Below, piece by piece: positions 1-58,416 of a stretch of DNA of 58,416 nucleotides. Location of the stretch: the NCBI GenBank assembly GCA_017416065.1, contig JAFQDM010000026.1, positions 1 through 58,416 of the forward strand, written 5' to 3'. Origin of the DNA: Ruminococcus sp. GTDB lineage: Bacteria > Bacillota > Clostridia > Oscillospirales > Acutalibacteraceae. Each line of letters opens with the position of its first letter. Within the stretch, counting starts at the first letter, position 1. Both the position numbers and the translations under genes were made by a program. The notes under the pieces are model-generated. The model had not been told where the DNA came from, searched no databases, and saw nothing but the letters and a program-made list of their open reading frames with translations.

Positions 1-120
1 ACCCTGGCGGCAGATGCAAACGGCGACGGCAAGGTGAACGTTAAGGATGCAACTGCAATCCAGAAATTCGTTGCAGGAATTCCCGTAAGCTTCCCCATTG
101 GCGAGGAAAGAAAAAAGTAA
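1..120 (+). CDS. C-terminal fragment of a dockerin-bearing protein (partial)
   Basis: An open frame runs in from the left edge and stops at 118-120. The visible 39 residues contain one perfect type I dockerin calcium-loop repeat, DANGDGKVNVKD, followed by the helix ATAIQKFVAGIPV and a short charged tail, GEERKK. In dockerins, Asp/Asn at loop positions 1, 3, 5, 9 and 12 bind calcium, and all five are present. Dockerins dock secreted enzymes or binding proteins onto cohesins. The ATxIQKF helix matches that of the large dockerin protein at 43767-48023, so both could use the same cohesins encoded at 52389-58219 (inference). The rest of the protein, probably a glycoside hydrolase or binding protein, lies outside the window. 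Confidence 0.85.
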   Translation, partial: TLAADANGDGKVNVKDATAIQKFVAGIPVSFPIGEERKK

Positions 121-171
121 AATTATAAAATTGCAAAGCTCAAATTGAAAATTGCAATTGCAAGCAAAATT

Positions 172-207
172 AAAGCCTGGCGGTGATAAATTCATCGTCA
201 GGCTTTT
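172..207 (+). terminator. Intrinsic terminator after the dockerin gene
   Basis: The hairpin AAAGCCTGgCGgTGA / TCAtCGtCAGGCTTT has two mismatches and ends in a short T run. It lies 50 bases after the stop. Confidence 0.75.
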
Positions 208-292
208 GTATCTGAGAAAACTGCAAATGTACGTTTCGGTGTTTTGAACAATAAAAAGTTATGATAAGTATGATAAATAATCATATTTGTGC

Positions 293-321
293 TTGCTTTT
301 TTCGAAAAGATGTGGTAATAT
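293..321 (+). promoter_or_regulatory. Promoter of tRNA-Arg
   Basis: TTGCTT, 17 bases, then TAATAT, ending 23 bases before the mature tRNA 5' end. Confidence 0.6.
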
Positions 322-344
322 ATTATGGTCGTAAAAAACGATAT

Positions 345-421
345 GCGCTGCTAGCTCAGCTGGATAGAGTAACTGGCTACGAACCAGTAGGTCGAGGGTT
401 CGAGTCCCCCGCAGCGCGCCA
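345..421 (+). tRNA. tRNA-Arg (anticodon ACG)
   Basis: This is a full cloverleaf. The acceptor stem GCGCTGC pairs with GCAGCGC. The D arm is GCTCAGCTGGATAGAGT and the anticodon loop CTACGAA gives ACG. The T arm is GGGTTCGAGTC, and an encoded CCA sits at 419-421. ACG reads CGN arginine codons, usually after A34 deamination to inosine. Confidence 0.95.
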
Positions 422-422
422 A

Positions 423-455
423 GACGGCAACCCTCGTGGTTGCCGTCGTTTTTTA
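423..455 (+). terminator. Terminator of the tRNA-Arg transcript
   Basis: A perfect stem GACGGCAACC / GGTTGCCGTC with a 5-base loop is followed by GTTTTTT, directly after the tRNA CCA. Confidence 0.9.
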
Positions 456-488
456 TAGACTTTTATCCTTACCGAAAGGATGGTACAT

Positions 489-1274
489 ATGAAAATTATT
501 GATTTTCACGCACATATTTATCCGGACAAGATCGCACAGCGCGCCACGGATGCAATAGGTGCTTTTTATGACATTGAGATGGACAGAGTGGGCTCTCTTT
601 CAAATCTTCTGAAGTGTTCAGACAATGCGGGAATCTCTCACTGTGTTGTTCATTCCGTTGCAACAAGCGCTCAGCAGGTAGAGCGAATCAACGATTTCAT
701 TACGGAATCCGTGAACGCACACAGTGAACGTCTCCTGGGCTTTGGCACTATGCATCAGGATTACGAGGACAAGCTCGCAGAAGTTGACCGTTGCCTTAAA
801 ATGGGACTCAAAGGAATTAAACTTCACCCCGACACCCAGATGTTCAACGTAGATGACGAGAGAATGCTCCCTATGTACGATTACCTGCAGGACAAGGCTC
901 CCGTGCTGTTTCATTGCGGAGATTATCGCTATGATTATTCTCATCCTCGCAGAATTGCAAGAATATGCAAAATGTTCCCGCATCTTACCGTAATAGGTGC
1001 TCACTTCGGCGGATATTCCGTTTGGGACGAGGCTTATGAGTACCTGAAGGACCTTCCCTGTATGCTGGATACCTCCAGCTCCTCTGCACTTATGGAGGAG
1101 GGAATGTTTGAGAGGCTTATCAAGGCTTACGGCTCGGACCGCCTTCTGTTTGGCACGGATTTCCCTATGTGGGACAGCAAAGAGGAGCTTGAAAGGTTTT
1201 TAAGCGTTAACCTTACGGACTGTGAGAGGGAGAAGATACTTTGGTCAAACGGTGCACAGCTTTTGAATATATAG
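489..1274 (+). CDS. Amidohydrolase family metal-dependent hydrolase (Amidohydro_2 type)
   Basis: The 261-residue TIM-barrel hydrolase has the hallmarks of the amidohydrolase-2 family: an N-terminal HAH metal motif (DFHAHIY), GIKLHP near residue 112, FHCGDY, GAHFGG and a late FGTDFP carrying the catalytic/metal Asp. Members hydrolyse or decarboxylate cyclic and carboxylic substrates; the substrate cannot be told from sequence. An ATG nine bases upstream (480) overlaps the AAAGGA ribosome site, so the ATG at 489, 8 bases after it, is preferred. It stands alone between the tRNA terminator and a lipoprotein gene, and is probably cytoplasmic because no signal peptide is seen. Confidence 0.85.
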   Translation: MKIIDFHAHIYPDKIAQRATDAIGAFYDIEMDRVGSLSNLLKCSDNAGISHCVVHSVATSAQQVERINDFITESVNAHSERLLGFGTMHQDYEDKLAEVDRCLKMGLKGIKLHPDTQMFNVDDERMLPMYDYLQDKAPVLFHCGDYRYDYSHPRRIARICKMFPHLTVIGAHFGGYSVWDEAYEYLKDLPCMLDTSSSSALMEEGMFERLIKAYGSDRLLFGTDFPMWDSKEELERFLSVNLTDCEREKILWSNGAQLLNI

Positions 1275-1331
1275 TTGATATATTTCTGCTGATGGTTTAT
1301 AATTAACTTATCCTATATAGAGGTGATTTTT

Positions 1332-1757
1332 ATGAAGAATTGGTTTTCCCTTGTTATGGCTGTTGTAATGTGCATTTCCGTTTTTGCCCTTTCAGGCTGC
1401 AAAAAAGAGGATGGCAATGAGGGCGCAGAGAGCTATGATGACAATTACAGCTTTAGTGCCCACGTGGATGAGGATGCAGATATCCTTGGAGTCTGGACGG
1501 AAGCTCTTGCTGAGGACAGCAAATCTGAAAAAACCATTTGGCGGTTTGAGGACTCCACAACCCTGAATATTATTGAAACCGTGGGAGGTCATTCACTCAC
1601 TGTAGGCGCGGCTTATAATTATAATCAGGAAACAAACGAGCTTACCTATATGATTCTGGATACAAAGAAGGAATATAAGGTGAAGGTGTCCTTTGACGGA
1701 GATGCTATGATCTTTACGGATGAAAGCGGAGAGCTTTTTAAAACTTTTACCAAGTAA
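1332..1757 (+). CDS. Small secreted lipoprotein, lipocalin-like
   Basis: The 141-residue product begins with a lipoprotein signal peptide: Lys, about 17 hydrophobic residues, and the lipobox LSGC near residue 23. A charged linker KKEDGNEG follows. The mature part (GVWTEALAED..., WRFEDSTTLNI, LTYMILDTKKEYKVKVSFDG, FTK at the end) alternates short beta strands and resembles small lipocalin-like domains that begin with a G-x-W motif; function is unknown. The ATG at 1332 follows AGAGGTG at proper spacing, whereas the GTG at 1323 lies inside that ribosome site. It shows no operon partner and is followed by a strong terminator. Confidence 0.75.
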   Translation: MKNWFSLVMAVVMCISVFALSGCKKEDGNEGAESYDDNYSFSAHVDEDADILGVWTEALAEDSKSEKTIWRFEDSTTLNIIETVGGHSLTVGAAYNYNQETNELTYMILDTKKEYKVKVSFDGDAMIFTDESGELFKTFTK

Positions 1758-1801
1758 TTGTCGGTAAAATTTATTGCTTATAAAGTTAATACTTTAAATC
1801 T

Positions 1802-1840
1802 AAACCTTGGCAGATATAAACTGCCAAGGTTTTATATTTT
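1802..1840 (+). terminator. Terminator after the lipoprotein gene
   Basis: AAACCTTGGCAG / CTGCCAAGGTTT is a 12-bp perfect stem with loop ATATAAA, then TTATATTTTTT. Confidence 0.9.
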
Positions 1841-1928
1841 TTAGCGTCAAAATATTTGTTGAATATGAAAATATTTACTGAACATAAGGCGGAAAAATTG
1901 TTGGATAAGTAGTTTTTTGAAAAAGCTG

Positions 1929-1957
1929 TGGAAAATATTCACGATTTATATTATAAT
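1929..1957 (+). promoter_or_regulatory. Putative promoter of the LytTR regulator
   Basis: TGGAAA, 17 bases, TATAAT; the -10 is consensus and the -35 is imperfect. It leaves a leader of about 80 bases. Confidence 0.5.
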
Positions 1958-2045
1958 GTCACGAGTAGCAAAACATACACTTCGAAATATATTTACAAAA
2001 GTATGTTGGAATGCGAAATGATAATCACAATTCGGGGGAGCAATT

Positions 2046-2750
2046 ATGTATAGTATTTCTATATATGATACTAAAGGATCACGGGCAAAGGAATTGGAAA
2101 AGCTTCTGGAGTGTTATTTTTATGCTAAGGGTATCCCTGTCAGGGTCAGGATTTTTTCGTCTTTATCTGACGTTGTCAGAGCTGCAGGGTATACGGATAT
2201 TGCTTTTCTGAGCGTAGGGGAGGGTAACGCAGATACGCTTGATATGTGCGATGCCATGCTCAGAAATCATTCCGGAATCTTCTTGTATATATTATCGGAA
2301 AAATATAGCTTTCTTGACAATGCAATGGATCTGAATGTGTTCAGGTATCTTGAGCATCCTGTAGACAGACGGAGGCTGTTTGCATCACTTGACATCATCC
2401 TCAATAAGCCTCTGAGCATTTCTTTTACGTCTGATTATATGCAGGTAACTCTGAGAGAAAACGAGATAGTTTGCATATATAAAGCAGGCAGAAAGACATA
2501 CGTGCTTACTGATTCGGGGAGTGTCTATCCCTCAACGTCGAGCATCAAGGAATGGCTGGAAAGAACAAGCAGGTGCAAAACCTATGCCTGTCCTCATTAC
2601 GGATATATTGTGAACTTAAAATACATAGCAAACTTTAACGGAGAAGCAGTTGTGCTGAAATGCAAAACAGGAAGGGCGGTAACCGTTTATCCTTCTCAAA
2701 GAAAGATGACGGAATTCAAAAACAGATACTACGCATGGAATCGGGAATGA
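2046..2750 (+). CDS. LytTR-family response regulator with degenerate receiver domain
   Basis: The protein has 234 residues. Residues 1-120 follow the receiver fold, with strand ISIYD, strand DIAFLSV, and the late strand YLEHPVDRRRL, where the conserved K-P region is reduced to H-P. Residues about 130-234 are a LytTR DNA-binding domain, with the typical strands CIYKAGRKTYVLTDSG, the central SIKEWLE, and the C-terminal YIVNLKYIANFNGEAVVLK. In normal receivers the third strand ends in the phosphorylated Asp (FLDI); here it reads FLSV, so phosphorylation seems impossible. No histidine kinase lies nearby. It probably acts as a phosphorylation-independent transcription factor (inference). The ATG at 2046 has a GGGGGAG site in front. 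Confidence 0.8.
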   Translation: MYSISIYDTKGSRAKELEKLLECYFYAKGIPVRVRIFSSLSDVVRAAGYTDIAFLSVGEGNADTLDMCDAMLRNHSGIFLYILSEKYSFLDNAMDLNVFRYLEHPVDRRRLFASLDIILNKPLSISFTSDYMQVTLRENEIVCIYKAGRKTYVLTDSGSVYPSTSSIKEWLERTSRCKTYACPHYGYIVNLKYIANFNGEAVVLKCKTGRAVTVYPSQRKMTEFKNRYYAWNRE

Positions 2751-2915
2751 TCTGTACTCATAGCTTAGTTGTGAATCTGACGATTTGTCAAAACTGCCGT
2801 CGATTTTGCAAGAATCATTGTGATTTTACGGGACAATTATTATAATATAGCTGTTCCGATTTTCGGGGCGCAAAAGTTAAGGTCAATGCACATAGCGCAT
2901 TGTCTGTTTTGTACA

Positions 2916-2963
2916 AGCAAAGGTCTGCGGTTCTTTCCACCCCTCCGCAGGCCTTTGCTTTTT
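2916..2963 (+). terminator. Terminator upstream of the radical SAM gene
   Basis: AGCAAAGGtCTGCGG pairs with CCGCAGgCCTTTGCT around a 14-base loop and is followed by TTTT. It closes the LytTR transcript. The rest of 2751-2981 shows no gene. Confidence 0.8.
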
Positions 2964-2981
2964 AACTTTATGATTAATGTG

Positions 2982-3010
2982 TTGAAACCTTTTTTTCATT
3001 ATGCTATAAT
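2982..3010 (+). promoter_or_regulatory. Promoter of the B12-radical SAM gene
   Basis: TTGAAA, exactly 17 bases, TATAAT; the -10 ends 28 bases before the start codon. Confidence 0.8.
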
Positions 3011-3038
3011 AAAAGAACCCTGAATGGGAGGGAAAAAT

Positions 3039-4778
3039 ATGTGTGACGTATTATTTGTGGTACCCTCAAAGGTACCAAGCGCTTATCAGGAGTGCTCAGG
3101 CAGTCTGCTGCTTGCAACGATTCTGAGAGAAAGCGGCATAAATGCAGATATCTACAGGTTTTATGAAGCGGATATGAGCAAAAGCTTCGGTGATTTTGTA
3201 AACGAAACGGCAGAGAACATCTGCAGAAGGAACCCCCGTGTTGTTTCTTTCTATTGCCGATGCGATTACTTTCTGGCGGATATTAAGATTGCTGAAAGAT
3301 TAAAGCAGATCAATAAGGATACTGTGGTAGTTTTCGGAGGACCTCAGGCAACTGCCTCCTGCACAGAGATCCTTGAGGAGCTTCCCTTTGTGGATTACTG
3401 CTGCTCAGGCGAGGGAGAAACAACGGTTGTGCCCCTATTCGGCGGACTTTTGCGCGGGGAGGACGTTACCTCTGTCAGAGGACTTACATACAGGAATGCA
3501 AAGGGAGAGGTGGTTTCCAATCCTGTTCCCGAGCTTATTAAGAATCTGGATGATATACCCAATATAGACTATGCTCTCATTCCCCCTCAGGCAATGCAGA
3601 CCACTAAGGAAAGGGATGCGGCAATTACCATTGATGTGGGCAGAGGCTGTCCGTTTAATTGCGCATATTGCTCTACAAAGGTTTTCTGGAAGAGAAAATT
3701 CAGAGTAAAGAGCCCCAAGAAAATCGTTGATGAGATGCTCAAGGTCAACAGGGATTACGGTATTAAAAAGTTTGTATTTGAGCACGACCTGTTTACTGCA
3801 AACAAAAAGAACGTGCTTGAATTCTGCAATGAGCTTACAAGCAGCGGACTTAAGATCCGCTGGACTTGTTCCTCAAGAATTGACACCATTGACGAAGAGA
3901 TGATAGACGCCATGGTGGCTGCAGGCTGTACGGAGATATATTTCGGAATAGAGACCGGCTCCCCCAGAATGCAGGAGATAATTCATAAAAAGATCAGGAT
4001 CCCTGACGTGGTGCGCATCTGCAAATACCTTGCAGGCAAGAAGATAAAGGTAATCGCTTCGTTTATGTACGGCTTCCCGGAAGAGACAGAGGAGGATCTG
4101 GAGCTTACCATGAGGCTTGTGCTTGAGCTTGTAAGGTCAGGTGTCAACAGATTCCAGTTCCATCTTTGCACCATTCTCCCCGGAACAGAGTATTTTGAAA
4201 AATACAAAAACGAGCTTGTTTTTGCAAAAAGTGTTTCCAACATTGTGTCGGATTTCGGTGTTGAAGAGAATTACGACTTTATTTGTGAGCACAAAAGGCT
4301 TTTTGCCTTCTATTACGAATATCACAACGAGCACAGGGCAAAGCTTGAACACTTTGACAGAATAGTGCTGTTGGTAATTGAAATGTACAACAGACTATCA
4401 TCTCTTGACGCAGAAAAATTCAAGGATATGTCTTTGGTGGATATATTCTTTGCCTACAAGGCAGCCAATGCAGATGTGCTGACCGACTCTGAGGCCTCTG
4501 AGGACCTTAACCTGCGCTCAAAGGAAATGGCAAGGAACTACCTTTCTTCTGTGTATGCCGATGATAAGCTTGAAAAAGTGTGTCAGATTCTGGACTATGC
4601 AGAGGACTGCTCGCAGATGTACAGCCTGCAGGAGGGAGCAATGGACGTAAGGTCATATAACGTTGACGTTAAGGCATACGTAGAGAAGAAGCCCCTTGAT
4701 GAAATAGAGCTGATTCCAAGCATTGTGTACTTCAGAAAGAAAAACGGAAAAATTGAAAACGTAATAAACAAAATGTAA
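3039..4778 (+). CDS. B12-binding-domain radical SAM protein
   Basis: The 579-residue protein has an N-terminal cobalamin-binding Rossmann-like domain (about 1-150: VLFVVPS, VVFGGPQATA, CCSGEGE). A radical SAM core follows (about 180-400) with the CxxxCxxC iron-sulfur motif in RGCPFNCAYCS. A C-terminal helical region of about 180 residues has no motif I recognise. The family includes BchE-like cyclases and methyltransferases; the substrate is unknown. The start at ATG 3039 is chosen because GGGAGGG lies 7 bases upstream and the earlier ATG 3024 overlaps that site. It is monocistronic, with a consensus promoter and a terminator shared with the convergent decarboxylase gene. Confidence 0.88.
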   Translation: MCDVLFVVPSKVPSAYQECSGSLLLATILRESGINADIYRFYEADMSKSFGDFVNETAENICRRNPRVVSFYCRCDYFLADIKIAERLKQINKDTVVVFGGPQATASCTEILEELPFVDYCCSGEGETTVVPLFGGLLRGEDVTSVRGLTYRNAKGEVVSNPVPELIKNLDDIPNIDYALIPPQAMQTTKERDAAITIDVGRGCPFNCAYCSTKVFWKRKFRVKSPKKIVDEMLKVNRDYGIKKFVFEHDLFTANKKNVLEFCNELTSSGLKIRWTCSSRIDTIDEEMIDAMVAAGCTEIYFGIETGSPRMQEIIHKKIRIPDVVRICKYLAGKKIKVIASFMYGFPEETEEDLELTMRLVLELVRSGVNRFQFHLCTILPGTEYFEKYKNELVFAKSVSNIVSDFGVEENYDFICEHKRLFAFYYEYHNEHRAKLEHFDRIVLLVIEMYNRLSSLDAEKFKDMSLVDIFFAYKAANADVLTDSEASEDLNLRSKEMARNYLSSVYADDKLEKVCQILDYAEDCSQMYSLQEGAMDVRSYNVDVKAYVEKKPLDEIELIPSIVYFRKKNGKIENVINKM

Positions 4779-4820
4779 AAAATCCCGTTGTCGGTGCAAT
4801 TGTGCCGATAACGGGATTTG
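4779..4820. terminator. Bidirectional terminator between convergent genes
   Basis: The stem AAATCCCGTTgTCGGtGCA / TGtgCCGAtAACGGGATTT has A and T runs on both sides. It serves the radical SAM gene on + and the decarboxylase on -. Confidence 0.88.
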
Positions 4821-4822
4821 AT

Positions 4823-6163
4823 TTATTCTTTGATAACCTTGCAGGTTTTGATGTTGTAGTATTCAAACAGGCTTACCGCCTGTGGGGTGATCCTTTCTCC
4901 GCAGACCACAACGGGTACTGCAGGCGGGCAGGAAACGCAGGTGCAGGCAAGCACTCTGCCCACACTTTCAGATACGGGAATACTTTCAGCTCTGCTCAGC
5001 ATTGCCTGCCGCGCAGACATTACCGTTTCTGCATGGCCCAAGGGTGATGCCTTGCAGGCTATGGGAGCTTTTTGGGGGATACGAGCAAGCGCCGCCTCCA
5101 AATCTGAGAATATGTTATCACCGCTTTGAGGGGTCAGCATCAGCACCAGAAAATCAGGGTCCGAAAACTCGCACTCAATGCTGTTTTCTCTGAGTATTTC
5201 TGCAAGCTGTGTGCCTGTGTAGCCAAAAGGTTTTGCCTCAATGGTGATCTTCAGATCTTCATTTCCGTACAGAGAATAGCCCATAAGGGTCAACCTGTCC
5301 TTCAGATTGCGAACCCTTTTGCAGGTACGGCTCAGCTCCTCAGGAAGATGTTCGCTGAGGTATTTGTTAGCCATATCAAGGGACTGGAGTATAAGATAAG
5401 ATGGGCTTGTGGAGCCAAAAAGAGACAGTGCGTCCTTTGCATTCTCTGCAAGTACGGAGGGTGCACTTTCAGATATATGCAGGTAAGCACCTCCCGTGAG
5501 CACGGGCAGGGTCTTGTGAGCAGAATCACAGCACATATCTGCCCCTGAGTCTATAGGATGCAGGGAGCAGGGCAGAAACTTCAGGTATGCTCCGTGGGCA
5601 TTGTCTGCAAGGAGCAAAACTCCGTGCTTTCTGCAAACTTCAGACAAGCCCCTGATATCCGAAATATTGCCCAGATAATCGGGACTTGTGATATATACCG
5701 CCATGGGCTTTTGCTCACAGTCTGAAAGCAATTCATCGAGATATTCAGGGGTGATGCTGCAGGAAAGATAGGTGCTTTTTTCTGTGCCGTACATCCATTT
5801 TACCTGAAGGTCAAGGAGCACCGCCGCAGAAAGAAAAGCTTTGTGAGCATTTCTGCCTGCAAGCACCGTGTTGGAGAGAACGTTCTCCTTTGCGTGCAGA
5901 AGAGCAAGGTACAGCATGGCGCGTATGCAGAGGGAAGAGCCCTCTGTGCTGTAGAAGGTGTTGCATCCAAAGAGTGCGCTTGCGTTAGCCTCGCTTTCTT
6001 TTATTATCCCCGATGCTTCGTAAAGGCTGTCGGCACCGGTTATCTCCGTTATGTCATAGGCCTCACAGCCAAGCAGTTCAGTACCCTTGTGTCCCGGCAT
6101 ATGAAGTCTTGCAAAACCAGATCCTGCGTACTGACTTACAAAGTCACAGATTGGGGTGTTCAT
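4823..6163 (-). CDS. Orn/Lys/Arg decarboxylase-like PLP enzyme
   Basis: The 446-residue protein is a fold-type I PLP enzyme of the Orn/Lys/Arg decarboxylase major-domain family. Diagnostic features are the N-terminal HMPGHKG, DITEITGADSLY, the STEGSSL phosphate-binding turn, DNAHGAY (cofactor Asp near 187) and SAHKTLPVLTGG with the Schiff-base Lys at 217. It lacks the wing domain of large inducible decarboxylases, like the short Bacillus YaaO/SpeA type. Substrate specificity among Arg, Lys and Orn cannot be assigned. The start codon overlaps the stop of the SCIFF maturase gene by one base (TAATG), so translation is coupled and the gene belongs to the scfA-scfB transcript. Confidence 0.9.
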   Translation of the reverse strand: MNTPICDFVSQYAGSGFARLHMPGHKGTELLGCEAYDITEITGADSLYEASGIIKESEANASALFGCNTFYSTEGSSLCIRAMLYLALLHAKENVLSNTVLAGRNAHKAFLSAAVLLDLQVKWMYGTEKSTYLSCSITPEYLDELLSDCEQKPMAVYITSPDYLGNISDIRGLSEVCRKHGVLLLADNAHGAYLKFLPCSLHPIDSGADMCCDSAHKTLPVLTGGAYLHISESAPSVLAENAKDALSLFGSTSPSYLILQSLDMANKYLSEHLPEELSRTCKRVRNLKDRLTLMGYSLYGNEDLKITIEAKPFGYTGTQLAEILRENSIECEFSDPDFLVLMLTPQSGDNIFSDLEAALARIPQKAPIACKASPLGHAETVMSARQAMLSRAESIPVSESVGRVLACTCVSCPPAVPVVVCGERITPQAVSLFEYYNIKTCKVIKE

Positions 6164-7548
6164 TAGCTTTGACCCTCAAAGGCTCTTGCAATTGCAACCA
6201 TAATGGCACATTCCATTCTCTTGCGGAAGAGTGTGCAGCCATCCTTGTACACACCCTTGACGGAGCCTGTGGAGTGGTATGCGTTGGCGGCACATCCGCC
6301 TGAGCAGTAAAGCTTAGCCCAGCAATCGTGGCAGTCAGGACGTGCATAAACATTGCACTCGGCAAAGCTCTCTTGAACCTCTTTGTTGGTAACACCTTGC
6401 CAGATATCTCCCAGTCTGAATTTTTCTTCGCCTACAAACTGATGACAGGGATAAAGGTCGCCCCAAGGGGTCACAGCCATATATTCGGTGCCTGAGCCGC
6501 AGCCTGAGATCCGCTTGTAAATGCAGGGGCCGCCCGTCAGATCAATCATATAGTGATAGAAGGTGAAGGGTCTGCCCTCCTTGTCTCGTTTGAGCATAAG
6601 CTCTGCAAGCTGCTCGTATTGCTGCATAACTACCTCAAGGTCAGAGGCGGTCAGTGCCTCCGGGTCGTTGGGAGCACTCACAACAGGCTCCATACTGAGC
6701 TCTGTAAAGCCCAGGTCCAGCATCTGCTGAATATCCTTGAGGAAGTCGGGGTTTGCGTGGGTAAAGGTGCCGCGCATATAGTAGTTTTTGCCGTTTCTGG
6801 CCTCTACGAGCTTCTGGAACTTTGGTACTATCCTCTCCCAGCTTCCGTTGCCTGCATAGTCTACACGGTAGCGGTCGTGGATCTCCTTTCTGCCGTCAAG
6901 GCTCAGCACAACGTTGCTCATTTCTTTGTTTGCAAAATCTATCACGTCGTCATCAATAAGCAGACCGTTGGTGGTAAGCGTAAAGCGGAAGTTTTTGCCT
7001 TTTTCCTTTTCTATGCTTCTGGCGTAAGCAACCATCTGCTTTACGACCTCAAAGTTCATCAGAGGCTCTCCGCCAAAGAAGTCAACCTCCAGGTTTCGTC
7101 TGCTGCCTGAGTTTTCCACAAGGAAATCAAGGGCGCGCTTGCCAACCTCAAAGCTCATTATTGCTCTGTCGCCGTGGTATTTGCCCTGGCTTGCAAAGCA
7201 GTATGAGCAGTTCAGGTTGCAGGTGTGGGCAATGTGGATGCAGAGAGCCTTAACAACCCCTGCGGTCTTTGCCTTAAGCTCGCCTGCCATAGGCTTGAAG
7301 GTATCAGGGGAGAAGAGCTTGCCGCTTTCCTTTAGCTCTTCAACCTGGTTGTAGCATTCCTCAAGATCGTTGGAGGTAATGTCCTCTCTGCCTGAGTATT
7401 TCTCGCTTAAAGCAGAGAGTATCTCCTCACGGCTTGAAGCTTCAAACATTTCTATTATATCATAGGCTACCTCGTCCACAACGTGGATCGCTCCTGAGCA
7501 AACGTCCAGTACTATGTTGTAGCCCCCAAGTTTGTATTGATGTATCAT
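6163..7548 (-). CDS. scfB: SCIFF radical SAM maturase (thioether-forming)
   Basis: The 461-residue protein installs a Cys-to-alpha-carbon thioether bridge in the SCIFF peptide (known family role). The N-terminal peptide-recognition region begins IHQYKLGGYNIVLDV. The radical SAM motif CNLNCSYC is at 110-117 and the FFGGEPLMN motif follows. The C-terminal SPASM domain carries auxiliary cluster cysteines in GCGSG, YPCHQF and CHDCWAKLYCSGGC. The start at ATG 7548 (MIHQYK) is where the family begins and has AGGGAGTT upstream; a longer frame to 7611 reads through the intercistronic hairpin and is rejected. The substrate gene lies immediately upstream. Confidence 0.95.
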   Translation of the reverse strand: MIHQYKLGGYNIVLDVCSGAIHVVDEVAYDIIEMFEASSREEILSALSEKYSGREDITSNDLEECYNQVEELKESGKLFSPDTFKPMAGELKAKTAGVVKALCIHIAHTCNLNCSYCFASQGKYHGDRAIMSFEVGKRALDFLVENSGSRRNLEVDFFGGEPLMNFEVVKQMVAYARSIEKEKGKNFRFTLTTNGLLIDDDVIDFANKEMSNVVLSLDGRKEIHDRYRVDYAGNGSWERIVPKFQKLVEARNGKNYYMRGTFTHANPDFLKDIQQMLDLGFTELSMEPVVSAPNDPEALTASDLEVVMQQYEQLAELMLKRDKEGRPFTFYHYMIDLTGGPCIYKRISGCGSGTEYMAVTPWGDLYPCHQFVGEEKFRLGDIWQGVTNKEVQESFAECNVYARPDCHDCWAKLYCSGGCAANAYHSTGSVKGVYKDGCTLFRKRMECAIMVAIARAFEGQS

Positions 7549-7564
7549 ATCCGAACTCCCTGAA

Positions 7565-7602
7565 AAAAAGAATAAAAATGCCGCCCTTGTAAGGCGGCAT
7601 TT
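7565..7602 (-). terminator. Intercistronic hairpin/attenuator between SCIFF and maturase genes
   Basis: Read on the minus strand, AAATGCCGCC / GGCGGCATTT is a perfect 10-bp stem followed by TTATTCTTTTTTT. It lies between the stop of the peptide gene and the start of the maturase. It should end most transcripts after the peptide, or protect its 3' end, making peptide more abundant than enzyme. Confidence 0.8.
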
Positions 7603-7611
7603 AAGGTGCAA

Positions 7612-7764
7612 TTACTTGCTCTCGTTGTGGTTCTCGCACTCCTGGTTAGCGATACCGCAGCTTGTTTTGCATGCGGACTGGCAGGATGTCTGGCACTCGC
7701 CGCAACCGCCGTTCTTTGCGCTTTCGCAGAGATTGCGGGTCTCAATAGTTTTAATATGTTCCAT
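7612..7764 (-). CDS. scfA: SCIFF peptide precursor (six cysteines in forty-five residues)
   Basis: This 50-residue ORF starts MEHIKTIETRNL. Its core has the canonical spacing: C21, C24, C28, C32, C36 and C43, within GECQTSCQSACKTSC and NQEC. This matches the nearly universal clostridial SCIFF ribosomally made peptide, whose Cys-to-Thr thioether is formed by the adjacent maturase. An additional Cys at 13 in the leader is not part of the usual six. A GGAGGTT ribosome site lies 7 bases before the ATG and a consensus promoter lies upstream. The mature product's biological role is unknown. Confidence 0.95.
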   Translation of the reverse strand: MEHIKTIETRNLCESAKNGGCGECQTSCQSACKTSCGIANQECENHNESK

Positions 7765-7796
7765 GATAGAAACCTCCATCAATTATTTGTGTAAAA

Positions 7797-7825
7797 ATTT
7801 TATCACGTTTTTGCAATAAAGTCAA
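7797..7825 (-). promoter_or_regulatory. Promoter of the scfA-scfB-decarboxylase operon
   Basis: Minus strand: TTGACT, 17 bases, TAAAAT. It ends 33 bases before the SCIFF start codon. Confidence 0.85.
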
Positions 7826-7849
7826 TACCATATATTGCTGACGGTTGCT

Positions 7850-9292
7850 TTACTTGTTCTTCTTTTTAAAAATAAAGGATCGGAAAAGCATCAGATTCAG
7901 CAAAACAAAGTAGGCAATGAGGATAATCAGAGTGATGATGGGAATGTTGGGCGCAATGGGTGCAATCAGCATCAGAGGGAAGCCCAAAGCAATGGCGGGG
8001 AAGTTCTGATACACCATATTATCTGCGGCAGGGGTTCTGAACTGCCCGTCAATTTCTCTGAGCAGGATGATACCCGTGCTTGCTGTGCCCGTAAGCATTC
8101 CGTACATCATAACAAACTGCTCCTGCTCGTAATCCTTAAAGAGCTTTTTGGCAATGAGCCGGTTGTATCCGTAGGTGGAGAAAAGTCCCACAACTCCAAG
8201 GATGAGGAGAATCGCCCAATATTCCTTGATGTAGCTCAGTCTGATTGCGGCAATGCCTGCCACAACCATAATGTCAAAAAAGAAGTTGCTGACTCTGGTC
8301 ATCAGGAAGTCGTTGATGTACTGTCTGTTGATGAGCTTTTTGATTCTTAATTTGTTAACAACGGTTTTGATAACGGTGGCTGAGAGAACTCCCAAAAGGA
8401 AGTTGAAGCCGTAAACGGTAGCCTTCATTCCGGGAAGAAGCAGACCGAGCACGTACATTAGCAAATAGGTGAGAAGATATGCGAAAACAACAAATGCGAG
8501 CTGCACGGTGAGTTTGTCCATACTGCCCTGCATGGGGATCTCGTTATCTCCCTCAACGTCAGTTGCTTTCTCTGTGGAGTCGTCTGCATAGGTAAGCTTT
8601 ATTTTGCCCTTCCTTTTGAGGATGTTCAGGTGAACAACTCCTCCGAGGGAGGCACTCAAAAAGCCCAGAGCCGCAATGGTAAGGCCAAAAGCCTTGCCTC
8701 CTGCAAAGCCAAAATCGTTTTCGTATATGTTGCCGTAGTTCATAGCCTGACCCGTGCCCTGACCGAAGCCGAAGGGAAGCAGGATTCCGGAAGCGGGGAA
8801 CAGGTTTGTTATGAACAAAGCGGCAACCAAAGTGATTCCCAAGCCGATAATTGCCTGCAAAACGTAGGTGGAAACAGTTGTAACTCCTGTGTTTAGGATC
8901 TCAGTGGTGCGTTTTTTGGAAAGTTTGCCCCCTGAGCTTTTAAAGGTGGAGGCAATGAATCCCAGAGCAAGTGCGTGGAACGTAATGATCTCCAGAGTTT
9001 CCATACCCTTTGAACCGAAGAATTCCGTGTCAAATACGGGAACTCCCGTGAATCCCTCGTAAACAGAGGATACCAAAAGCAGTATCAGACCGCCCAGAAC
9101 GGATGTGGGAATAAGGGAATACTTTAGAAATCCCACGGAGCGCTTTATCATATTTGCAGCAAGCATACTCATAAGCAGTATTGCTATGATGTTGATGAAT
9201 CCCCACACACTGCTGTCCCAGAAATTTGTGGTCTGCACTGCTTGGGCGGTGGTTGCTGTTGCCAATTGATCAGAGACCCAAGAATTTGTCAT
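7850..9292 (-). CDS. GltS/ESS-family sodium:glutamate-type symporter
   Basis: The 480-residue polytopic membrane protein has about 10-12 hydrophobic segments. It carries the two ESS-family repeat signatures: GFGQGTGQAMNYG in the first half and MYGMLTGTASTGIILLREID in the second. ESS carriers import glutamate or related dicarboxylates with sodium; the exact substrate is unproven. A charged cytoplasmic loop of about 40 residues separates the halves. Among three in-frame starts (9307 GTG, 9298, 9292), ATG 9292 is 8 bases after GAGGG. The start lies inside the end of the upstream acyltransferase gene (23-base overlap), so the two are co-transcribed and probably coupled. Confidence 0.85.
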   Translation of the reverse strand: MTNSWVSDQLATATTAQAVQTTNFWDSSVWGFINIIAILLMSMLAANMIKRSVGFLKYSLIPTSVLGGLILLLVSSVYEGFTGVPVFDTEFFGSKGMETLEIITFHALALGFIASTFKSSGGKLSKKRTTEILNTGVTTVSTYVLQAIIGLGITLVAALFITNLFPASGILLPFGFGQGTGQAMNYGNIYENDFGFAGGKAFGLTIAALGFLSASLGGVVHLNILKRKGKIKLTYADDSTEKATDVEGDNEIPMQGSMDKLTVQLAFVVFAYLLTYLLMYVLGLLLPGMKATVYGFNFLLGVLSATVIKTVVNKLRIKKLINRQYINDFLMTRVSNFFFDIMVVAGIAAIRLSYIKEYWAILLILGVVGLFSTYGYNRLIAKKLFKDYEQEQFVMMYGMLTGTASTGIILLREIDGQFRTPAADNMVYQNFPAIALGFPLMLIAPIAPNIPIITLIILIAYFVLLNLMLFRSFIFKKKNK

Positions 9293-10487
9293 CGGCATTT
9301 CCCTCACTTAAATTTTTGTTTCTGTAATAAATGTTTACGTATTTCAGAGCATTGAACCGTTTACCGCCTTTGAACTGGTAAACCTTGCCCTTATAATATA
9401 TATTAAGCTTGTTTTTGCCCAGAACAACTACTGCAGAAATATCCTCAAAAAGCATAGTCTGCTCGCAAGTTTTGCTGCCCTTTACGTGGATTCTGTCGCC
9501 GTAAAGGGACAAAGTGCAGTTTTTGTCCATAAGCTTTTTGTTTTTGTAGAGGATAACCTCAGAAAGCATTGCTGTGTCTGTGTAAAGGGGAGTATCTGTG
9601 AATTCTCTTGTGTCAAGGGAGTTTACAAAGTCGCATTGGTGTCTGTACCAATGGGTTGTGTGCTTAAAGGGGAAGTCAAAGCCTATGCCTTCAAGTGTAA
9701 GGTCGGGCATATATCGCACCTGCTTGCGGCATTTTTTGCATTCTATAACATCCCCGCGGCTTTCAAACCGGGACAGTCCGCAGTAAGGGCAAACGTACAT
9801 TGCTCGCTCTAAATATTCTGCTGATTTTTTGTGCTTGAATTCACCCTGCAGACTGCAGTCGTTCTGATAAAGCTCTCTGCAGATAAGCTCGTTGAGCTCC
9901 TCGTCAGAAAGATCTTTGTATTCCTCAGGCTCCATCACCTTTGAAACAACGCCTCTCATCTTGCCTCGGCGCACAACGTCACTCCATCTGGGGTGAACAC
10001 CGTAGCCGCCCTCTATGCGATAAAACGCCAGGGGAAGGGACAGCTTTTTGACAAGCTTTGCAATGGCAGGATTCATATGCACGTTTTCTCCTGAATAGGT
10101 TCGGTTGCCCTCAGGTGCCAGAGCAATGCTGCCGCCCTCTTTTGCAACGCGCATACAGTTGAGTATGGCATGGACGTCCGTTGTCTGCTTCTTAATGGGA
10201 ATTGGCGCAACTAAGTAGGTGAGCAGCTTTGAAACAAAACCGTTGGAGAACAGGTCCTCGCTGGCTATGTAGTACACAGCGCCGGAAAACCCCATTCCAA
10301 GGAAAAACTGGTCAAAGCCAGTCTGATGATTCATCAAAATAAGATATTGGCGTTTGTCCCGTATCTTATTCTCAAAATGAAAGCCGTATCTGATCTTAGA
10401 ATATGGAAAAAGCACGGCAAAAGCAAGGTTGCGCACAACCTTGTGTCTGAATTTTATCCACTTACGTTTTTTCTTTTTGTTTCCCAT
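9270..10487 (-). CDS. PlsC-like 1-acylglycerol-3-phosphate acyltransferase with zinc ribbon
   Basis: The 405-residue protein starts with a basic patch (GNKKKKRKW) and a membrane-associated helix. The acyltransferase motifs follow: NHQTGFDQ (the HxxxxD catalytic pair) and APEGNRTY. Past the catalytic domain (about 1-210) sit two CxxC pairs, CPYC and CKKC, near residues 230-250, which look like a zinc ribbon. A C-terminal beta-rich segment of about 110 residues may sense or bind lipid or protein. The tail is unusual for plain PlsC enzymes of about 240 residues. The ATG at 10487 has GGGGGGACGGA in front. It is the first gene of an operon with the ESS symporter. Confidence 0.8.
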   Translation of the reverse strand: MGNKKKKRKWIKFRHKVVRNLAFAVLFPYSKIRYGFHFENKIRDKRQYLILMNHQTGFDQFFLGMGFSGAVYYIASEDLFSNGFVSKLLTYLVAPIPIKKQTTDVHAILNCMRVAKEGGSIALAPEGNRTYSGENVHMNPAIAKLVKKLSLPLAFYRIEGGYGVHPRWSDVVRRGKMRGVVSKVMEPEEYKDLSDEELNELICRELYQNDCSLQGEFKHKKSAEYLERAMYVCPYCGLSRFESRGDVIECKKCRKQVRYMPDLTLEGIGFDFPFKHTTHWYRHQCDFVNSLDTREFTDTPLYTDTAMLSEVILYKNKKLMDKNCTLSLYGDRIHVKGSKTCEQTMLFEDISAVVVLGKNKLNIYYKGKVYQFKGGKRFNALKYVNIYYRNKNLSEGNADDKFLGL

Positions 10488-10554
10488 TCCGTCCCCCCTT
10501 GTCTGCGACGAGCTGTATTGCAGTGATGGATGTTGACCAAACAACATTTTAATT

Positions 10555-10583
10555 ATTATACCATAGTATATTAATTAATTCCA
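10555..10583 (-). promoter_or_regulatory. Possible promoter of the acyltransferase-symporter operon
   Basis: Minus strand: a consensus TATAAT lies at 10555-10560, with a weak TGGAAT 17 bases upstream. Confidence 0.4.
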
Positions 10584-10658
10584 TAGCAACCACAAAATAT
10601 TCTTATTATCTTTTAATGATAACATAAAAATGCAGTGATGTCATTGCTTTTATAATAA

Positions 10659-10684
10659 GAAAAAAGCCGTGGCAAACACGACTT
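10659..10684 (-). terminator. Terminator after the GNAT gene
   Basis: Minus strand: AAGtCGTG / CACGgCTT with a TTTGC loop, then a T run; it begins inside or next to the stop codon. Confidence 0.75.
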
Positions 10685-11445
10685 TAATCAAAGGCAAAAC
10701 CTAAGTAAGAGGGGGCAGTTTCTGTCTCCTCCTGCAAGGGCAGATACATTGCAAAGGGCTTTGAACTTCCGACTGTGCGGAAAATTCCCTTATCACAGCC
10801 CAGCGCCTTCACGATTCCCGATGCTTGTTCTGTATTTCCCAAAATCTCAGTGCAGATAAGGGTGCCGCCGTCTTCATAAGCGGCAAGGACAAAATCCTCC
10901 CCTGCGTAAAAGCTTGCATAAGAAGACAGGAAATCCAGGTTTTCATTTTCCTGGATTACGGAATTCCTTGGGAGGAAGCGTCTGCGCAAAGCGCCAAACT
11001 CCTCCTTGGAAATCTTTTTGAGGTTTACCCCTTCTTCTGCGGCTGGGCAGGTGAATTCGCAAACAAAGCAGGAGGTTTTGTAGCCCATGGACTCGTAGAG
11101 TTTAAATAGTGAAGATGAGCCCGGTACCAGCACAGCGCCTGCGTAGCCTGCATTTTTCAGATGCAAATGGGTATCTTCCATCAGCTTGTGACAAAGCCCT
11201 TTGCCTCTATGAGCCTTTGCGGTTGCTACCGCGTAGATATAAGCAAGCTTTTTGCCCTCCCACTCGCAATCAAACCAATAGAGTGCGGCGGCTATGTTGC
11301 TTTCTTCCTCAATAAAACCGCAACGCTCAGGGGAAAAGCCGTTGCCGAAGAACAGGTCAAGAAACTCGTCCGTATCCCCAAAAGCTTCCTGCCAAAGCAC
11401 GCGAAGCTTCGGGATATCTGCATTAGCGGGGGATTTATTGATCAT
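10684..11445 (-). CDS. GNAT-family N-acetyltransferase
   Basis: The 253-residue protein has a clear N-terminal GNAT fold. The acetyl-CoA loop motif is AKAHRGKGLCHKLM (R/Q-x-x-G-x-G/A type, about residues 76-89), preceded by the strand LAYIYAVAT and followed by LYESMGYK near residue 120. The C-terminal half of about 110 residues matches no motif I recognise and may be a second, degenerate acyltransferase or substrate domain. Its start lies 11 bases inside the upstream DUF2156 gene, so the two are translated as a coupled pair. Substrate unknown. Confidence 0.82.
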   Translation of the reverse strand: MINKSPANADIPKLRVLWQEAFGDTDEFLDLFFGNGFSPERCGFIEEESNIAAALYWFDCEWEGKKLAYIYAVATAKAHRGKGLCHKLMEDTHLHLKNAGYAGAVLVPGSSSLFKLYESMGYKTSCFVCEFTCPAAEEGVNLKKISKEEFGALRRRFLPRNSVIQENENLDFLSSYASFYAGEDFVLAAYEDGGTLICTEILGNTEQASGIVKALGCDKGIFRTVGSSKPFAMYLPLQEETETAPSYLGFAFD

Positions 11446-12346
11446 ATTCAGCCTCCACGGGGAAAGCCATATATTTTTCTATCAGATGGTGAGGGCGGTA
11501 GCTTTCCTTTGCTCTTCTCAGCCCTTCAATGCCCATATCCTCTTCACGGTTAAGGTACAAAAGCTCGGGGTGCTTTTCTCTGAGATGCTTTGCAAACTCG
11601 TTATTAATGGCGGTGTAGGCACCCTGCACGCTTTCCTTTGCTTTCTCAAAGTGAACGTCAAAGGTATCCTCTGAGATTCGGCTTGCAATGGTAATCGCCA
11701 GTACCTCGTCTGCGTTTTTCAGCAGCATTCCCTCAAGCCCCAGCTGATCAAAGTACCTGAAGGCTCTGTCAAGGGCGATCTGCTCCATATCAAAATCGCT
11801 GACAGGATTCCCCGCAAGCTTTTCTTTGTACCAAGCGGCGGCAAAGTCCCGTGCTAAGTGCAGATTTTCCTTTGTCAGCAGCTCTGTTTTGTACTCGGGG
11901 TATGCGTCTTTAAAGCGATGCAGATGATTTCTCTTCTGGTGGTATTTTCTGCCTGCAAGGTCGCAAAGGTCGTTTATGCTGTAAATATAATCAAAGCTGT
12001 CTCTGGCAGAGACAAATCTGTATTGATTCGGGTACAGCGCTTCAAGGAGCTTTTTGTCCTCTTCATACACACCCATGAAAGCGCAGGGGATACCCCTCTG
12101 TTGTGCATCCTTCTGAAGAGCCTTCAGAGCCTCAGACTTGTCTCCCGAGCCTATGGGAAAGGCGTAGGAAATGTGTCCCGAGTAGTAGGAGAGCCTCACA
12201 AGGCAACCCTCTGCTTCTGCAATGTTCTGCTGGCCCCACAGCACAAGGTTTGAAAAGCCGTACTCACAGCCGCGCTCTCTTTTATCGGTAAAAAAGCTGC
12301 TGTAAAACTTCCTTTGTTCAACGTTTGCCGGTTTGAAATCTATCAT
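11435..12346 (-). CDS. DUF2156 protein (MprF C-terminal-like acyltransferase fold)
   Basis: The 303-residue protein contains tandem GNAT-like halves as in the soluble catalytic domain of lysyl-phosphatidylglycerol synthase (DUF2156). Recognisable segments are SFDYIYSINDLCDLAGRKYH, the basic QKRNHLHRF, DFAAAWY, AITIASRISEDTFDVHFEKA and the late EKHPELLYLNREEDMGIEGLR. MprF members transfer amino acids from tRNA to lipids, but this cytosolic stand-alone form has no membrane part, so its substrate is unknown. It is the first gene of a two-gene operon with a GNAT acetyltransferase and has a consensus promoter. Confidence 0.8.
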   Translation of the reverse strand: MIDFKPANVEQRKFYSSFFTDKRERGCEYGFSNLVLWGQQNIAEAEGCLVRLSYYSGHISYAFPIGSGDKSEALKALQKDAQQRGIPCAFMGVYEEDKKLLEALYPNQYRFVSARDSFDYIYSINDLCDLAGRKYHQKRNHLHRFKDAYPEYKTELLTKENLHLARDFAAAWYKEKLAGNPVSDFDMEQIALDRAFRYFDQLGLEGMLLKNADEVLAITIASRISEDTFDVHFEKAKESVQGAYTAINNEFAKHLREKHPELLYLNREEDMGIEGLRRAKESYRPHHLIEKYMAFPVEAEYDQ

Positions 12347-12376
12347 AAATTCCCTCGTAAATCAGATTATGTATAA

Positions 12377-12405
12377 ATTATAGTCTTCCTGATATTTATT
12401 GTCAA
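12377..12405 (-). promoter_or_regulatory. Promoter of the DUF2156-GNAT operon
   Basis: Minus strand: TTGACA, 17 bases, TATAAT; both hexamers are perfect. Confidence 0.85.
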
Positions 12406-12412
12406 TTGCATA

Positions 12413-12453
12413 AGAAAAAGCAACTCCGAAAAGAATATCCGAAGTTGCTTTAT
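12413..12453 (-). terminator. Terminator of the SLC13-like permease gene
   Basis: Minus strand: AAAGCAACTtCGGA / TCCGgAGTTGCTTT with an 8-base loop, then TTCTTAT. It overlaps the -35 side of the next transcript's promoter by a few bases. Confidence 0.85.
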
Positions 12454-12468
12454 TATTTGCAGATTATT

Positions 12469-13644
12469 TTAAAATACCCCTGCAGTTTTCAGCAGAAGCA
12501 TAGCTCCTGTCAGAATTCCCAGAAAAGCAAAGTTAAAAATACTGAACTGCCTGATGTATTTGTCTGTTTCCTGCGGGTAATGCTTTGTGTATTCGCGGAA
12601 GGTGATAAGGCTTGCAAGGGAGGCAATGAGCGTGCCTGCACCGCCTATGTTCACACCCACGAGCAGGTCAGGGTAGTTGCTTGTGAACTGAGAAAGAAGC
12701 ACGGCAGAGGGAACGTTGCTGATGCACTGGCAGGACAACACGCTGAACAGCAGAGTGTTTTTGTTCATAAGTGAAGAGAGCACATAACGCACAATGTCAA
12801 TGCGAGCCATATTCCCTGCAAAGATAAAGAAGAAAACAAAGGTCAGAAGCAGGGGGTAGTCTACCTTTTTGAGTGCATCCCTGTCCATAAAGAAAAGAAC
12901 AACTGGAATGATGATAAGCCCGATCCAATAGGGGATCCCCCTGAAAACTATTGCAATGGAAAGGGCAAAAAGCGCCAGGTAAGCAATGGTTCTGCCCACG
13001 GGCAGGGAGTCAGCTGATTCTGCAACCTCCAAAGCCTCATTTTTTACAAACACCACACAGCAAAGGGTGATAAGCAAAATAGAAAGAGCGAAGGGGGCCG
13101 CCATTATGCCCATAAACTCCATCGTTGGGATGGAGAATTTAGAGTAGAGGTACAGATTCTGAGGATTGCCGAAAGGGGTCAGCATTCCGCCCAAGTTTGC
13201 AGAGATGTTCTGCATAATAAAGGTGAACGCCATGTACTTTTCCTTGTGGGTAGAGCGCAGAACGAAATACCCCAAGGGCAGAAAGGTGAGCAGAGCCATA
13301 TCGTTTGCAATGAGCATAGAGCCTATAAAAGTAATATATATCAAAGCCAGCACGCACTTTCTGGCGGTGCGAAAGCAGGTGACTATCTTCTGTGCAAGTA
13401 TATAGAAAAATCGGATGTTCTTAAGTGCGCACACAACTGCCAGCACGCAGAAAAGGCAGGCGAGGGTCTTTAAATCAAAGTAGCCAAGGTATTCGCGGTC
13501 AAAGGGCACAAGCACGCAGGTCACAGCCGCGGCGCAAAATGCCACGCACATTACCACGTTCTTCTTTACAAATTCCAAGAGCTTTCTGAGGAGCCTCACA
13601 GGCAAAGAGGAGTGCCTGCCCTTGAGCACGTGGGATACTGCCAT
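12469..13644 (-). CDS. SLC13/ArsB-like anion permease
   Basis: The 391-residue protein has about 10-11 transmembrane helices in two halves. The loops FIGSMLIANDMALLTFLP and ISNVPSAVLLSQFT are the paired re-entrant motifs of the ion-transporter superfamily (N-D and N-V-P). The sequence NLGGMLTPFGNPQNLYLY is also typical of SLC13/CitM/ArsB permeases. Likely substrates are di- or tricarboxylates or another oxyanion; sequence alone does not choose. A hydrophilic N-terminal stretch of about 27 residues precedes the first helix. It is monocistronic with its own terminator. The ATG at 13644 follows AAAGGATG. Confidence 0.8.
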   Translation of the reverse strand: MAVSHVLKGRHSSLPVRLLRKLLEFVKKNVVMCVAFCAAAVTCVLVPFDREYLGYFDLKTLACLFCVLAVVCALKNIRFFYILAQKIVTCFRTARKCVLALIYITFIGSMLIANDMALLTFLPLGYFVLRSTHKEKYMAFTFIMQNISANLGGMLTPFGNPQNLYLYSKFSIPTMEFMGIMAAPFALSILLITLCCVVFVKNEALEVAESADSLPVGRTIAYLALFALSIAIVFRGIPYWIGLIIIPVVLFFMDRDALKKVDYPLLLTFVFFFIFAGNMARIDIVRYVLSSLMNKNTLLFSVLSCQCISNVPSAVLLSQFTSNYPDLLVGVNIGGAGTLIASLASLITFREYTKHYPQETDKYIRQFSIFNFAFLGILTGAMLLLKTAGVF

Positions 13645-13792
13645 AAAGATACATCCTTTCTTTTAAAATCAATCAGCACACAGTTTGATAGTATACCACA
13701 AATTTCCTCAGGTTTCTATGGTATTATCCCATAATTTTAAGGGGAATATATGCACCAAAAGCATACTCTTTGACAAATACTGCAATAAAGAA

Positions 13793-13836
13793 TAAGCACC
13801 CAAGGCCGTACATTACACGGACCTGGGTGCTTTGCT
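13793..13836 (-). terminator. Terminator of the aldo/keto reductase gene
   Basis: Minus strand: AAGCACCCAgGTCCGT / ACGGcCtTGGGTGCTT with loop GTAATGT. It closely resembles hairpins at 19360 and 21538. Confidence 0.85.
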
Positions 13837-13859
13837 TTGTGTGTTTTTATGTGGGAGGA

Positions 13860-14963
13860 TTAATCCTCAAATTCCTTGGCTACCTCTTTGAGCAGCTCCC
13901 GTATCTTCAGATGCTGTGGACAGGCACTCTCGCAGTTGCCGCATTCTATGCACCGGGATGCCTTTGCGCTGTTTTCTGTCAGCTTTGCGTAGTCAGCTTT
14001 TGAGCAGTTTTCCTTGAGCTGCTTTTTATCGTTATAGATCTTGAAAAGCTGTGGGATGGAAATGCTCACAGGGCATCCTGCGAGGCAGTATCTGCAGTCT
14101 GTGCAGGGAATGGTGTCCTGATTTTTGAGTATGGTGCGTACCTTGTCAATGGCGGCAAGCTCCGTTTCGTCAAGGGGCTTGAATTCCTGCATAAAGCTCA
14201 GGTTATCCTCCATCATCTCCATATTTCCCATACCGGAGAGCACCATAAACACGCCCTCAAACCCTGCGGCAAAGCGGATGGCATAGCTTGCGTTGGAGCC
14301 GCCGCGAAGGCTTTTCAGCACCTTGTCTGCTTCGTAGGGCAGGTTCACAAGTGCGCCGCCCTTTACAGGCTCCATAACAATAACGGGCTTTCCGAATTCA
14401 CGGCATACCTCATAGCACTTGCGGCTTTCTACGTTTTCATCCTCATAGTCTGCGTAGTTGAACTGTATCTGCACAGCCTCTATCTGAGGATACTCCGTGA
14501 GTATCTGTCTGAGCACCTCTGCCTTGTCGTGGAAGGAGATTCCAAGGTGCTTTATCTTACCCTCTGCTTTAAGCTCAAGGGCGGTCTCAAAGGCATTGCA
14601 GGCCTTGTATTTTGCAAAGAGCTCTGCACCCATCGCGTGCATAAGCCAGAAGTCAAAGTACTCTACTCCGCAAGCCTTAAGCTGTAAGTCCAGCAGGGGG
14701 CGTATCTCCTGCTGAGTGCTGAAGTTACTGGGGCTGAGCTTGTTTGTAAGCACGTAGCTCTCTCTGGGATATCGGGAGGTAAGGCATTCCCTGAGTGCGG
14801 TTTCGCTTTTGCCGTCAATGTAAACATGGGCGGTGTCAAAGTAGTTAAACCCTGCCTCCATAAAGGCATCCACCATTTTGGTGAATTCCTTGTGGTCAAC
14901 CTCACTGCCGTTCATCTGCAAACGCATACAGCCAAAGCCGAAATTTTTCTTTGCTCCAAACAT
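13860..14963 (-). CDS. Aldo/keto reductase with C-terminal 2x[4Fe-4S] ferredoxin domain
   Basis: The 367-residue protein has an aldo/keto reductase TIM barrel (about 1-275) with GFGCMRL, the FDTAHVYIDGKSE catalytic Tyr region, KHLGISFHD and QIQFNY. A ferredoxin-like tail follows with CTDCRYCLAGCPVS and CIECGNCESACPQH, each fitting a [4Fe-4S] cluster. This architecture is common in anaerobes, where the tail probably exchanges electrons with ferredoxin; the carbonyl substrate is unknown. ATG 14963 is chosen over 14987 because GGGAGG lies 6 bases upstream. A promoter TTGAAA-N17-TATAAT is present and the gene is monocistronic. Confidence 0.9.
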   Translation of the reverse strand: MFGAKKNFGFGCMRLQMNGSEVDHKEFTKMVDAFMEAGFNYFDTAHVYIDGKSETALRECLTSRYPRESYVLTNKLSPSNFSTQQEIRPLLDLQLKACGVEYFDFWLMHAMGAELFAKYKACNAFETALELKAEGKIKHLGISFHDKAEVLRQILTEYPQIEAVQIQFNYADYEDENVESRKCYEVCREFGKPVIVMEPVKGGALVNLPYEADKVLKSLRGGSNASYAIRFAAGFEGVFMVLSGMGNMEMMEDNLSFMQEFKPLDETELAAIDKVRTILKNQDTIPCTDCRYCLAGCPVSISIPQLFKIYNDKKQLKENCSKADYAKLTENSAKASRCIECGNCESACPQHLKIRELLKEVAKEFED

Positions 14964-15004
14964 AATGTATCCTCCCAAACTGAACATTAATTGATCCTGA
15001 TCTT

Positions 15005-15033
15005 ATTATACATGGGAGCTTCTGAGGTTTCAA
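15005..15033 (-). promoter_or_regulatory. Promoter of the aldo/keto reductase gene
   Basis: Minus strand: TTGAAA, 17 bases, TATAAT. Confidence 0.8.
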
Positions 15034-15097
15034 GTGCATATTTGATTGAGTGCAATGAAACTTAAGAATAATCCAAGCTCAATTCCTGATGTTTTTG

Positions 15098-15126
15098 TTG
15101 CTATTGCGTGCAAATGTTGTTATACT
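15098..15126 (+). promoter_or_regulatory. Putative promoter of the RM-AbiH operon
   Basis: TTGCTA, 17 bases, TATACT, about 60 bases before the RM start. It is moderately close to consensus. Confidence 0.5.
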
Positions 15127-15185
15127 TAGAGCATCAGAGAATAAAAGCCCCCCTCAAGGGGATTTGCGCATAAGGAGCAGGGAAT

Positions 15186-17951
15186 ATGAAAGACACACAG
15201 CGCCGTATAGCGGCAAAGGAATTTGCTGAATATTGGAAGGACAAGGGCTACGAAAAGGGAGAAACCCAGAAGTTCTGGCTGTCCCTTCTCAGTGATGTGC
15301 TGGGGGTTACTCACCCTGAGCAGTTCATCACCTTTGAGGAGCAGGTTCAGCTTGACCACACAAGCTTTATTGATGCCCACATTCCTGCCACTCACGTGCT
15401 CATTGAGCAAAAGGGCAGGGGCAAAGACCTCAAAAAGCCCATCAAACAGTCCGACGGCACCTTGCTCACTCCCTTTGAGCAGGCTCGCAGATACTCGGCG
15501 GCTCTGCCCTGGAGCCAGCGCCCGCGCTGGATAGTAGCCTGCAATTTTGTAGAGATCCTGGTCTACGATATGGAAAAGCCCAACTCTGAGCCGGAGCAGA
15601 TACTGGTCAGAAATCTGCAGAAGGAGTACTACCGCCTGCAGTTCCTTGTGGACACGGGAGACGAGAACATCCATCGTGAGATGGAGGTATCCGTTAAGGC
15701 GGGCAAGCTTGTGGGTGTGCTTTATGACGAGATCCTCAAGCAGTATGCCGACCCCTCAGACCAGAGAACTCTCCAGAGCCTCAATATGCTCTGCGTGCGC
15801 CTTGTATTCTGCCTTTATGCAGAGGATGCAGGGGTTTTCGGCGGACACAACAAGTTCCATAATTACATAAATTCATTTCCTGCACGGGATATGCGCAGGG
15901 CCCTCATAGAGCTGTTCAGAATCCTTGACACAAAAGACGAGGACAGAGATAAATACGAAGACGAGCTTCTGACACAGTTCCCCTATGTTAACGGCGGACT
16001 TTTTAAAGAAAGCGACATAGAGATTCCGCAGTTCAACGATAAAATACGGGACATACTCCTCAAAAATGCCAGCGCGGACTTTGATTGGTCGGACATCAGC
16101 CCCACCATCTTCGGCGCTGTGTTTGAGTCTACCCTGAACCCGGAAACAAGACGCTCAGGCGGTATGCACTACACGTCAATTGAGAATATCCACAAGGTAA
16201 TAGACCCTCTCTTCCTTGATGAACTCAGGGACGAGCTGCAGGACATAAAGGAGCTCAAGAGCGCCAAAACAAGGGAGAAGAGGATAGACGAGTTCAGATC
16301 CAAGCTATCTTCCCTTACCTTCCTTGATCCCGCCTGCGGCTCAGGCAATTTCCTCACAGAAACATACATCTCCCTCAGAAGACTTGAGAACGAAGCCCTC
16401 AAGGTCATATTGGGAGACCAGATAATCCTTGATATGGGCGACGTTATTCGCGTGTCCATCGGCCAGTTCTACGGAATCGAGATCAACGACTTTGCCTGCA
16501 CGGTAGCCAAAACCGCCATGTGGATCGCAGAATCTCAGATGATGAAGGAGACCGAGAGCATAGTCCACAAAAGCCTCAACTTCCTGCCCCTTAAATCCTA
16601 CGCAAACACTGTGGAGGCAAACGCCCTGCGCATCGACTGGCAGGACGTAGTCCCCAAAGAAAACCTTAACTACATCATGGGCAACCCGCCGTATGGAGGA
16701 TATAAATTTCAAAGTGCAACGCAAAAAGAAGAAATAGAAATCGTTGCAAAAGAGTTTAAGAATTATGGAACTTTGGATTATGTTTCTTCTTGGTTTATAA
16801 AGGCATCAAGATTTATATGTAATACTAATATTTTAGCGGCATTTGTTGCTACAAATTCAATATGTCAAGGTGAGCATGTTACTACTTTATGGAAACCCAT
16901 ATTCAATATGGATATATCAATTATATTTGCTTATCGTACATTTACTTGGAATAGCGAAGCGGTAGAAAAATCTGCAGTTCATTGTGTTATTATTGGATTT
17001 GCCAATTCATCTGTTAATAGGCAAAAATATATATGGAGCGAGTCAGGCATAAATAAAAAGGTTGATTTTATAAATGGTTATTTGTTAGATTCCTCAAACG
17101 TTTTTATTGAAAAGAGAAATAAACCATGGTCAAGTGAAATACCGATTGCAACCAAAGGAAATGCCGCAATGGATGATGGTAATTTAACTATGACCGATTT
17201 AGAAAGAGAGGAAATCTTATCTCGAGAGCCTAATCTGCGTAATGTTATTAAACGACATATGAGTGCAGATGATTTCTTGAATGATAAAAAGAATTATTGC
17301 TTTTGGTTTTATAATGCTGATATAACTGATTACGTACATAGTAAAGAGGTGCAACGAAGACTACAAGCTGTAAAAGCATACAGGGAAAGCAGTAATCGTT
17401 CAGCAACTAAGAAAATGTCAGATTATCCAATGCTGTTTGCGGAAATTCGTCAGCCTGACAGCAACTACATTATGATGCCTGTCGTTTCTTCTGAACGAAG
17501 ATCTTATATACCAATTGCTTTTTTATCTCCTGACATTATTAACAGTTATGCAAGTATTTCCATCCCAAATGCAGGGTTATATCATTTCGGTGTATTAACA
17601 TCTAATGTGCACAATGCTTGGATGAGGGCTGTGGCGGGAAGATTAAAGAGCGATTATAGATATGCAACGTCATTAGTGTACAATACTTTTCCTTGGCCTT
17701 GTTTGTCCGAAAAACAGCAAGCAGAAATTGAGAAAACTGCTCAAAACATACTTGATGTAAGAGCGAAATTTGTAGGGAAGTCGTTAGCTACTCTTTATGA
17801 CAGAGTTGGAATGCCGCCCGAACTTAGAAAGGCTCATCAAGCTAACGATTTAGCTGTTATGAAAGCTTATGGATTTAAAAGAGATTTATCGGAGTCCGCT
17901 ATAGTAGCCGAACTTATGAAAATGTATCAAGAATTGACGAAATACTTCTAA
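15186..17951 (+). CDS. MmeI-like (type IIL) restriction-modification enzyme
   Basis: The 921-residue single-chain protein cuts and methylates DNA if it behaves like its family. The N-terminal nuclease region has the PD-ExK-like set D63...E74-x-K76 (IEQKGRGK). A helical connector follows. The gamma-class adenine methyltransferase core has motif I LDPACGSGNF near 380 and motif IV NPPYGG at 500-505. The remaining 400 residues contain the target-recognition domain and the C-terminal cap (late PWP). ATG 15186 follows AAGGAG. Base use changes sharply just after NPPYGG (about 16700): GC-rich host-like codons before, AT-rich codons after. This suggests that the specificity half was replaced by recombination. 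The abiH gene follows. Confidence 0.88.
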   Translation: MKDTQRRIAAKEFAEYWKDKGYEKGETQKFWLSLLSDVLGVTHPEQFITFEEQVQLDHTSFIDAHIPATHVLIEQKGRGKDLKKPIKQSDGTLLTPFEQARRYSAALPWSQRPRWIVACNFVEILVYDMEKPNSEPEQILVRNLQKEYYRLQFLVDTGDENIHREMEVSVKAGKLVGVLYDEILKQYADPSDQRTLQSLNMLCVRLVFCLYAEDAGVFGGHNKFHNYINSFPARDMRRALIELFRILDTKDEDRDKYEDELLTQFPYVNGGLFKESDIEIPQFNDKIRDILLKNASADFDWSDISPTIFGAVFESTLNPETRRSGGMHYTSIENIHKVIDPLFLDELRDELQDIKELKSAKTREKRIDEFRSKLSSLTFLDPACGSGNFLTETYISLRRLENEALKVILGDQIILDMGDVIRVSIGQFYGIEINDFACTVAKTAMWIAESQMMKETESIVHKSLNFLPLKSYANTVEANALRIDWQDVVPKENLNYIMGNPPYGGYKFQSATQKEEIEIVAKEFKNYGTLDYVSSWFIKASRFICNTNILAAFVATNSICQGEHVTTLWKPIFNMDISIIFAYRTFTWNSEAVEKSAVHCVIIGFANSSVNRQKYIWSESGINKKVDFINGYLLDSSNVFIEKRNKPWSSEIPIATKGNAAMDDGNLTMTDLEREEILSREPNLRNVIKRHMSADDFLNDKKNYCFWFYNADITDYVHSKEVQRRLQAVKAYRESSNRSATKKMSDYPMLFAEIRQPDSNYIMMPVVSSERRSYIPIAFLSPDIINSYASISIPNAGLYHFGVLTSNVHNAWMRAVAGRLKSDYRYATSLVYNTFPWPCLSEKQQAEIEKTAQNILDVRAKFVGKSLATLYDRVGMPPELRKAHQANDLAVMKAYGFKRDLSESAIVAELMKMYQELTKYF

Positions 17952-18012
17952 CACCCCTTTTATAACAAGATGCATTGTGAATGAAAATACATTCAGATAT
18001 TATGGAGGTAGT

Positions 18013-19230
18013 ATGAACGTTCTACTCTTAGGCAATGGGTTTGATTTGCATCACAAATTACCAACGAAATATATTAACTTTTTACATACTGTTGATTTTT
18101 TGTCTCGTGAAGGAACAAACAATTTTAAGACCATTGGAAATGTTTTTGGGAATAGTCGTTTGTCTTCTATAGACAAAGAAATAAAAGAAAGTTACCTATC
18201 TTATCAAGATATATATGAAAGTACAGAATTGAATCAAACTACTGTTGATAAATTAAAAGAACTAAAATCAAATATGTGGTTTACTTATTTTTTGTCATCT
18301 ATAAACGATGATATTACATGGATTGATTTTGAAAGAAAGGTATCTGAAGTAATAGAAGGTATAAGCAAATTGTTGGATAATAGAGATACAAAAACTTTAT
18401 ATATAAACAGATGTATTAAAAACCCAACAATTAAGCAAGTTATATTAAAATTTACTTTCTTTTTAGAAGAAGGTAGTCGTACTTATGCGGCTGGAGCAAA
18501 GGATGTAAAGCGAGAATTTTTAGAAAATTATCCCTTGGGCTCAGATAACTATATAATTGATACTGAAAAAATAGTGAGAACACTAATGAAATCGCTTTAC
18601 GAATTATCTGAAGGGTTAAGATTGTATTTATTTGAATTTGTAGATAAACTCTTACCTATGCTTACTAATAAAAAAGAATTTGAAATGTGGAAGAAGCATT
18701 TCATAATTATAGATAAAATAGTGAGTTTTAATTACACCAATACATGTGAGAAAGTGTATTCAAAAGATGTTATTCATTTGCATGGAAATGTTGACGATAA
18801 GATTATCTTGGGCATAAATCCTGATTCAGCAGATGAGATAGATACAGTTAATACTGCATTTATCCAATTTAAGAAGTATTTTCAAAGGATCATATATAAA
18901 ACTGATATTAAGTATTTGACATTTATCAAGGAAATAAAAGATCCAGATGAACGTCCAATCAATCATCTGTTTGTTATAGGGCATTCTTTAGATGTTACAG
19001 ATGAAGACATAATTAAGGAGTTATTTGAGTTATCAAAAAATATAATAGTATTAAACTATAATGAATTTGATGAAGTAAGTCATGTTACTAATTTGGTAAA
19101 CATATATGGAAAAGAACGGTTTGATGATTTAAGATTAAATAATAATCTAACGTTCTTGCCTATTGATACGAATATTAAGGAATTTATAGAAAAGAATGAT
19201 GAGTTTAAAAAAATCCATGATAGCTTTTAA
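18013..19230 (+). CDS. abiH: AbiH-family abortive infection protein
   Basis: The 405-residue protein starts with the AbiH hallmark LLLGNGFDLHHKLPTKYINFL. Later it has VSFNYTNTCEKVY, IHLHGNVDDKIILGIN and FVIGHSLDVTDEDII, a set conserved in the AbiH family (first described from lactococcal phage-resistance plasmids). The mechanism is not established; the motifs resemble a nucleotide-binding SIR2-like fold. Start ATG 18013 has GGAGG at 18004. It lies 61 bases after the RM gene with no terminator between, so the two probably form one defence operon. The gene is very AT-rich, like the 3' part of the RM gene and unlike the genes on either side, indicating transfer. Confidence 0.88.
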   Translation: MNVLLLGNGFDLHHKLPTKYINFLHTVDFLSREGTNNFKTIGNVFGNSRLSSIDKEIKESYLSYQDIYESTELNQTTVDKLKELKSNMWFTYFLSSINDDITWIDFERKVSEVIEGISKLLDNRDTKTLYINRCIKNPTIKQVILKFTFFLEEGSRTYAAGAKDVKREFLENYPLGSDNYIIDTEKIVRTLMKSLYELSEGLRLYLFEFVDKLLPMLTNKKEFEMWKKHFIIIDKIVSFNYTNTCEKVYSKDVIHLHGNVDDKIILGINPDSADEIDTVNTAFIQFKKYFQRIIYKTDIKYLTFIKEIKDPDERPINHLFVIGHSLDVTDEDIIKELFELSKNIIVLNYNEFDEVSHVTNLVNIYGKERFDDLRLNNNLTFLPIDTNIKEFIEKNDEFKKIHDSF

Positions 19231-19359
19231 TAAGTAGTACATACTTGTAAGATTATACTGTACAGTTCTTTTGATAATAAAGAATGGTAATTAGTGTGAT
19301 TGGAATATCAGTAGGTAAAAAGGTTTACCCTTTAAGATAAAGGAAATCATCCCAAAATA

Positions 19360-19398
19360 AAAGCACCCGAGTCCGGATTTTTCAGACTTGGGTGCTTG
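19360..19398. terminator. Terminator shared by abiH and xpt
   Basis: AAGCACCCgAGTC / cAGACTtGGGTGCTT with A and T runs on both flanks; convergent genes end on either side. Confidence 0.85.
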
Positions 19399-19472
19399 TT
19401 GTTTGTCCTGTACTTTGTTTTTGCTTATTTATTCAATACTCTGCTACTTTGCGTTTGTATTCTTTAAGAGGG

Positions 19473-20057
19473 TCAGTCCTGCGCTCTGAAGTCGATGGTG
19501 CCTGTTTCTGCGTCCATAGCGTCCACAATTGCCAGGGACTCCACGTGGTAGCCCATATTGCGGATGACCCTGCCGCCTATCTGGAAGCCTTTCTCAATTA
19601 CTATGCCGCAGCCCTCAACGATAGCTCCTGCAGACTCTGCAATGGAGATAAGTCCCTGCAGGGCACAGCCGTTGGCAAGGAAGTCGTCAATAATGAGTAC
19701 GTGCTCACCCTCGTGGAGGAATTTCTTGGAAACAATGACCTGATTCTTGTTTTTGTGGGTAAAGGACTCAACCTCTGCCACGTACATATCTCCGTCTATG
19801 TTGATGGATTTTGACTTTTTGGCAAAAACAAGGGGAACGCCGAACTCCTTTGCAACAAAGGCGGCAATGCCTATGCCCGATGCCTCAATGGTCATAACCT
19901 TTGTGATGGTCTTGGAGCCGAAGCGGCGCTTGAACTCTCTGCCTATCTCCTCCATAAGCTCAATGTCCATCTGGTGATTCAGAAAGCTGTCAACCTTCAG
20001 AACGTTGCCGGATTTAACGATTCCGTCCTTGATGATTCTTTCTTCTAAAAAGTTCAT
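19473..20057 (-). CDS. xpt: Xanthine phosphoribosyltransferase
   Basis: The 194-residue type I phosphoribosyltransferase converts xanthine and PRPP to XMP in purine salvage. The PRPP motif [13 protein letters not shown] sits near 125-137. Family-specific features are the N-terminal [26 protein letters not shown] (read in two parts), [10 protein letters not shown] and the C-terminal [15 protein letters not shown]. Length fits Xpt exactly. It lies 24 bases downstream of the flavoprotein gene on the same transcript. I see no purine riboswitch in front of the operon. An AAAGGGAG ribosome site precedes the ATG. Confidence 0.93.
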
Positions 20058-20081
20058 ATATCTTAATTCTCCCTTTTGTGA

Positions 20082-21446
20082 TTACATTGTAATATCTCTT
20101 GCCACGTACACGCCGCTTGCGGATGCGTGGGACAAGGAGTGGGTGATTCCGCTTCCGTCGCCGATGATGTAGAGGCCGGGGAAGCAGGTCTCCAGATGGT
20201 TGTTGACCTTGACCTCCATATTGTAGAACTTGACCTCAACTCCGTAGAGCAGGGTGTCGTCATTGGCGGTACCGGGTGCTACCTTGTCAAGGGCGTATAT
20301 CATATCAATGATCGCATCAAGTATGCGCTTGGGAAGCACAAGGCTCAGGTCTCCGGGGGTGGCGTTCAGGGTAGGGGTGATGAACGCATCGCTCATTCTG
20401 CCTTCTGTGGAGCGTCTGCCTCGGATAAGATCTCCGAACCTTTGCACAATAACTCCTCCGCCCAGCATATTGCTCAGCCTTGCAATGGACTCGCCGTAGC
20501 CGTTGGAATCCTTGAAGGGCTCTGAAAAGTGCTGAGCCACCAAAAGTGCAAAGTTTGTGTTTTCTGTCTGCTTTGCAGGGTCTTCATAGCTGTGGCCGTT
20601 AACGGTGATGATGCCGTTTGTGTTTTCGTTTACAACCGCACCCTTGGGATTCATACAGAAGGTGCGCACCTTGTCGCCGTATTTCTCTGTGCGGTAAACT
20701 ATCTTGCTTTCGTACAGCTCGTCTGTCAGATGTGCAAAAACGTTTGCAGGCAGCTCTACGCGCACACCGATATCCACACGGTTGGAGCTTGTGGGAATAT
20801 CCAGGTCCTTGCAGACCTTTTCCATCCATTTGCTTCCGCTTCTGCCTACGGACACAATGCACTTGTAGCAGGAGTACGCCGCCTCTTTGCACTTGACGCT
20901 GTAGCCTCCCGCAATGATCTTGATCGCCTCAACGGGGGTATCAAAGTAGAAATCCACCTTATCCTTCAGGTAATCGTAGATGTTTTCCAGCACGATGTAG
21001 TTTATATCTGTGCCCAAATGCCGCACGGAGGCATCCAGAAGATGCAGGTCGTGCTGAATACACAGGGTCTTGAAGCGACTGCCTGCGGTTGAGTAGAGCT
21101 TTGTGCCCTGACCGCCGAATTTCAGGTTGATCTCGTCTACATAATGCATCAGGTCCAGAGCCTGCTTTTTGCCGATGTACTCGTACAAGGTGCCGCCGAA
21201 ATCGTTGGTTATGTTGTATTTTCCGTCAGAAAAAGCTCCTGCACCGCCAAAGCCACTCATAATTGAACAGCTTTTGCAGCCAATGCAGCTTTTGATCTTG
21301 TCGCCGTCAATAGGGCAGTTGCGCTTGCTCAGCTCATGACCTGCCTCAAAAACCGCTATCTTCAGGTGGGGCTTGTGCTGCAGCAGCTCGTAGGCTGCAA
21401 AAATACCGCCGGGACCTGCTCCGATAATAATTACGTCATAGTTCAT
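20082..21446 (-). CDS. NAD(P)/FAD-dependent oxidoreductase
   Basis: The 454-residue flavoprotein has an N-terminal dinucleotide motif, IIGAGPGGIFAAYE. A cysteine-rich stretch follows (CPIDG, CIGCKSCSIMSGFGGAGAF) near residues 45-75. The second part has CIVSVGRSGSKWMEK, and the C-terminal FAD motif is GLYIIGDGSGITHSLSHA. It fits the broad COG2509-like uncharacterised dehydrogenase group of Firmicutes; substrate and redox partner are unknown. The CxxCxxC cysteines could hold a cluster or act as redox thiols (inference). GGAGGACATCTG precedes the ATG. It is the first gene of an operon with xpt. Confidence 0.85.
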   Translation of the reverse strand: MNYDVIIIGAGPGGIFAAYELLQHKPHLKIAVFEAGHELSKRNCPIDGDKIKSCIGCKSCSIMSGFGGAGAFSDGKYNITNDFGGTLYEYIGKKQALDLMHYVDEINLKFGGQGTKLYSTAGSRFKTLCIQHDLHLLDASVRHLGTDINYIVLENIYDYLKDKVDFYFDTPVEAIKIIAGGYSVKCKEAAYSCYKCIVSVGRSGSKWMEKVCKDLDIPTSSNRVDIGVRVELPANVFAHLTDELYESKIVYRTEKYGDKVRTFCMNPKGAVVNENTNGIITVNGHSYEDPAKQTENTNFALLVAQHFSEPFKDSNGYGESIARLSNMLGGGVIVQRFGDLIRGRRSTEGRMSDAFITPTLNATPGDLSLVLPKRILDAIIDMIYALDKVAPGTANDDTLLYGVEVKFYNMEVKVNNHLETCFPGLYIIGDGSGITHSLSHASASGVYVARDITM

Positions 21447-21482
21447 CAGATGTCCTCCTTATCTGAGTTTATATGCAAATTA

Positions 21483-21511
21483 ATAATATCATATCAGCTC
21501 CAAAATGTAAA
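21483..21511 (-). promoter_or_regulatory. Promoter of the flavoprotein-xpt operon
   Basis: Minus strand: TTTACA, 17 bases, TATTAT. Confidence 0.7.
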
Positions 21512-21537
21512 TCGTATCCTGTGCACAAATTTGCATA

Positions 21538-21575
21538 CAAAAACACCCAAGCCGAAATCAGCTTGGGTGCGATGA
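21538..21575 (-). terminator. Terminator-like hairpin of the AAGCACCC family
   Basis: Minus strand: CACCCAAGC / GCTTGGGTG with loop TGATTTCG, then TTTTTGT. It sits downstream of the repeat array and tRNA block. Confidence 0.75.
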
Positions 21576-21671
21576 GCAGGTATAAGCCTTAATTGCATTA
21601 CGAACGTCATTTAAAATGCTTTGGTGGGTCAGATCCGTCTTGACGGGGGTTGGTGATATTGTGCCGAAAAA

Positions 21672-21864
21672 ATCACGGCGAAGCCGTGTATATCATCAAT
21701 TTCGCAGGAATTGCATATCATCAACGATGTTAACCGTTGCATATCATCATTGCGAGAGTTTTTATGATACACGCTGATGCGTGATGATATACAGTCCTAA
21801 CGGACTGATGAGATACAACAATGGCTTTGCCATTGTTGATAATATACCATTGCTTTCGCAATGA
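21672..21864. repeat. Array of short palindromes joined by TATCATC/GATGATA
   Basis: Different small hairpins are separated by the same short spacer, TATCATC, or its complement in the right half. Examples are CACGGCGAAGCCGTG, CAGTCCTAACGGACTG, CAACAATGGCTTTGCCATTGTTG and ATTGCTTTCGCAAT. No ORF is present. It fills most of the gap between the flavoprotein operon and the tRNA genes. Confidence 0.75.
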
Positions 21865-21865
21865 A

Positions 21866-21900
21866 TAAAAAAATAGACTTGCAATAAGCAAGTCTATTTT
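21866..21900 (-). terminator. Terminator of the tRNA-Thr/tRNA-Tyr operon
   Basis: AAAATAGACTTGC / GCAAGTCTATTTT with loop AATAA and T run on the minus strand, directly after tRNA-Tyr. Confidence 0.9.
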
Positions 21901-21901
21901 T

Positions 21902-21986
21902 TGGTGGGAGAAGGTGGATTCGAACCACCGAAGTCACTGACAACAGATTTACAGTCTGCCCCCTTTGGCCACTCGGGAATTCTCCC
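21902..21986 (-). tRNA. tRNA-Tyr (anticodon GTA)
   Basis: This is an 85-base class II tRNA. The acceptor GGGAGAA pairs with TTCTCCC, the anticodon stem-loop CAGACTGTAAATCTG gives GTA, a long variable arm is present, the T arm is GGTTCGAATCC, and CCA is encoded. Confidence 0.95.
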
Positions 21987-22021
21987 ATATGAAAGACCTG
22001 CCTTTTAGACAGGTCTCATTT

Positions 22022-22097
22022 TGGAGCTGGTGGACGGACTTGAACCCCCGACCTGCTGATTACAAATCAGCTGCTCTACCAACTGAGCTACACCAGC
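22022..22097 (-). tRNA. tRNA-Thr (anticodon TGT)
   Basis: A 76-base cloverleaf with acceptor GCTGGTG / CACCAGC, anticodon loop TTTGTAA giving TGT, T arm GGGTTCAAGTC and encoded CCA. A small hairpin (AGACCTG / CAGGTCT) lies between it and tRNA-Tyr at 21990-22015, and may mark the processing site. Confidence 0.95.
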
Positions 22098-22114
22098 ACG
22101 AAAAGTGCTCATTT

Positions 22115-22143
22115 AATATAACACGATGATTCAGGATTGTCAA
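22115..22143 (-). promoter_or_regulatory. Promoter of the tRNA-Thr/tRNA-Tyr operon
   Basis: Minus strand: TTGACA, 17 bases, TATATT, ending 18 bases before tRNA-Thr. Confidence 0.85.
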
Positions 22144-22195
22144 TACTTTTTTGATAAATTTTTTATTTTTTCTCTGAAAATTTATTTTCTCTCTA

Positions 22196-22224
22196 TTGTT
22201 TTTCCTTTTTAAATATAGTATTAT
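22196..22224 (+). promoter_or_regulatory. Putative promoter of the ABC-F gene
   Basis: TTGTTT, 17 bases, TATTAT, leaving a leader of about 75 bases. ABC-F resistance genes often carry attenuator leaders, but no clear terminator is seen here. Confidence 0.5.
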
Positions 22225-22302
22225 TACTTTTGTGATTTTTGGGGCAGATGTGCTCTGCTGCCATAATATCGCAGAATACTTTGCAGAAAAGAGGTGTGTG
22301 CT

Positions 22303-24210
22303 TTGGCGGTACTGAGTGCCAGGGGGCTTTCTATGGCTTTTGTGGAGAGAACTCTGTTCTCTGACGTAAGCTTTGACATTGAAAAGCGGGATAAAATGGG
22401 ATTCATCGGCAGAAACGGTACCGGCAAATCCACGCTTTTCAAGATAATAACGGGTGAGCTGGAGGCTACCTCAGGAGATGTGTTCATTGCTTCAGAGGCA
22501 AAGGTTGGCTATATGCGCCAGCATGCCTGCACAGACCCCGACCGCACCATTTTTGAGGAACTTCGGCTTGTGTTTTCTCATTTGATTGAGATGGAGCAGG
22601 AGATCGAGACCCTGACACGCAGCATAGATATGGGGCAAGGAGATATAGATGCACTCATTGCACGGCAGACAATGCTCATTGAGCGCTTCAGCCGCAACGG
22701 AGGGCTTACCTACAACAGCCGCACACGCAGTGCTTTGCTGGGACTTGGGTTTTCTGAGGAGGACTTTGACCGCAGGGTAGGGTCACTCAGCGGAGGTCAG
22801 GCCTCCAAGCTCTCTCTTGCAAAGCTTTTGTTGTCCTCTGCAGATCTGCTTTTGCTTGACGAGCCCACAAACCATCTGGACATTAATTCCGTCAGGTGGC
22901 TGGAGAGCTTCCTCAGGGATTTCCCCGGTGCGGCGCTGATAATCAGCCACGACAGATATTTCCTTGATGCCGTTACCAACAAGACCATTGAGCTTGAACA
23001 TAAGAAGATTCAGTGCTACGAGGGCAACTACTCTGTTTTTATGGAGAAGAAGGCCCGCGAGCTTGAGGCGGCAAGGCGGCTCTATGAGCGCGACAGCCGA
23101 GAGATAAAGAGGATAGAGGGTATTGTTGAGCAGCAGAAGCGATGGGGCAGAGAGCATAACTTTATTACAGCCGCCAGCAAGCAGAAAGAGGCTGACAGGA
23201 TAAAGGAGAGGCTTCAAAAGCCGGAGAGTGAAGAAAGCGCCATCCGCCTTAAGTTTGAGCCTAAAAGAGAAAGCGGCAACGACGTGCTTATCTGCCGCAA
23301 TATCTCCAAAAGCTTTGGGGAGAATAAGGTGCTCAGCAACATAAATATGCATATCCGCCGAGGCGAGAGAGTGTTTGTTGTGGGGGCTAACGGATGCGGC
23401 AAGACCACACTCTTTAAGGTGCTTTGCAGACAGTACGAGGCACAGTTTGACGAGCTGACCTTTGGCGCTCGGGTGGACGTGGGGTATTTTGACCAGATGC
23501 AGTCGGATCTTGATCCGCAAAACGACCCTGTATCTGAGATAAGCGATGCTTACCCTCATATGAGCAATACGCAGATCCGCACGGCACTTGGCTCGTTTCT
23601 TATAAAGGGCGATGATGTCTTTAAGCCTATCTCAGCTCTAAGCGGCGGAGAAAGAGCAAGGATCGCCTTGCTTAAATTAGTGCTCTCAGGAGCAAATTTC
23701 TTTCTTCTTGACGAGCCTACGAATCATCTGGATGCACCGTCAAGAGAGGCTCTGGAGCAGACTTTGCTTGAGTATGAGGGCACTATGCTGATAATCAGCC
23801 ACGACAGATACTTTATAAATAAGCTTGCAGACCGCATAATTGAGATCACACCAGAGGGAGCCAAGGAATACCTTGGAAATTATGATTATTATGCGGAAAA
23901 GACTGCCGCCCTGCAAGGGGAAGGGCTTGATGCCCAAAGCTCTCAAACTCAGGCGAAAAAGCCCAAGGTGAACGAATACAAGCTGAGAAAAGAGGAGCAG
24001 GCTCGTGAGCGCAAGCGCCAAAGCGACCTGAAAAAGACAGAGCAAAGGATAGAGGAGCTGGATCTGCAGATAGAAGAGCTGCAGTCAAAGCTTCAAGGCG
24101 AAGAGGTCACAAGCGATTACGAGAAGCTTATAGAGCTTACAAAGGCCCTGGAGGATCTGCAGAATGAACAGGCGCAGGTCTATGACTTATGGGAGGCTCT
24201 GATGGAGTAA
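22303..24210 (+). CDS. ABC-F family ATPase
   Basis: The 635-residue protein has two ATPase cassettes and no membrane segments, the ABC-F pattern of ribosome-acting translation factors. First cassette: Walker A GRNGTGKST near 36, signature LSGGQ near 162, Walker B LLLLDEPTNHLD. Second: GANGCGKTT near 361, LSGGE, FFLLDEPTNHLD. The P-site-tRNA-interacting linker lies between them (about 240-320, rich in Glu, Arg and Lys), and a charged coiled coil ends the protein. It may be a housekeeping YdiF/Uup-like factor or an antibiotic-resistance type; sequence reading does not separate these. A TTG start at 22303 is inferred because GAAAAGAGG ends 8 bases before; the GTG at 22294 overlaps that site. Confidence 0.88.
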   Translation: MAVLSARGLSMAFVERTLFSDVSFDIEKRDKMGFIGRNGTGKSTLFKIITGELEATSGDVFIASEAKVGYMRQHACTDPDRTIFEELRLVFSHLIEMEQEIETLTRSIDMGQGDIDALIARQTMLIERFSRNGGLTYNSRTRSALLGLGFSEEDFDRRVGSLSGGQASKLSLAKLLLSSADLLLLDEPTNHLDINSVRWLESFLRDFPGAALIISHDRYFLDAVTNKTIELEHKKIQCYEGNYSVFMEKKARELEAARRLYERDSREIKRIEGIVEQQKRWGREHNFITAASKQKEADRIKERLQKPESEESAIRLKFEPKRESGNDVLICRNISKSFGENKVLSNINMHIRRGERVFVVGANGCGKTTLFKVLCRQYEAQFDELTFGARVDVGYFDQMQSDLDPQNDPVSEISDAYPHMSNTQIRTALGSFLIKGDDVFKPISALSGGERARIALLKLVLSGANFFLLDEPTNHLDAPSREALEQTLLEYEGTMLIISHDRYFINKLADRIIEITPEGAKEYLGNYDYYAEKTAALQGEGLDAQSSQTQAKKPKVNEYKLRKEEQARERKRQSDLKKTEQRIEELDLQIEELQSKLQGEEVTSDYEKLIELTKALEDLQNEQAQVYDLWEALME

Positions 24211-24231
24211 GATATTTCATATTTTATTCAG

Positions 24232-24260
24232 TTGACATTAAGCTCCATTTGGATTATATT
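24232..24260 (+). promoter_or_regulatory. Promoter of the lipoprotein gene
   Basis: TTGACA, 17 bases, TATATT, 39 bases before the start codon. Confidence 0.8.
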
Positions 24261-24299
24261 TAGATTGTCTTTTATTAAAATATACGGGAGGACAAAGTT

Positions 24300-25031
24300 A
24301 TGAAAAGAAGATTAATTGCATTTTTGATGTGTGTTTTTATGGTATGCGGTGTTTTCTGCGGTTGCAGTGATGAACCAAAGGTCAATGAAGAGGTCAAGGG
24401 CATTGTGGGCAATATGAGCACCTGGACTGCCTCTGCAAAGCAGGGTACGAGCATCTATCTTTATGCGGTGACGGATCTTGACCAGAACGGTAAATACGAG
24501 ATGATCTCTGCAGAGAATTTCGGCACGGGTAACTTTACCGAGAGCAGAATATTTGAGCTTGGCGAGGACAAAAAGACCCTCAGAGAGATCGAGCACGTTT
24601 TTGAGGGAGAATCTCAGGTTGACCTGATGCAGGACACTGCAGACGTTTACAAAGAGCCCGAAACAGGCAGACTCTACTACATCTTCTCTGATAACATCAG
24701 AAACGGCTACAAAGAGAACTACAACACAAAGGTTGCGATCTCTCTTTATGACGACAAGTTCACAGAGGAGAGACTTATTACAGAGGCAGTAGTTTACGAG
24801 GAAGGCAGCCTGGAGCCTACTACCACCTATTACAACAGCAAGGGCGAAGAGGTTACGAAGGAAGACTACGACAACGCTGTGGCCAACAGATTTGCAGGCT
24901 ACGAGAAGCTGAGTGCCACCTTCTGCTGGAAGGGCTACACCTTCTCAAACCACGACAGTACCATTAACGCAGACAATGATAACCTGGGCAGTATCTTCAC
25001 AGATTCCATGAACAAGTTCAGCGTTAAGTAA
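24300..25031 (+). CDS. Secreted lipoprotein of unknown function
   Basis: The 243-residue protein begins KRRLIAFLMCVFMVCGVFCGC, a signal peptide with the lipobox VFCGC (lipidated Cys near 22). The mature part is acidic and contains a phrase seen in EF-hand-like or FG-GAP-like surface proteins, YAVTDLDQNGKYEM, followed by YYIFSDN and TTTYYNSKGEEV. I do not recognise a specific family. It is a single gene between its own promoter and terminator, with ribosome site GGGAGGACAAAGTT. The product sits on the outer face of the membrane. Confidence 0.75.
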   Translation: MKRRLIAFLMCVFMVCGVFCGCSDEPKVNEEVKGIVGNMSTWTASAKQGTSIYLYAVTDLDQNGKYEMISAENFGTGNFTESRIFELGEDKKTLREIEHVFEGESQVDLMQDTADVYKEPETGRLYYIFSDNIRNGYKENYNTKVAISLYDDKFTEERLITEAVVYEEGSLEPTTTYYNSKGEEVTKEDYDNAVANRFAGYEKLSATFCWKGYTFSNHDSTINADNDNLGSIFTDSMNKFSVK

Positions 25032-25051
25032 TCAAATTCAATATATTATGA

Positions 25052-25087
25052 GAGCATCCGTCTGTTGCATAGGCGGATGCTTTTTTG
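25052..25087 (+). terminator. Terminator of the lipoprotein gene
   Basis: AGCATCCGtC / GgCGGATGCT with a 9-base loop and TTTTTT. Confidence 0.9.
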
Positions 25088-25174
25088 TCTTGAGTTTTTT
25101 GGGCGGAGGCGGTTGACTTCTTGTTTTTTGAGGGAGGTGACGGAAGATTTATAAAAATGTTAAATTTTTGTTTA

Positions 25175-25203
25175 TTGATTTATGAGGAAAAAAGTTGTAA
25201 AAT
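25175..25203 (+). promoter_or_regulatory. Promoter of the dehydratase/activase operon
   Basis: TTGATT, 17 bases, TAAAAT, about 20 bases before a structured leader. Confidence 0.7.
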
Positions 25204-25225
25204 ATCAAATTATTACATAAACTAA

Positions 25226-25268
25226 GGCGCGGTGTGACCTTGTTGAAAAGGTCAACGTTTTGCCGCGT
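25226..25268 (+). promoter_or_regulatory. Nested-hairpin leader of the dehydratase/activase operon
   Basis: An inner perfect stem, TGACCTT / AAGGTCA (25235-25254), is enclosed by an outer pairing CGCGG / CCGCG (25228-25232 with 25263-25267). It sits near the predicted transcript start and about 30 bases before the start codon. No known riboswitch class is recognised. Confidence 0.45.
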
Positions 25269-25295
25269 AATGTCTCGGAGATAGGGGTGGAACTT

Positions 25296-26543
25296 ATGCC
25301 TGAGGTGGATTTTACAAAAGAGATGAAAAAGGAGTATTCAATACTTGCTCCTGATATTTTCCCGACTCATATGGAGCTTCTCAGCGAGCTTTTTCGTATG
25401 TACGGATACAATCTTGTGGTGCTCAAGTATGAGGGAAAAAAAGTTATAGATACAGGGCTCAAGTATCTTCACAACGATATGTGCTACCCTGCAATATGCT
25501 CTGTGGGTCAGCAGCTCTATGCTCTTACCTGCGGAGATTTTGACCCTCACAAGTGTGCTCTCATTCAGTTTCAGACAGGGGGCGGCTGCAGAGCTTCCAA
25601 CTACATCTGGCTGCTCAGAAAAGCTCTGAAGAATATGGGGATGGAGTATGTGCCCGTTATCTCCATAAGCTTTGCAGGACTGGAAAAATACAGCGGCTTT
25701 AAGATCAAGCTTTCCATGATACTCAAGGCGGCTATGGCGCTGGTATACGGAGATATGCTTCTTCTGCTGAAAAACCAGACCGCACCTTACGAGGTGAATG
25801 CAGGAGATACCCGAAGGGTTGTGGATAAATGGATAAAAGAGCTGACTGAACAGTTCAGAAAAAATAAAGGACTTACCATAAAGAGCCTTAAAAGAAACCT
25901 CTCTGCCATTGCAGAGGATTTTCACAATATCAAGCGCGAAAAGCGAGATAAAATAAAGGTTGGCATCGTTGGAGAAATATACGTAAAGTATTCATCCTTC
26001 GGAAATAATGGACTTGAAAAATTCCTGGATACTCAGGATTGTGAGTATATGCTTCCGGGTGTGCTGGGATTCTTTCAGTACTGCTTTTCAAATATGGAAA
26101 CAGACTACAACTACTACGGGGGAAGCAAGCTGGTGCGCGCAGCCGGAAAGCTTGCAGAAAAAATAGCCTGCCGAGTGGAAAAATATATGCGTGAGGCCCT
26201 TTTGCCTTATAAGGAATTTGTTGTTCCTGCACCCTTTGAGGAGAAGAAAAGATCCGTTACAAAGGTAATAGACAGAGGAGTGAAGATGGGCGAGGGCTGG
26301 CTGCTGCCTGCTGAGGTCATAGAGCTTGTTGAAAACGGCTACAGCAACATCATCTGTGCTCAGCCCTTTGGATGCCTGCCCAACCACATTGTCGGCAAGG
26401 GAGTTATCCGCAGGCTCAGAGAGCTGTATCCCCAAGCTAACATTTTCCCCATAGACTACGATGCAGGTGCCTCCAAGGTCAATCAGGAGAACAGGATAAA
26501 GCTGATGCTTTCCGTTGCAAGAGAGGAAGTGGAGCATAAATGA
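25296..26543 (+). CDS. 2-hydroxyacyl-CoA dehydratase-like subunit (COG3581 type)
   Basis: The 415-residue protein resembles the HgdB-type, iron-sulfur-bearing component linked to 2-hydroxyacyl-CoA dehydratases. Cysteines occur in NDMCYPAICSVGQQL, GGGCRASNYI and CAQPFGCLPNH, likely cluster ligands. In many clostridia this domain is the C-terminal part of one protein of about 1400 residues together with activase domains. Here it is a separate gene placed upstream, and its stop overlaps the activase start by 4 bases (ATGA). ATG 25296 is chosen because AGGGGTGG lies 6 bases ahead; the apparent TTG start at 25260 lies in the structured leader. The substrate is unknown and the true function of this subfamily is unproven. 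Confidence 0.82.
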   Translation: MPEVDFTKEMKKEYSILAPDIFPTHMELLSELFRMYGYNLVVLKYEGKKVIDTGLKYLHNDMCYPAICSVGQQLYALTCGDFDPHKCALIQFQTGGGCRASNYIWLLRKALKNMGMEYVPVISISFAGLEKYSGFKIKLSMILKAAMALVYGDMLLLLKNQTAPYEVNAGDTRRVVDKWIKELTEQFRKNKGLTIKSLKRNLSAIAEDFHNIKREKRDKIKVGIVGEIYVKYSSFGNNGLEKFLDTQDCEYMLPGVLGFFQYCFSNMETDYNYYGGSKLVRAAGKLAEKIACRVEKYMREALLPYKEFVVPAPFEEKKRSVTKVIDRGVKMGEGWLLPAEVIELVENGYSNIICAQPFGCLPNHIVGKGVIRRLRELYPQANIFPIDYDAGASKVNQENRIKLMLSVAREEVEHK

Positions 26544-29467
26544 AAAAGATAGGTCTTGACGTGGGCTCCACCACCCTTAAGTGTGTTGTGCTGGATGAAA
26601 AGCTGAATATAGTTTACTCTACGTACAAAAGGCATTTCTCAAAAATTGCTCAGATGACGGGTGAGCTGTTGAGTGAGCTTGCAGAGAAATTCGGCGGAGA
26701 AAAAATGCAGATAGTAGTTTCCGGCTCTGCAGGTATGGGTATGGCAACAGATATGGGAATTCCCTTTGTGCAGGAGGTCTACGCTACCCGTAACGCGGTA
26801 AAGCAGCTTTGCCCGGAGACAGACGTGGTGATTGAGCTTGGTGGAGAGGATGCAAAGATCCTTTTTCTGACTGGAGGGCTCGAGGTTCGTATGAACGGAA
26901 CCTGTGCAGGCGGTACGGGAGCCTTCATTGACCGTATGGCATCCCTGCTTTCCGTAGATACCCCAACCCTCAACGAGCTTGCAAAGAATAAAGAGAAGAT
27001 ATACACCATCGCTTCCCGTTGCGGTGTGTTTGCAAAGTCTGACGTTCAGCCTCTTATAAATCAAGGAGGCAGGGCAGAGGACATTGCGGCAAGCATTTTT
27101 TACGCTGTGGTGAACCAGACCGTGGCGGGACTCTCTCAGGGAAGAGAGATAAAGGGAAACGTGCTTTACCTGGGAGGGCCTCTTACCTTCCTGTCAGAGC
27201 TGAGAAAAGCCTTTGACGACGTGCTGAATACCTGCGGCAAATGCCCGGAGAACTCCCTTTACTTTGTAGCGTACGGAGCTGCAATATCCGACAGCAGTCA
27301 GCCTTATGATCCGGCTCAGCTTTCAGGTCTTATATCCTCGTATAAATCAAGAGGCGGCTATAACAGCTGCAAGCCTCTTTTTAAGTCAAAGGAGGAGTTT
27401 GATGCCTTTATCAGCCGCCACAAAGCGGCATCAGAGGGCATCAAGGAGCTTAAAGTCCCCGACGAAAACGGAATGTATCTGGGAATTGATGCAGGCTCCA
27501 CCACGGTCAAGATACTGCTTACAGACGAGCAGGGGAATATTTTCCGTCCTCTTTATTGCCGCAATGACGGCAAGCCCGTGGAGATCGTCAGGGATTATCT
27601 TGAAAAGCTTTACGCGGATTATCCCGAACTTGTTATCAGACAATCGGCGGTTACGGGTTACGGTGAGGAGATAATTCGATGTGCCTTCCACATAGATCAC
27701 GGTATTGTGGAGACGGTTGCCCACTATACTGCGGCAAAAAAATTCAAGCCTGATGTGGACTTTATCCTTGATATAGGCGGACAGGACATTAAGTGCTTCA
27801 AAATACGAAACGGTGCAATAGACAATATTTTTCTTAACGAGGCCTGTTCCTCAGGATGCGGCTCCTTTTTGCAGACCTTTGCGGCTGCACTGGGATATAC
27901 CATAGAGGAGTTTGCAGACCTGGGGCTTTATGCAGACAAGCCTGTGGACCTGGGCTCCAGATGTACCGTGTTTATGAACAGCTCCGTAAAGCAGGCTCAG
28001 AAGGACGGAGCAACGGTGGAGAATATCTCGGCGGGACTTTCCATAAGCGTTGTTAAGAACGCTCTGTATAAGGTTATCCGCTGTGCAAGTGCTCACGACC
28101 TGGGCAGGAATATAGTCGTTCAGGGCGGAACCTTCCTCAACAATGCGGTGCTTCGCTCCTTTGAGCAGGAGATAGGGCACCACGTTATCCGTCCAGAATA
28201 CTCTGCGGTAATGGGTGCTTACGGTGCGGCACTTTATGCCTGCAGTAAGTGCAAAGACGGAGCAAAAAGCTCTGTGCTCACCCCTGCACAGCTCAAGGAA
28301 TTTGAGTACAGCGTCAAGGGCATAACCTGCAAGGGCTGTACCAACCGTTGCCGTCTGACTGTGAATACCTTTGGAAACGGAGAAAGGTATATAGCGGGTA
28401 ATCGTTGCGACAAGCCCATAGATACCAAAAGAGCAGAAGAGCATTATAATCTTTACAAATACAAGAATATGCTTCTTGATGAATACAGAGACGTTAAGCC
28501 CGAAAAAGGCAAAAGGACCATTGGAATTCCCATGGGACTTAATATGTATGAGCTGCTTCCCTTCTGGGCGACCTTCTTCCGTGCACTTTCATTTAACGTT
28601 AAGGTTTCTCCTGTTTCCAACAGAAAGATCTACCTTGAAGGTCAGCACACCATTCCCTCGGACACGGTGTGCTACCCTGCAAAGCTTCTGCACGGACATA
28701 TTGAGGAGCTAATAAAGGAAGATGTTGACGCAATATTCTATCCCGGAATGACCTATAATTTTAACGAGGGCAAGGGAGATAACCACTTCAACTGTCCCGT
28801 AGTGGCGTATTATCCTCAGGTTATCGGCGCTAACGTGAAGGCTTTGGAGAGAACAAAATACATCCCTGATTTTATTGGCGTGCACGATAAAAAGGAGTTT
28901 GAAAAGCACATCGCTCCCATCCTTTCAAGGCATCTCGGGGAATTTACAAAAGCTCAGATACGCAAAGCGGCACAGCTTGCCTATGCCGAATATGAATCTT
29001 ATATGAGCAAGGTCAGAGCAAAAGGTGAGGAATATCTGCAGATGGCCCGCAAGCAAAACCTGCCGGTAATAGTTCTTGCCGGCAGACCCTACCACCTTGA
29101 CCCGGAGATAAACCACGGCATAGACGAGCTCATATGCAACTTAGGAGCTGTGGTTATTACAGAAGACAGCGTAAGCCTCAAAATAAAGCCCTTCCGTGCC
29201 AACGTTCGCAATCAATGGACCTACCACGCAAGGCTCTATGCGGCGGCAAAATACGTTGCACAGCAGACAGAGGGCACTTCTGTGAATCTTGTTCAGCTCG
29301 TATCCTTTGGCTGCGGTGTGGATGCTGTCACAACGGACGAGGTGCGATCCATTATTGAGGATGCAGGTAAGATATATACTCAGATAAAGATTGACGAGAT
29401 ATCCAATATGGGTGCGGTGCAGATCAGACTTCGGAGCCTTTTTGCTGCGGCAATGGACAGAAAATAA
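26540..29467 (+). CDS. Double-ATPase acyl-CoA dehydratase activase (BcrAD/BadFG + DUF2229)
   Basis: The 975-residue protein carries two ASKHA ATPase repeats: 1-255 (GLDVGSTTLKCVVLD, CAGGTGAFIDRM, SRCGVFAKSDVQ) and about 312-565 (GIDAGSTTVKILLTD, DIGGQDIKCF, ACSSGCGSFLQTFA, SRCTVFMNSSVKQ). A cysteine-bearing segment (CKGCTNRC, residues about 598-605) and a DUF2229-like domain (PMGLNMYELLPFW, TVCYPAKLLHGH) fill the rest. The conserved Cys in each ATPase repeat is where dimeric activases such as HgdC hold a shared [4Fe-4S] cluster; one chain here could hold it alone (inference). The activase would inject an electron into the dehydratase partner encoded just upstream. Confidence 0.87.
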   Translation: MKKIGLDVGSTTLKCVVLDEKLNIVYSTYKRHFSKIAQMTGELLSELAEKFGGEKMQIVVSGSAGMGMATDMGIPFVQEVYATRNAVKQLCPETDVVIELGGEDAKILFLTGGLEVRMNGTCAGGTGAFIDRMASLLSVDTPTLNELAKNKEKIYTIASRCGVFAKSDVQPLINQGGRAEDIAASIFYAVVNQTVAGLSQGREIKGNVLYLGGPLTFLSELRKAFDDVLNTCGKCPENSLYFVAYGAAISDSSQPYDPAQLSGLISSYKSRGGYNSCKPLFKSKEEFDAFISRHKAASEGIKELKVPDENGMYLGIDAGSTTVKILLTDEQGNIFRPLYCRNDGKPVEIVRDYLEKLYADYPELVIRQSAVTGYGEEIIRCAFHIDHGIVETVAHYTAAKKFKPDVDFILDIGGQDIKCFKIRNGAIDNIFLNEACSSGCGSFLQTFAAALGYTIEEFADLGLYADKPVDLGSRCTVFMNSSVKQAQKDGATVENISAGLSISVVKNALYKVIRCASAHDLGRNIVVQGGTFLNNAVLRSFEQEIGHHVIRPEYSAVMGAYGAALYACSKCKDGAKSSVLTPAQLKEFEYSVKGITCKGCTNRCRLTVNTFGNGERYIAGNRCDKPIDTKRAEEHYNLYKYKNMLLDEYRDVKPEKGKRTIGIPMGLNMYELLPFWATFFRALSFNVKVSPVSNRKIYLEGQHTIPSDTVCYPAKLLHGHIEELIKEDVDAIFYPGMTYNFNEGKGDNHFNCPVVAYYPQVIGANVKALERTKYIPDFIGVHDKKEFEKHIAPILSRHLGEFTKAQIRKAAQLAYAEYESYMSKVRAKGEEYLQMARKQNLPVIVLAGRPYHLDPEINHGIDELICNLGAVVITEDSVSLKIKPFRANVRNQWTYHARLYAAAKYVAQQTEGTSVNLVQLVSFGCGVDAVTTDEVRSIIEDAGKIYTQIKIDEISNMGAVQIRLRSLFAAAMDRK

Positions 29468-29493
29468 ATTGTTAACAATCCATAAACATACAC

Positions 29494-29532
29494 AAAAGCG
29501 GATGCCTTTACAGGGTGTCCGCTTATGTTTTT
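29494..29532 (+). terminator. Terminator of the dehydratase/activase operon
   Basis: AAGCGGA / TCCGCTT core stem with inner GCC/GGG pairs, then ATGTTTTTG. Confidence 0.7.
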
Positions 29533-29553
29533 GTCAAAAAGTATTTTTTACCA

Positions 29554-29582
29554 TTGACAAAGGGGTTTTATGGGTATATTAT
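29554..29582 (+). promoter_or_regulatory. Promoter of the antiporter gene
   Basis: TTGACA, 17 bases, TATTAT. Confidence 0.75.
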
Positions 29583-29639
29583 TGGTACGTTTTGAAAGCA
29601 GATTCAGTATTATAAATCAGAAACGGAAAGGTGAGGGTT

Positions 29640-30914
29640 ATGACTATTCTGTTAAGTCTTTCTATTGCTCTTTTTGCAGGTCTTATGATGACAAGACTGT
29701 GCAAGCCTCTGGGGCTTCCTGCTGTTACGGGTTACCTTGTTGCAGGTATTCTTGTGGGTCCCTATTGCTTGGGTCAGCTTGCTGTTGACGGACTTGGCTT
29801 TATCTCCCACGAGAACGTGGAGATGTTCTCCATTTTATCTCAGACTGCTCTGGGCTTTATTGCGTTTACCATTGGTAACGAGTTCAGACTTTCAAGCATC
29901 AAGCAGATTGGTAAGCAGGCGTTTATTATTGCACTTTGCGGTGCGGTAGGAGCTACAATACTTGTAGACGGCGCCCTCATTGCTCTTTCTTTCCTTATGC
30001 CTGAGGTTATAGATGTACCGGTAGCTCTTACCTTGGGTGCAATTGCTTCTGCAACTGCTCCTGCGGCAACCCTTATGGTAGTTCGTCAGTATAAGGCAAA
30101 GGGTCCTGTTACCCAGATGCTTCTGCCTGTTGTGGCAATTGACGATGCCATAGGTTTGGTGGTGTTTGCCATCTCCTTGGGAGCTGCAAAGGCTGTAAAT
30201 ACAGGTCACCTTGACGTCCTCTCCATTGCGGTCGAGCCTTTGGTAGAGATAGCTCTGTCTGTTGTTGTGGGCGGAATCTTGGGTGCTTTGCTTTCATACA
30301 CGGAGCGCCTCTTCCACTCCAGAAGCAAGAGACTTTCCATAACCGTTGCATACGTACTCCTTGGAGTTGCAATATCTCAGATAAAGTTCAGCATCGGCTC
30401 CGTTCATTGCGGTTTCTCATCTCTGCTTCTGCTTATGATGATGGGAACTGTTTTCTGCAATATGTGCGACTTCTCAGAGGAGCTTATGGACAGACTGGAC
30501 CGCTGGACGGGTCCTCTGTTTGCACTCTTCTTTGTGCTCAGCGGTGCAGAGCTTGAGCTTGGAATCTTTGCTCAGTGGTCAATGGTTCTTGTGGGTGTTG
30601 TTTACATTGCCTTCAGATGTCTGGGTAAGTACTACGGTGCAGGGCTCAGTGCAAAGGCAACTCGTTGTGAGCCTACGGTTCAGAAGTACCTGGGCATCAC
30701 TCTCTTCCCCCAGGCAGGCGTTGCTCTTGGTATGACTCTTATTGCAAGTGCAGAGTTTCCCGGCACACAGGGTGCGGTTATCCGCAACATAACCCTCTTC
30801 TCGGTTATGGTCTACGAGCTGGTAGGCCCCATGCTTACAAAGACTGCTCTGAAGAAAGCAGGGGAGATCAAGCCCGAGGGCAGAAAGTCCGCCCGTGGGG
30901 TTATGCATCACTGA
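29640..30914 (+). CDS. Kef-type cation:proton antiporter (CPA2-like)
   Basis: The 424-residue protein has about 12 hydrophobic segments and the CPA2 pattern: GLPAVTGYLVAGILVGPYCL near the N terminus, IGNEFRL, a helix with ATAPAATLMVVRQY, and LPVVAIDDAIGLVVFAISLG, whose paired Asp are the expected ion-binding residues. No RCK/TrkA-N domain is attached, so it is a bare transporter. It probably exchanges Na+ or K+ for H+. ATG 29640 follows AAAGGTGAGG at proper spacing; the GTG at 29631 lies within that site. It is monocistronic. Confidence 0.85.
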   Translation: MTILLSLSIALFAGLMMTRLCKPLGLPAVTGYLVAGILVGPYCLGQLAVDGLGFISHENVEMFSILSQTALGFIAFTIGNEFRLSSIKQIGKQAFIIALCGAVGATILVDGALIALSFLMPEVIDVPVALTLGAIASATAPAATLMVVRQYKAKGPVTQMLLPVVAIDDAIGLVVFAISLGAAKAVNTGHLDVLSIAVEPLVEIALSVVVGGILGALLSYTERLFHSRSKRLSITVAYVLLGVAISQIKFSIGSVHCGFSSLLLLMMMGTVFCNMCDFSEELMDRLDRWTGPLFALFFVLSGAELELGIFAQWSMVLVGVVYIAFRCLGKYYGAGLSAKATRCEPTVQKYLGITLFPQAGVALGMTLIASAEFPGTQGAVIRNITLFSVMVYELVGPMLTKTALKKAGEIKPEGRKSARGVMHH

Positions 30915-31003
30915 TTATAAATAGGCAATATATATAAGAACGGCAGGATAAGTCAGGCTTTAATCGTTGAATTTGCAGATTATTTGTGAATGCAGAAAAA
31001 AAC

Positions 31004-31033
31004 TTGACAAAACCTGCCGTTTGGGTGTATTAT
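31004..31033 (+). promoter_or_regulatory. Promoter of the T-box-controlled operon
   Basis: TTGACA, 18 bases, TATTAT. Confidence 0.75.
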
Positions 31034-31060
31034 AGGTCTAATCTTTTATTTTTATATTTA

Positions 31061-31331
31061 AATGCAATGACGGAAAATTGCATTCTCGGAGGTGTCAAAG
31101 AGAGTCGGCGGTTGCTGTGAGCCGATACACCAAGGGTCTGCATCTCATTCCTGAGCAGGGTATCTGAACAGTCAGGGTTCATAGCGACTTTTGCAAGTAG
31201 GATGCTTCGGATGATCTTCGTTAAAGGATCAATGAGTGGTCACACAAAGTGTGGCAATCCGGGTGGTACCGCGGTGTTTTTTATCGTCCCTGAAGCATAT
31301 CATTGCTTCAGGGCTTTTTATTTTTTTATTT
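31061..31331 (+). promoter_or_regulatory. T-box leader RNA (probably leucine-responsive)
   Basis: All main T-box parts are visible. Stem I has AGAGAG (31099-31104), the apical GGTTGCTGTGAG (31110-31121), and pairings GGTGT / ACACC and CGG / CCG. The antiterminator bulge motif GGTGGTACCGCG is at 31262-31273, and a rho-independent terminator is at 31288-31331. T-boxes bind a specific uncharged tRNA and then allow read-through. The bulge base after TGG is T, matching an A discriminator base as in tRNA-Leu and tRNA-Ile. A CTC triplet followed by A (31144-31146) is my best guess for the specifier, i.e. leucine. The assignment is uncertain because I could not fold the specifier loop unambiguously. 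Confidence 0.92.
31288..31331 (+). terminator. T-box-regulated terminator
   Basis: CCCTGAAGC / GCTTCAGGG with an 8-base loop, then CTTTTTATTTTTTTATT. Its 5' arm follows the antiterminator motif. Confidence 0.93.
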
Positions 31332-31353
31332 TTCTAAAAAGGAGGATACTGTT

Positions 31354-32766
31354 ATGAAAACAGTAAGAATTGCAGATGTGACACTTAAAGAAGGCACAAA
31401 AGCATCAGGCGCAACACTCAGCTTCAAGGAGAAGATTGAGATTGCAAAGCTACTGGACAGAATTTGCGTTGATGTTATCGAAATGCCTGCTATTGAAAAC
31501 GAGGCAGCAGATTCCCTGCTACTCAAGTCCGTTGCATCACTGCTAAAGAACAGTACCCTCAGCGTTGATGCAGGCACAAGCCGTGAAAGTGCCCACAAGG
31601 CCTGGCAGGCTGTGATGGGCGCTAAGAGGAAGAGACTCTATGTTTCTCTGCCTACGTCTACGGTGCAGATGGAATATCTGTGCAAGTGCAAGCCTGCAAA
31701 AATGCTCACTATTATTGAAGATATGGTTTCTTATTGCAAGAGCCTCTGCGAAGATGTGGAGTTCTGTGCACAGGATGCCACAAGAAGCGAGAGGGAGTTC
31801 CTCTCAAAGGCTGTGAGCACTGCTGTGAAGGCAGGTGCCACAACGGTTACACTCTGTGACACGGCAGGTCAGCAGCTTCCCGATGAATACAAGACCTTTA
31901 TTTCAGAGCTTTACGAGGATGTTCCCGAGCTTAAGGACGTGAGCCTGGGCGTTAACTGCTCAAGTGAGCTTGGTATGGCGGGAGCATGTGCAGTAGCCGC
32001 AGTTGCAAGCGGTGCCGCAGAGATAAAGACTACCGTTACAAGAACCCAGCTTCCTACGCTTGAGAACTGTGTGCACCTGGTGCGCACCCGCGGAGAAAGC
32101 ATCGGCATAGAGTCAAACGTAAATGTTACCGAGCTTTCACGCACGGTAAAGCAAATCAAGACTCTGGTTAAGACCAGACGTACAGAGACAACCCCCTTTG
32201 ATGCTCCCGTAGCATCAGATGCAGATAACGATATAAAGCTTGACGTGAATTCCGCAATATCAGAGGTAGGCGAAGCAGTAAAGACATTGGGCTATACTCT
32301 TTCCGAGGATGACCTGGCAAAGGTATTTGAGGCATTCCAGAATACTGCTAAGAAAAAGCAGGTAGGTGCCAAGGAGCTGGAGGCAATAGTTGCATCTGAG
32401 GCTCTGCAGGTTCCTCCCACATTCAAGCTTGTAAGCTACGTTGTAAATTCAGGCAACATCATCAGCCCCACAGCAAACATCGTTGTGGAGAAGCAGGGCA
32501 AAAACTTCACGGGACTTTCCACAGGTGACGGTCCCATTGATGCCGCACTTCTGGCTTTGGAGCAGATAGTGGGTCACCACTATGAGCTGGACGATTTTCA
32601 GATCCAGTCTGTTACAGAGGGCAGAGAGGCAATGGGCGAGGCACTCATTAAGCTTCGTGCAGACGGCAGACTTTTCTCCGGCAGAGGTATTTCCACAGAC
32701 ATTATCGGCGCTACCATCCGCGCATACCTCAATGCCCTGAACAAAATCGTATACGGGGAGAACTAA
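31354..32766 (+). CDS. LeuA/homocitrate-synthase-like protein, catalytic site degenerate
   Basis: The 470-residue protein aligns throughout with 2-isopropylmalate synthase: TIM barrel (1-290), linker, and the C-terminal LeuA allosteric domain (about 350-470: GDGPIDAALLAL, GRGISTDIIGATIRAYLNALNK). The scaffold motif AQDATRSEREF is kept. However, the catalytic TLRDGEQ is TLKEGTK at 10-16, and the metal-binding HCHND is NCSSE at 201-205. The NGIGER loop is replaced by a TTVTRTQ-type stretch. Known LeuA enzymes need those residues, so this is probably a non-catalytic leucine-binding homologue or an enzyme with altered chemistry. It is the first gene after the T-box, with GGAGG at 31341 before ATG 31354. 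Confidence 0.85.
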   Translation: MKTVRIADVTLKEGTKASGATLSFKEKIEIAKLLDRICVDVIEMPAIENEAADSLLLKSVASLLKNSTLSVDAGTSRESAHKAWQAVMGAKRKRLYVSLPTSTVQMEYLCKCKPAKMLTIIEDMVSYCKSLCEDVEFCAQDATRSEREFLSKAVSTAVKAGATTVTLCDTAGQQLPDEYKTFISELYEDVPELKDVSLGVNCSSELGMAGACAVAAVASGAAEIKTTVTRTQLPTLENCVHLVRTRGESIGIESNVNVTELSRTVKQIKTLVKTRRTETTPFDAPVASDADNDIKLDVNSAISEVGEAVKTLGYTLSEDDLAKVFEAFQNTAKKKQVGAKELEAIVASEALQVPPTFKLVSYVVNSGNIISPTANIVVEKQGKNFTGLSTGDGPIDAALLALEQIVGHHYELDDFQIQSVTEGREAMGEALIKLRADGRLFSGRGISTDIIGATIRAYLNALNKIVYGEN

Positions 32767-32767
32767 A

Positions 32768-35290
32768 ATGAAATTATCCTTTTCAACTAACGGCTGGAGT
32801 GGCTTTGCCTGGGAGGATTTTTACTCCATGGCAAAGGATCTTGGCTTCAAGGGCTTTGAGCTTCATGACGTGAGCAGAAGTGTTTACTATGGAGTGAACG
32901 GCCCATTAAGAGAAGAAAATATAAACAGAACAGTAAGACGTCTCGCTTCCCTTGAGCTGTCTATCCCTTGCATAGACGCACTTTGCGATATTGCAAACGC
33001 GCAGAAGCAGGAGGAAAATATAAGCGAGATCAAGCGCCACATCGAGCTGGCGGCTCAGCTGGGTTGTCCTTACGTGAGAGTTCACGCAGGATTTGACAAT
33101 ACGGAGAACCCGGATGAGGTGGCAGAGAAGGTGTTGAGAGCTTGCCTTGAAACTGCCGAAAAAAACAAGGTTGCAATGCTGGTAGAGACTGTGGGTGTGT
33201 ATGCAGACACAGCAAAGCTCAGAGATCTTCTGAACGTTTTCGCTTGCGACAACATTGCAGCTCTTTGGGATATGAGCCATCCTTACAGGGATATGAACGA
33301 AGCGCCTGAGCAGACCATCACAAATCTGGGTGCGTATATAAAGCATGTTCACATAAAGGATTCCGTATCCGAAAACGGCAAAACCTCCTACCGCCTTATG
33401 GGCGAGGGAGATATGCCTATTGATGATATGATGTTTGCACTTACCTCCATCAACTACGAGGGCTTTGTTTCCTTTGAGTGGATACCCACCTGGATAGAAG
33501 AGATCGGCGATGCAGGCATTGTGTTCCCTCATTTCATCAACTATATGAGCCGTTTTGATGCAGCCGCAGCTGCAGGAACTCAGCTCTATGACAATAAAAC
33601 AAAGACGGGTAAGTTTATCTGGAAGAAAGAGACCCTGATCAATTTGACCTGTTCTCAGATGCTTGATAAGATCTGTGAGCACTTCCCCGACCAGTACGCT
33701 TTCAGATACACCACCCTCGATTATACCCGCACCTATACCCAGTTCAGGGATGACGTTGACGAATTTGCAAGAGTACTCATTTCTCTTGGTGTCAAAAGCG
33801 GAGACAAGGTTGCCATATGGGCAACCAACGTGCCCCAGTGGTTCATAACCTTCTGGGCAACAACAAAGATAGGCGCAGTGCTTGTAACGGTCAACACCGC
33901 ATACAAGATCCACGAGGCAGAGTACCTCTTCCGCCAGTCAGATACCCACACCCTGGTTATGATAGAAGGCTCAAAGGATGCAAGCTACGTTGATATTGTA
34001 AGGGAGCTTTGTCCCGAGCTTGAGACAGCCACCCCCGGCGAACCCCTTCATTGCCGCAGACTTCCCTTCCTGCGCAACGTTATCACCGTTGGATGTCAGA
34101 CAAAGGGTGCTCTCACCTGGGAGCAGTCCCTGAAGTTTGCAAGCAAAACTCCTTTGGAGGAGGTAAGGCGCAGAGCCTCTTTGGTAGATCCTCACGATGT
34201 TGGTAATATGCAGTACACGTCGGGCACTACGGGCTTCCCCAAGGGTGTAATGCTCACTCACTACAACTTCCTCAATAACGGCAAGTGCATTGGCGACAGA
34301 ATGGATCTGTCTACCGCAGACAGAATGATGATCCAGGTTCCCATGTTCCATTGCTTCGGAATGGTTCTCTCCATGACGGCGGCAATGACTCACGGCGTTA
34401 CCATGTCACCCATACCTTACTTCTCACCCAAGAATTCACTTGCTTGTATTAATAACGAAAGGATCACCTGCTTCCACGGTGTTCCCACAATGTTTATAGC
34501 ACTTTTGGAGCACGATGACTTTGTAAAGACCGATTTCTCCCATATGAGAACGGGTATTATGGCAGGCTCACCTTGTCCCATTGCAGTTATGCAGGACGTG
34601 GTTGACAAGATGCATATGAGCGAGATCACCATTGTTTACGGTCAGACGGAGGCTTCTCCCGGATGCACCATGAGCAGTGCAGACGATCCTCTGGAGGTCA
34701 GAGTTTCCACAGTCGGCGGTCCTTTGCCCAAGATAGAGTGCAAGATCGTAGATCCCGAGACAGGAGAGGAGCTCCCCGACGGCGAAAACGGAGAGTTCGT
34801 TGCCCGCGGCTATAATATTATGAAGGGCTACTACAAAATGCCTCAGGCTACTGCGGCGGCAATTGACGCTGAGGGCTGGCTTCATACAGGCGACCTTGCC
34901 TGCAGAACTCCCGAAGGCAACTTCCGTATTACGGGCAGACTTAAGGATATGATCATCCGCGGAGGAGAGAACATCTATCCCAAGGAGATCGAGGAGTTTA
35001 TCTACACCCATCCAAAGGTGTCTGACGTTCAGGTTATCGGCGTGCCCGACGAGCAGTACGGAGAAGAGATCATGGCTTGCGTCATCCTCAAGGAGAATGA
35101 AGAGATGACCGTGGAGGAGCTCAAGCAGTACGTGCTTGATCATATGGCCCGCCATAAGGTTCCCAGATACATAGATTTTGTGGACAGCTTCCCCATGAAC
35201 GCTGCAGGTAAGATACTCAAATACAAAATGCGTGAAGACGCAGTTAAAAAATATAATCTCTCCAAAGCGGCAGAGATAGAAACAGCTTAA
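32768..35290 (+). CDS. Fusion: xylose-isomerase-like TIM barrel + AMP-dependent acyl-CoA synthetase
   Basis: The 840-residue protein has two clear parts. Residues 1-270 match the AP-endonuclease-2/sugar-isomerase TIM barrel, with metal-site-like VHAGF, LVETVG, WDMSHPY, HVHIKD and SFEWIP. Residues about 285-840 are an adenylate-forming ligase: P-loop YTSGTTGFPKG (483-493), YGQTEASP, GWLHTGDL, ITGRLKDMIIRGGENIYP and the C-terminal GKILKYKMRE with the catalytic Lys. The ligase resembles medium/short-chain acyl-CoA synthetases. The gene starts one base after the LeuA-like stop, so it is tightly coupled. The role of the barrel is unknown. The ligase would supply an acyl-CoA for the downstream oxidoreductase (inference). 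Confidence 0.88.
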   Translation: MKLSFSTNGWSGFAWEDFYSMAKDLGFKGFELHDVSRSVYYGVNGPLREENINRTVRRLASLELSIPCIDALCDIANAQKQEENISEIKRHIELAAQLGCPYVRVHAGFDNTENPDEVAEKVLRACLETAEKNKVAMLVETVGVYADTAKLRDLLNVFACDNIAALWDMSHPYRDMNEAPEQTITNLGAYIKHVHIKDSVSENGKTSYRLMGEGDMPIDDMMFALTSINYEGFVSFEWIPTWIEEIGDAGIVFPHFINYMSRFDAAAAAGTQLYDNKTKTGKFIWKKETLINLTCSQMLDKICEHFPDQYAFRYTTLDYTRTYTQFRDDVDEFARVLISLGVKSGDKVAIWATNVPQWFITFWATTKIGAVLVTVNTAYKIHEAEYLFRQSDTHTLVMIEGSKDASYVDIVRELCPELETATPGEPLHCRRLPFLRNVITVGCQTKGALTWEQSLKFASKTPLEEVRRRASLVDPHDVGNMQYTSGTTGFPKGVMLTHYNFLNNGKCIGDRMDLSTADRMMIQVPMFHCFGMVLSMTAAMTHGVTMSPIPYFSPKNSLACINNERITCFHGVPTMFIALLEHDDFVKTDFSHMRTGIMAGSPCPIAVMQDVVDKMHMSEITIVYGQTEASPGCTMSSADDPLEVRVSTVGGPLPKIECKIVDPETGEELPDGENGEFVARGYNIMKGYYKMPQATAAAIDAEGWLHTGDLACRTPEGNFRITGRLKDMIIRGGENIYPKEIEEFIYTHPKVSDVQVIGVPDEQYGEEIMACVILKENEEMTVEELKQYVLDHMARHKVPRYIDFVDSFPMNAAGKILKYKMREDAVKKYNLSKAAEIETA

Positions 35291-35320
35291 AAGTTTATTT
35301 CAAAAAAGGAGTGTAAGATT

Positions 35321-36388
35321 ATGTTGGATATTAAGATTACAAAAACCACTACCCCTAAGGAGAAGCCTCAGGACGAGTCAAAGCTGGGCTTCGGTAAGAT
35401 CTTTACAGACCATATGTTCATTATGAACTACACAGAGGGCGAGGGCTGGCACGATGCAAGAATCGTTCCTTATGAGAACATTTCCCTTTCTCCTGCGGCT
35501 ATGGTATTCCACTACGGCCAGGAGATGTTTGAGGGCCTTAAGGCTTACAGAGGCGAAAACGGCGAGCCCAGACTTTTCCGTCCCGATATGAACGCAAAGC
35601 GTACAAACGCTACCAACGAGCGACTTTGTATTCCTCAGCTTCCCGAGGAGGACTTTGTTGAGGCAGTCAAGGCTCTGGTTAAGGTTGATGCTGATTGGAT
35701 CCCCAAGGCACCGGGTACATCTCTGTACATCCGCCCCTTCATCATTGCAACAGACGATTTCCTTGGTGTTGCACCCAGCAAGACCTATATGTTTATGATA
35801 ATCCTTTCTCCCTCCGGTGCATACTACGCAAGCGGTCTTGCTCCCGTAGGTATCTGGATCGAGGATGACTATGTTCGTGCTGTACGCGGAGGCATCGGCT
35901 TTGCAAAGACAGGCGGAAACTACGCTGCATCCCTTGCAGCACAGGTCAAGGCTCATGACGGCGGCTACAGCCAGGTGCTCTGGCTCGATGGTGTGGAGAG
36001 AAAGTATATTGAAGAGGTTGGTGCTATGAACATCTTCTTCAAGATCGACGGCAAGGTTGTAACTCCTGCTCTCTCCGGCTCCATCCTTCCCGGCATTACC
36101 CGTAACTCTGTTGTAACTCTGTGCAAGAGCTGGGGCTACGAGGTAGAGGAGAGAAAGATCTCCGTAGATGAGCTTATTGAGGCTCAGAACACAGGCAAGC
36201 TGGAGGAAGTATTCGGCACGGGTACTGCTGCCGTTATCTCTCCTGTCGGAACCCTTCGCTACAAGGACGACGTTATGACCATCGGAGACGGCTCCATCGG
36301 CGAGCTTTCTCAGAAGCTTTACGACACGGTGACAGGTATCCAGAACGGTACCGTTGCTGATGAATTCGGCTGGGTTGTTCTTGTATGA
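35321..36388 (+). CDS. ilvE: Branched-chain amino acid aminotransferase
   Basis: The 355-residue fold-type IV PLP aminotransferase interconverts Leu, Ile and Val with their 2-oxo acids. Family landmarks are HYGQEMFEGLKAYRGENG, RPDMNAKR, YIRPF, AKTGGNYAAS, EVGAMNIFF, LPGITRNSV and EVFGTGTAAVISPV. The length is typical of the larger BcaT type. It lies inside the T-box operon, 30 bases after the fusion ligase gene with AAAAAGGAG before its ATG. Its last codons overlap the next gene by 4 bases (ATGA). Placement between a ligase and a 2-oxoacid:ferredoxin oxidoreductase points to one pathway. Confidence 0.94.
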   Translation: MLDIKITKTTTPKEKPQDESKLGFGKIFTDHMFIMNYTEGEGWHDARIVPYENISLSPAAMVFHYGQEMFEGLKAYRGENGEPRLFRPDMNAKRTNATNERLCIPQLPEEDFVEAVKALVKVDADWIPKAPGTSLYIRPFIIATDDFLGVAPSKTYMFMIILSPSGAYYASGLAPVGIWIEDDYVRAVRGGIGFAKTGGNYAASLAAQVKAHDGGYSQVLWLDGVERKYIEEVGAMNIFFKIDGKVVTPALSGSILPGITRNSVVTLCKSWGYEVEERKISVDELIEAQNTGKLEEVFGTGTAAVISPVGTLRYKDDVMTIGDGSIGELSQKLYDTVTGIQNGTVADEFGWVVLV

Positions 36389-37053
36389 TAAAGGACTTTA
36401 AGCGGATAACGATCTTTGCAGGGCATTACGGCTCAGGCAAAACCAACATAGCGGTAAATTATGCCGCACTTATTAAGAACACAACAGGCAAAAACGTGGC
36501 GCTGGCTGACCTTGACATTGTAAATCCCTACTACAGGGCAAAGGACAGTACGGACAGATTGGAGCAAATGGGAATCAGGATGATCTCCTCTCCCTTTGCA
36601 AACTCCAACGTTGACCTGCCTGCTCTTCCTGCAGAGGCTTACTCCGTTATAGACGACGAGGAGACCTATGCAGTGTGCGACGTAGGCGGTGACGACAGAG
36701 GTGCCTACGCTCTGGGCAGATACAGAGACGGCATACTCAAGGCAGACCACGAGATGCTTATGGTTGTGAATATGTACCGCCCTCTCACACGTACTGTGGA
36801 GGACGTCCTTGAGATGAAGGCAGAGATAGAAGCTGCCGCAGGAATCCCCTTCACGGGAATAGTTAATAACTCAAATATCGGGGTGCTTACCACTAAGGAA
36901 GAAGTGGTAAGCTCATTCCCATTTATTGAGGAAATTGAGAAAGCTACAGGTCTGCACTTGCGTTTTACGACAGTTTGGGATAAAATATACTGTGAGCTTT
37001 CAGAAAACTACAAAAATCTTATACCTCTGACCCTTCAGGAAAGGGTTTGGTAA
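36385..37053 (+). CDS. ParA/MinD-like P-loop ATPase
   Basis: The 222-residue protein has a deviant-Walker-type N terminus, FAGHYGSGKTNIAVNYA (P-loop GHYGSGKT near 13-20). It continues with ALADLDIVNPYYRAKD, a switch-like VCDVGGDDRGAYALG and VNMYRP. Close relatives lie next to the ferredoxin subunit of 2-oxoacid oxidoreductases in clostridia. It may help insert clusters or assemble the complex, but no function is established. Its start overlaps the ilvE stop by 4 bases and its stop is 17 bases before the ferredoxin gene. Confidence 0.8.
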   Translation: MIKDFKRITIFAGHYGSGKTNIAVNYAALIKNTTGKNVALADLDIVNPYYRAKDSTDRLEQMGIRMISSPFANSNVDLPALPAEAYSVIDDEETYAVCDVGGDDRGAYALGRYRDGILKADHEMLMVVNMYRPLTRTVEDVLEMKAEIEAAAGIPFTGIVNNSNIGVLTTKEEVVSSFPFIEEIEKATGLHLRFTTVWDKIYCELSENYKNLIPLTLQERVW

Positions 37054-37070
37054 AATTGGAGGAAATGAAT

Positions 37071-37274
37071 ATGGCAAAGGTAACATTCAACAAAAACCTC
37101 TGCAAGGGCTGTGCCCTTTGCGTAGGCGCTTGCCCCAAGGGTATAGTTGCACTTTCAGATGAGATCAACCAGAAGGGATATCATCCCGCAACTATCACCG
37201 ATCAGGAGAAATGCATCGGCTGTGCATTCTGTGCAACCATGTGCCCTGACTGTGTGATCACTGTTGAAAAGTAA
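37071..37274 (+). CDS. vorD: 2-oxoacid:ferredoxin oxidoreductase delta (ferredoxin) subunit
   Basis: The 67-residue protein has two [4Fe-4S] motifs, CKGCALCVGACPKG and CIGCAFCATMCPDC, and matches the small ferredoxin-like delta subunit of VOR/KOR enzymes. It carries electrons between the thiamine-diphosphate site and soluble ferredoxin. ATG 37071 is 8 bases after GGAGG; an ATG at 37065 is too close. It is the first of four contiguous subunit genes in the order delta, alpha, beta, gamma. Confidence 0.9.
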   Translation: MAKVTFNKNLCKGCALCVGACPKGIVALSDEINQKGYHPATITDQEKCIGCAFCATMCPDCVITVEK

Positions 37275-37287
37275 GGAGGAAGAGTAT

Positions 37288-38352
37288 ATGTCAGAAAAAG
37301 TTTTGATGAAGGGTAACGAAGCTCTGGCAGAAGCCGCCATTATGGCAGGCTGCCGCCACTATCTGGGCTATCCCATTACCCCTCAGACAGAAATTGCCGC
37401 TTACATGGCAAAGCGTATGCCCAAGATCGGCGGCACATTCCTGCAGGCAGAGAGTGAGGTTTCTGCCATCAATATGGTAATCGGCGTTGCATCCGCAGGT
37501 AAGCGTGCAATGACCTCCAGCTCAAGCCCCGGAATCTCTCTTAAGGGTGAGGGACTTTCTTACCTTGCAGGTTGCGACCTTCCTGCATTTGTTGTTAACG
37601 TTCAGCGCGGCGGCCCCGGTCTGGGCGGTATCCAGCCTTCTCAGTCTGACTACTTCCAGGCTGTAAAGGGTACCTCTCACGGTGACTATCATATGCTGGT
37701 GCTTGCTCCTGCTTCTGTTCAGGAGATGGTATCCATGACCTTCAAGGGCTTTGACCTTGCAGATAAATACAGAATGACCGTTATGCTCCTTGCAGACGGC
37801 ACAATGGGTCAGATGATGGAGCCTGTTTCCCTTGATATGGGCGAGGTTACAGAGTATGAAAAGCCCTGGGCAGTTACAGGTACAAAGGGTGAGCGTGCAC
37901 ACAACATCGTAAACTCCCTGTTCCTTAAGCCCGAAGAGCTTGAAGTAAAGAACTTTGAGCGTTACGAGAAGTACAGATATATTGAGGAGAACGAGGTAAT
38001 GTACGAGGAGTACATGATGGATGATGCAGACATCTGCATTGTGGCCTTCGGAATTGCCGCAAGAATCTCCAAGAACGCTATTGATATGGCACGCGCTAAG
38101 GGCATCAAGGTTGGAATGCTCCGTCCCATCACTCTCTGGCCCTTCCCCAAGAAGGAAATGAGAGCAATCGCTGACAGAGTGCAGAGCTTCATCAGTGTTG
38201 AGCTTAATATGGGTCAGATGATTGAGGATATCAAGCTTGCAACAGAATGCACAAAGCCCGTTTATCTTTGCAACCGCACGGGCGGTATGATCATGACTCC
38301 CGAAGAGGTACTTGCAAAGATCGAGGAAGCAAGCAAAGGAGGTAACAACTAA
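37288..38352 (+). CDS. vorB: 2-oxoisovalerate-type ferredoxin oxidoreductase alpha subunit
   Basis: The 354-residue protein has the pyrimidine-binding N-terminal domain of 2-oxoacid:ferredoxin oxidoreductases: MKGNEALAEAAIMAGCRHYLGYPITPQTEI, QAESEVSAINMVIGVASAGKRAMTSSSSPG (each quoted in part) and QRGGPGLGG. A C-terminal domain follows with VELNMGQMIEDIK. The pattern fits the VOR/KOR subgroup, which uses branched-chain 2-oxo acids or 2-oxoglutarate; gene context with ilvE favours branched substrates. ATG 37288 has AAGGAGGAAGAG in front; the frame extended to 37264 overlaps vorD. Confidence 0.9.
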   Translation: MSEKVLMKGNEALAEAAIMAGCRHYLGYPITPQTEIAAYMAKRMPKIGGTFLQAESEVSAINMVIGVASAGKRAMTSSSSPGISLKGEGLSYLAGCDLPAFVVNVQRGGPGLGGIQPSQSDYFQAVKGTSHGDYHMLVLAPASVQEMVSMTFKGFDLADKYRMTVMLLADGTMGQMMEPVSLDMGEVTEYEKPWAVTGTKGERAHNIVNSLFLKPEELEVKNFERYEKYRYIEENEVMYEEYMMDDADICIVAFGIAARISKNAIDMARAKGIKVGMLRPITLWPFPKKEMRAIADRVQSFISVELNMGQMIEDIKLATECTKPVYLCNRTGGMIMTPEEVLAKIEEASKGGNN

Positions 38353-39101
38353 TGGCAGTTGTATTTGAAAAGCCTAAGGCACTTACAGATGCAGTTCTTC
38401 ACTATTGCCCCGGCTGTACTCACGGTATTATTCACCGTTTGGTAGCAGAGGCTATTGATGAGCTGGGTATTCAGGGCAAGACAGTAGGTATTGCTCCCGT
38501 TGGTTGCTCCGTTATGGCTTACGATTATTTTGATATTGATATGGTTCAGGCTGCACACGGCAGAGCTCCTGCTGTTGCAACAGGCGTAAAGCGTGCAAAT
38601 CCCGAGAATATTGTATTTACATATCAGGGTGACGGCGACCTTGCGGCTATCGGTACTGCAGAGACAGTCCACTCTGCCGCAAGAGGTGAGAACATCACCA
38701 TCATCTTTGTAAACAACGCTATCTACGGTATGACAGGCGGTCAGATGGCTCCCACAACTCTGCCCGGTCAGGTTACTCAGACCTCTCCCTACGGCAGAGA
38801 TACAGCATCCGTAGGCTTCCCTCTTAAGGTTTGCGAGCTCCTCTCAAACGTAGACGGTGCTACATACCTTGAGCGTGTTGCAGTTAACAACGTTAAGAAC
38901 GTAAAGGCTGCAAAGAAGGCTATCAAGAAGGCTTTTGAGTATCAGGTTGAGGGCAAGGGCTTCTCTCTTATTGAGGTAGTTTCCACTTGTCCCACAAACT
39001 GGGGTATGACTCCTCAGAATGCACTCAACTGGCTGGAAGAGAATATGATTCCTTATTATCCTCTGGGTGTATATAAGGACAAATACGCACAGGAGGGCTA
39101 A
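38352..39101 (+). CDS. vorA: 2-oxoisovalerate-type ferredoxin oxidoreductase beta subunit
   Basis: The 249-residue subunit binds thiamine diphosphate: CPGCTHGIIHRL near the N terminus, PVGCSVMAYDYF, the cofactor motif GDGDLAAIG followed by NNAIYGMTGGQMAPTT, and SLIEVVSTCPTNWG near the end. These are diagnostic of VOR/KOR beta chains. Its start overlaps the alpha stop by one base (TAATG) with AAAGGAGG upstream, so subunits are made in step. It acts in the cytoplasm with the other three subunits. Confidence 0.92.
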   Translation: MAVVFEKPKALTDAVLHYCPGCTHGIIHRLVAEAIDELGIQGKTVGIAPVGCSVMAYDYFDIDMVQAAHGRAPAVATGVKRANPENIVFTYQGDGDLAAIGTAETVHSAARGENITIIFVNNAIYGMTGGQMAPTTLPGQVTQTSPYGRDTASVGFPLKVCELLSNVDGATYLERVAVNNVKNVKAAKKAIKKAFEYQVEGKGFSLIEVVSTCPTNWGMTPQNALNWLEENMIPYYPLGVYKDKYAQEG

Positions 39102-39105
39102 GACT

Positions 39106-39642
39106 ATGACAAAGAATATGCTTATTGCAGGCTTCGGCGGACAGGGTATCCTCTTCTGCGGAAAATTCCTGGCTTATGAGGGACTTCTGGAGGATAAGTC
39201 AGTAAGCTGGCTTCCTTCCTACGGCCCCGAGATGCGCGGAGGCACAGCAAACTGCTCAGTTATCATCTCAGATATCCCCGTTGGTTCTCCCATCGTTTCC
39301 AACCCCGATATCCTTATGGTTATGAATATGCCTTCACTTGATAAGTACGAGGACGCAACCGTCTCCGGCGGTCAGATCTTTGTTGACAGCGCACTTATTG
39401 ACAGAAAGGTAAACCGCACGGACGTTGAGGCTTACTACATCCCCGCAACAAAGCTTGCAAACGATGAGGGGCTTTCAGGCCTTGCAAATATGATCATGAT
39501 CGGTTACGTTATCAAGAAGAGTGGCATTATTCCTTTTGAGAATATTGACAGAGCTCTTCAGAAGGTAGTGCCTGCTTCAAAGCAGCACCTGCTGGATTCA
39601 AACAGAAAGGCACTGGAGCTTGGCTACAACTTTTCTGAGTGA
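39106..39642 (+). CDS. vorC: 2-oxoacid:ferredoxin oxidoreductase gamma subunit
   Basis: The 178-residue gamma subunit has the typical N-terminal [37 protein letters not shown] and PDILMVMN. It binds the CoA and interface region in this enzyme class. Start ATG 39106 lies 4 bases after the beta stop, with GGAGGGC upstream. The following gene has its own promoter beginning at the stop of this one, so this is the likely end of the T-box transcript, although no clear terminator is seen. Confidence 0.92.
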
Positions 39643-39670
39643 TGACAAACCGCAAAATATATGCTATAAT
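39642..39670 (+). promoter_or_regulatory. Promoter of the XRE-cupin/ligase genes
   Basis: ATGACA, 17 bases, TATAAT, beginning in the vorC stop codon. Confidence 0.75.
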
Positions 39671-39736
39671 ATAATTTAAGCATTAATTTAGCTACAGATC
39701 TTCGCTATTCTATTTTAAAGAAAAGGAGAAACCGCT

Positions 39737-40288
39737 ATGACTGAACAATTAAAAGAAATAGGCACACGACTTGAAGAACTCAGAGATATCTGCGATATTT
39801 CTGCAGAGGATATGGCTCGTCAGATGGGTATGACCGTGGAGGAATACCGCGCATATGAGGAAGGACTGCTTGACTATTCCTTCAGCTTCCTTTACAATGC
39901 CGCAAACATCCTGGGTGTGGAAGTCGTGGACATTATGAGTGGTGACTCCCCCAAACTCTCCACCTGCGTTGTTACCAAGAAGGACCAGGGCATCGAGGTA
40001 AGCCGTAACGATTCCTACGACTATTCCCACCTTGCATTCACCTTCCGCGGAAAGCGCGCAGAGCCCATGATCGTCACCACTCAGCCTTCCAAGAAGACAC
40101 CTGTGATGCACGAGCACGAGGGACAGGAGTTTGATTATATTCTTTCCGGTGCAATGAAGTTTTACATTGGAGATATCTCCTATGAGCTTACAAAGGGCGA
40201 CAGTATCTACTTCGATTCCGGCAAGCCTCACTCGTTCAAGGCAATAGGGGACAAACCCCTGAAGTTCCTTGCAGTTGTAATCAAGTAA
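39737..40288 (+). CDS. XRE-family HTH regulator with C-terminal cupin
   Basis: The 183-residue protein combines an XRE helix-turn-helix (about 5-65: LEELRDICDISAEDMARQMGM, quoted in part, then EYRAYEEGLLDYS) with a cupin barrel (about 105-183). The barrel has the metal-type motif HEHEGQEFDYILSG and the late GDSIYFDSGKPHSF. Such proteins sense small acids or CoA precursors and control neighbouring catabolic or ligase genes. It has its own promoter and sits 19 bases before an acyl-CoA synthetase gene, its most likely target. Ligand unknown. Confidence 0.88.
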   Translation: MTEQLKEIGTRLEELRDICDISAEDMARQMGMTVEEYRAYEEGLLDYSFSFLYNAANILGVEVVDIMSGDSPKLSTCVVTKKDQGIEVSRNDSYDYSHLAFTFRGKRAEPMIVTTQPSKKTPVMHEHEGQEFDYILSGAMKFYIGDISYELTKGDSIYFDSGKPHSFKAIGDKPLKFLAVVIK

Positions 40289-40307
40289 TTAACCGGGAGA
40301 AAAGGAA

Positions 40308-42026
40308 ATGGCAATATACGAAAAATATACAGGCAGGTCAAGGGAGTCTTTTACCTCTCTTGAGGATTGTCGTCAGAACTACAAGCTCACATGGAACGAC
40401 AATTTTAACTTTGCCTACGATGTAATTGATGAGCTGGGTACTACAAAGCCCGAAAAGCTGGCGCTTTTGTATATCTCAGCCGATAACGAGGAGAAGCGCT
40501 TCACCTTCCGTGATATGATGCTCCTCTCAAACAAAGCGGCAAATTACCTGAAGTCTTTGGGCATCAAGAAGGGCGACAGAGTCCTGCTTATACTCAGAAG
40601 AAGCTATCTTTTCTGGGTAGTACTTCTGGGACTTCACAAGATAGGTGCCGTTGTTGTGCAGGCAAACGATATGCTCAAAACAGGTGAGTATATCTACCGT
40701 TGCAATGTGGGCAGAATAGATGCTATCCTCCTTACAGGCCACGGCAACTGCACAGAAAACTACGATGCAGGTGAGGGTCAGTACGAAACGGTACGCCTTA
40801 AGATGGTAACGGGTCACAAGGATGCAGGCAAGGACTGGATCGACTTTGAGGCAGGGCTTGAGGCAGCATCTGATGAATGGAAGCGCCCCACAGGCAAAGC
40901 TGCCACAAAGGCAACGGATCCCATGATGATGTGCTTCTCATCCGGTACAACTGGCTATCCCAAGATGATAGTTCACGATTTTTCATACCCCTTGGGTCAC
41001 ATTATGACTGGTCTTTTCTGGCACAGAGTTGTTGACGGCGGAATGCACTTTACCATTTCAGACACAGGCTGGATGAAGTCCGTTTGGGGCAAGCTCTACG
41101 GACAGTGGTTTGGCGAGACTGCAATTATGGTCTACGACTTTGAGCGCTTTGTTGCCAAGGATATTCTGGAGAAGCTGGAGAAATACCAGGTTACCACATT
41201 CTGCGTGCCTCCCACTATGTATCGCTTTCTTCTGCAGGAGGATGTAAAGTCCTACGACCTCTCGTCCATTCAGCATTGCTGTACTGCAGGCGAGGCTCTT
41301 CCCGCAGATGTTTTTGAGAATTGGAAGGAGCTCACAGGGCTTGAGATCCACGAAGGCTTTGGTCAGAGCGAAACTCCGATCTGTATTGGCACACTTTATC
41401 CCTGGAGCAAGCCTGTGCCCGGCTCAATGGGCAGACCTGTTCCGGGTTACGACATCAAGCTCCTGGATGCAGACGGCGAGGAATGCCGCCAGGGTATTAC
41501 GGGAGAGATATGCATCAAGGCTCCCACTCTTGCAACCAGACCCCGCGGTCTTCTGTGCAACTACAACTGGAGCAAGGAAGATACCAAGGAGAAATGGTAC
41601 GGCGGTTACTATCATACAGGTGACGTAGCTTATATGGATGAGGACGGCCTCTTCCACTATGTAGGCAGAAACGATGACGTTATAAAGTCTTCCGGCTACC
41701 GCATAGGTCCCTTTGAGGTTGAATCCGTGCTTTTGGAGCATCCTGCGGTTCTGGAGGCGGCAGTTACCGCTTATCCTCACGAAACAAGAGGACAGATAGT
41801 TAAGGCTAATTTGGTGCTTCGTCCCGGCTTTGCTCCCTCAGAGGAGCTCACCCAGGAGCTTAAGGACTATGTTAAGAAGAACACGGCGCCTTACAAGTAC
41901 CCCAGAATGATAGAGTACTTTGAGAGCCTGCCCAAGACCTTCTCAGGCAAGATCCGCAGAATTGAGATTCGTGCAAAGGATATGGAGAAATACCGTGCAG
42001 AGAAGCTCAAGGCTGAAAAAGAGTAA
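40308..42026 (+). CDS. AMP-dependent acyl-CoA synthetase (acetyl-CoA synthetase-like)
   Basis: The 572-residue adenylate-forming enzyme has P-loop SSGTTGYPKM (211-220), FGQSETPI, YYHTGDVAYMDEDG, GRNDDVIKSSGYRIGPFEVE and the C-terminal TFSGKIRRIEIR with the catalytic Lys. Layout fits the medium-chain/short-chain acyl-CoA synthetase group, which activates acetate, propionate, isobutyrate or larger acids. Together with the upstream XRE-cupin gene it forms a two-gene unit next to the vor cluster. It could supply branched acyl-CoA to VOR (inference). Terminator at 42044. Confidence 0.9.
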   Translation: MAIYEKYTGRSRESFTSLEDCRQNYKLTWNDNFNFAYDVIDELGTTKPEKLALLYISADNEEKRFTFRDMMLLSNKAANYLKSLGIKKGDRVLLILRRSYLFWVVLLGLHKIGAVVVQANDMLKTGEYIYRCNVGRIDAILLTGHGNCTENYDAGEGQYETVRLKMVTGHKDAGKDWIDFEAGLEAASDEWKRPTGKAATKATDPMMMCFSSGTTGYPKMIVHDFSYPLGHIMTGLFWHRVVDGGMHFTISDTGWMKSVWGKLYGQWFGETAIMVYDFERFVAKDILEKLEKYQVTTFCVPPTMYRFLLQEDVKSYDLSSIQHCCTAGEALPADVFENWKELTGLEIHEGFGQSETPICIGTLYPWSKPVPGSMGRPVPGYDIKLLDADGEECRQGITGEICIKAPTLATRPRGLLCNYNWSKEDTKEKWYGGYYHTGDVAYMDEDGLFHYVGRNDDVIKSSGYRIGPFEVESVLLEHPAVLEAAVTAYPHETRGQIVKANLVLRPGFAPSEELTQELKDYVKKNTAPYKYPRMIEYFESLPKTFSGKIRRIEIRAKDMEKYRAEKLKAEKE

Positions 42027-42043
42027 TAAACTGATTGAACATA

Positions 42044-42077
42044 TGTGAGGGTCTGGCATCAGGCCCTCATTTTTTGA
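42044..42077 (+). terminator. Terminator of the XRE-cupin/ligase unit
   Basis: TGAGGGtCTG / CAGgCCCTCA with loop GCAT and TTTTTTG. Confidence 0.9.
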
Positions 42078-42103
42078 GTGATTTTAATATTTCAGAGGTT
42101 TTT

Positions 42104-42676
42104 ATGAAATTGACTAAAGAAAAGCTGAAAAGATGCCTGGAATTGTTTTTTGCATTCTTCAAGATAGGAGCCTTCACCTTCGGCGGCGGAATGGCAATGC
42201 TCCCCTTTATGGAAAGGGAAGTTGTGGAAAAGAAAAAGTGGATAGATAAGGACGTGCTTATGGATATCCTTGTGGTATCGGAGTCCACCCCGGGGCCCAT
42301 CGCCATTAATGCCGCAACGTTTATCGGCACTCAGACTGCAGGTGTGTGGGGTTCAACCTTTGCGACCTTTGGTGTGGTTCTGCCCTCATTCCTGATAATT
42401 CTTCTGCTTTCTGCCTGCCTCGACGTTGTGTGGACAAACGAGATAGTGCAGTTTGCGCTCAGGGGAGTTCGCGCAGGAGTGTTGGCTCTTCTGGCAAAAT
42501 CATTGTGGGGACTTATTAAAAAATGTCCCAAGAACGCATTTTCATATATTTTGGTGGTGCTGAGCTTTGTGGCGGTTGCGGTTTTCTCCGTCAAGGTGCT
42601 GATCGTGATTGCCTGCGGTGCAGTTTTGGGGCTTGCCTGCTATTTCATTTCCCGAAAGGCAGGTGAGAAGAGATGA
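42104..42676 (+). CDS. chrA: Chromate transporter family protein, first half-size subunit
   Basis: The 190-residue membrane protein belongs to the CHR family. The signature FFKIGAFTFGGGMAMLPFME opens helix 1 and SESTPGPIAINAATFIG follows near residue 65. Four or five further hydrophobic segments complete it. It is a half-size CHR; full ChrA proteins of about 400 residues contain two such halves. It pairs with the next gene of equal length. CHR proteins export chromate, but in anaerobes the natural anion is uncertain. ATG 42104 follows CAGAGG; an upstream frame runs through the previous terminator and is rejected. Confidence 0.88.
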   Translation: MKLTKEKLKRCLELFFAFFKIGAFTFGGGMAMLPFMEREVVEKKKWIDKDVLMDILVVSESTPGPIAINAATFIGTQTAGVWGSTFATFGVVLPSFLIILLLSACLDVVWTNEIVQFALRGVRAGVLALLAKSLWGLIKKCPKNAFSYILVVLSFVAVAVFSVKVLIVIACGAVLGLACYFISRKAGEKR

Positions 42677-43245
42677 TCTACCTGGAGCTTTTCCTTGTTT
42701 TTTTTAAGCTTGGAGCTTTTACCTTTGGCGGCGGTGCGGCAATGATGCCGTTTCTTGAAGATGAGGTGGTGGAGCGCGGCTGGCTCACTCTGGAGCAGTT
42801 CATAGATTTCGTAGCAATAAGTGAGTCTACTCCCGGTCCCTTTGCGGTGAACATCGCCACCTACGTGGGAGTTGTAAAGGGTGGCTTCTTTGGCTCTGTG
42901 TGTGCAACTCTGGGTCTTGTGCTGCCTTCCTTTGTCATCATTCTTCTCATTGCAAGGTTTTACAATAAGTTCAAGAGCAGTAAGCTTGTTGAGGGTGCCA
43001 TGAGTGGTCTCAAGCCTGTGTCCATAGGACTTATAGCTGCGGCGGTGGTGTCCATAGGTCAGGCTGTATTCTTCCCCTCAGGCTTTGCCTGGAGCGAGTT
43101 TATAAGCTACAATTTCATAACCTCACTCATCATCTTTATTCCCATGTTTATCCTTTGCCTCAAGAAGTTTCATCCCATACTCATAGTGCTTATGTCCGGA
43201 GCCTTAGGCATCGGCTTTGGATTTTTGGAGAAACTTTTTGCATAA
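42673..43245 (+). CDS. chrA: Chromate transporter family protein, second half-size subunit
   Basis: The 190-residue CHR half has FFKLGAFTFGGGAAMMPFLEDE and AISESTPGPFAVNIATYVG, closely parallel to the first half. Start ATG overlaps the previous stop by 4 bases (ATGA), so the two should be made in equal amounts and form a heterodimer with opposed topology, as known for paired short CHR proteins. Ribosome site GGTGAGAAGAG lies in the preceding codons. Confidence 0.88.
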   Translation: MIYLELFLVFFKLGAFTFGGGAAMMPFLEDEVVERGWLTLEQFIDFVAISESTPGPFAVNIATYVGVVKGGFFGSVCATLGLVLPSFVIILLIARFYNKFKSSKLVEGAMSGLKPVSIGLIAAAVVSIGQAVFFPSGFAWSEFISYNFITSLIIFIPMFILCLKKFHPILIVLMSGALGIGFGFLEKLFA

Positions 43246-43265
43246 GAAATCAGAAAACAAAAACA

Positions 43266-43300
43266 TCAAGGGCTCCGTGTGTTTGCACGGAGCCCTCTTT
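43266..43300. terminator. Bidirectional terminator between chrA pair and small membrane protein
   Basis: AGGGCTCCGTG / CACGGAGCCCT is a perfect 11-bp stem with a 6-base loop and short T/A runs. Confidence 0.85.
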
Positions 43301-43309
43301 GCTGTGGGT

Positions 43310-43441
43310 TTAGCAGCCGCAACCGCAACCGTTGTTGTTGCAATCGTTACCACCGTTGTTACCGCAGCAGGAAAGTACAAGGATCAGGATGATGATCCAC
43401 CAGCAGCAGTTACCGCCGAAAAGGCCATTGTTATTGCACAT
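43310..43441 (-). CDS. 43-residue Cys/Asn/Gly-rich single-span membrane protein (YjcZ-like)
   Basis: A short ORF on the minus strand reads MCNNNGLFGGNCCWWIII, then a hydrophobic LILVL stretch, CC, and a tail GNNGGNDCNNNGCGCGC. It has nine cysteines, one hydrophobic segment (about 14-24) and an N/G/C-rich tail. Composition and layout recall the YjcZ-like or spore-coat-associated small proteins of Firmicutes, which also begin with Asn/Cys/Gly and a WxxIIILIL segment. A GGGAGG site lies 10 bases before the ATG, and the hairpin at 43266-43300 is its terminator. A plus-strand frame over the same bases is a shadow. Confidence 0.75.
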   Translation of the reverse strand: MCNNNGLFGGNCCWWIIILILVLSCCGNNGGNDCNNNGCGCGC

Positions 43442-43499
43442 AAAATCAGGTTCCTCCCTTCGGTGTTAGAGCACAAGCTTTATCCCAAATAAGCGCTCC

Positions 43500-43674
43500 T
43501 GCTTCGGATCGCCAATCGGTGTTGTTTGTGCTGTCTACAATACATCATATTGAAACAGGGAGCTTTTGGTTACAAGAAATTTTCTTTGTGATGTTTTGCC
43601 CAAAAAGTGCATGACTAATTTGTGAAAATCACCATATACTAATATATTTGAATAAAATTTTTTGTTATTTTAGG
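43500..43674. other. Intergenic stretch without recognised gene
   Basis: The sequence between the small membrane protein and the scaffold promoter becomes AT-rich from about 43550. No ORF with a ribosome site, tRNA or clear hairpin is seen. It may hold the divergent promoter of the small gene. Confidence 0.5.
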
Positions 43675-43703
43675 TTGTAATTGGAAAATGTATAGTGTAT
43701 AAT
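43675..43703 (+). promoter_or_regulatory. Promoter of the dockerin scaffold gene (TTGTAA class)
   Basis: TTGTAA, 17 bases, TATAAT, 63 bases before the start. The same hexamer pair and spacing precede the cohesin-like genes at 54951 and 55787. Confidence 0.8.
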
Positions 43704-43766
43704 AAAATTAACTTAGCATGAGTTGCTATATCCCATGCTATAAAAATTTTAAGGAGGACATCCACC

Positions 43767-46700
43767 ATGAAAATGACAAAGAAGATTTTGTCCATCATAT
43801 TGGTTGTTATGATGCTGTTTTCTGTTTCCATGGTAGCAACTTCTGCTTACACCGCACCCGACGGTTTCACAGTTGCTGACAAGGAAACTACAGAAGATAA
43901 GATCAACGGTGAAGTTCACGGCTTCATTGGCGACACTGATATGAGCGACAGCGTGAATGTTCGTGATGCAACGACCATTCAGAAATTCGCAGCAGATCTG
44001 ATCACTCTTAACGAGCATCAGATGCTTCTTGCTGATGTAAACTTTGACGGCAAAGTTAACGTTAAGGACTCAACTGCAGTCCGCAAGGCACTTGCAGACC
44101 TTCCCGTTGACGCTCCCGTTGGTCAGCTTATCTACAGCCCCGTTGAGGGTGTTAAGCCTACTGATCCCAAGCCCACAACTCCCCAGGTTGATCCTACAAA
44201 TCCTGAGGAAGAGCAGAAGATCGCTTCTGACTTCGTGCTTCACGGTAACTTCTTCGGCGATTGGGCAGACACAGTGCTCTACAAGGCATCAGAGAATGCA
44301 GCATTTGCAAGAGCTGTTATCGACGTAGCTCAGGGCAGCTATGCTTTTGTTATCCACAATGTAGCAACTGACGCATGGCTCAAGAACGGCGGCACTATCG
44401 ACAACACCTGCGAGGGTTGGACATTCGGCACAGATGATGCACCGGACACAACCTTCAACGCAAAGGGTGGCGCATACACCTTCTTCTTTGACCTTGCAGC
44501 TCTCAAGCTCACAGTTGTAGAGGGCGACGTAAAGGATATGCCCACAACTCCCGGCAAAGACGATAACAACGACGACAACAAGGACACATACACAATCTAC
44601 TTCACAAAGCCTGAGGATTGGGCAGATGCATATATCTACGGCTTCTATGGCGTAGAGGGTGGCGAGTCCAATGAAAATTGGCCCTCAGAGTATCCCGGCG
44701 CAAAGATGAACTTCCATGAGAAGAACGAGTTCGGTCAGGATGTTTACACATACGAGGTTCCCAAGGATATCGACTATATCAAGTTCTCTGACGGTTCCGA
44801 GAACAACCGCAGAACAAACAATGTTCCCAAGAAAGACATCAGAGACGGCAGAGGCTACTACCTTGGCGAGTCTGTTGGTGAGAACAAGTGGGCTGTTGAG
44901 TACTACGACACAATTCCCGTAGAGCCTTCCGGCGATACAGTAGAAGTATTCTTCATAAAGCCTGCTGATTGGGCAAACGCTTACATCCACATTATCGGCG
45001 AGGGTGTTGAGACAACATATCCCGGTGTTAAGATGACTCTCGTTGAGGGTGACAAGTACTCTTATGACGTTCCCGTTGAAGCAACTGCTATCAAGTTTGC
45101 AGACGGCGACTATGTTATGAACGAAGACGGCACAACCTCCGGCGCAAACAAGCGTACAGAGAACGTTGAGGCTAAGGATATCGTAGACGGCAGAGTTTAC
45201 GAGGTTGACTTCACAAAGCCCACAGAGGGTAAGGTAAACAGCTGGGCAGTTAAGTGGACTACTGATCCCACACCCACACCCGGCGATAAGATCACAGTAT
45301 ACTTCACAAAGCCTGCAGATTGGGCAGATGCTTACATCTACATAATGGATGGCAATGAGGCAGCTTATGCAGGTTACACAGCATATCCCGGTGACAAGAT
45401 GACAAAGGTTGAGGGAGACAAGTACTCCTTCGAGATCCCTGCAGATACAGGTTTCATCAAGTTCACAGACGGCACTACAGAGAATCCTGTTCCCAGAACA
45501 GAGAACGTTCCTGCTACAGACATCAAGGCTAACAGAGTTTACGAGGTAGACTTCACAAAGCCCACAGAGGGTAAAGAAAAGAGCTGGGCAGTTAAGTGGA
45601 CTGATTCCGTTGATCCTGACGTTCCCGACGTTCCCGATGTTCCTTCAACAGGCGACGAAGCAACAGGTGACGAGGCAACTATCACAGTATACTTCACAAA
45701 GCCTGCAGATTGGGACAGTGCTTTTGTTCACATTATAGGTTCTTCTGTTGTGGAAGAAAAATATCCCGGTTACGAGATGAATCTCGTAGAGGGAGATAAG
45801 TATTCTTACGAAGTTCCTGCTGATGCAGCAGAAATCAAGTTCACTGAGGGTGATACAGGTAGAGAGCCTAACATCTTCAGAACAGAGAACGTTGCGGCTA
45901 CAGATGTTGTAGACGGCAGAATCTACGAGGTAGACTTTGACAATCCCACAGCCGGTAAGGAGAATAGCTGGGCAGTAACATGGGAGGGTAAATCTGAATC
46001 CACAACCACTCCCATACCTCCCATCCCCGACGATCCCAACACACCTGCGGTTTACTTTATAAACACTGCAAACTGGGCAGAGGTCTATGCATATACCTTC
46101 AGTGAAGAGACTCTCGGCGGATGGTCCGGAACACAGATGGCAAAGACAGGCGAGCAGATTTACGGATATGATATTTATAAGATATACGTAACCGGTACTT
46201 CAGCAGGAATCGTTTTCAATAACGGCAGCGGCACCCAGACATCTGACCTTGCATATACAGCAGGCAAGTACTACGATGCTCAGGGAAATATGTATAGCTC
46301 CTTGAATGAAGTTCCTGTACCTGATGCTCTTGCAACAAACAGATTCCTTGCAGGTGAGTTCAACGGTTGGAGTGCAACTGCTAACGAGTTTAAGCTCAAA
46401 GAAGCAGGCGCTGATACTTGCTACATTGAGTTAGAGCTTCAGGCTAACACAACATATCAGTTTAAGATTGTTCGTGCAGGCACATGGACTAGCTGTAAGG
46501 ATACCCTCAGCATTACAGATACAGTAAGTGGTCTGACCTTCAGCGGATCAATAACCGATAACTGTTCTATCACAACCAAGGATGCAGGTACATATGTATT
46601 TGCATTTGGTATGGAGACATCTCAGCTTGCTGTTACATATCCCACAGGAGCTGACACAGATCCCACAGTTCCCGAACCCGGCACTCAGCCCGGTACAGAG

Positions 46701-48023
46701 CCCGGCACAGAACCCGGCACAGAGCCCGGCACAGAGCCCATTCCCGTTGAGGGCGAGTATTATCTCAGAGGCGATGCATTCGGCGGCTGGGAAACAGGCA
46801 CACTCCTCACAACAGATGGTGTGACACTTGAGCTTGCAGCAGGAACTTATGAGTTCAAGATCTTTGATGCAGCAAATGAAAAATGGCTCAAGACAGGTTC
46901 CGATGTTGAAGATACATGTGATGCTTGGACTGTAAGAGAAGGCGACGGTAACGCTAAGCTTATTGCAACAGGCGGTAAGTACACATTCTCCTACAAAACA
47001 GTAACTGAGAACGATGAGTTTAAGGTTAAGCTTACAATTACAGCTGAAGTTACTCTTCCTGAAAAATCCGGTTGGTCAGTAATCGGTGACGCTGCTGTTG
47101 CAAAGGATCTCTATGTAACAGATGCAATTTCTGAGACAGTATATTCATATACTGTAACTCTTGCAGCAGGCACATATAAGTTTAAGATTCAGGATGCTAC
47201 AGGAGCATCTCCTGTGGAATATGGTTCCAAGGTTATTACTGCAGATGCAACTCCTGCAGCAGGTGTAAATGTTGATATCAACACAGCAGATCAGTTTACA
47301 TTGAATGCAACAGGCGGTACGTACACATTCACTATTAATACAAAGAAGCAGATCGGACCGACTAAATTTGCCGTCAATGTTGTTATTACTTATGAGCCTG
47401 CTCCCGAGCCTTCAGGTTCAGCTACAGTTTACTTCATCAACTCTGCAAACTGGACAGAGGTTGCAGCTTATGCTTGGAACGATGGTGAAACACCTGCATG
47501 GCCCGGAACTTTGATGACAAAGACAGCAGAAACTGTTAACGGCTTCGATGTTTACTCAATTGCATTTGAAACTGTACCTGAGAATATTATCTTTAATAAT
47601 AACGGTAATGGTTCACAGACAGCAGACCTTAAAACTGAGGCAGGTAAGTATTTCTACCTGAAAGATTCAATGTGGTACGAATTACCTACTGACGTTCCTG
47701 AGCTTCCTTCAGCAGACGACACAATCACAGTCTACTTTGAGAAGCCCGCTGATTGGTCAGGTGCTTTTGTTCACATTATAGGTTCTTCTGTTATTGAGGA
47801 GAAATATCCCGGATACGAGATGGAACTTGTTGAGGGCAACAAGTACTCTTACAAAGTTCCCGCTGATGCTACAAAAATCAAGTTTACTGATGGTACTAAC
47901 ACAGACCCCAATAAGCGCACAGAGAACGTTGAAGCTAAGGATATCGCAGACGGCAGAGTATACCAAGTTAATCTTGATGCTCCTACCAGTGGTAAGACAA
48001 ACAGCTGGGCTGCAAAGTGGTAA
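43767..48023 (+). CDS. Secreted N-terminal-dockerin protein with about ten starch-binding-like modules
   Basis: The 1418-residue protein has a signal peptide (1-27, ending ATSAYT). A two-repeat type I dockerin follows at about 55-112 (DTDMSDSVNVRD and DVNFDGKVNVKD calcium loops). Then come beta modules of four types. Type A is near 155-252, 997-1095 and 1101-1210 (GDAFGGW). Type B begins TVYFxKPADW near 275, 393, 507, 637 and 1318. Type C is CBM26-like, near 759 and 1219 (VYFINxANW...IIFNN...QTxDL). Type D is near 858 (GEFNGW). A PGTE repeat linker lies near 975-990. No catalytic domain or C-terminal anchor is present. It probably binds starch and docks to cell-surface cohesins, like Sas-type proteins of R. 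bromii (inference). Confidence 0.87.
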   Translation: MKMTKKILSIILVVMMLFSVSMVATSAYTAPDGFTVADKETTEDKINGEVHGFIGDTDMSDSVNVRDATTIQKFAADLITLNEHQMLLADVNFDGKVNVKDSTAVRKALADLPVDAPVGQLIYSPVEGVKPTDPKPTTPQVDPTNPEEEQKIASDFVLHGNFFGDWADTVLYKASENAAFARAVIDVAQGSYAFVIHNVATDAWLKNGGTIDNTCEGWTFGTDDAPDTTFNAKGGAYTFFFDLAALKLTVVEGDVKDMPTTPGKDDNNDDNKDTYTIYFTKPEDWADAYIYGFYGVEGGESNENWPSEYPGAKMNFHEKNEFGQDVYTYEVPKDIDYIKFSDGSENNRRTNNVPKKDIRDGRGYYLGESVGENKWAVEYYDTIPVEPSGDTVEVFFIKPADWANAYIHIIGEGVETTYPGVKMTLVEGDKYSYDVPVEATAIKFADGDYVMNEDGTTSGANKRTENVEAKDIVDGRVYEVDFTKPTEGKVNSWAVKWTTDPTPTPGDKITVYFTKPADWADAYIYIMDGNEAAYAGYTAYPGDKMTKVEGDKYSFEIPADTGFIKFTDGTTENPVPRTENVPATDIKANRVYEVDFTKPTEGKEKSWAVKWTDSVDPDVPDVPDVPSTGDEATGDEATITVYFTKPADWDSAFVHIIGSSVVEEKYPGYEMNLVEGDKYSYEVPADAAEIKFTEGDTGREPNIFRTENVAATDVVDGRIYEVDFDNPTAGKENSWAVTWEGKSESTTTPIPPIPDDPNTPAVYFINTANWAEVYAYTFSEETLGGWSGTQMAKTGEQIYGYDIYKIYVTGTSAGIVFNNGSGTQTSDLAYTAGKYYDAQGNMYSSLNEVPVPDALATNRFLAGEFNGWSATANEFKLKEAGADTCYIELELQANTTYQFKIVRAGTWTSCKDTLSITDTVSGLTFSGSITDNCSITTKDAGTYVFAFGMETSQLAVTYPTGADTDPTVPEPGTQPGTEPGTEPGTEPGTEPIPVEGEYYLRGDAFGGWETGTLLTTDGVTLELAAGTYEFKIFDAANEKWLKTGSDVEDTCDAWTVREGDGNAKLIATGGKYTFSYKTVTENDEFKVKLTITAEVTLPEKSGWSVIGDAAVAKDLYVTDAISETVYSYTVTLAAGTYKFKIQDATGASPVEYGSKVITADATPAAGVNVDINTADQFTLNATGGTYTFTINTKKQIGPTKFAVNVVITYEPAPEPSGSATVYFINSANWTEVAAYAWNDGETPAWPGTLMTKTAETVNGFDVYSIAFETVPENIIFNNNGNGSQTADLKTEAGKYFYLKDSMWYELPTDVPELPSADDTITVYFEKPADWSGAFVHIIGSSVIEEKYPGYEMELVEGNKYSYKVPADATKIKFTDGTNTDPNKRTENVEAKDIADGRVYQVNLDAPTSGKTNSWAAKW

Positions 48024-48076
48024 TCATCAAAAACTTTGATTAATCTTTATTTCGATTTGAAATAACCTAAGCATTC

Positions 48077-48106
48077 AGGGCTGACCCGAAAGGGTCGGCC
48101 CTTTTT
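48077..48106 (+). terminator. Terminator of the scaffold gene
   Basis: AGGGCtGACCC / GGGTCgGCCCT with GAAA tetraloop and TTTTT. Confidence 0.92.
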
Positions 48107-48118
48107 GCGTATATAGGG

Positions 48119-48592
48119 CTTCTCTTTGAGGAAATTTCCCTGTTAGGGGAACTCACTTGATAAGGGAGATGTCACGCAGTGACAGAGGGTTTGTCGTCTT
48201 CGCAGAAGAAATGCGGGCTTTGCCGACAAAAGTGTTGCCGCTTTCGCAGAAAGGAACTGTCACCGAAGGTGACTGAGGAAGTAAAAGGCTCCCCTTGTGT
48301 AAAGGGGGGAGATAGCCGTAGGCTATCAGGGGGATTGTTGAATGGTGGCTATTACTTTATGGATATGCGTTTTTTTATAGTAAGGAGAAACAATCCCTCA
48401 GTCATTTCGCTTTGCTCAATGTCAACTCCCTTTACACAAGGGAGCCTTATATGGCTATTCCATTGTGTAAATTCCTTTATTAGGGGAAATTCGTTGATTA
48501 GGGAGTTGTCACGGAGTGGCAGAGGGCGTAAACTCTCCCCCCCTTTTGCCTAAAGGGTGGAGAATTGCGGAGCAATTCAGGGGGATACGTTC
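48119..48592. repeat. Composite dispersed repeat region (GGCTCCCC / GGGAG-type palindromes)
   Basis: The region holds two copies of a TTGAT(A/T)AGGGAG(A/T)TGTCACG...AGAGGG unit (near 48156 and 48495). Three copies of a double-hairpin unit are also present: a CTCCCC...GGGGAG arm, then a variable hairpin such as GATAGCCGTAGGCTATC or GAATTGCGGAGCAATTC, then CAGGGGGAT. One of the three (48390-48445) is inverted. No credible gene is present. Such elements are common between genes in Oscillospiraceae. Confidence 0.75.
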
Positions 48593-48666
48593 TTGAAGTA
48601 ATAAGTGATTGGTAAGAAGTAATAGGTTTACAATCCTTCTAATTTTAAGCTTCTGCCTGAATTCTC

Positions 48667-48694
48667 TTGCTCATTTGGATTTTAGTGCTATAAT
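48667..48694 (+). promoter_or_regulatory. Promoter of the cyclase-phosphatase-queH genes
   Basis: TTGCTC, 16 bases, TATAAT. Confidence 0.6.
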
Positions 48695-48715
48695 AAATAG
48701 AAAAGGAGTGGTATT

Positions 48716-49306
48716 ATGTTGCTTTATGATATTTCTGCAGATATTCTGACGGCTAAGGTCTACGACGGAGACCCTGCGCCCACCCATGAATACATAAAAA
48801 GCATAGAGGATGGGGATGAATATAATCTGTCCCGGTTTAGTATGTGTTCTCACAACGCCACCCACATAGATGCTCCCTATCATTTCGACCCTGAAGGTCA
48901 GAAGATTGACGAGATGCGGCTTTCTACCTTCTACGGTCTGTGCACGGTGGTATCTGTGAAGGGAATCCTTACAGGACAGGATATGGAGCGACTTCTGCCC
49001 CATTGCAAAAAGCGGCTTATCCTCCACGGTGAGGGAGAGGCCTTTATCTCTCAGAGTGCGGCAGTTGTCATTGCAGACAGCAACATCGTACTCGTTGGCA
49101 CAGACGGCATATGCCTTTCCACAGCCTTTGACGAGATGCGAGTCCACCTTGAATTTGCGAGAAAGGGTATTGCTACCCTTGAGGGTCTTGACCTAAGCGG
49201 AATCCGTGACGGTGAGTACACCCTCTGTGCTTTTCCCATCAAGCTTTCCGGCTCTGAGGCGGCTCCCTGCCGAGCAATACTTCTGGAGCAGGAGAAGGGC
49301 TTTTGA
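48716..49306 (+). CDS. Putative cyclase / kynurenine-formamidase-like hydrolase
   Basis: The 196-residue protein matches the cyclase family (PF04199). The metal motif SHNATHIDAPYHF gives H46, H50, D52 and H56, a variant of the usual HxGTHxDxPxH. LVGTDG and the C-terminal ALLLE-like AILLEQE are family features. Members hydrolyse N-formyl-kynurenine, isatin or other amides, or act as cyclases; the substrate cannot be assigned. It heads a likely operon with a phosphatase and queH. AAAAGGAGTGGT precedes the ATG. Confidence 0.85.
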   Translation: MLLYDISADILTAKVYDGDPAPTHEYIKSIEDGDEYNLSRFSMCSHNATHIDAPYHFDPEGQKIDEMRLSTFYGLCTVVSVKGILTGQDMERLLPHCKKRLILHGEGEAFISQSAAVVIADSNIVLVGTDGICLSTAFDEMRVHLEFARKGIATLEGLDLSGIRDGEYTLCAFPIKLSGSEAAPCRAILLEQEKGF

Positions 49307-49349
49307 TCTTGCTTAATATTCTGAATTAGAAATATACGGAGGCTTCCTT

Positions 49350-50006
49350 TTGAAGAAATTAGTTATCTTTGACCTTGACGGCACCCTTGTAAACTCAATA
49401 TATGACCTGGCGGATTGTGTGAATCTTGCGCTGTCTGCACATTCTCTGCCAAAAATCACCCTGCAGGAATGCTATTCCTTTGTGGGACACGGAATTGAGA
49501 ATCTTATCCGTACCTCTATGAAGTCTCAGGGTGGTAACGATGAACTTTACGGCAAGGTCAGGAGCACCTTTGACGTCCTGTATGCCGCCCATTGTAACGA
49601 CAAAACCGTGGCATATGACGGTGTAGCACAGTTGCTTGCAAAGCTGGGGGACAAAGGCATCAGGACCGCAGTGCTTACCAACAAAGCTCACGAGTTTGTA
49701 GATGGTATACTGCGCAAATGCTTTCCGGAGCATACGTTTTCTATTGCATGGGGAAACAGACTGGGCTTAAACCGCAAGCCTGACCCTCAGGGTCTCTTTG
49801 CACTTATCAAGGAGGCAGGATGCACAGCCGAGGAATGTGTTTTCGTTGGCGACAGTGAGGTTGACGTGCACACAGCTAAAAACGCAAGCATTGACCTTGT
49901 GTGCGTAGACTGGGGCTTCAGAAGTCGTGAACAGCTCTTGCAAAGCGGTGCAGAGATCATCACATCTGATGCAGAGGAATTGTATAGAGCTTTAATTTCC
50001 TTTTAA
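49350..50006 (+). CDS. HAD-family phosphatase, phosphoglycolate-phosphatase-like
   Basis: The 218-residue HAD hydrolase has the nucleophile motif FDLDGTLVNS (D8 and D10), motif II AVLTNKAH, motif III Lys in NRKPDPQG and the acidic VFVGDSEVDVHTA. The cap region fits the Gph/PpaX subgroup, which removes phosphate from phosphoglycolate, pyrophosphate or similar small molecules. The start is a TTG at 49350, placed 6 bases after CGGAGG. It sits 43 bases after the cyclase gene. Confidence 0.9.
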   Translation: MKKLVIFDLDGTLVNSIYDLADCVNLALSAHSLPKITLQECYSFVGHGIENLIRTSMKSQGGNDELYGKVRSTFDVLYAAHCNDKTVAYDGVAQLLAKLGDKGIRTAVLTNKAHEFVDGILRKCFPEHTFSIAWGNRLGLNRKPDPQGLFALIKEAGCTAEECVFVGDSEVDVHTAKNASIDLVCVDWGFRSREQLLQSGAEIITSDAEELYRALISF

Positions 50007-50029
50007 GAAATAAATTGCTGAGTGATTTT

Positions 50030-50638
50030 ATGAACAACAGAAACTATCAAAAAGAACTGGATTCTATTATTAATAGTATAGAGGAGGGGGGGATCGTGCC
50101 CACTCTGCTTCTGCACAGCTGCTGTGCTCCCTGCTCAAGCTATGTGTTGGAGTACTTGTCCTCTTATTTCAGGATTACGGTGTTTTACTATAATCCTAAT
50201 ATTTCTTCAAAAGAAGAATACGACCTGCGTCTTCTGGAGCAAAAGAGGCTTATTTCAGAACTTCCTGCAAAGCATCCCATAGAGCTTATTGAGGGCGAAT
50301 ATGAGCCTGCAATATTCTATGAGCTTGCAAAGGGCTTGGAGAAATGCCCCGAGCGAGGAGAGCGATGCCAAAAATGCTACCGATTGCGCCTTGAGGAAAC
50401 CGCAAAGCTTGCCAAAGCCACGGGAGCAGACTTCTTTGCTACAACCCTCACCTTAAGTCCCCTGAAGGATGCAAAGGCTCTTAACGCCATAGGCGAAGAG
50501 TTGGGGAAGGTGTACGGCGTAGAATACCTATGCACAGATTTCAAAAAACGCGGGGGATACCTGCGTTCTATCCAGCTTTCCAAGGAATACGGACTCTACA
50601 GACAGAACTTCTGCGGTTGCGTGTATTCAAAAAATTAA
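50030..50638 (+). CDS. queH: Epoxyqueuosine reductase QueH
   Basis: The 202-residue protein reduces epoxyqueuosine to queuosine in tRNA (known role of QueH, the non-cobalamin alternative to QueG). Expected cysteines are present: HSCCAPC (C31, C32, C35), RCQKCYRLRLEETA and the C-terminal FCGC. The ALT-type TTLTLSPLKD motif is also conserved. The start at ATG 50030 is preferred over a TTG at 50015; its ribosome site is weak, and it may rely on coupling to the phosphatase gene 23 bases upstream. Confidence 0.93.
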   Translation: MNNRNYQKELDSIINSIEEGGIVPTLLLHSCCAPCSSYVLEYLSSYFRITVFYYNPNISSKEEYDLRLLEQKRLISELPAKHPIELIEGEYEPAIFYELAKGLEKCPERGERCQKCYRLRLEETAKLAKATGADFFATTLTLSPLKDAKALNAIGEELGKVYGVEYLCTDFKKRGGYLRSIQLSKEYGLYRQNFCGCVYSKN

Positions 50639-50670
50639 AACGATTACATATTAATTGTAAGTGAAAATAT

Positions 50671-50722
50671 TTATCCTCTGCATCAGGCGCCAGAGCGTGC
50701 CTTTGTGCAGAGGATTTTTGTG
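50671..50722 (+). terminator. Terminator after queH
   Basis: ATCCTCTGCA / TGCAGAGGAT with a 23-base loop containing GGCGCC, then TTTTTGTGTTTT. Confidence 0.85.
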
Positions 50723-50759
50723 TTTTAATTGACAAAATATGAAAAAAAGCGTCAAGATG

Positions 50760-50788
50760 TTGATTTTTTCATTAAAAAGATATATTAT
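50760..50788 (+). promoter_or_regulatory. Promoter of the E2-like acyltransferase gene
   Basis: TTGATT, 17 bases, TATTAT. Confidence 0.65.
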
Positions 50789-50831
50789 TAATACATTGTT
50801 AACATTTCGGAAAAATAAAAGAGGTGGATTT

Positions 50832-51749
50832 ATGCGCGCAGACGGCAGAAAAACAAAGAACGTGTTTCCCATGTATAAGGTAGCGGCGCATCTTATGAGC
50901 AAGCGCTACGATGCAATGAATATGATAACTCTGGATATTCCTCTGGAACCTATCAGAACATATCTGAATCAAAAGAAAAAGGAAGGAATATATCTGAGCC
51001 ATATGGGCTTGTTTATTGCCGCGTATCTGCGCACCCTGGCAGAGTTTCCTCACCTTAACCGCTTTGTTGTTAATAAGCAGATATATTCCAGAAACGAGAT
51101 ATCCGTTGCAATGGTGGTGCTCAAATCAGGAGATATCAATCAGGAAACTATGTCCAAAATGTACTTTGAACCTGAGGATACAGTTTTTGACGTGCAGAAT
51201 AAGATCGATGAATATGTAACGGAGAATCGCAAGGCAGACGCGAGCAACGGCACGGATAAGATCATCAATACACTCCTGAGCATTCCGGGACTCTTAACGG
51301 TAGGTGTAGGTCTTTTTAAGCTCCTTGACAGATACGGCCTGCTTCCAAGGGCGATCATTGACGTGAGCCCCTTCCATGAGTCCTTGCTCATTACAAATCT
51401 TGCCAGCATCCGCACAAACCATATATATCATCATACCTATGGCTTCGGCACAACCAGCCTTGCCATGGCAATGGGAAATCTTCGTGATGTGCCCAAGCGC
51501 CGCTCAGGCGAGATACATCTGGAGAGATGCATCCCCGTGGGCCTTGTTATGGACGAGAGGATTGCAACCGGAGTATACTTTGCTCAGGCTTTCCGCAAGT
51601 TCAAAGAGTATCTGAGTGACCCCTCAAAGCTCGAAACGCCGGCACAGAAGATAATTCTGGATTTTGATAACCAATATAAAAAGCAGAAGCTCCGCAGAGA
51701 GAAGATTGCCCTGAAGAAAGAAAAAAAGGCACAAGGCACAAAAGAATAA
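50832..51749 (+). CDS. Stand-alone E2/CAT-fold acyltransferase-like protein, active site altered
   Basis: The 305-residue protein resembles the catalytic (CAT-fold) domain of 2-oxoacid dehydrogenase E2 without lipoyl or peripheral-subunit domains. Matching segments are FPMYKVAAHLMSKRYDAM, SHMGLFIAAYLRTLAEFPHLNRFV (quoted in part), NEISVAMVV, LLITNLASI and a FGTTSLAMAMG strand. In true E2 enzymes the last conserved motif is DHRVxDG; here it is DERIATG, so the catalytic His and the Asp are both replaced. It is likely non-catalytic or uses different chemistry. The C-terminal 30 residues are very Lys-rich. ATG 50832 follows AGAGGTG. Confidence 0.75.
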   Translation: MRADGRKTKNVFPMYKVAAHLMSKRYDAMNMITLDIPLEPIRTYLNQKKKEGIYLSHMGLFIAAYLRTLAEFPHLNRFVVNKQIYSRNEISVAMVVLKSGDINQETMSKMYFEPEDTVFDVQNKIDEYVTENRKADASNGTDKIINTLLSIPGLLTVGVGLFKLLDRYGLLPRAIIDVSPFHESLLITNLASIRTNHIYHHTYGFGTTSLAMAMGNLRDVPKRRSGEIHLERCIPVGLVMDERIATGVYFAQAFRKFKEYLSDPSKLETPAQKIILDFDNQYKKQKLRREKIALKKEKKAQGTKE

Positions 51750-51857
51750 ATAAAGGCTTAATAAGGAGAGGTAAAGGCTAATACCCGACAGGGAAGTGTT
51801 TCTATAAAGCAGAAGGGATTTGCCGCACAAACTCCCTGCTTGTTAAGGTATAAGACA

Positions 51858-51906
51858 AAACCGCCCGATATGGAACGAAGAATTCCTTTTCGGGTGGTAT
51901 CTTTTT
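51858..51906 (+). terminator. Terminator downstream of the E2-like gene
   Basis: ACCGCCCGA / TCGGGtGGT around a 21-base loop, then ATCTTTTTG. Confidence 0.65.
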
Positions 51907-52085
51907 GTGAAGTTTCAAACCTGAGGTTTGAAGTGAAGTTGTAATGAATCACAGTGAAGTATTTGCCTTTTGGGCAAAAGTGAAGTTAAGTTTGTGTCAA
52001 AACACTTGCGAAGCAAACTTCACTACGAAGTATCTTCACTGCGTGCTCGCAACTTCACTTGCCCTCAAGGGCAAACTTAGTTTTG
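51907..52085. repeat. Array of palindromes joined by GTGAAG / CTTCAC
   Basis: Variable hairpins such as TTTCAAACCTGAGGTTTGAA, TTTGCCTTTTGGGCAAA and TTTGCCCTTGAGGGCAA (as complement) are separated by constant GTGAAG. In the right part the constant is the complement, CTTCAC. No gene is seen in 51750-52316. The organisation mirrors the TATCATC array at 21672. Confidence 0.75.
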
Positions 52086-52316
52086 GCACAGCGCGATGCA
52101 TTACTTAAAATACTGCCTTGTTGGGCTGTGCCGAATGCTTCTCCTTATTTTTTCAGGTCATACGCAAAACAAGGCTATATTACAGAAAACTTAAAAAGAA
52201 CCCCTGTTAATTACAAAAATGAGAAAATTTGCAAAATTTATGTTACATGTCGTAATATTTGAGAAAGATGACTTATTATTTGGTAAAAATATGTCCCGTT
52301 TTTCGCAAATAAGGGG

Positions 52317-52345
52317 TTGATTTTTTTGACATCTTGTTTTATAAT
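52317..52345 (+). promoter_or_regulatory. Promoter of cohesin gene 1 (AAGGGG-TTGATT class)
   Basis: TTGATT, 17 bases, TATAAT, preceded by AATAAGGGG. A near-identical block precedes the gene at 53486, including the leader AAGCATAAAATTAAAAGGAGG. Confidence 0.8.
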
Positions 52346-52388
52346 TATAATGCTTAAAAAAGCATAAAATTAAAAGGAGGAAATTATT

Positions 52389-53195
52389 ATGTCCAAAACA
52401 AGCAAGGTAATCAGCTTTATCCTTATGGTTATGCTGGTTATGACAATGTCCGCAGTTGCAGTTTCCGCAGACGTAGTTTGCGATGCTCCCGCAGGCACAA
52501 CAGTTACTTACACAGTAGACGTAACAGCAGCAAGATACTTCGAGGACGTTCAGGCTGTAGTTAACTACGATGCAGCAGCTCTTGAGCTCGTTCGCATTGA
52601 GTCTGAGGATCCCAACGTTGAGCAGTGGATGGTAGAGGGCCCCGCAAGATGCCCCAACCTCGACGGTGTTATCTTCAACGCTGGCACAGAGGGCGTTATC
52701 AAGTTCAACGCTTCTAAGGTTACAGGCTTCAACTTCACAGAGAAGAAGAGCCTTGTTACTCTCGAGTTCGTTGTTAAGACAGAGGGTTCTACAATCGGTC
52801 TTACAATCGATGAGATGACAATCCTCGGCGGTGCTGATTCTTACTTCACAGCTGGTGCAGCTTCTGTAACAGAGGGCATCACAGTTGACGAGTACATCAC
52901 ATTCGAGGCTCCCGAGACAACAGCTCCTGTTACAACAGCTCCTGTAACAACAGCACCTCCCACAGATGCTCCTGCAACAACAGTAGCTCCCGAGACAACA
53001 GTAGCTCCCGAGACACAGGCTCCCACAACTGTTCCTGCTCCTGCAACAGATGCAACAGGTATTACAGAGGCTCCTGCAACTGAGAAGGTTGACGCTCCTG
53101 CAACAGGCGCTGCAACTTACATCTATGTTGCTATGGCTATGATGGCTATGGCTGCATGTGCAGTTGTTGTTCTTCGCAAGAAGGCTAACGGCTAA
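52389..53195 (+). CDS. Cell-surface cohesin-like protein 1
   Basis: The 268-residue protein has a signal peptide (1-28, ending AVSAD). A single cohesin-like domain follows (about 29-180): TVTYTVDV, QAVVNYDAAALELVRI, a WMVEGPARCPNLDG loop, VIKFNASKVTGF, LVTLEFVV and the last strand ITVDEYITFE. Next is a Thr/Pro/Ala-rich linker (about 182-235), then DAPATGAATYIYVAMAMMAM and RKK at the C terminus. Cohesins bind dockerins. The tail looks like a PATG-type sortase signal or simply a membrane anchor. It has no carbohydrate-binding module, unlike its paralogues at 53486 and 56717. Ribosome site AAGGAGG. Confidence 0.85.
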   Translation: MSKTSKVISFILMVMLVMTMSAVAVSADVVCDAPAGTTVTYTVDVTAARYFEDVQAVVNYDAAALELVRIESEDPNVEQWMVEGPARCPNLDGVIFNAGTEGVIKFNASKVTGFNFTEKKSLVTLEFVVKTEGSTIGLTIDEMTILGGADSYFTAGAASVTEGITVDEYITFEAPETTAPVTTAPVTTAPPTDAPATTVAPETTVAPETQAPTTVPAPATDATGITEAPATEKVDAPATGAATYIYVAMAMMAMAACAVVVLRKKANG

Positions 53196-53243
53196 TTCTA
53201 AATAAAGCCTATCAATAATTAGAATTTAATTATTATGCTTTTT

Positions 53244-53276
53244 CGCCCCTTCGGTTTTCCGAGGGGGCGTTTTTTT
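53244..53276 (+). terminator. Terminator of cohesin gene 1
   Basis: CGCCCCtTCGG / CCGaGGGGGCG-type hairpin with TTTTTTT. Almost the same sequence follows the genes at 53486 and 56717. Confidence 0.9.
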
Positions 53277-53413
53277 GAGTTAAGAGTGAATAGAGAAGAG
53301 AGAAAAATATAGAATTGAAAGTTAAAAGAGAGAAAATCAGATCCCGTGCAGGTGCTTGGAATGAAATATATTACTGAAAAACATCAAAATTATTAAAGTT
53401 GTGTAATAAGGGG

Positions 53414-53442
53414 TTGATTTTTTCTGACACTTGATATATAAT
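53414..53442 (+). promoter_or_regulatory. Promoter of cohesin gene 2 (AAGGGG-TTGATT class)
   Basis: TTGATT, 17 bases, TATAAT, preceded by AATAAGGGG, as at 52317. Confidence 0.8.
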
Positions 53443-53485
53443 GATACTTGCTTAAAAAGCATAAAATTAAAAGGAGGAATTTTTC

Positions 53486-54775
53486 ATGTCCACAACTAAG
53501 AAGATAATCAGCATGATCGTTATGGTTGCGCTGGTTATGACAATGGCAACAGTTGCTATCGTTTCTACATCAGCTGCTGCTAAGGTTTACTTTGAAGACA
53601 GCCTCTCTTGGGGCAACATTAATGCATACTGCTACGGCGGCGACGGCGAGCTTCTCGGCACATGGCCCGGCAAGGCATGCACAGACGAGGGTAACGGCGT
53701 TTGGTCCATCGAGCTCAACGGCGCACCCGAGGCTATTATTTTCCACGCAAATGATGATGCAAATCAGACAAGCAACATCCCCTTTGCAGGCGACAACATG
53801 ATCGCTAAGCTCACAGGCGAGTGGATCCAGGGCGACTACAAAATGGTAGCAGTTGCTGAGTTCTCCGCTTATGAGACTGCACCTGCAGCAACAGATGATA
53901 CAGCAGCAACAGACGACGTTCCTGCAACAGATGCTCCTGCAACAACAGAGGCTCCTGCTACTACAGAGGCTCCTGCTACAACAGCTCCCGTTGTAAATCC
54001 TGCAGAGACAGGTATCGATGTTGACGGCACAATCTATGATGTTCCCGCAGGCACAACAGTTACTTACACAGCAACTGTAACTGCAGATCAGCTCTTTGAG
54101 GATGTACAGGCTTACGTTGCATACGACAGCACAGTTCTTGAGCTGGTTCGCATCACTTCTGATGATGCAAACGTTGCTGATTGGATCGTAGAAGGTCCTG
54201 CAAGATGCCCCAACCTGAACAACGTTCTCTTCAACGGCGGCATTGACGGCGTAGTTAAGTTCAACGCTTCTGACGTTACAGGCTTCGACTTCACAGACGG
54301 CAAGGTTCTTGTTACTCTTGAGTTCGTAGTTAAGGATACAGCTTACTCCGCAATCGAGCTTGTTGTTGACGAAATGACAATCAAGGGCGGCGCAGAGTCC
54401 TACTTCACAGACGGTGCAGCTTCCGTAACAGACGGTATCACAATCGTTGAGACTCTTACATTCGAAGAGGAGAAGGAGACAACTCCCGACGAGACAGAGC
54501 CCACAACAGCTGAGCCCACAGAGCCCACAACAGCTGAGCCCACAACAGCTGAGCCCACAACAGCAGCTCCCGTAACAACAGCTCCCACAGATGCTCCCTC
54601 AACTACTGTTCCTGCTCCCGCAACAAGCGATGCAACAGGTGTACAGGGTACAACAGCAACAGATCCTGCTGACGTTGTTATCACAGGCGCTACAACATAC
54701 ATCTACATTGCACTTGCAATGATGGCTATGGCAGCATGCGCAGTTGTTGTTCTTCGCAAGAAGGTTAACGGCTAA
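53486..54775 (+). CDS. Cell-surface protein: starch-binding (CBM26-like) module + cohesin
   Basis: The 429-residue protein has a signal peptide (1-31), then a CBM26-like module (about 33-130: KVYFEDSLSWGNINAYCY, GTWPGKAC, AIIFHAND, QTSNIPF), whose aromatic residues would stack on glucans. A TTEAPA-type linker follows (about 133-172), then a cohesin-like domain (about 178-325), with YTATVTA, YVAYDSTVLELVRI, WIVEGPARCPNLNN and LVTLEFVV. A second EPTTA-repeat linker and a C-terminal anchor complete it (TGATTYIYIALAMMAMAACA, RKK). It would hold one dockerin partner and starch at the cell surface (inference). The residues before TG are VI, so a classic sortase motif is absent. Confidence 0.85.
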   Translation: MSTTKKIISMIVMVALVMTMATVAIVSTSAAAKVYFEDSLSWGNINAYCYGGDGELLGTWPGKACTDEGNGVWSIELNGAPEAIIFHANDDANQTSNIPFAGDNMIAKLTGEWIQGDYKMVAVAEFSAYETAPAATDDTAATDDVPATDAPATTEAPATTEAPATTAPVVNPAETGIDVDGTIYDVPAGTTVTYTATVTADQLFEDVQAYVAYDSTVLELVRITSDDANVADWIVEGPARCPNLNNVLFNGGIDGVVKFNASDVTGFDFTDGKVLVTLEFVVKDTAYSAIELVVDEMTIKGGAESYFTDGAASVTDGITIVETLTFEEEKETTPDETEPTTAEPTEPTTAEPTTAEPTTAAPVTTAPTDAPSTTVPAPATSDATGVQGTTATDPADVVITGATTYIYIALAMMAMAACAVVVLRKKVNG

Positions 54776-54822
54776 TTTAGAATAAAACCCGCAAATAATT
54801 TTATTTAATTGTTATGCTTTTT

Positions 54823-54854
54823 CGCCCCTTCGGTTTTCCGAGGGGGCGTTTTTC
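54823..54854 (+). terminator. Terminator of cohesin gene 2
   Basis: The same CGCCCCTTCGG...CCGAGGGGGCG hairpin as at 53244, followed by TTTTTC. Confidence 0.9.
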
Positions 54855-54888
54855 TTGTGTTGTAATGCAAATGGATTGATAAAACGGA

Positions 54889-54917
54889 TTGTAATTTACG
54901 AATATATGATATATAAT
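54889..54917 (+). promoter_or_regulatory. Promoter of cohesin-like gene 3 (TTGTAA class)
   Basis: TTGTAA, 17 bases, TATAAT, within GATTGTAATTTAC. Confidence 0.8.
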
Positions 54918-54950
54918 TATTGTATTAACTCTTAATTAAGGAGGATGAAT

Positions 54951-55670
54951 ATGAAAAGACTATGGATTAAGATTTTGACTTTGATGATTGTGATAATTCT
55001 TGCATGCGGATCATATGTCAATATATTTGCTGCAGTCAACGGACAAAAAACCAAGAAAGAAAGCATAGTTGAGTATACATTTTATATTTCAGATGCGGTG
55101 CAGACCATCACGGGCATTCACCTGGAGTTCTTCTTTGATCAGAATGTGCTGGAGCTCAAGGACGTAAACACAGATAATCTGCCAAACTCAACCATTAATG
55201 CAAATAGTAACAGAGACGGATCCGTTAGGGTTGTAAACGGACTTATAAACGGTGCTCAGGGACTTGCCTGCAGCGAGAAAACAGAGCTTGTAAGGCTTAC
55301 TTTTGAGGTTATAGGCGAGGGCGACACAGAGATAAAATACTACATTCCCTATATGTACGACTATGACTTGGTGAATCTTTACGACTACACTCTCAGCCAG
55401 ACTATTACCATTGACGGCAAGACTGTAATAGAGGATACCCCTCCCGTGCTTGCAGATGACACTGACTTCGAACATATTGAGGGATTTGAAAAGGGTGATT
55501 TCCCGAATACAAAAGACGGAAAGGGTCATTCCAATGCTTCTCAGGAAGAAGAGCAAACAGAAATTTCTGAGGAGAATCGGGAAGAGAATTATTATTCGTT
55601 CGTTAAAGCATGCGTTTATACCGGGGTAATTGCAAGTGCAGTAAGCGTGGTTATACTTCTGTTAACTTAA
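54951..55670 (+). CDS. Membrane-anchored cohesin-like protein 3
   Basis: The 239-residue protein has a signal peptide or N-terminal membrane segment (5-27). One cohesin-like domain follows (about 30-170: VEYTFYISDAVQTITGIHLEF, quoted in part, then FDQNVLELKDV, GSVRVVNGLI, LVRLTFEVIGEG, YTLSQTITIDG). An acidic, Glu-rich spacer and a final hydrophobic segment (VKACVYTGVIASAVSVVILLL) with no basic tail end it. The domain family differs from the cohesins at 52389, 53486 and 56717. It is nearly duplicated by the next gene. ATG 54951 is chosen because AAGGAGG directly abuts the ATG at 54945. Confidence 0.78.
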   Translation: MKRLWIKILTLMIVIILACGSYVNIFAAVNGQKTKKESIVEYTFYISDAVQTITGIHLEFFFDQNVLELKDVNTDNLPNSTINANSNRDGSVRVVNGLINGAQGLACSEKTELVRLTFEVIGEGDTEIKYYIPYMYDYDLVNLYDYTLSQTITIDGKTVIEDTPPVLADDTDFEHIEGFEKGDFPNTKDGKGHSNASQEEEQTEISEENREENYYSFVKACVYTGVIASAVSVVILLLT

Positions 55671-55714
55671 TATTAAGTAGAGATGCTATTCACTATTAAA
55701 TTTCAAAATCTACA

Positions 55715-55743
55715 TTGTAATTTACTGTTCAATGTTGTATAAT
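55715..55743 (+). promoter_or_regulatory. Promoter of cohesin-like gene 4 (TTGTAA class)
   Basis: TTGTAA, 17 bases, TATAAT, within CATTGTAATTTAC; the element was probably copied with the gene at 54951. Confidence 0.8.
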
Positions 55744-55786
55744 GGTTTTTATGTGGTTTATTAAATTATCAACAAGGAGAATTGTT

Positions 55787-56545
55787 ATGAAAAAGCTTTC
55801 TAAAATTCTTATTACAATGATTATTGCGGCAGTGCTTTTGTGCGCTTCCCTTGTGCCTGCTTTGGGTGCAGTAAACGGCAAAGAGGCAGAGGTGGGCAGT
55901 ACAGTAGAGTACTCTCTGTGCATTTCAGATGCAGTGCAGACCATCACGGGTATTCACCTGGAGTTCTTCTTTGATCAGGACGTGCTGGAGCTCAAGGACG
56001 TAAACACAGATAATCTGCCAAACTCAACCGTTAACGCAAATAATAACAAAGACGGATCCGTTAAGATCGTAAACGGACTTATAAACGGTGCTCAGGGACT
56101 TGCCTGCAGCGAGAAAACAGAGCTTGCAAAGCTTACCTTTGAGGTTATAGGCGAGGGCGATGCAGACATCAAGTACTATATTCCCTATATGTACGACTAC
56201 GATGTGGTGAATCTTTATGATTACACTCTCAGCCAGACCATTACCATTGACAACCAGACCGTAGTAGAGGATATCCCTCCCGTGCTTGCAGATGACTCTG
56301 ACTACGGACACATAGAGAAGTTTGACAAGGGTGACTTTGCAAATAACGAAGAGGGTACAGGCTCAGGCATTAAGCCCGAACCCACCACAGCAAAGAGTGT
56401 GGCCGCAGATGCAGAAGCAGACAACGGTGGTAATTCTACCGTCATTATAGCTTGCATTTGTGTAGCTGTAATCGTTGGTGCGGTTGTTGTGCTTGTAGTT
56501 GCAAAATCAAAAGCCGGCAAGTCTGAGAATCAGAATTGGGAATAA
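55787..56545 (+). CDS. Membrane-anchored cohesin-like protein 4
   Basis: The 252-residue protein is a tandem duplicate of the gene at 54951. The domain (about 25-165) differs from it at only a small fraction of positions (YSLCISDAVQTITGIHLEFF, FDQDVLELKDVNTDNLPNST). The spacer differs: GSGIKPEPTTAKSVAADAEA. The C terminus has a transmembrane helix (TVIIACICVAVIVGAVVVLVV) followed by a basic tail, AKSKAGKSENQNWE, so it is probably a type I membrane protein. Start ATG 55787 follows AAGGAGAATTGTT. It may bind a dockerin of different specificity from the other cohesins (inference). Confidence 0.78.
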   Translation: MKKLSKILITMIIAAVLLCASLVPALGAVNGKEAEVGSTVEYSLCISDAVQTITGIHLEFFFDQDVLELKDVNTDNLPNSTVNANNNKDGSVKIVNGLINGAQGLACSEKTELAKLTFEVIGEGDADIKYYIPYMYDYDVVNLYDYTLSQTITIDNQTVVEDIPPVLADDSDYGHIEKFDKGDFANNEEGTGSGIKPEPTTAKSVAADAEADNGGNSTVIIACICVAVIVGAVVVLVVAKSKAGKSENQNWE

Positions 56546-56630
56546 TATCCCGGATCCTTATTAAGTCGTAAGGGTATTATCTGCCGCAGATTACAATAGG
56601 GTAACATTTGATAAATTTGGTCTAATCCTA

Positions 56631-56659
56631 TTGACTTTTTGCGGTAGTTAATATACAAT
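56631..56659 (+). promoter_or_regulatory. Promoter of cohesin gene 5
   Basis: TTGACT, 17 bases, TACAAT. It belongs to neither of the two shared promoter types. Confidence 0.75.
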
Positions 56660-56716
56660 ATATTATGCCGAAATTCATTCGGTAGAATAGTACTATTTTA
56701 TTAGGAGGAATTGAAA

Positions 56717-58219
56717 ATGACCAAAAAGATTCTTAGTGTTCTTTTGGCAGTCGTTATGGTTCTCGCAATGGGTACTGTAGCTCTGGTTTCTGTTTCTGCT
56801 GATCTTGCTGATCTTCCCGAGCAGCCTGCAGAGACATACAGATACTACTTCTTTATGCCCCCCGAGTGGCTTAACGATTCAACAGCTACCACAGGTAATA
56901 CCGCAGGTATCTACTGGTGGGAAGGCACAGGTGCACATGGCGGCTGGCCCGGCATGGCAGCTACACCTGCAGATGTAGAGGGCGTATACTATTGTGACGT
57001 TCCTACAGATGTTACAACTATCGTTTGGAACAACTTCTTTGACGGTGGTGCAGACACAACTGCTCCTTACTATGCAGATGCTATCCAGACTCGTAACATC
57101 GGCACAGAGTATTACGATCCCGACGAGAGCGAGCTCTATCCCGAAGGTACTCCCAACTTTGATGGTATGATCTACGTAACAGACTTTACTATCTATGATT
57201 TCAACGAGTACAGCGGCAAGCTCCAGTTCGGCGGTGAGTGGTTCTACTACTACGGCAACGGCGAGTACGGTACAGCTACTGAGAAGGGTGGCAGCGAGGT
57301 TTACACAGCTTATGCTACAAACAACGATCAGCCCTTCCCCAAGGATGGTCCCCAGACTGAGACTACTCCTGCAGCAACAGATGCTCCTGCAACAACAGTT
57401 GCTCCCACAGATGCTCCTGCAACAACAGTAGCTCCCACAGATGCTCCTGCAACAACAGAGGCACCTGCAACAACTGTAGCTCCCACAGAGGCTCCCGCAG
57501 CTTCCACAAACATCACATTCGGTTCTGAGACCAAGACAGCTCTTGTTGGCGACAGAGTAACATATACAATCGATGTTACAGCTGCAAGATACTTCGAGGA
57601 TGTTCAGGCTAACGTTACTTATGATGCAGAGAAGCTCCAGGTTGTTCGTATCACATCCGATGATCCCAACGTTGAGGATTGGATGGTAGAAGGTCCTGCA
57701 AGATGCCCCAACCTTGACGGTGTTATCTTCAACGCAAGCGTTGACGGCGTTGTTAAGTTCAATGCAGCTAAGGTTACAGGCTTCAACTTCACAGAGGCTA
57801 AGAACCTTGTAACTCTCGAGTTCGACGTTATCGCAGCAGGCGATGCAAACATCACAGCTGTTATCGATGAGATGACAATCATGGGTGGTGCAGAGTCCTA
57901 CTTCACAGCTGGTGCTCCTTCCGTAACAGAGGGTATCACAGTTGTTGAGAGCCTTGACGTGCCCGTTCCCGAGACACAGCCCACAACAGCAGAGCCCACA
58001 GAGGCACCTACACAGGCTCCCGCAACAGCAGAGCCCACAGAGAAGGTAACTGTTCCTGCTCCTGCAACAGATGTAACAGGTGAGACAGAGAAGCCCGCAA
58101 CATCTGACGAGGCAGATACACCTTCCACAGGTGCAGCAACATACCTCTACATTGCACTTGCAATGATGGCTATGGCAGCATGCGCAGTTGTTGTTCTTCG
58201 CAAGAAGGTTAACGGCTAA
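56717..58219 (+). CDS. Cell-surface protein: starch-binding-like module + cohesin
   Basis: The 500-residue protein has a signal peptide (1-28). An N-terminal module of about 185 residues is rich in Trp and Tyr (YYFFMPPEWLNDSTA, GIYWWEGTGAHGGWPGM, TTIVWNNFFDGG, GGEWFYYYGNGEYGT) and resembles CBM25/26-type starch-binding folds. A repeated TTVAPTDAPA linker follows (about 215-260), then a cohesin-like domain (about 265-410) very close to that of the protein at 52389, including WMVEGPARCPNLDG and YFTAGAPSVTEGI. A second Thr/Pro linker and the anchor TPSTGAATYLYIALAMMAM with RKK end it. ATG 56717 is 8 bases after AGGAGG; the TTG at 56711 is too close. Confidence 0.85.
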   Translation: MTKKILSVLLAVVMVLAMGTVALVSVSADLADLPEQPAETYRYYFFMPPEWLNDSTATTGNTAGIYWWEGTGAHGGWPGMAATPADVEGVYYCDVPTDVTTIVWNNFFDGGADTTAPYYADAIQTRNIGTEYYDPDESELYPEGTPNFDGMIYVTDFTIYDFNEYSGKLQFGGEWFYYYGNGEYGTATEKGGSEVYTAYATNNDQPFPKDGPQTETTPAATDAPATTVAPTDAPATTVAPTDAPATTEAPATTVAPTEAPAASTNITFGSETKTALVGDRVTYTIDVTAARYFEDVQANVTYDAEKLQVVRITSDDPNVEDWMVEGPARCPNLDGVIFNASVDGVVKFNAAKVTGFNFTEAKNLVTLEFDVIAAGDANITAVIDEMTIMGGAESYFTAGAPSVTEGITVVESLDVPVPETQPTTAEPTEAPTQAPATAEPTEKVTVPAPATDVTGETEKPATSDEADTPSTGAATYLYIALAMMAMAACAVVVLRKKVNG

Positions 58220-58262
58220 TTTTTATAAAAGATAATATATCCTTTTAGGATTTATGCTTTTT

Positions 58263-58294
58263 CGCCCCTCCGGTTTCCGGAGGGGTGTTTTTTT
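58263..58294 (+). terminator. Terminator of cohesin gene 5
   Basis: CGCCCCTCCGG / CCGGAGGGGtG with TTTTTTT, a variant of the hairpins after genes 1 and 2. Confidence 0.9.
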
Positions 58295-58302
58295 GTTAAA
58301 CG

Positions 58303-58334
58303 AAAACCCCCGATTGTATCGGGGGTTCAAAAAA
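58303..58334. terminator. Second, bidirectional terminator hairpin
   Basis: AACCCCCGAT / ATCGGGGGTT, loop TGT, with A runs on both sides; on the minus strand it ends in TTTTCGTTT. It suggests a converging transcript beyond the window or double insulation. Confidence 0.7.
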
Positions 58335-58416
58335 GCTTTAGCGATGAGTATAAAAAAATACCACCTTCTGGTATAATGAAAGTGCGGTCTGGCAACTGCA
58401 CGACAAAAACAGAAGG

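Follow-up and report, generated by a model that had tools for sequence, protein, structure and literature searches.

Five secreted cohesin genes in tandem

The window analyzed here is an entire contig (C23, 58,416 nucleotides) from the metagenome-assembled genome of a Ruminococcus species. Five consecutive forward-strand genes at its end encode secreted proteins with one cohesin each (Table 1). The gene starts given are those favored by Shine-Dalgarno positions in the sequence. In all five proteins a hydrophobic signal region is found at the N-terminus and a hydrophobic segment at the C-terminus, and their domains are of two types, as the original prediction had it. Identities are 65-68% among the type A domains, 81% between the type B domains and about 20% between the types. 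Type A proteins combine their cohesin with Thr/Pro linkers and a sortase-like C-terminus. Type B proteins contain a different cohesin, followed by a linker that is short and acidic and by a simple membrane helix. Thr/Pro linkers had been predicted for the whole set. They are found in the three type A genes (T+P fraction 0.42-0.49 after the cohesin), whereas the type B linkers are acidic (T+P 0.08-0.10, D+E 0.23-0.31). Two of the three type A proteins also contain a CBM26 module, which had been missed.

Table 1. Features of the cluster and its surroundings. Positions are those of the window.
Feature	Position	Strand	Description
Gene 1, type A, 268 aa	52389..53195	+	Signal peptide; cohesin A (52461-52925); Thr/Pro linker; APATG, hydrophobic segment and RKK tail (53097-53189)
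Gene 2, type A, 429 aa	53486..54775	+	Signal peptide; CBM26 (53582-53779); linker; cohesin A (54017-54487); Thr/Pro linker; degenerate VVITG, hydrophobic segment and RKK tail
Gene 3, type B, 239 aa	54951..55670	+	Signal peptide; cohesin B (55029-55469); acidic linker; C-terminal membrane helix without sorting motif
Gene 4, type B, 252 aa	55787..56545	+	Signal peptide; cohesin B (55859-56305); acidic linker; membrane helix; charged tail
Gene 5, type A, 500 aa	56717..58219	+	Signal peptide; CBM26-like module (about 56846-57058) and further region; Thr/Pro linker; cohesin A (57515-57985); Thr/Pro linker; TPSTG, hydrophobic segment and RKK tail
Promoter-like site, gene 1	52317..52345	+	TTGATT-17-TATAAT, 10/12
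Promoter-like sites, genes 2-5	53414-53442, 54889-54917, 55715-55743, 56631-56659	+	10/12 each
Terminator-like hairpin after gene 1	53244..53269	+	11 base pairs, 9 G-C
Terminator-like hairpin after gene 2	54823-54848		Same hairpin as after gene 1
Terminator-like hairpin after gene 5	58263-58287		Similar hairpin
Likely client, secreted, 1418 aa	43767..48023	+	N-terminal dockerin and 7 CBM26 modules
Synteny flank	48716..51749	+	Arylformamidase-like, phosphoglycolate phosphatase-like, QueH and acyltransferase-like genes
C-terminal dockerin half	1..120	+	Cut by contig start; outside the cluster

Each gene is preceded by its own promoter-like site, and 34-58 nt separate the end of the second hexamer from the start codon. 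With five separate sites, the dose of each anchor may be set independently. They are consensus matches only, and further 10/12 matches are found on the forward strand (one, at 52083) and on the reverse strand (three). Gene 5 stops 197 bp short of the contig end, so the cluster may continue beyond it.

Assignment of the cohesin and CBM26 modules

The Pfam cohesin model PF00963 scores above its curated gathering cut-off (24.1) in three of the five proteins: gene 1 (24.2), ORF 54945 (29.6) and ORF 55742 (36.9). Gene 5 (ORF 56711) falls below it at 21.3 bits, and gene 2 gives no match at E<=1. The cohesin domains of these two are 65% (gene 2) and 68% (gene 5) identical to that of gene 1. The same model also misses the Sca5-like and type B proteins of an R. 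bromii-like genome, G034. An iterated cohesin HMM scores the five domains at 123-144 bits. It was seeded with these domains and iterated on the fetched ORFs, and is circular for the five themselves; it matched none of 1024 reversed and none of 1024 shuffled ORFs. Single window proteins searched against PDB sequences with phmmer did not retrieve a cohesin, but family profiles did. The best match of the type A profile is 7urp (E 2.6e-7), which we read as the second Sca5 cohesin (Coh6). The type B profile matches cellulosomal cohesins (4ums, 6.8e-5) and 7urp (2.2e-4). When gene 1 was scanned against the genome contigs, matches were mostly to Thr/Pro linkers or anchors, and L038 was the sole match spanning the cohesin, at 28% identity. 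The dockerin protein C29:15260 also has a stretch resembling a cohesin (54 bits), with a very long branch and no Pfam cohesin match; it was left out of the cohesin count.

The CBM26 module of gene 2 is recognized by Pfam (50.2 bits). That of gene 5 (61 bits) was seen only by a local HMM seeded with the gene 2 module.

The weak Pfam scores and the CBM26 modules could also fit adhesins that share the cohesin fold and bind starch, host or wall polymers instead of dockerins. The cluster would then be an adhesion locus, and the locus in other species does encode CBM26-anchor proteins without a cohesin. We consider this quite improbable. The structure nearest to the type A profile is a Sca5 cohesin on our reading, and Coh6 binds the Sas20 dockerin by ELISA according to the available part of the report (PMC9112005). 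In addition, the type A cohesins group with those of scaffoldins from the same genome (100/99), and this genome encodes many dockerins, described below.

Surface anchoring

A sorting motif of the form xPxTG, followed by a hydrophobic segment and RKK, is found in genes 1 and 5. In gene 2 the motif is degenerate and its proline is missing. Sorting profiles match gene 1 below their curated cut-offs (Rumino_NPXTG 19.6 vs 23.5; LPXTG_anchor 15.3 vs 15.9; Pfam anchor 16.9 vs 20). A genome-wide search with the C-terminal 30 residues matched the three type A genes only. The genome encodes three sortases, two of them class B-like and below cut-off, on partial sequences. Type A proteins would be linked to the wall by sortase, and the C-terminal helix would keep type B proteins in the membrane.

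Dockerin-bearing partners

The search for further dockerins proposed with the original prediction revealed 53 dockerin proteins in the genome, along with 12 cohesins. Two scaffoldins of Coh-Coh-Doc architecture are located outside the cluster. Of the two dockerins first named, that of the protein at 43767 is an N-terminal dockerin, but the one at 1-120 is a half module on a 39-aa fragment. The fragment is identical to the start of another contig (C2).

Among the 53 proteins, 15 contain CBM26, three contain GH13 (PF00128) and two a pullulanase all-beta domain; CBM48 is also present. Twelve contain LRR_5 repeats, and others phosphoesterase, CotH, CHAP, GH25 or peptide-binding domains. The few GH13 and many non-starch domains suggest that the complex is not only for starch. 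That the anchors serve a plant-fibre system, as in a cellulosome, is extremely unlikely. Such a system would share the cohesin/dockerin logic, and R. flavefaciens ScaE is a single-cohesin sortase anchor as described in the accessible part of its report (PMC2930009). However, the domains found together with dockerins include GH13, CBM26, CBM48 and pullulanase domains, and no cellulase or xylanase family is found among the 25 commonest of their 42 Pfam families.

The recognition motifs are nearly uniform. In 49 of 55 dockerin hits, both halves contain a motif like D-A-T-x-I-Q-K ([DN][ASTVC]Tx[IVLA][QR]K), including the dockerins of both Coh-Coh-Doc scaffoldins. Four hits show it once (three half modules and one divergent half), and two lack it. 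This uniformity argues against the idea that each anchor holds one dedicated dockerin partner. Judged from their motifs, a large number of dockerins probably vie for a shared set of cohesins. The uniformity also counts against the possibility that types A and B are specialized sockets with distinct, dedicated dockerins, for example B for scaffoldins and A for enzymes, with the cluster ordering the complex. The low identity between A and B, the separate clade formed by B, and the adjoining of the two kinds in many species are consistent with such specialization. A separate dockerin class for scaffoldins was sought among the dockerins of this genome and not found, and the scaffoldin dockerins carry the common motif. 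We regard specialized sockets as possible, at somewhat less than an even chance.

Conservation of the locus in the genus

We read this locus in 41 genomes, picked by hit strength. The type B gene is present in 40. The gene upstream of it encodes cohesins in 28 of these; three more are at or near a contig end and nine are without. The gene downstream contains CBM26 in 36 of the 40. In nine genomes, that of the window included, type B is flanked on both sides by genes for A-kind cohesins; G077 is a tenth if its two contig ends join. The tandem arrangement is therefore less unusual than originally supposed, and clusters of scaffoldin genes are classical in cellulosomes according to the section of PMC2930009 available to us.

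R. bromii had been cited as spreading its scaffoldins. Four genomes of this type (G034, G100, G066 and G032, as distinct from strain L2-63) hold Sca5, type B and CBM26-cohesin genes in one short cluster, although the Sca5 of G100 is cut by the contig start. In one genome, whose Sca5 cohesin is identical to the solved R. bromii one at 158/160 residues, the genes for Sca5, type B, a CBM26 protein and a CBM26-cohesin protein adjoin, contrary to the cited spread. Other cohesins do stand elsewhere. The different flanks are joined by bridging genomes (G022, G099, G117, G138 and G142). From this gene order and the shared type B gene, we infer that the cluster occupies the locus which, in the genus of R. 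bromii, encodes the surface scaffoldin (sca5).

Type B is a cohesin family found widely in the genus, and in a tree of 146 rows it forms one clade of 45 (95/98). The A cohesins of two groups of species with A-type clusters join only in a weakly supported set (89/82). The Sca5 X25-2 domain, which is also typical of Sas20-like proteins, is matched in 118 of 161 genomes of the genus. It gave no match at E<=0.001 in the window genome, where absences are weak evidence at 84.8% completeness. Of the 13 genomes whose clusters are of the A type, G114 alone gives a match, and it is weak. An A-type protein of G071 contains both X25 (Pfam 41.2 bits) and CBM26, so the exchange of X25 for CBM26 is not a clean one. 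Several short CBM26-cohesin anchors are found in the clade of the window at the position held elsewhere by the X25 multi-cohesin Sca5.

A gene like that at 43767, encoding a dockerin and 8 CBM26 modules, precedes the cluster in G077. In four more species (G020, G045, G071 and G111) the preceding gene is rich in CBM26 and truncated at a contig end, with no dockerin part visible in the sequence present. The 336-aa gene upstream in the window was compared with the 337-aa upstream gene of R. bromii-like genomes and rejected as its equivalent: the former is acyltransferase-like, the latter UDP-glucose 4-epimerase-like by eye.

A probable variant of the surface scaffoldin locus

The cohesin homology, the C-terminal anchors, the CBM26 modules, the dockerin-borne GH13 and CBM26 proteins and the gene order shared with the Sca5 locus all agree with the predicted surface anchor set of an amylosome-like complex. 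The likely reading is that an uncultured R. bromii relative has an amylosome-type system and that this cluster is its sca5 locus, with several short proteins in place of the large X25-cohesin Sca5. A known system has been rearranged here, and the lack of an X25-2 match makes the cluster a variant and not the same scaffoldin. Judged from sequence, the five proteins very probably hold starch-degrading proteins on the cell. The anchor cohesins would bind, in a calcium-dependent manner, the nearly uniform dockerins found on amylases, CBM26 proteins and Coh-Coh-Doc scaffoldins. The latter would multiply the docking sites, and the CBM26 modules would keep the starch granule beside the docked proteins.

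These results suggest that a single conserved locus encodes much of the amylosome's surface end across the genus and that the same task is solved differently there: by an X25 protein with two or three cohesins, by a CBM26 protein bearing three or seven domains that resemble cohesins, or by up to six short one-cohesin anchors. The roles of multivalency and of the starch-binding module thereby become testable by comparison across species.

The presence of type B beside Sca5 in G034, where Pfam misses it, points to a possible gap in models of a keystone human gut starch degrader. A bolder proposal, which we hold to be unlikely, is that this widespread family has been largely overlooked; the R. 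bromii type B gene may already bear a name such as Sca2. Type B would form a second, membrane-proximal docking layer under the sortase-anchored outer layer. Because its linker is short (about 50 residues), the cohesin would stay inside the wall and could retain dockerin-tethered proteins active at the membrane, one example being an oligopeptide-binding protein with a dockerin. If so, current amylosome models omit at least one R. bromii cohesin, and cohesin-dockerin pairing substitutes for the lipid anchoring of some transport proteins. The oligopeptide-binding protein is encoded in the window genome; by eye, it has no lipobox.

Comparison with known systems

The closest known system is that of R. 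bromii, in the same genus. Its Sca5 (X25-Coh5-X25-Coh6-sortase) shares with the window the locus, by gene order and the neighboring type B gene, the combination of starch-binding module, cohesin and C-terminal sorting signal, and, among solved structures and on our reading of 7urp, the cohesin nearest to type A. Unlike R. bromii, the window has CBM26 in its anchors in place of a detectable X25-2, several one-cohesin proteins instead of one two-cohesin protein, and two type B copies instead of one.

The sca cluster of R. flavefaciens, as far as the accessible part of PMC2930009 describes it, likewise contains clustered scaffoldin genes and a single-cohesin protein attached by a C-terminal signal (ScaE), and dockerin-bearing scaffoldins exist in both systems. 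Against that description, the window has five anchors in one cluster, none with a dockerin, CBM modules within anchors, a bare membrane helix in type B, and a system for starch and not cellulose. Lachnoclostridium sp. MSJ-17, compared by description only, is a presumably non-cellulolytic species with many dockerins and with single-cohesin proteins whose C-terminal TM helices are the presumed anchors; the cluster, CBM26 and type A proteins are absent from the portion of the description available (PMC11557425). In the available part of its report (PMC12997984), the Limousia mucinolysome has mucin enzymes and multi-cohesin scaffoldins, and tandem single-cohesin anchors are not described there. 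Like the window system, it is a cohesin-dockerin complex for a substrate other than cellulose, with a sortase-type anchoring scaffoldin, cSca5.

Five consecutive predicted anchor genes

The window takes up all 58,416 bp of contig C23, one of those of a MAG of 1.86 Mb, which is 84.8% complete. Five genes lie in a row at its right end, with starts favored by Shine-Dalgarno placement. As originally predicted, all five proteins contain a signal-peptide-like N-terminal segment and a hydrophobic C-terminal segment. The C-termini of type A genes 1, 2 and 5 contain APATG, VVITG and TPSTG, respectively, each ahead of a hydrophobic run that ends in RKK. These sorting signals score only under the curated cut-offs of NCBIfam and Pfam sorting profiles. 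No sorting motif was found at the C-termini of type B genes 3 and 4. Thr/Pro linkers, previously described for all five, are confined to type A, with a T+P fraction of 0.42-0.49 after the cohesin. The type B linkers are acidic.

Gene 2 contains a starch-binding module, CBM26 (50.2 bits). In gene 5, a CBM26-like module (61 bits) was recovered only with an HMM that had the gene 2 CBM26 as its seed. Both modules are absent from the original prediction, and because of them two of the five genes are predicted to encode starch-binding anchors.

Each gene is preceded by a promoter-like site with 10/12 consensus matches, whose second hexamer ends 34-58 nt 5' of the start codon. Terminator-like hairpins are located 3' of genes 1, 2 and 5. 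These sites are consensus matches only; on both strands of the scanned stretch, 20 promoter-like and 12 terminator-like sites were found, versus shuffle means of 11.3 and 5.5.

Coordinates of features in the window, elsewhere in its genome and in genome G016
Feature	Location	Strand	Remarks
Gene 1, type A	52389 (start)	+	one cohesin
Gene 2, type A	53486 (start)	+	one cohesin
Gene 3, type B	54951 (start)	+	one cohesin
Gene 4, type B	55787 (start)	+	one cohesin
Gene 5, type A	56717 (start)	+	one cohesin
Two Coh-Coh-Doc scaffoldins	C15, C36		two cohesins and a dockerin each
Single-cohesin protein	C10
Single-cohesin protein	C14		membrane helix
Single-cohesin protein	L185:10173-11027 = C22:15173-16027		C-terminal cohesin; lipobox-like N-terminus (by eye)
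Dockerin proteins with BspA-type repeats	L175:13240-16197; L187:15923-17299		examples
Signal peptide-dockerin protein	L176:4619-6607 (C7:37618-39606)		no lipobox by eye
Second copy of preceding protein	C19:38818-40473		67% identity over residues 111-661
5286-aa open frame	C13, including L201:2-9859	-	contains GH13 match
Half dockerin	window 1-120; C2 start		identical
G016 surface protein	L231:8638-13731	-	1698 aa

Two cohesin families

Three of the five proteins reach the PF00963 cut-off, one scores under it and one has no match at E≤1. The proposed two domain types are borne out by sequence identity. Over the domain, identity to the gene 1 cohesin is 65% for gene 2 and 68% for gene 5; the type B cohesins of genes 3 and 4 are 81% identical, and A and B cohesins share ~20%. 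A cohesin HMM was seeded with the five window domains, which score 123-144 bits (circular, being seeds), and iterated over fetched ORFs. Of 1024 ORFs from the cluster loci it matched 112, against 0 of 1024 reversed and 0 of 1024 shuffled ORFs.

Among solved structures, a profile of 26 A domains best matched 7urp (E 2.6e-7), and a profile of 23 B domains retrieved 7urp as well as cellulosomal cohesins (E 6.8e-5 to 2.2e-4). 7urp was deposited under the title 'Ribonucleases G and E'. In the genome G100, its domain is encoded directly 3' of 7rpy, the X25-2 domain of the R. bromii surface scaffoldin Sca5, in a single ORF. X25-2 followed by the second cohesin is the Sca5 order given in the consulted part of PMC9112005; we therefore read 7urp as the second Sca5 cohesin. 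Of 160 residues, 158 are the same in the G100 Sca5 cohesin and the solved structure (our count on the alignment), which indicates that G100 is R. bromii or very near kin.

The locus across the genus

At E≤0.001, type A domains match in 98 and type B domains in 126 of 161 genus genomes. The locus was read in 41 genomes, picked by hit strength and not randomly. The type B gene is present in 40; the G111 contig ends before its position. The gene upstream of B contains cohesins in 28 of the 40 loci and lacks them in nine; in the other three it is located at, or close to, the end of a contig. The downstream gene contains CBM26 in 36. In a tree of 146 cohesin sequences, with the root unresolved, the type B domains fall into a single clade (45 rows, support 95/98); B is thus an old gene. 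All but one of these rows had been labelled B beforehand (44/45); the other, from G016, was not covered by the rule used for labelling. Sixteen A cohesins from the window and its nearest kin cluster with those of the two Coh-Coh-Doc scaffoldins and C10 (21 rows, 100/99). Only a weaker set (89/82) also takes in the A-type domains of G073, G106, G109, G026 and G114.

The flanks differ. Upstream, 19 loci contain a 337-aa gene resembling UDP-glucose 4-epimerase (by eye), and the window clade contains arylformamidase-, phosphatase- and QueH-like genes. Bridging genomes connect these arrangements: G022 has all three of the latter, the epimerase and the type B gene, and in G099 QueH and an acyltransferase adjoin B and a CBM26-three-cohesin scaffoldin. 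Two downstream genes link 13 genomes, including the five of the weaker set, to G022, G117, G138 and G142, which carry the epimerase. From this gene order, we take the differing flanks to represent one ancestral locus.

Four R. bromii-like genomes share the order Sca5 (X25-Coh-X25-Coh), B, CBM26 anchor and CBM26-cohesin anchor. Their identity to Sca5 X25-2 is 85% (G034), 94% over 103 residues (G100, whose Sca5 is cut by the contig start), 74% (G066) and 59% (G032). X25-2 matches occur in 118 of 161 genomes, which is not a count of Sca5 genes as the domain is also found in Sas20-like proteins. No match was found in the window's genome (84.8% complete), and the 13 genomes with A-type clusters yielded a single, weak match, in G114. 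In these 13, CBM26-cohesin anchors occupy the position held by Sca5 elsewhere. The exchange of X25 for CBM26 is not clean, since an A-type protein of G071 carries both. A single G099 protein contains X25, CBM26 and three cohesins. The sortase-type G016 protein at the same locus combines X25 and CBM26, the latter slightly below cut-off, with seven cohesin-like repeats, only one of which is seen by Pfam, also below cut-off. In the nine genomes in which A-type cohesin genes flank B on both sides, each locus holds between three and six cohesin genes.

Comparison with published systems

The consulted parts of PMC5814915 and PMC9112005 describe five scaffoldins with six cohesins in R. bromii, and sortase signals in Sca2 and Sca5. 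Our profile found eight cohesin domains each in G100 and G034, so up to two may be unreported; this is a lead, as G100 is not strain L2-63. Among the open-access papers listed, no title or abstract opening describes amylosome anchors with one cohesin each that are encoded as a tandem cluster. R. flavefaciens, according to the part of PMC2930009 consulted, shares with the window clustered scaffoldin genes and a single-cohesin sortase-type anchor. As these features are already known, the amylosome arrangement here is best described as a variant.

Cohesins and dockerins in the rest of the genome

The genome contains 12 cohesin domains in 10 proteins. The lipobox-like protein on C22 suggests a possible third way to anchor a cohesin. 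Three sortases were found, two of which resemble class B but, on partial sequences, score under the cut-off of that family.

There are 55 dockerin matches, in 53 proteins and two contig-start fragments. Among the 25 of 42 families listed, the 53 proteins contain CBM26 (15), LRR_5 (12), GH13 (3), phosphoesterase (3), CotH (2), CHAP (2), MucBP (2) and singletons including GH25 and a peptide-binding domain. The same kind of dockerin motif is present in both halves of 49 matches, in one half of four (three being half modules) and in neither half of two. This uniformity suggests shared sockets, and argues against the earlier proposal of one dedicated dockerin partner per anchor.

Beyond the domain make-up, cohesin families, anchors and conservation, which are read from sequence, we infer how the system may work. 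Type A proteins would be attached to the cell wall via sortase, and type B proteins held in the membrane by their own anchor. Their cohesins would capture dockerin proteins calcium-dependently, and the CBM26 modules would touch the starch granule. The degenerate sorting signals and dockerin capture by the anchors are the weakest links.

Dockerins are often joined to BspA-type leucine-rich repeats and not to enzymes (12 of 53 proteins). In the C7 protein, the dockerin directly follows the signal peptide, and the domain after it is taken for the single SBP_bac_5 of the dockerin tally, which names no member. No dockerin match was found in its C19 copy. Matches in G093, G035, G158 and G087 begin at residues 2-4 (E≤1e-30) and would thus cover the dockerin region. 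A class B-like sortase gene is located ~6 kb from the 5286-aa frame on C13. Dockerin ends on C24 and C28 are almost the same as the half dockerin that opens both the window and C2, so the assembly was probably interrupted by repeated dockerin DNA.
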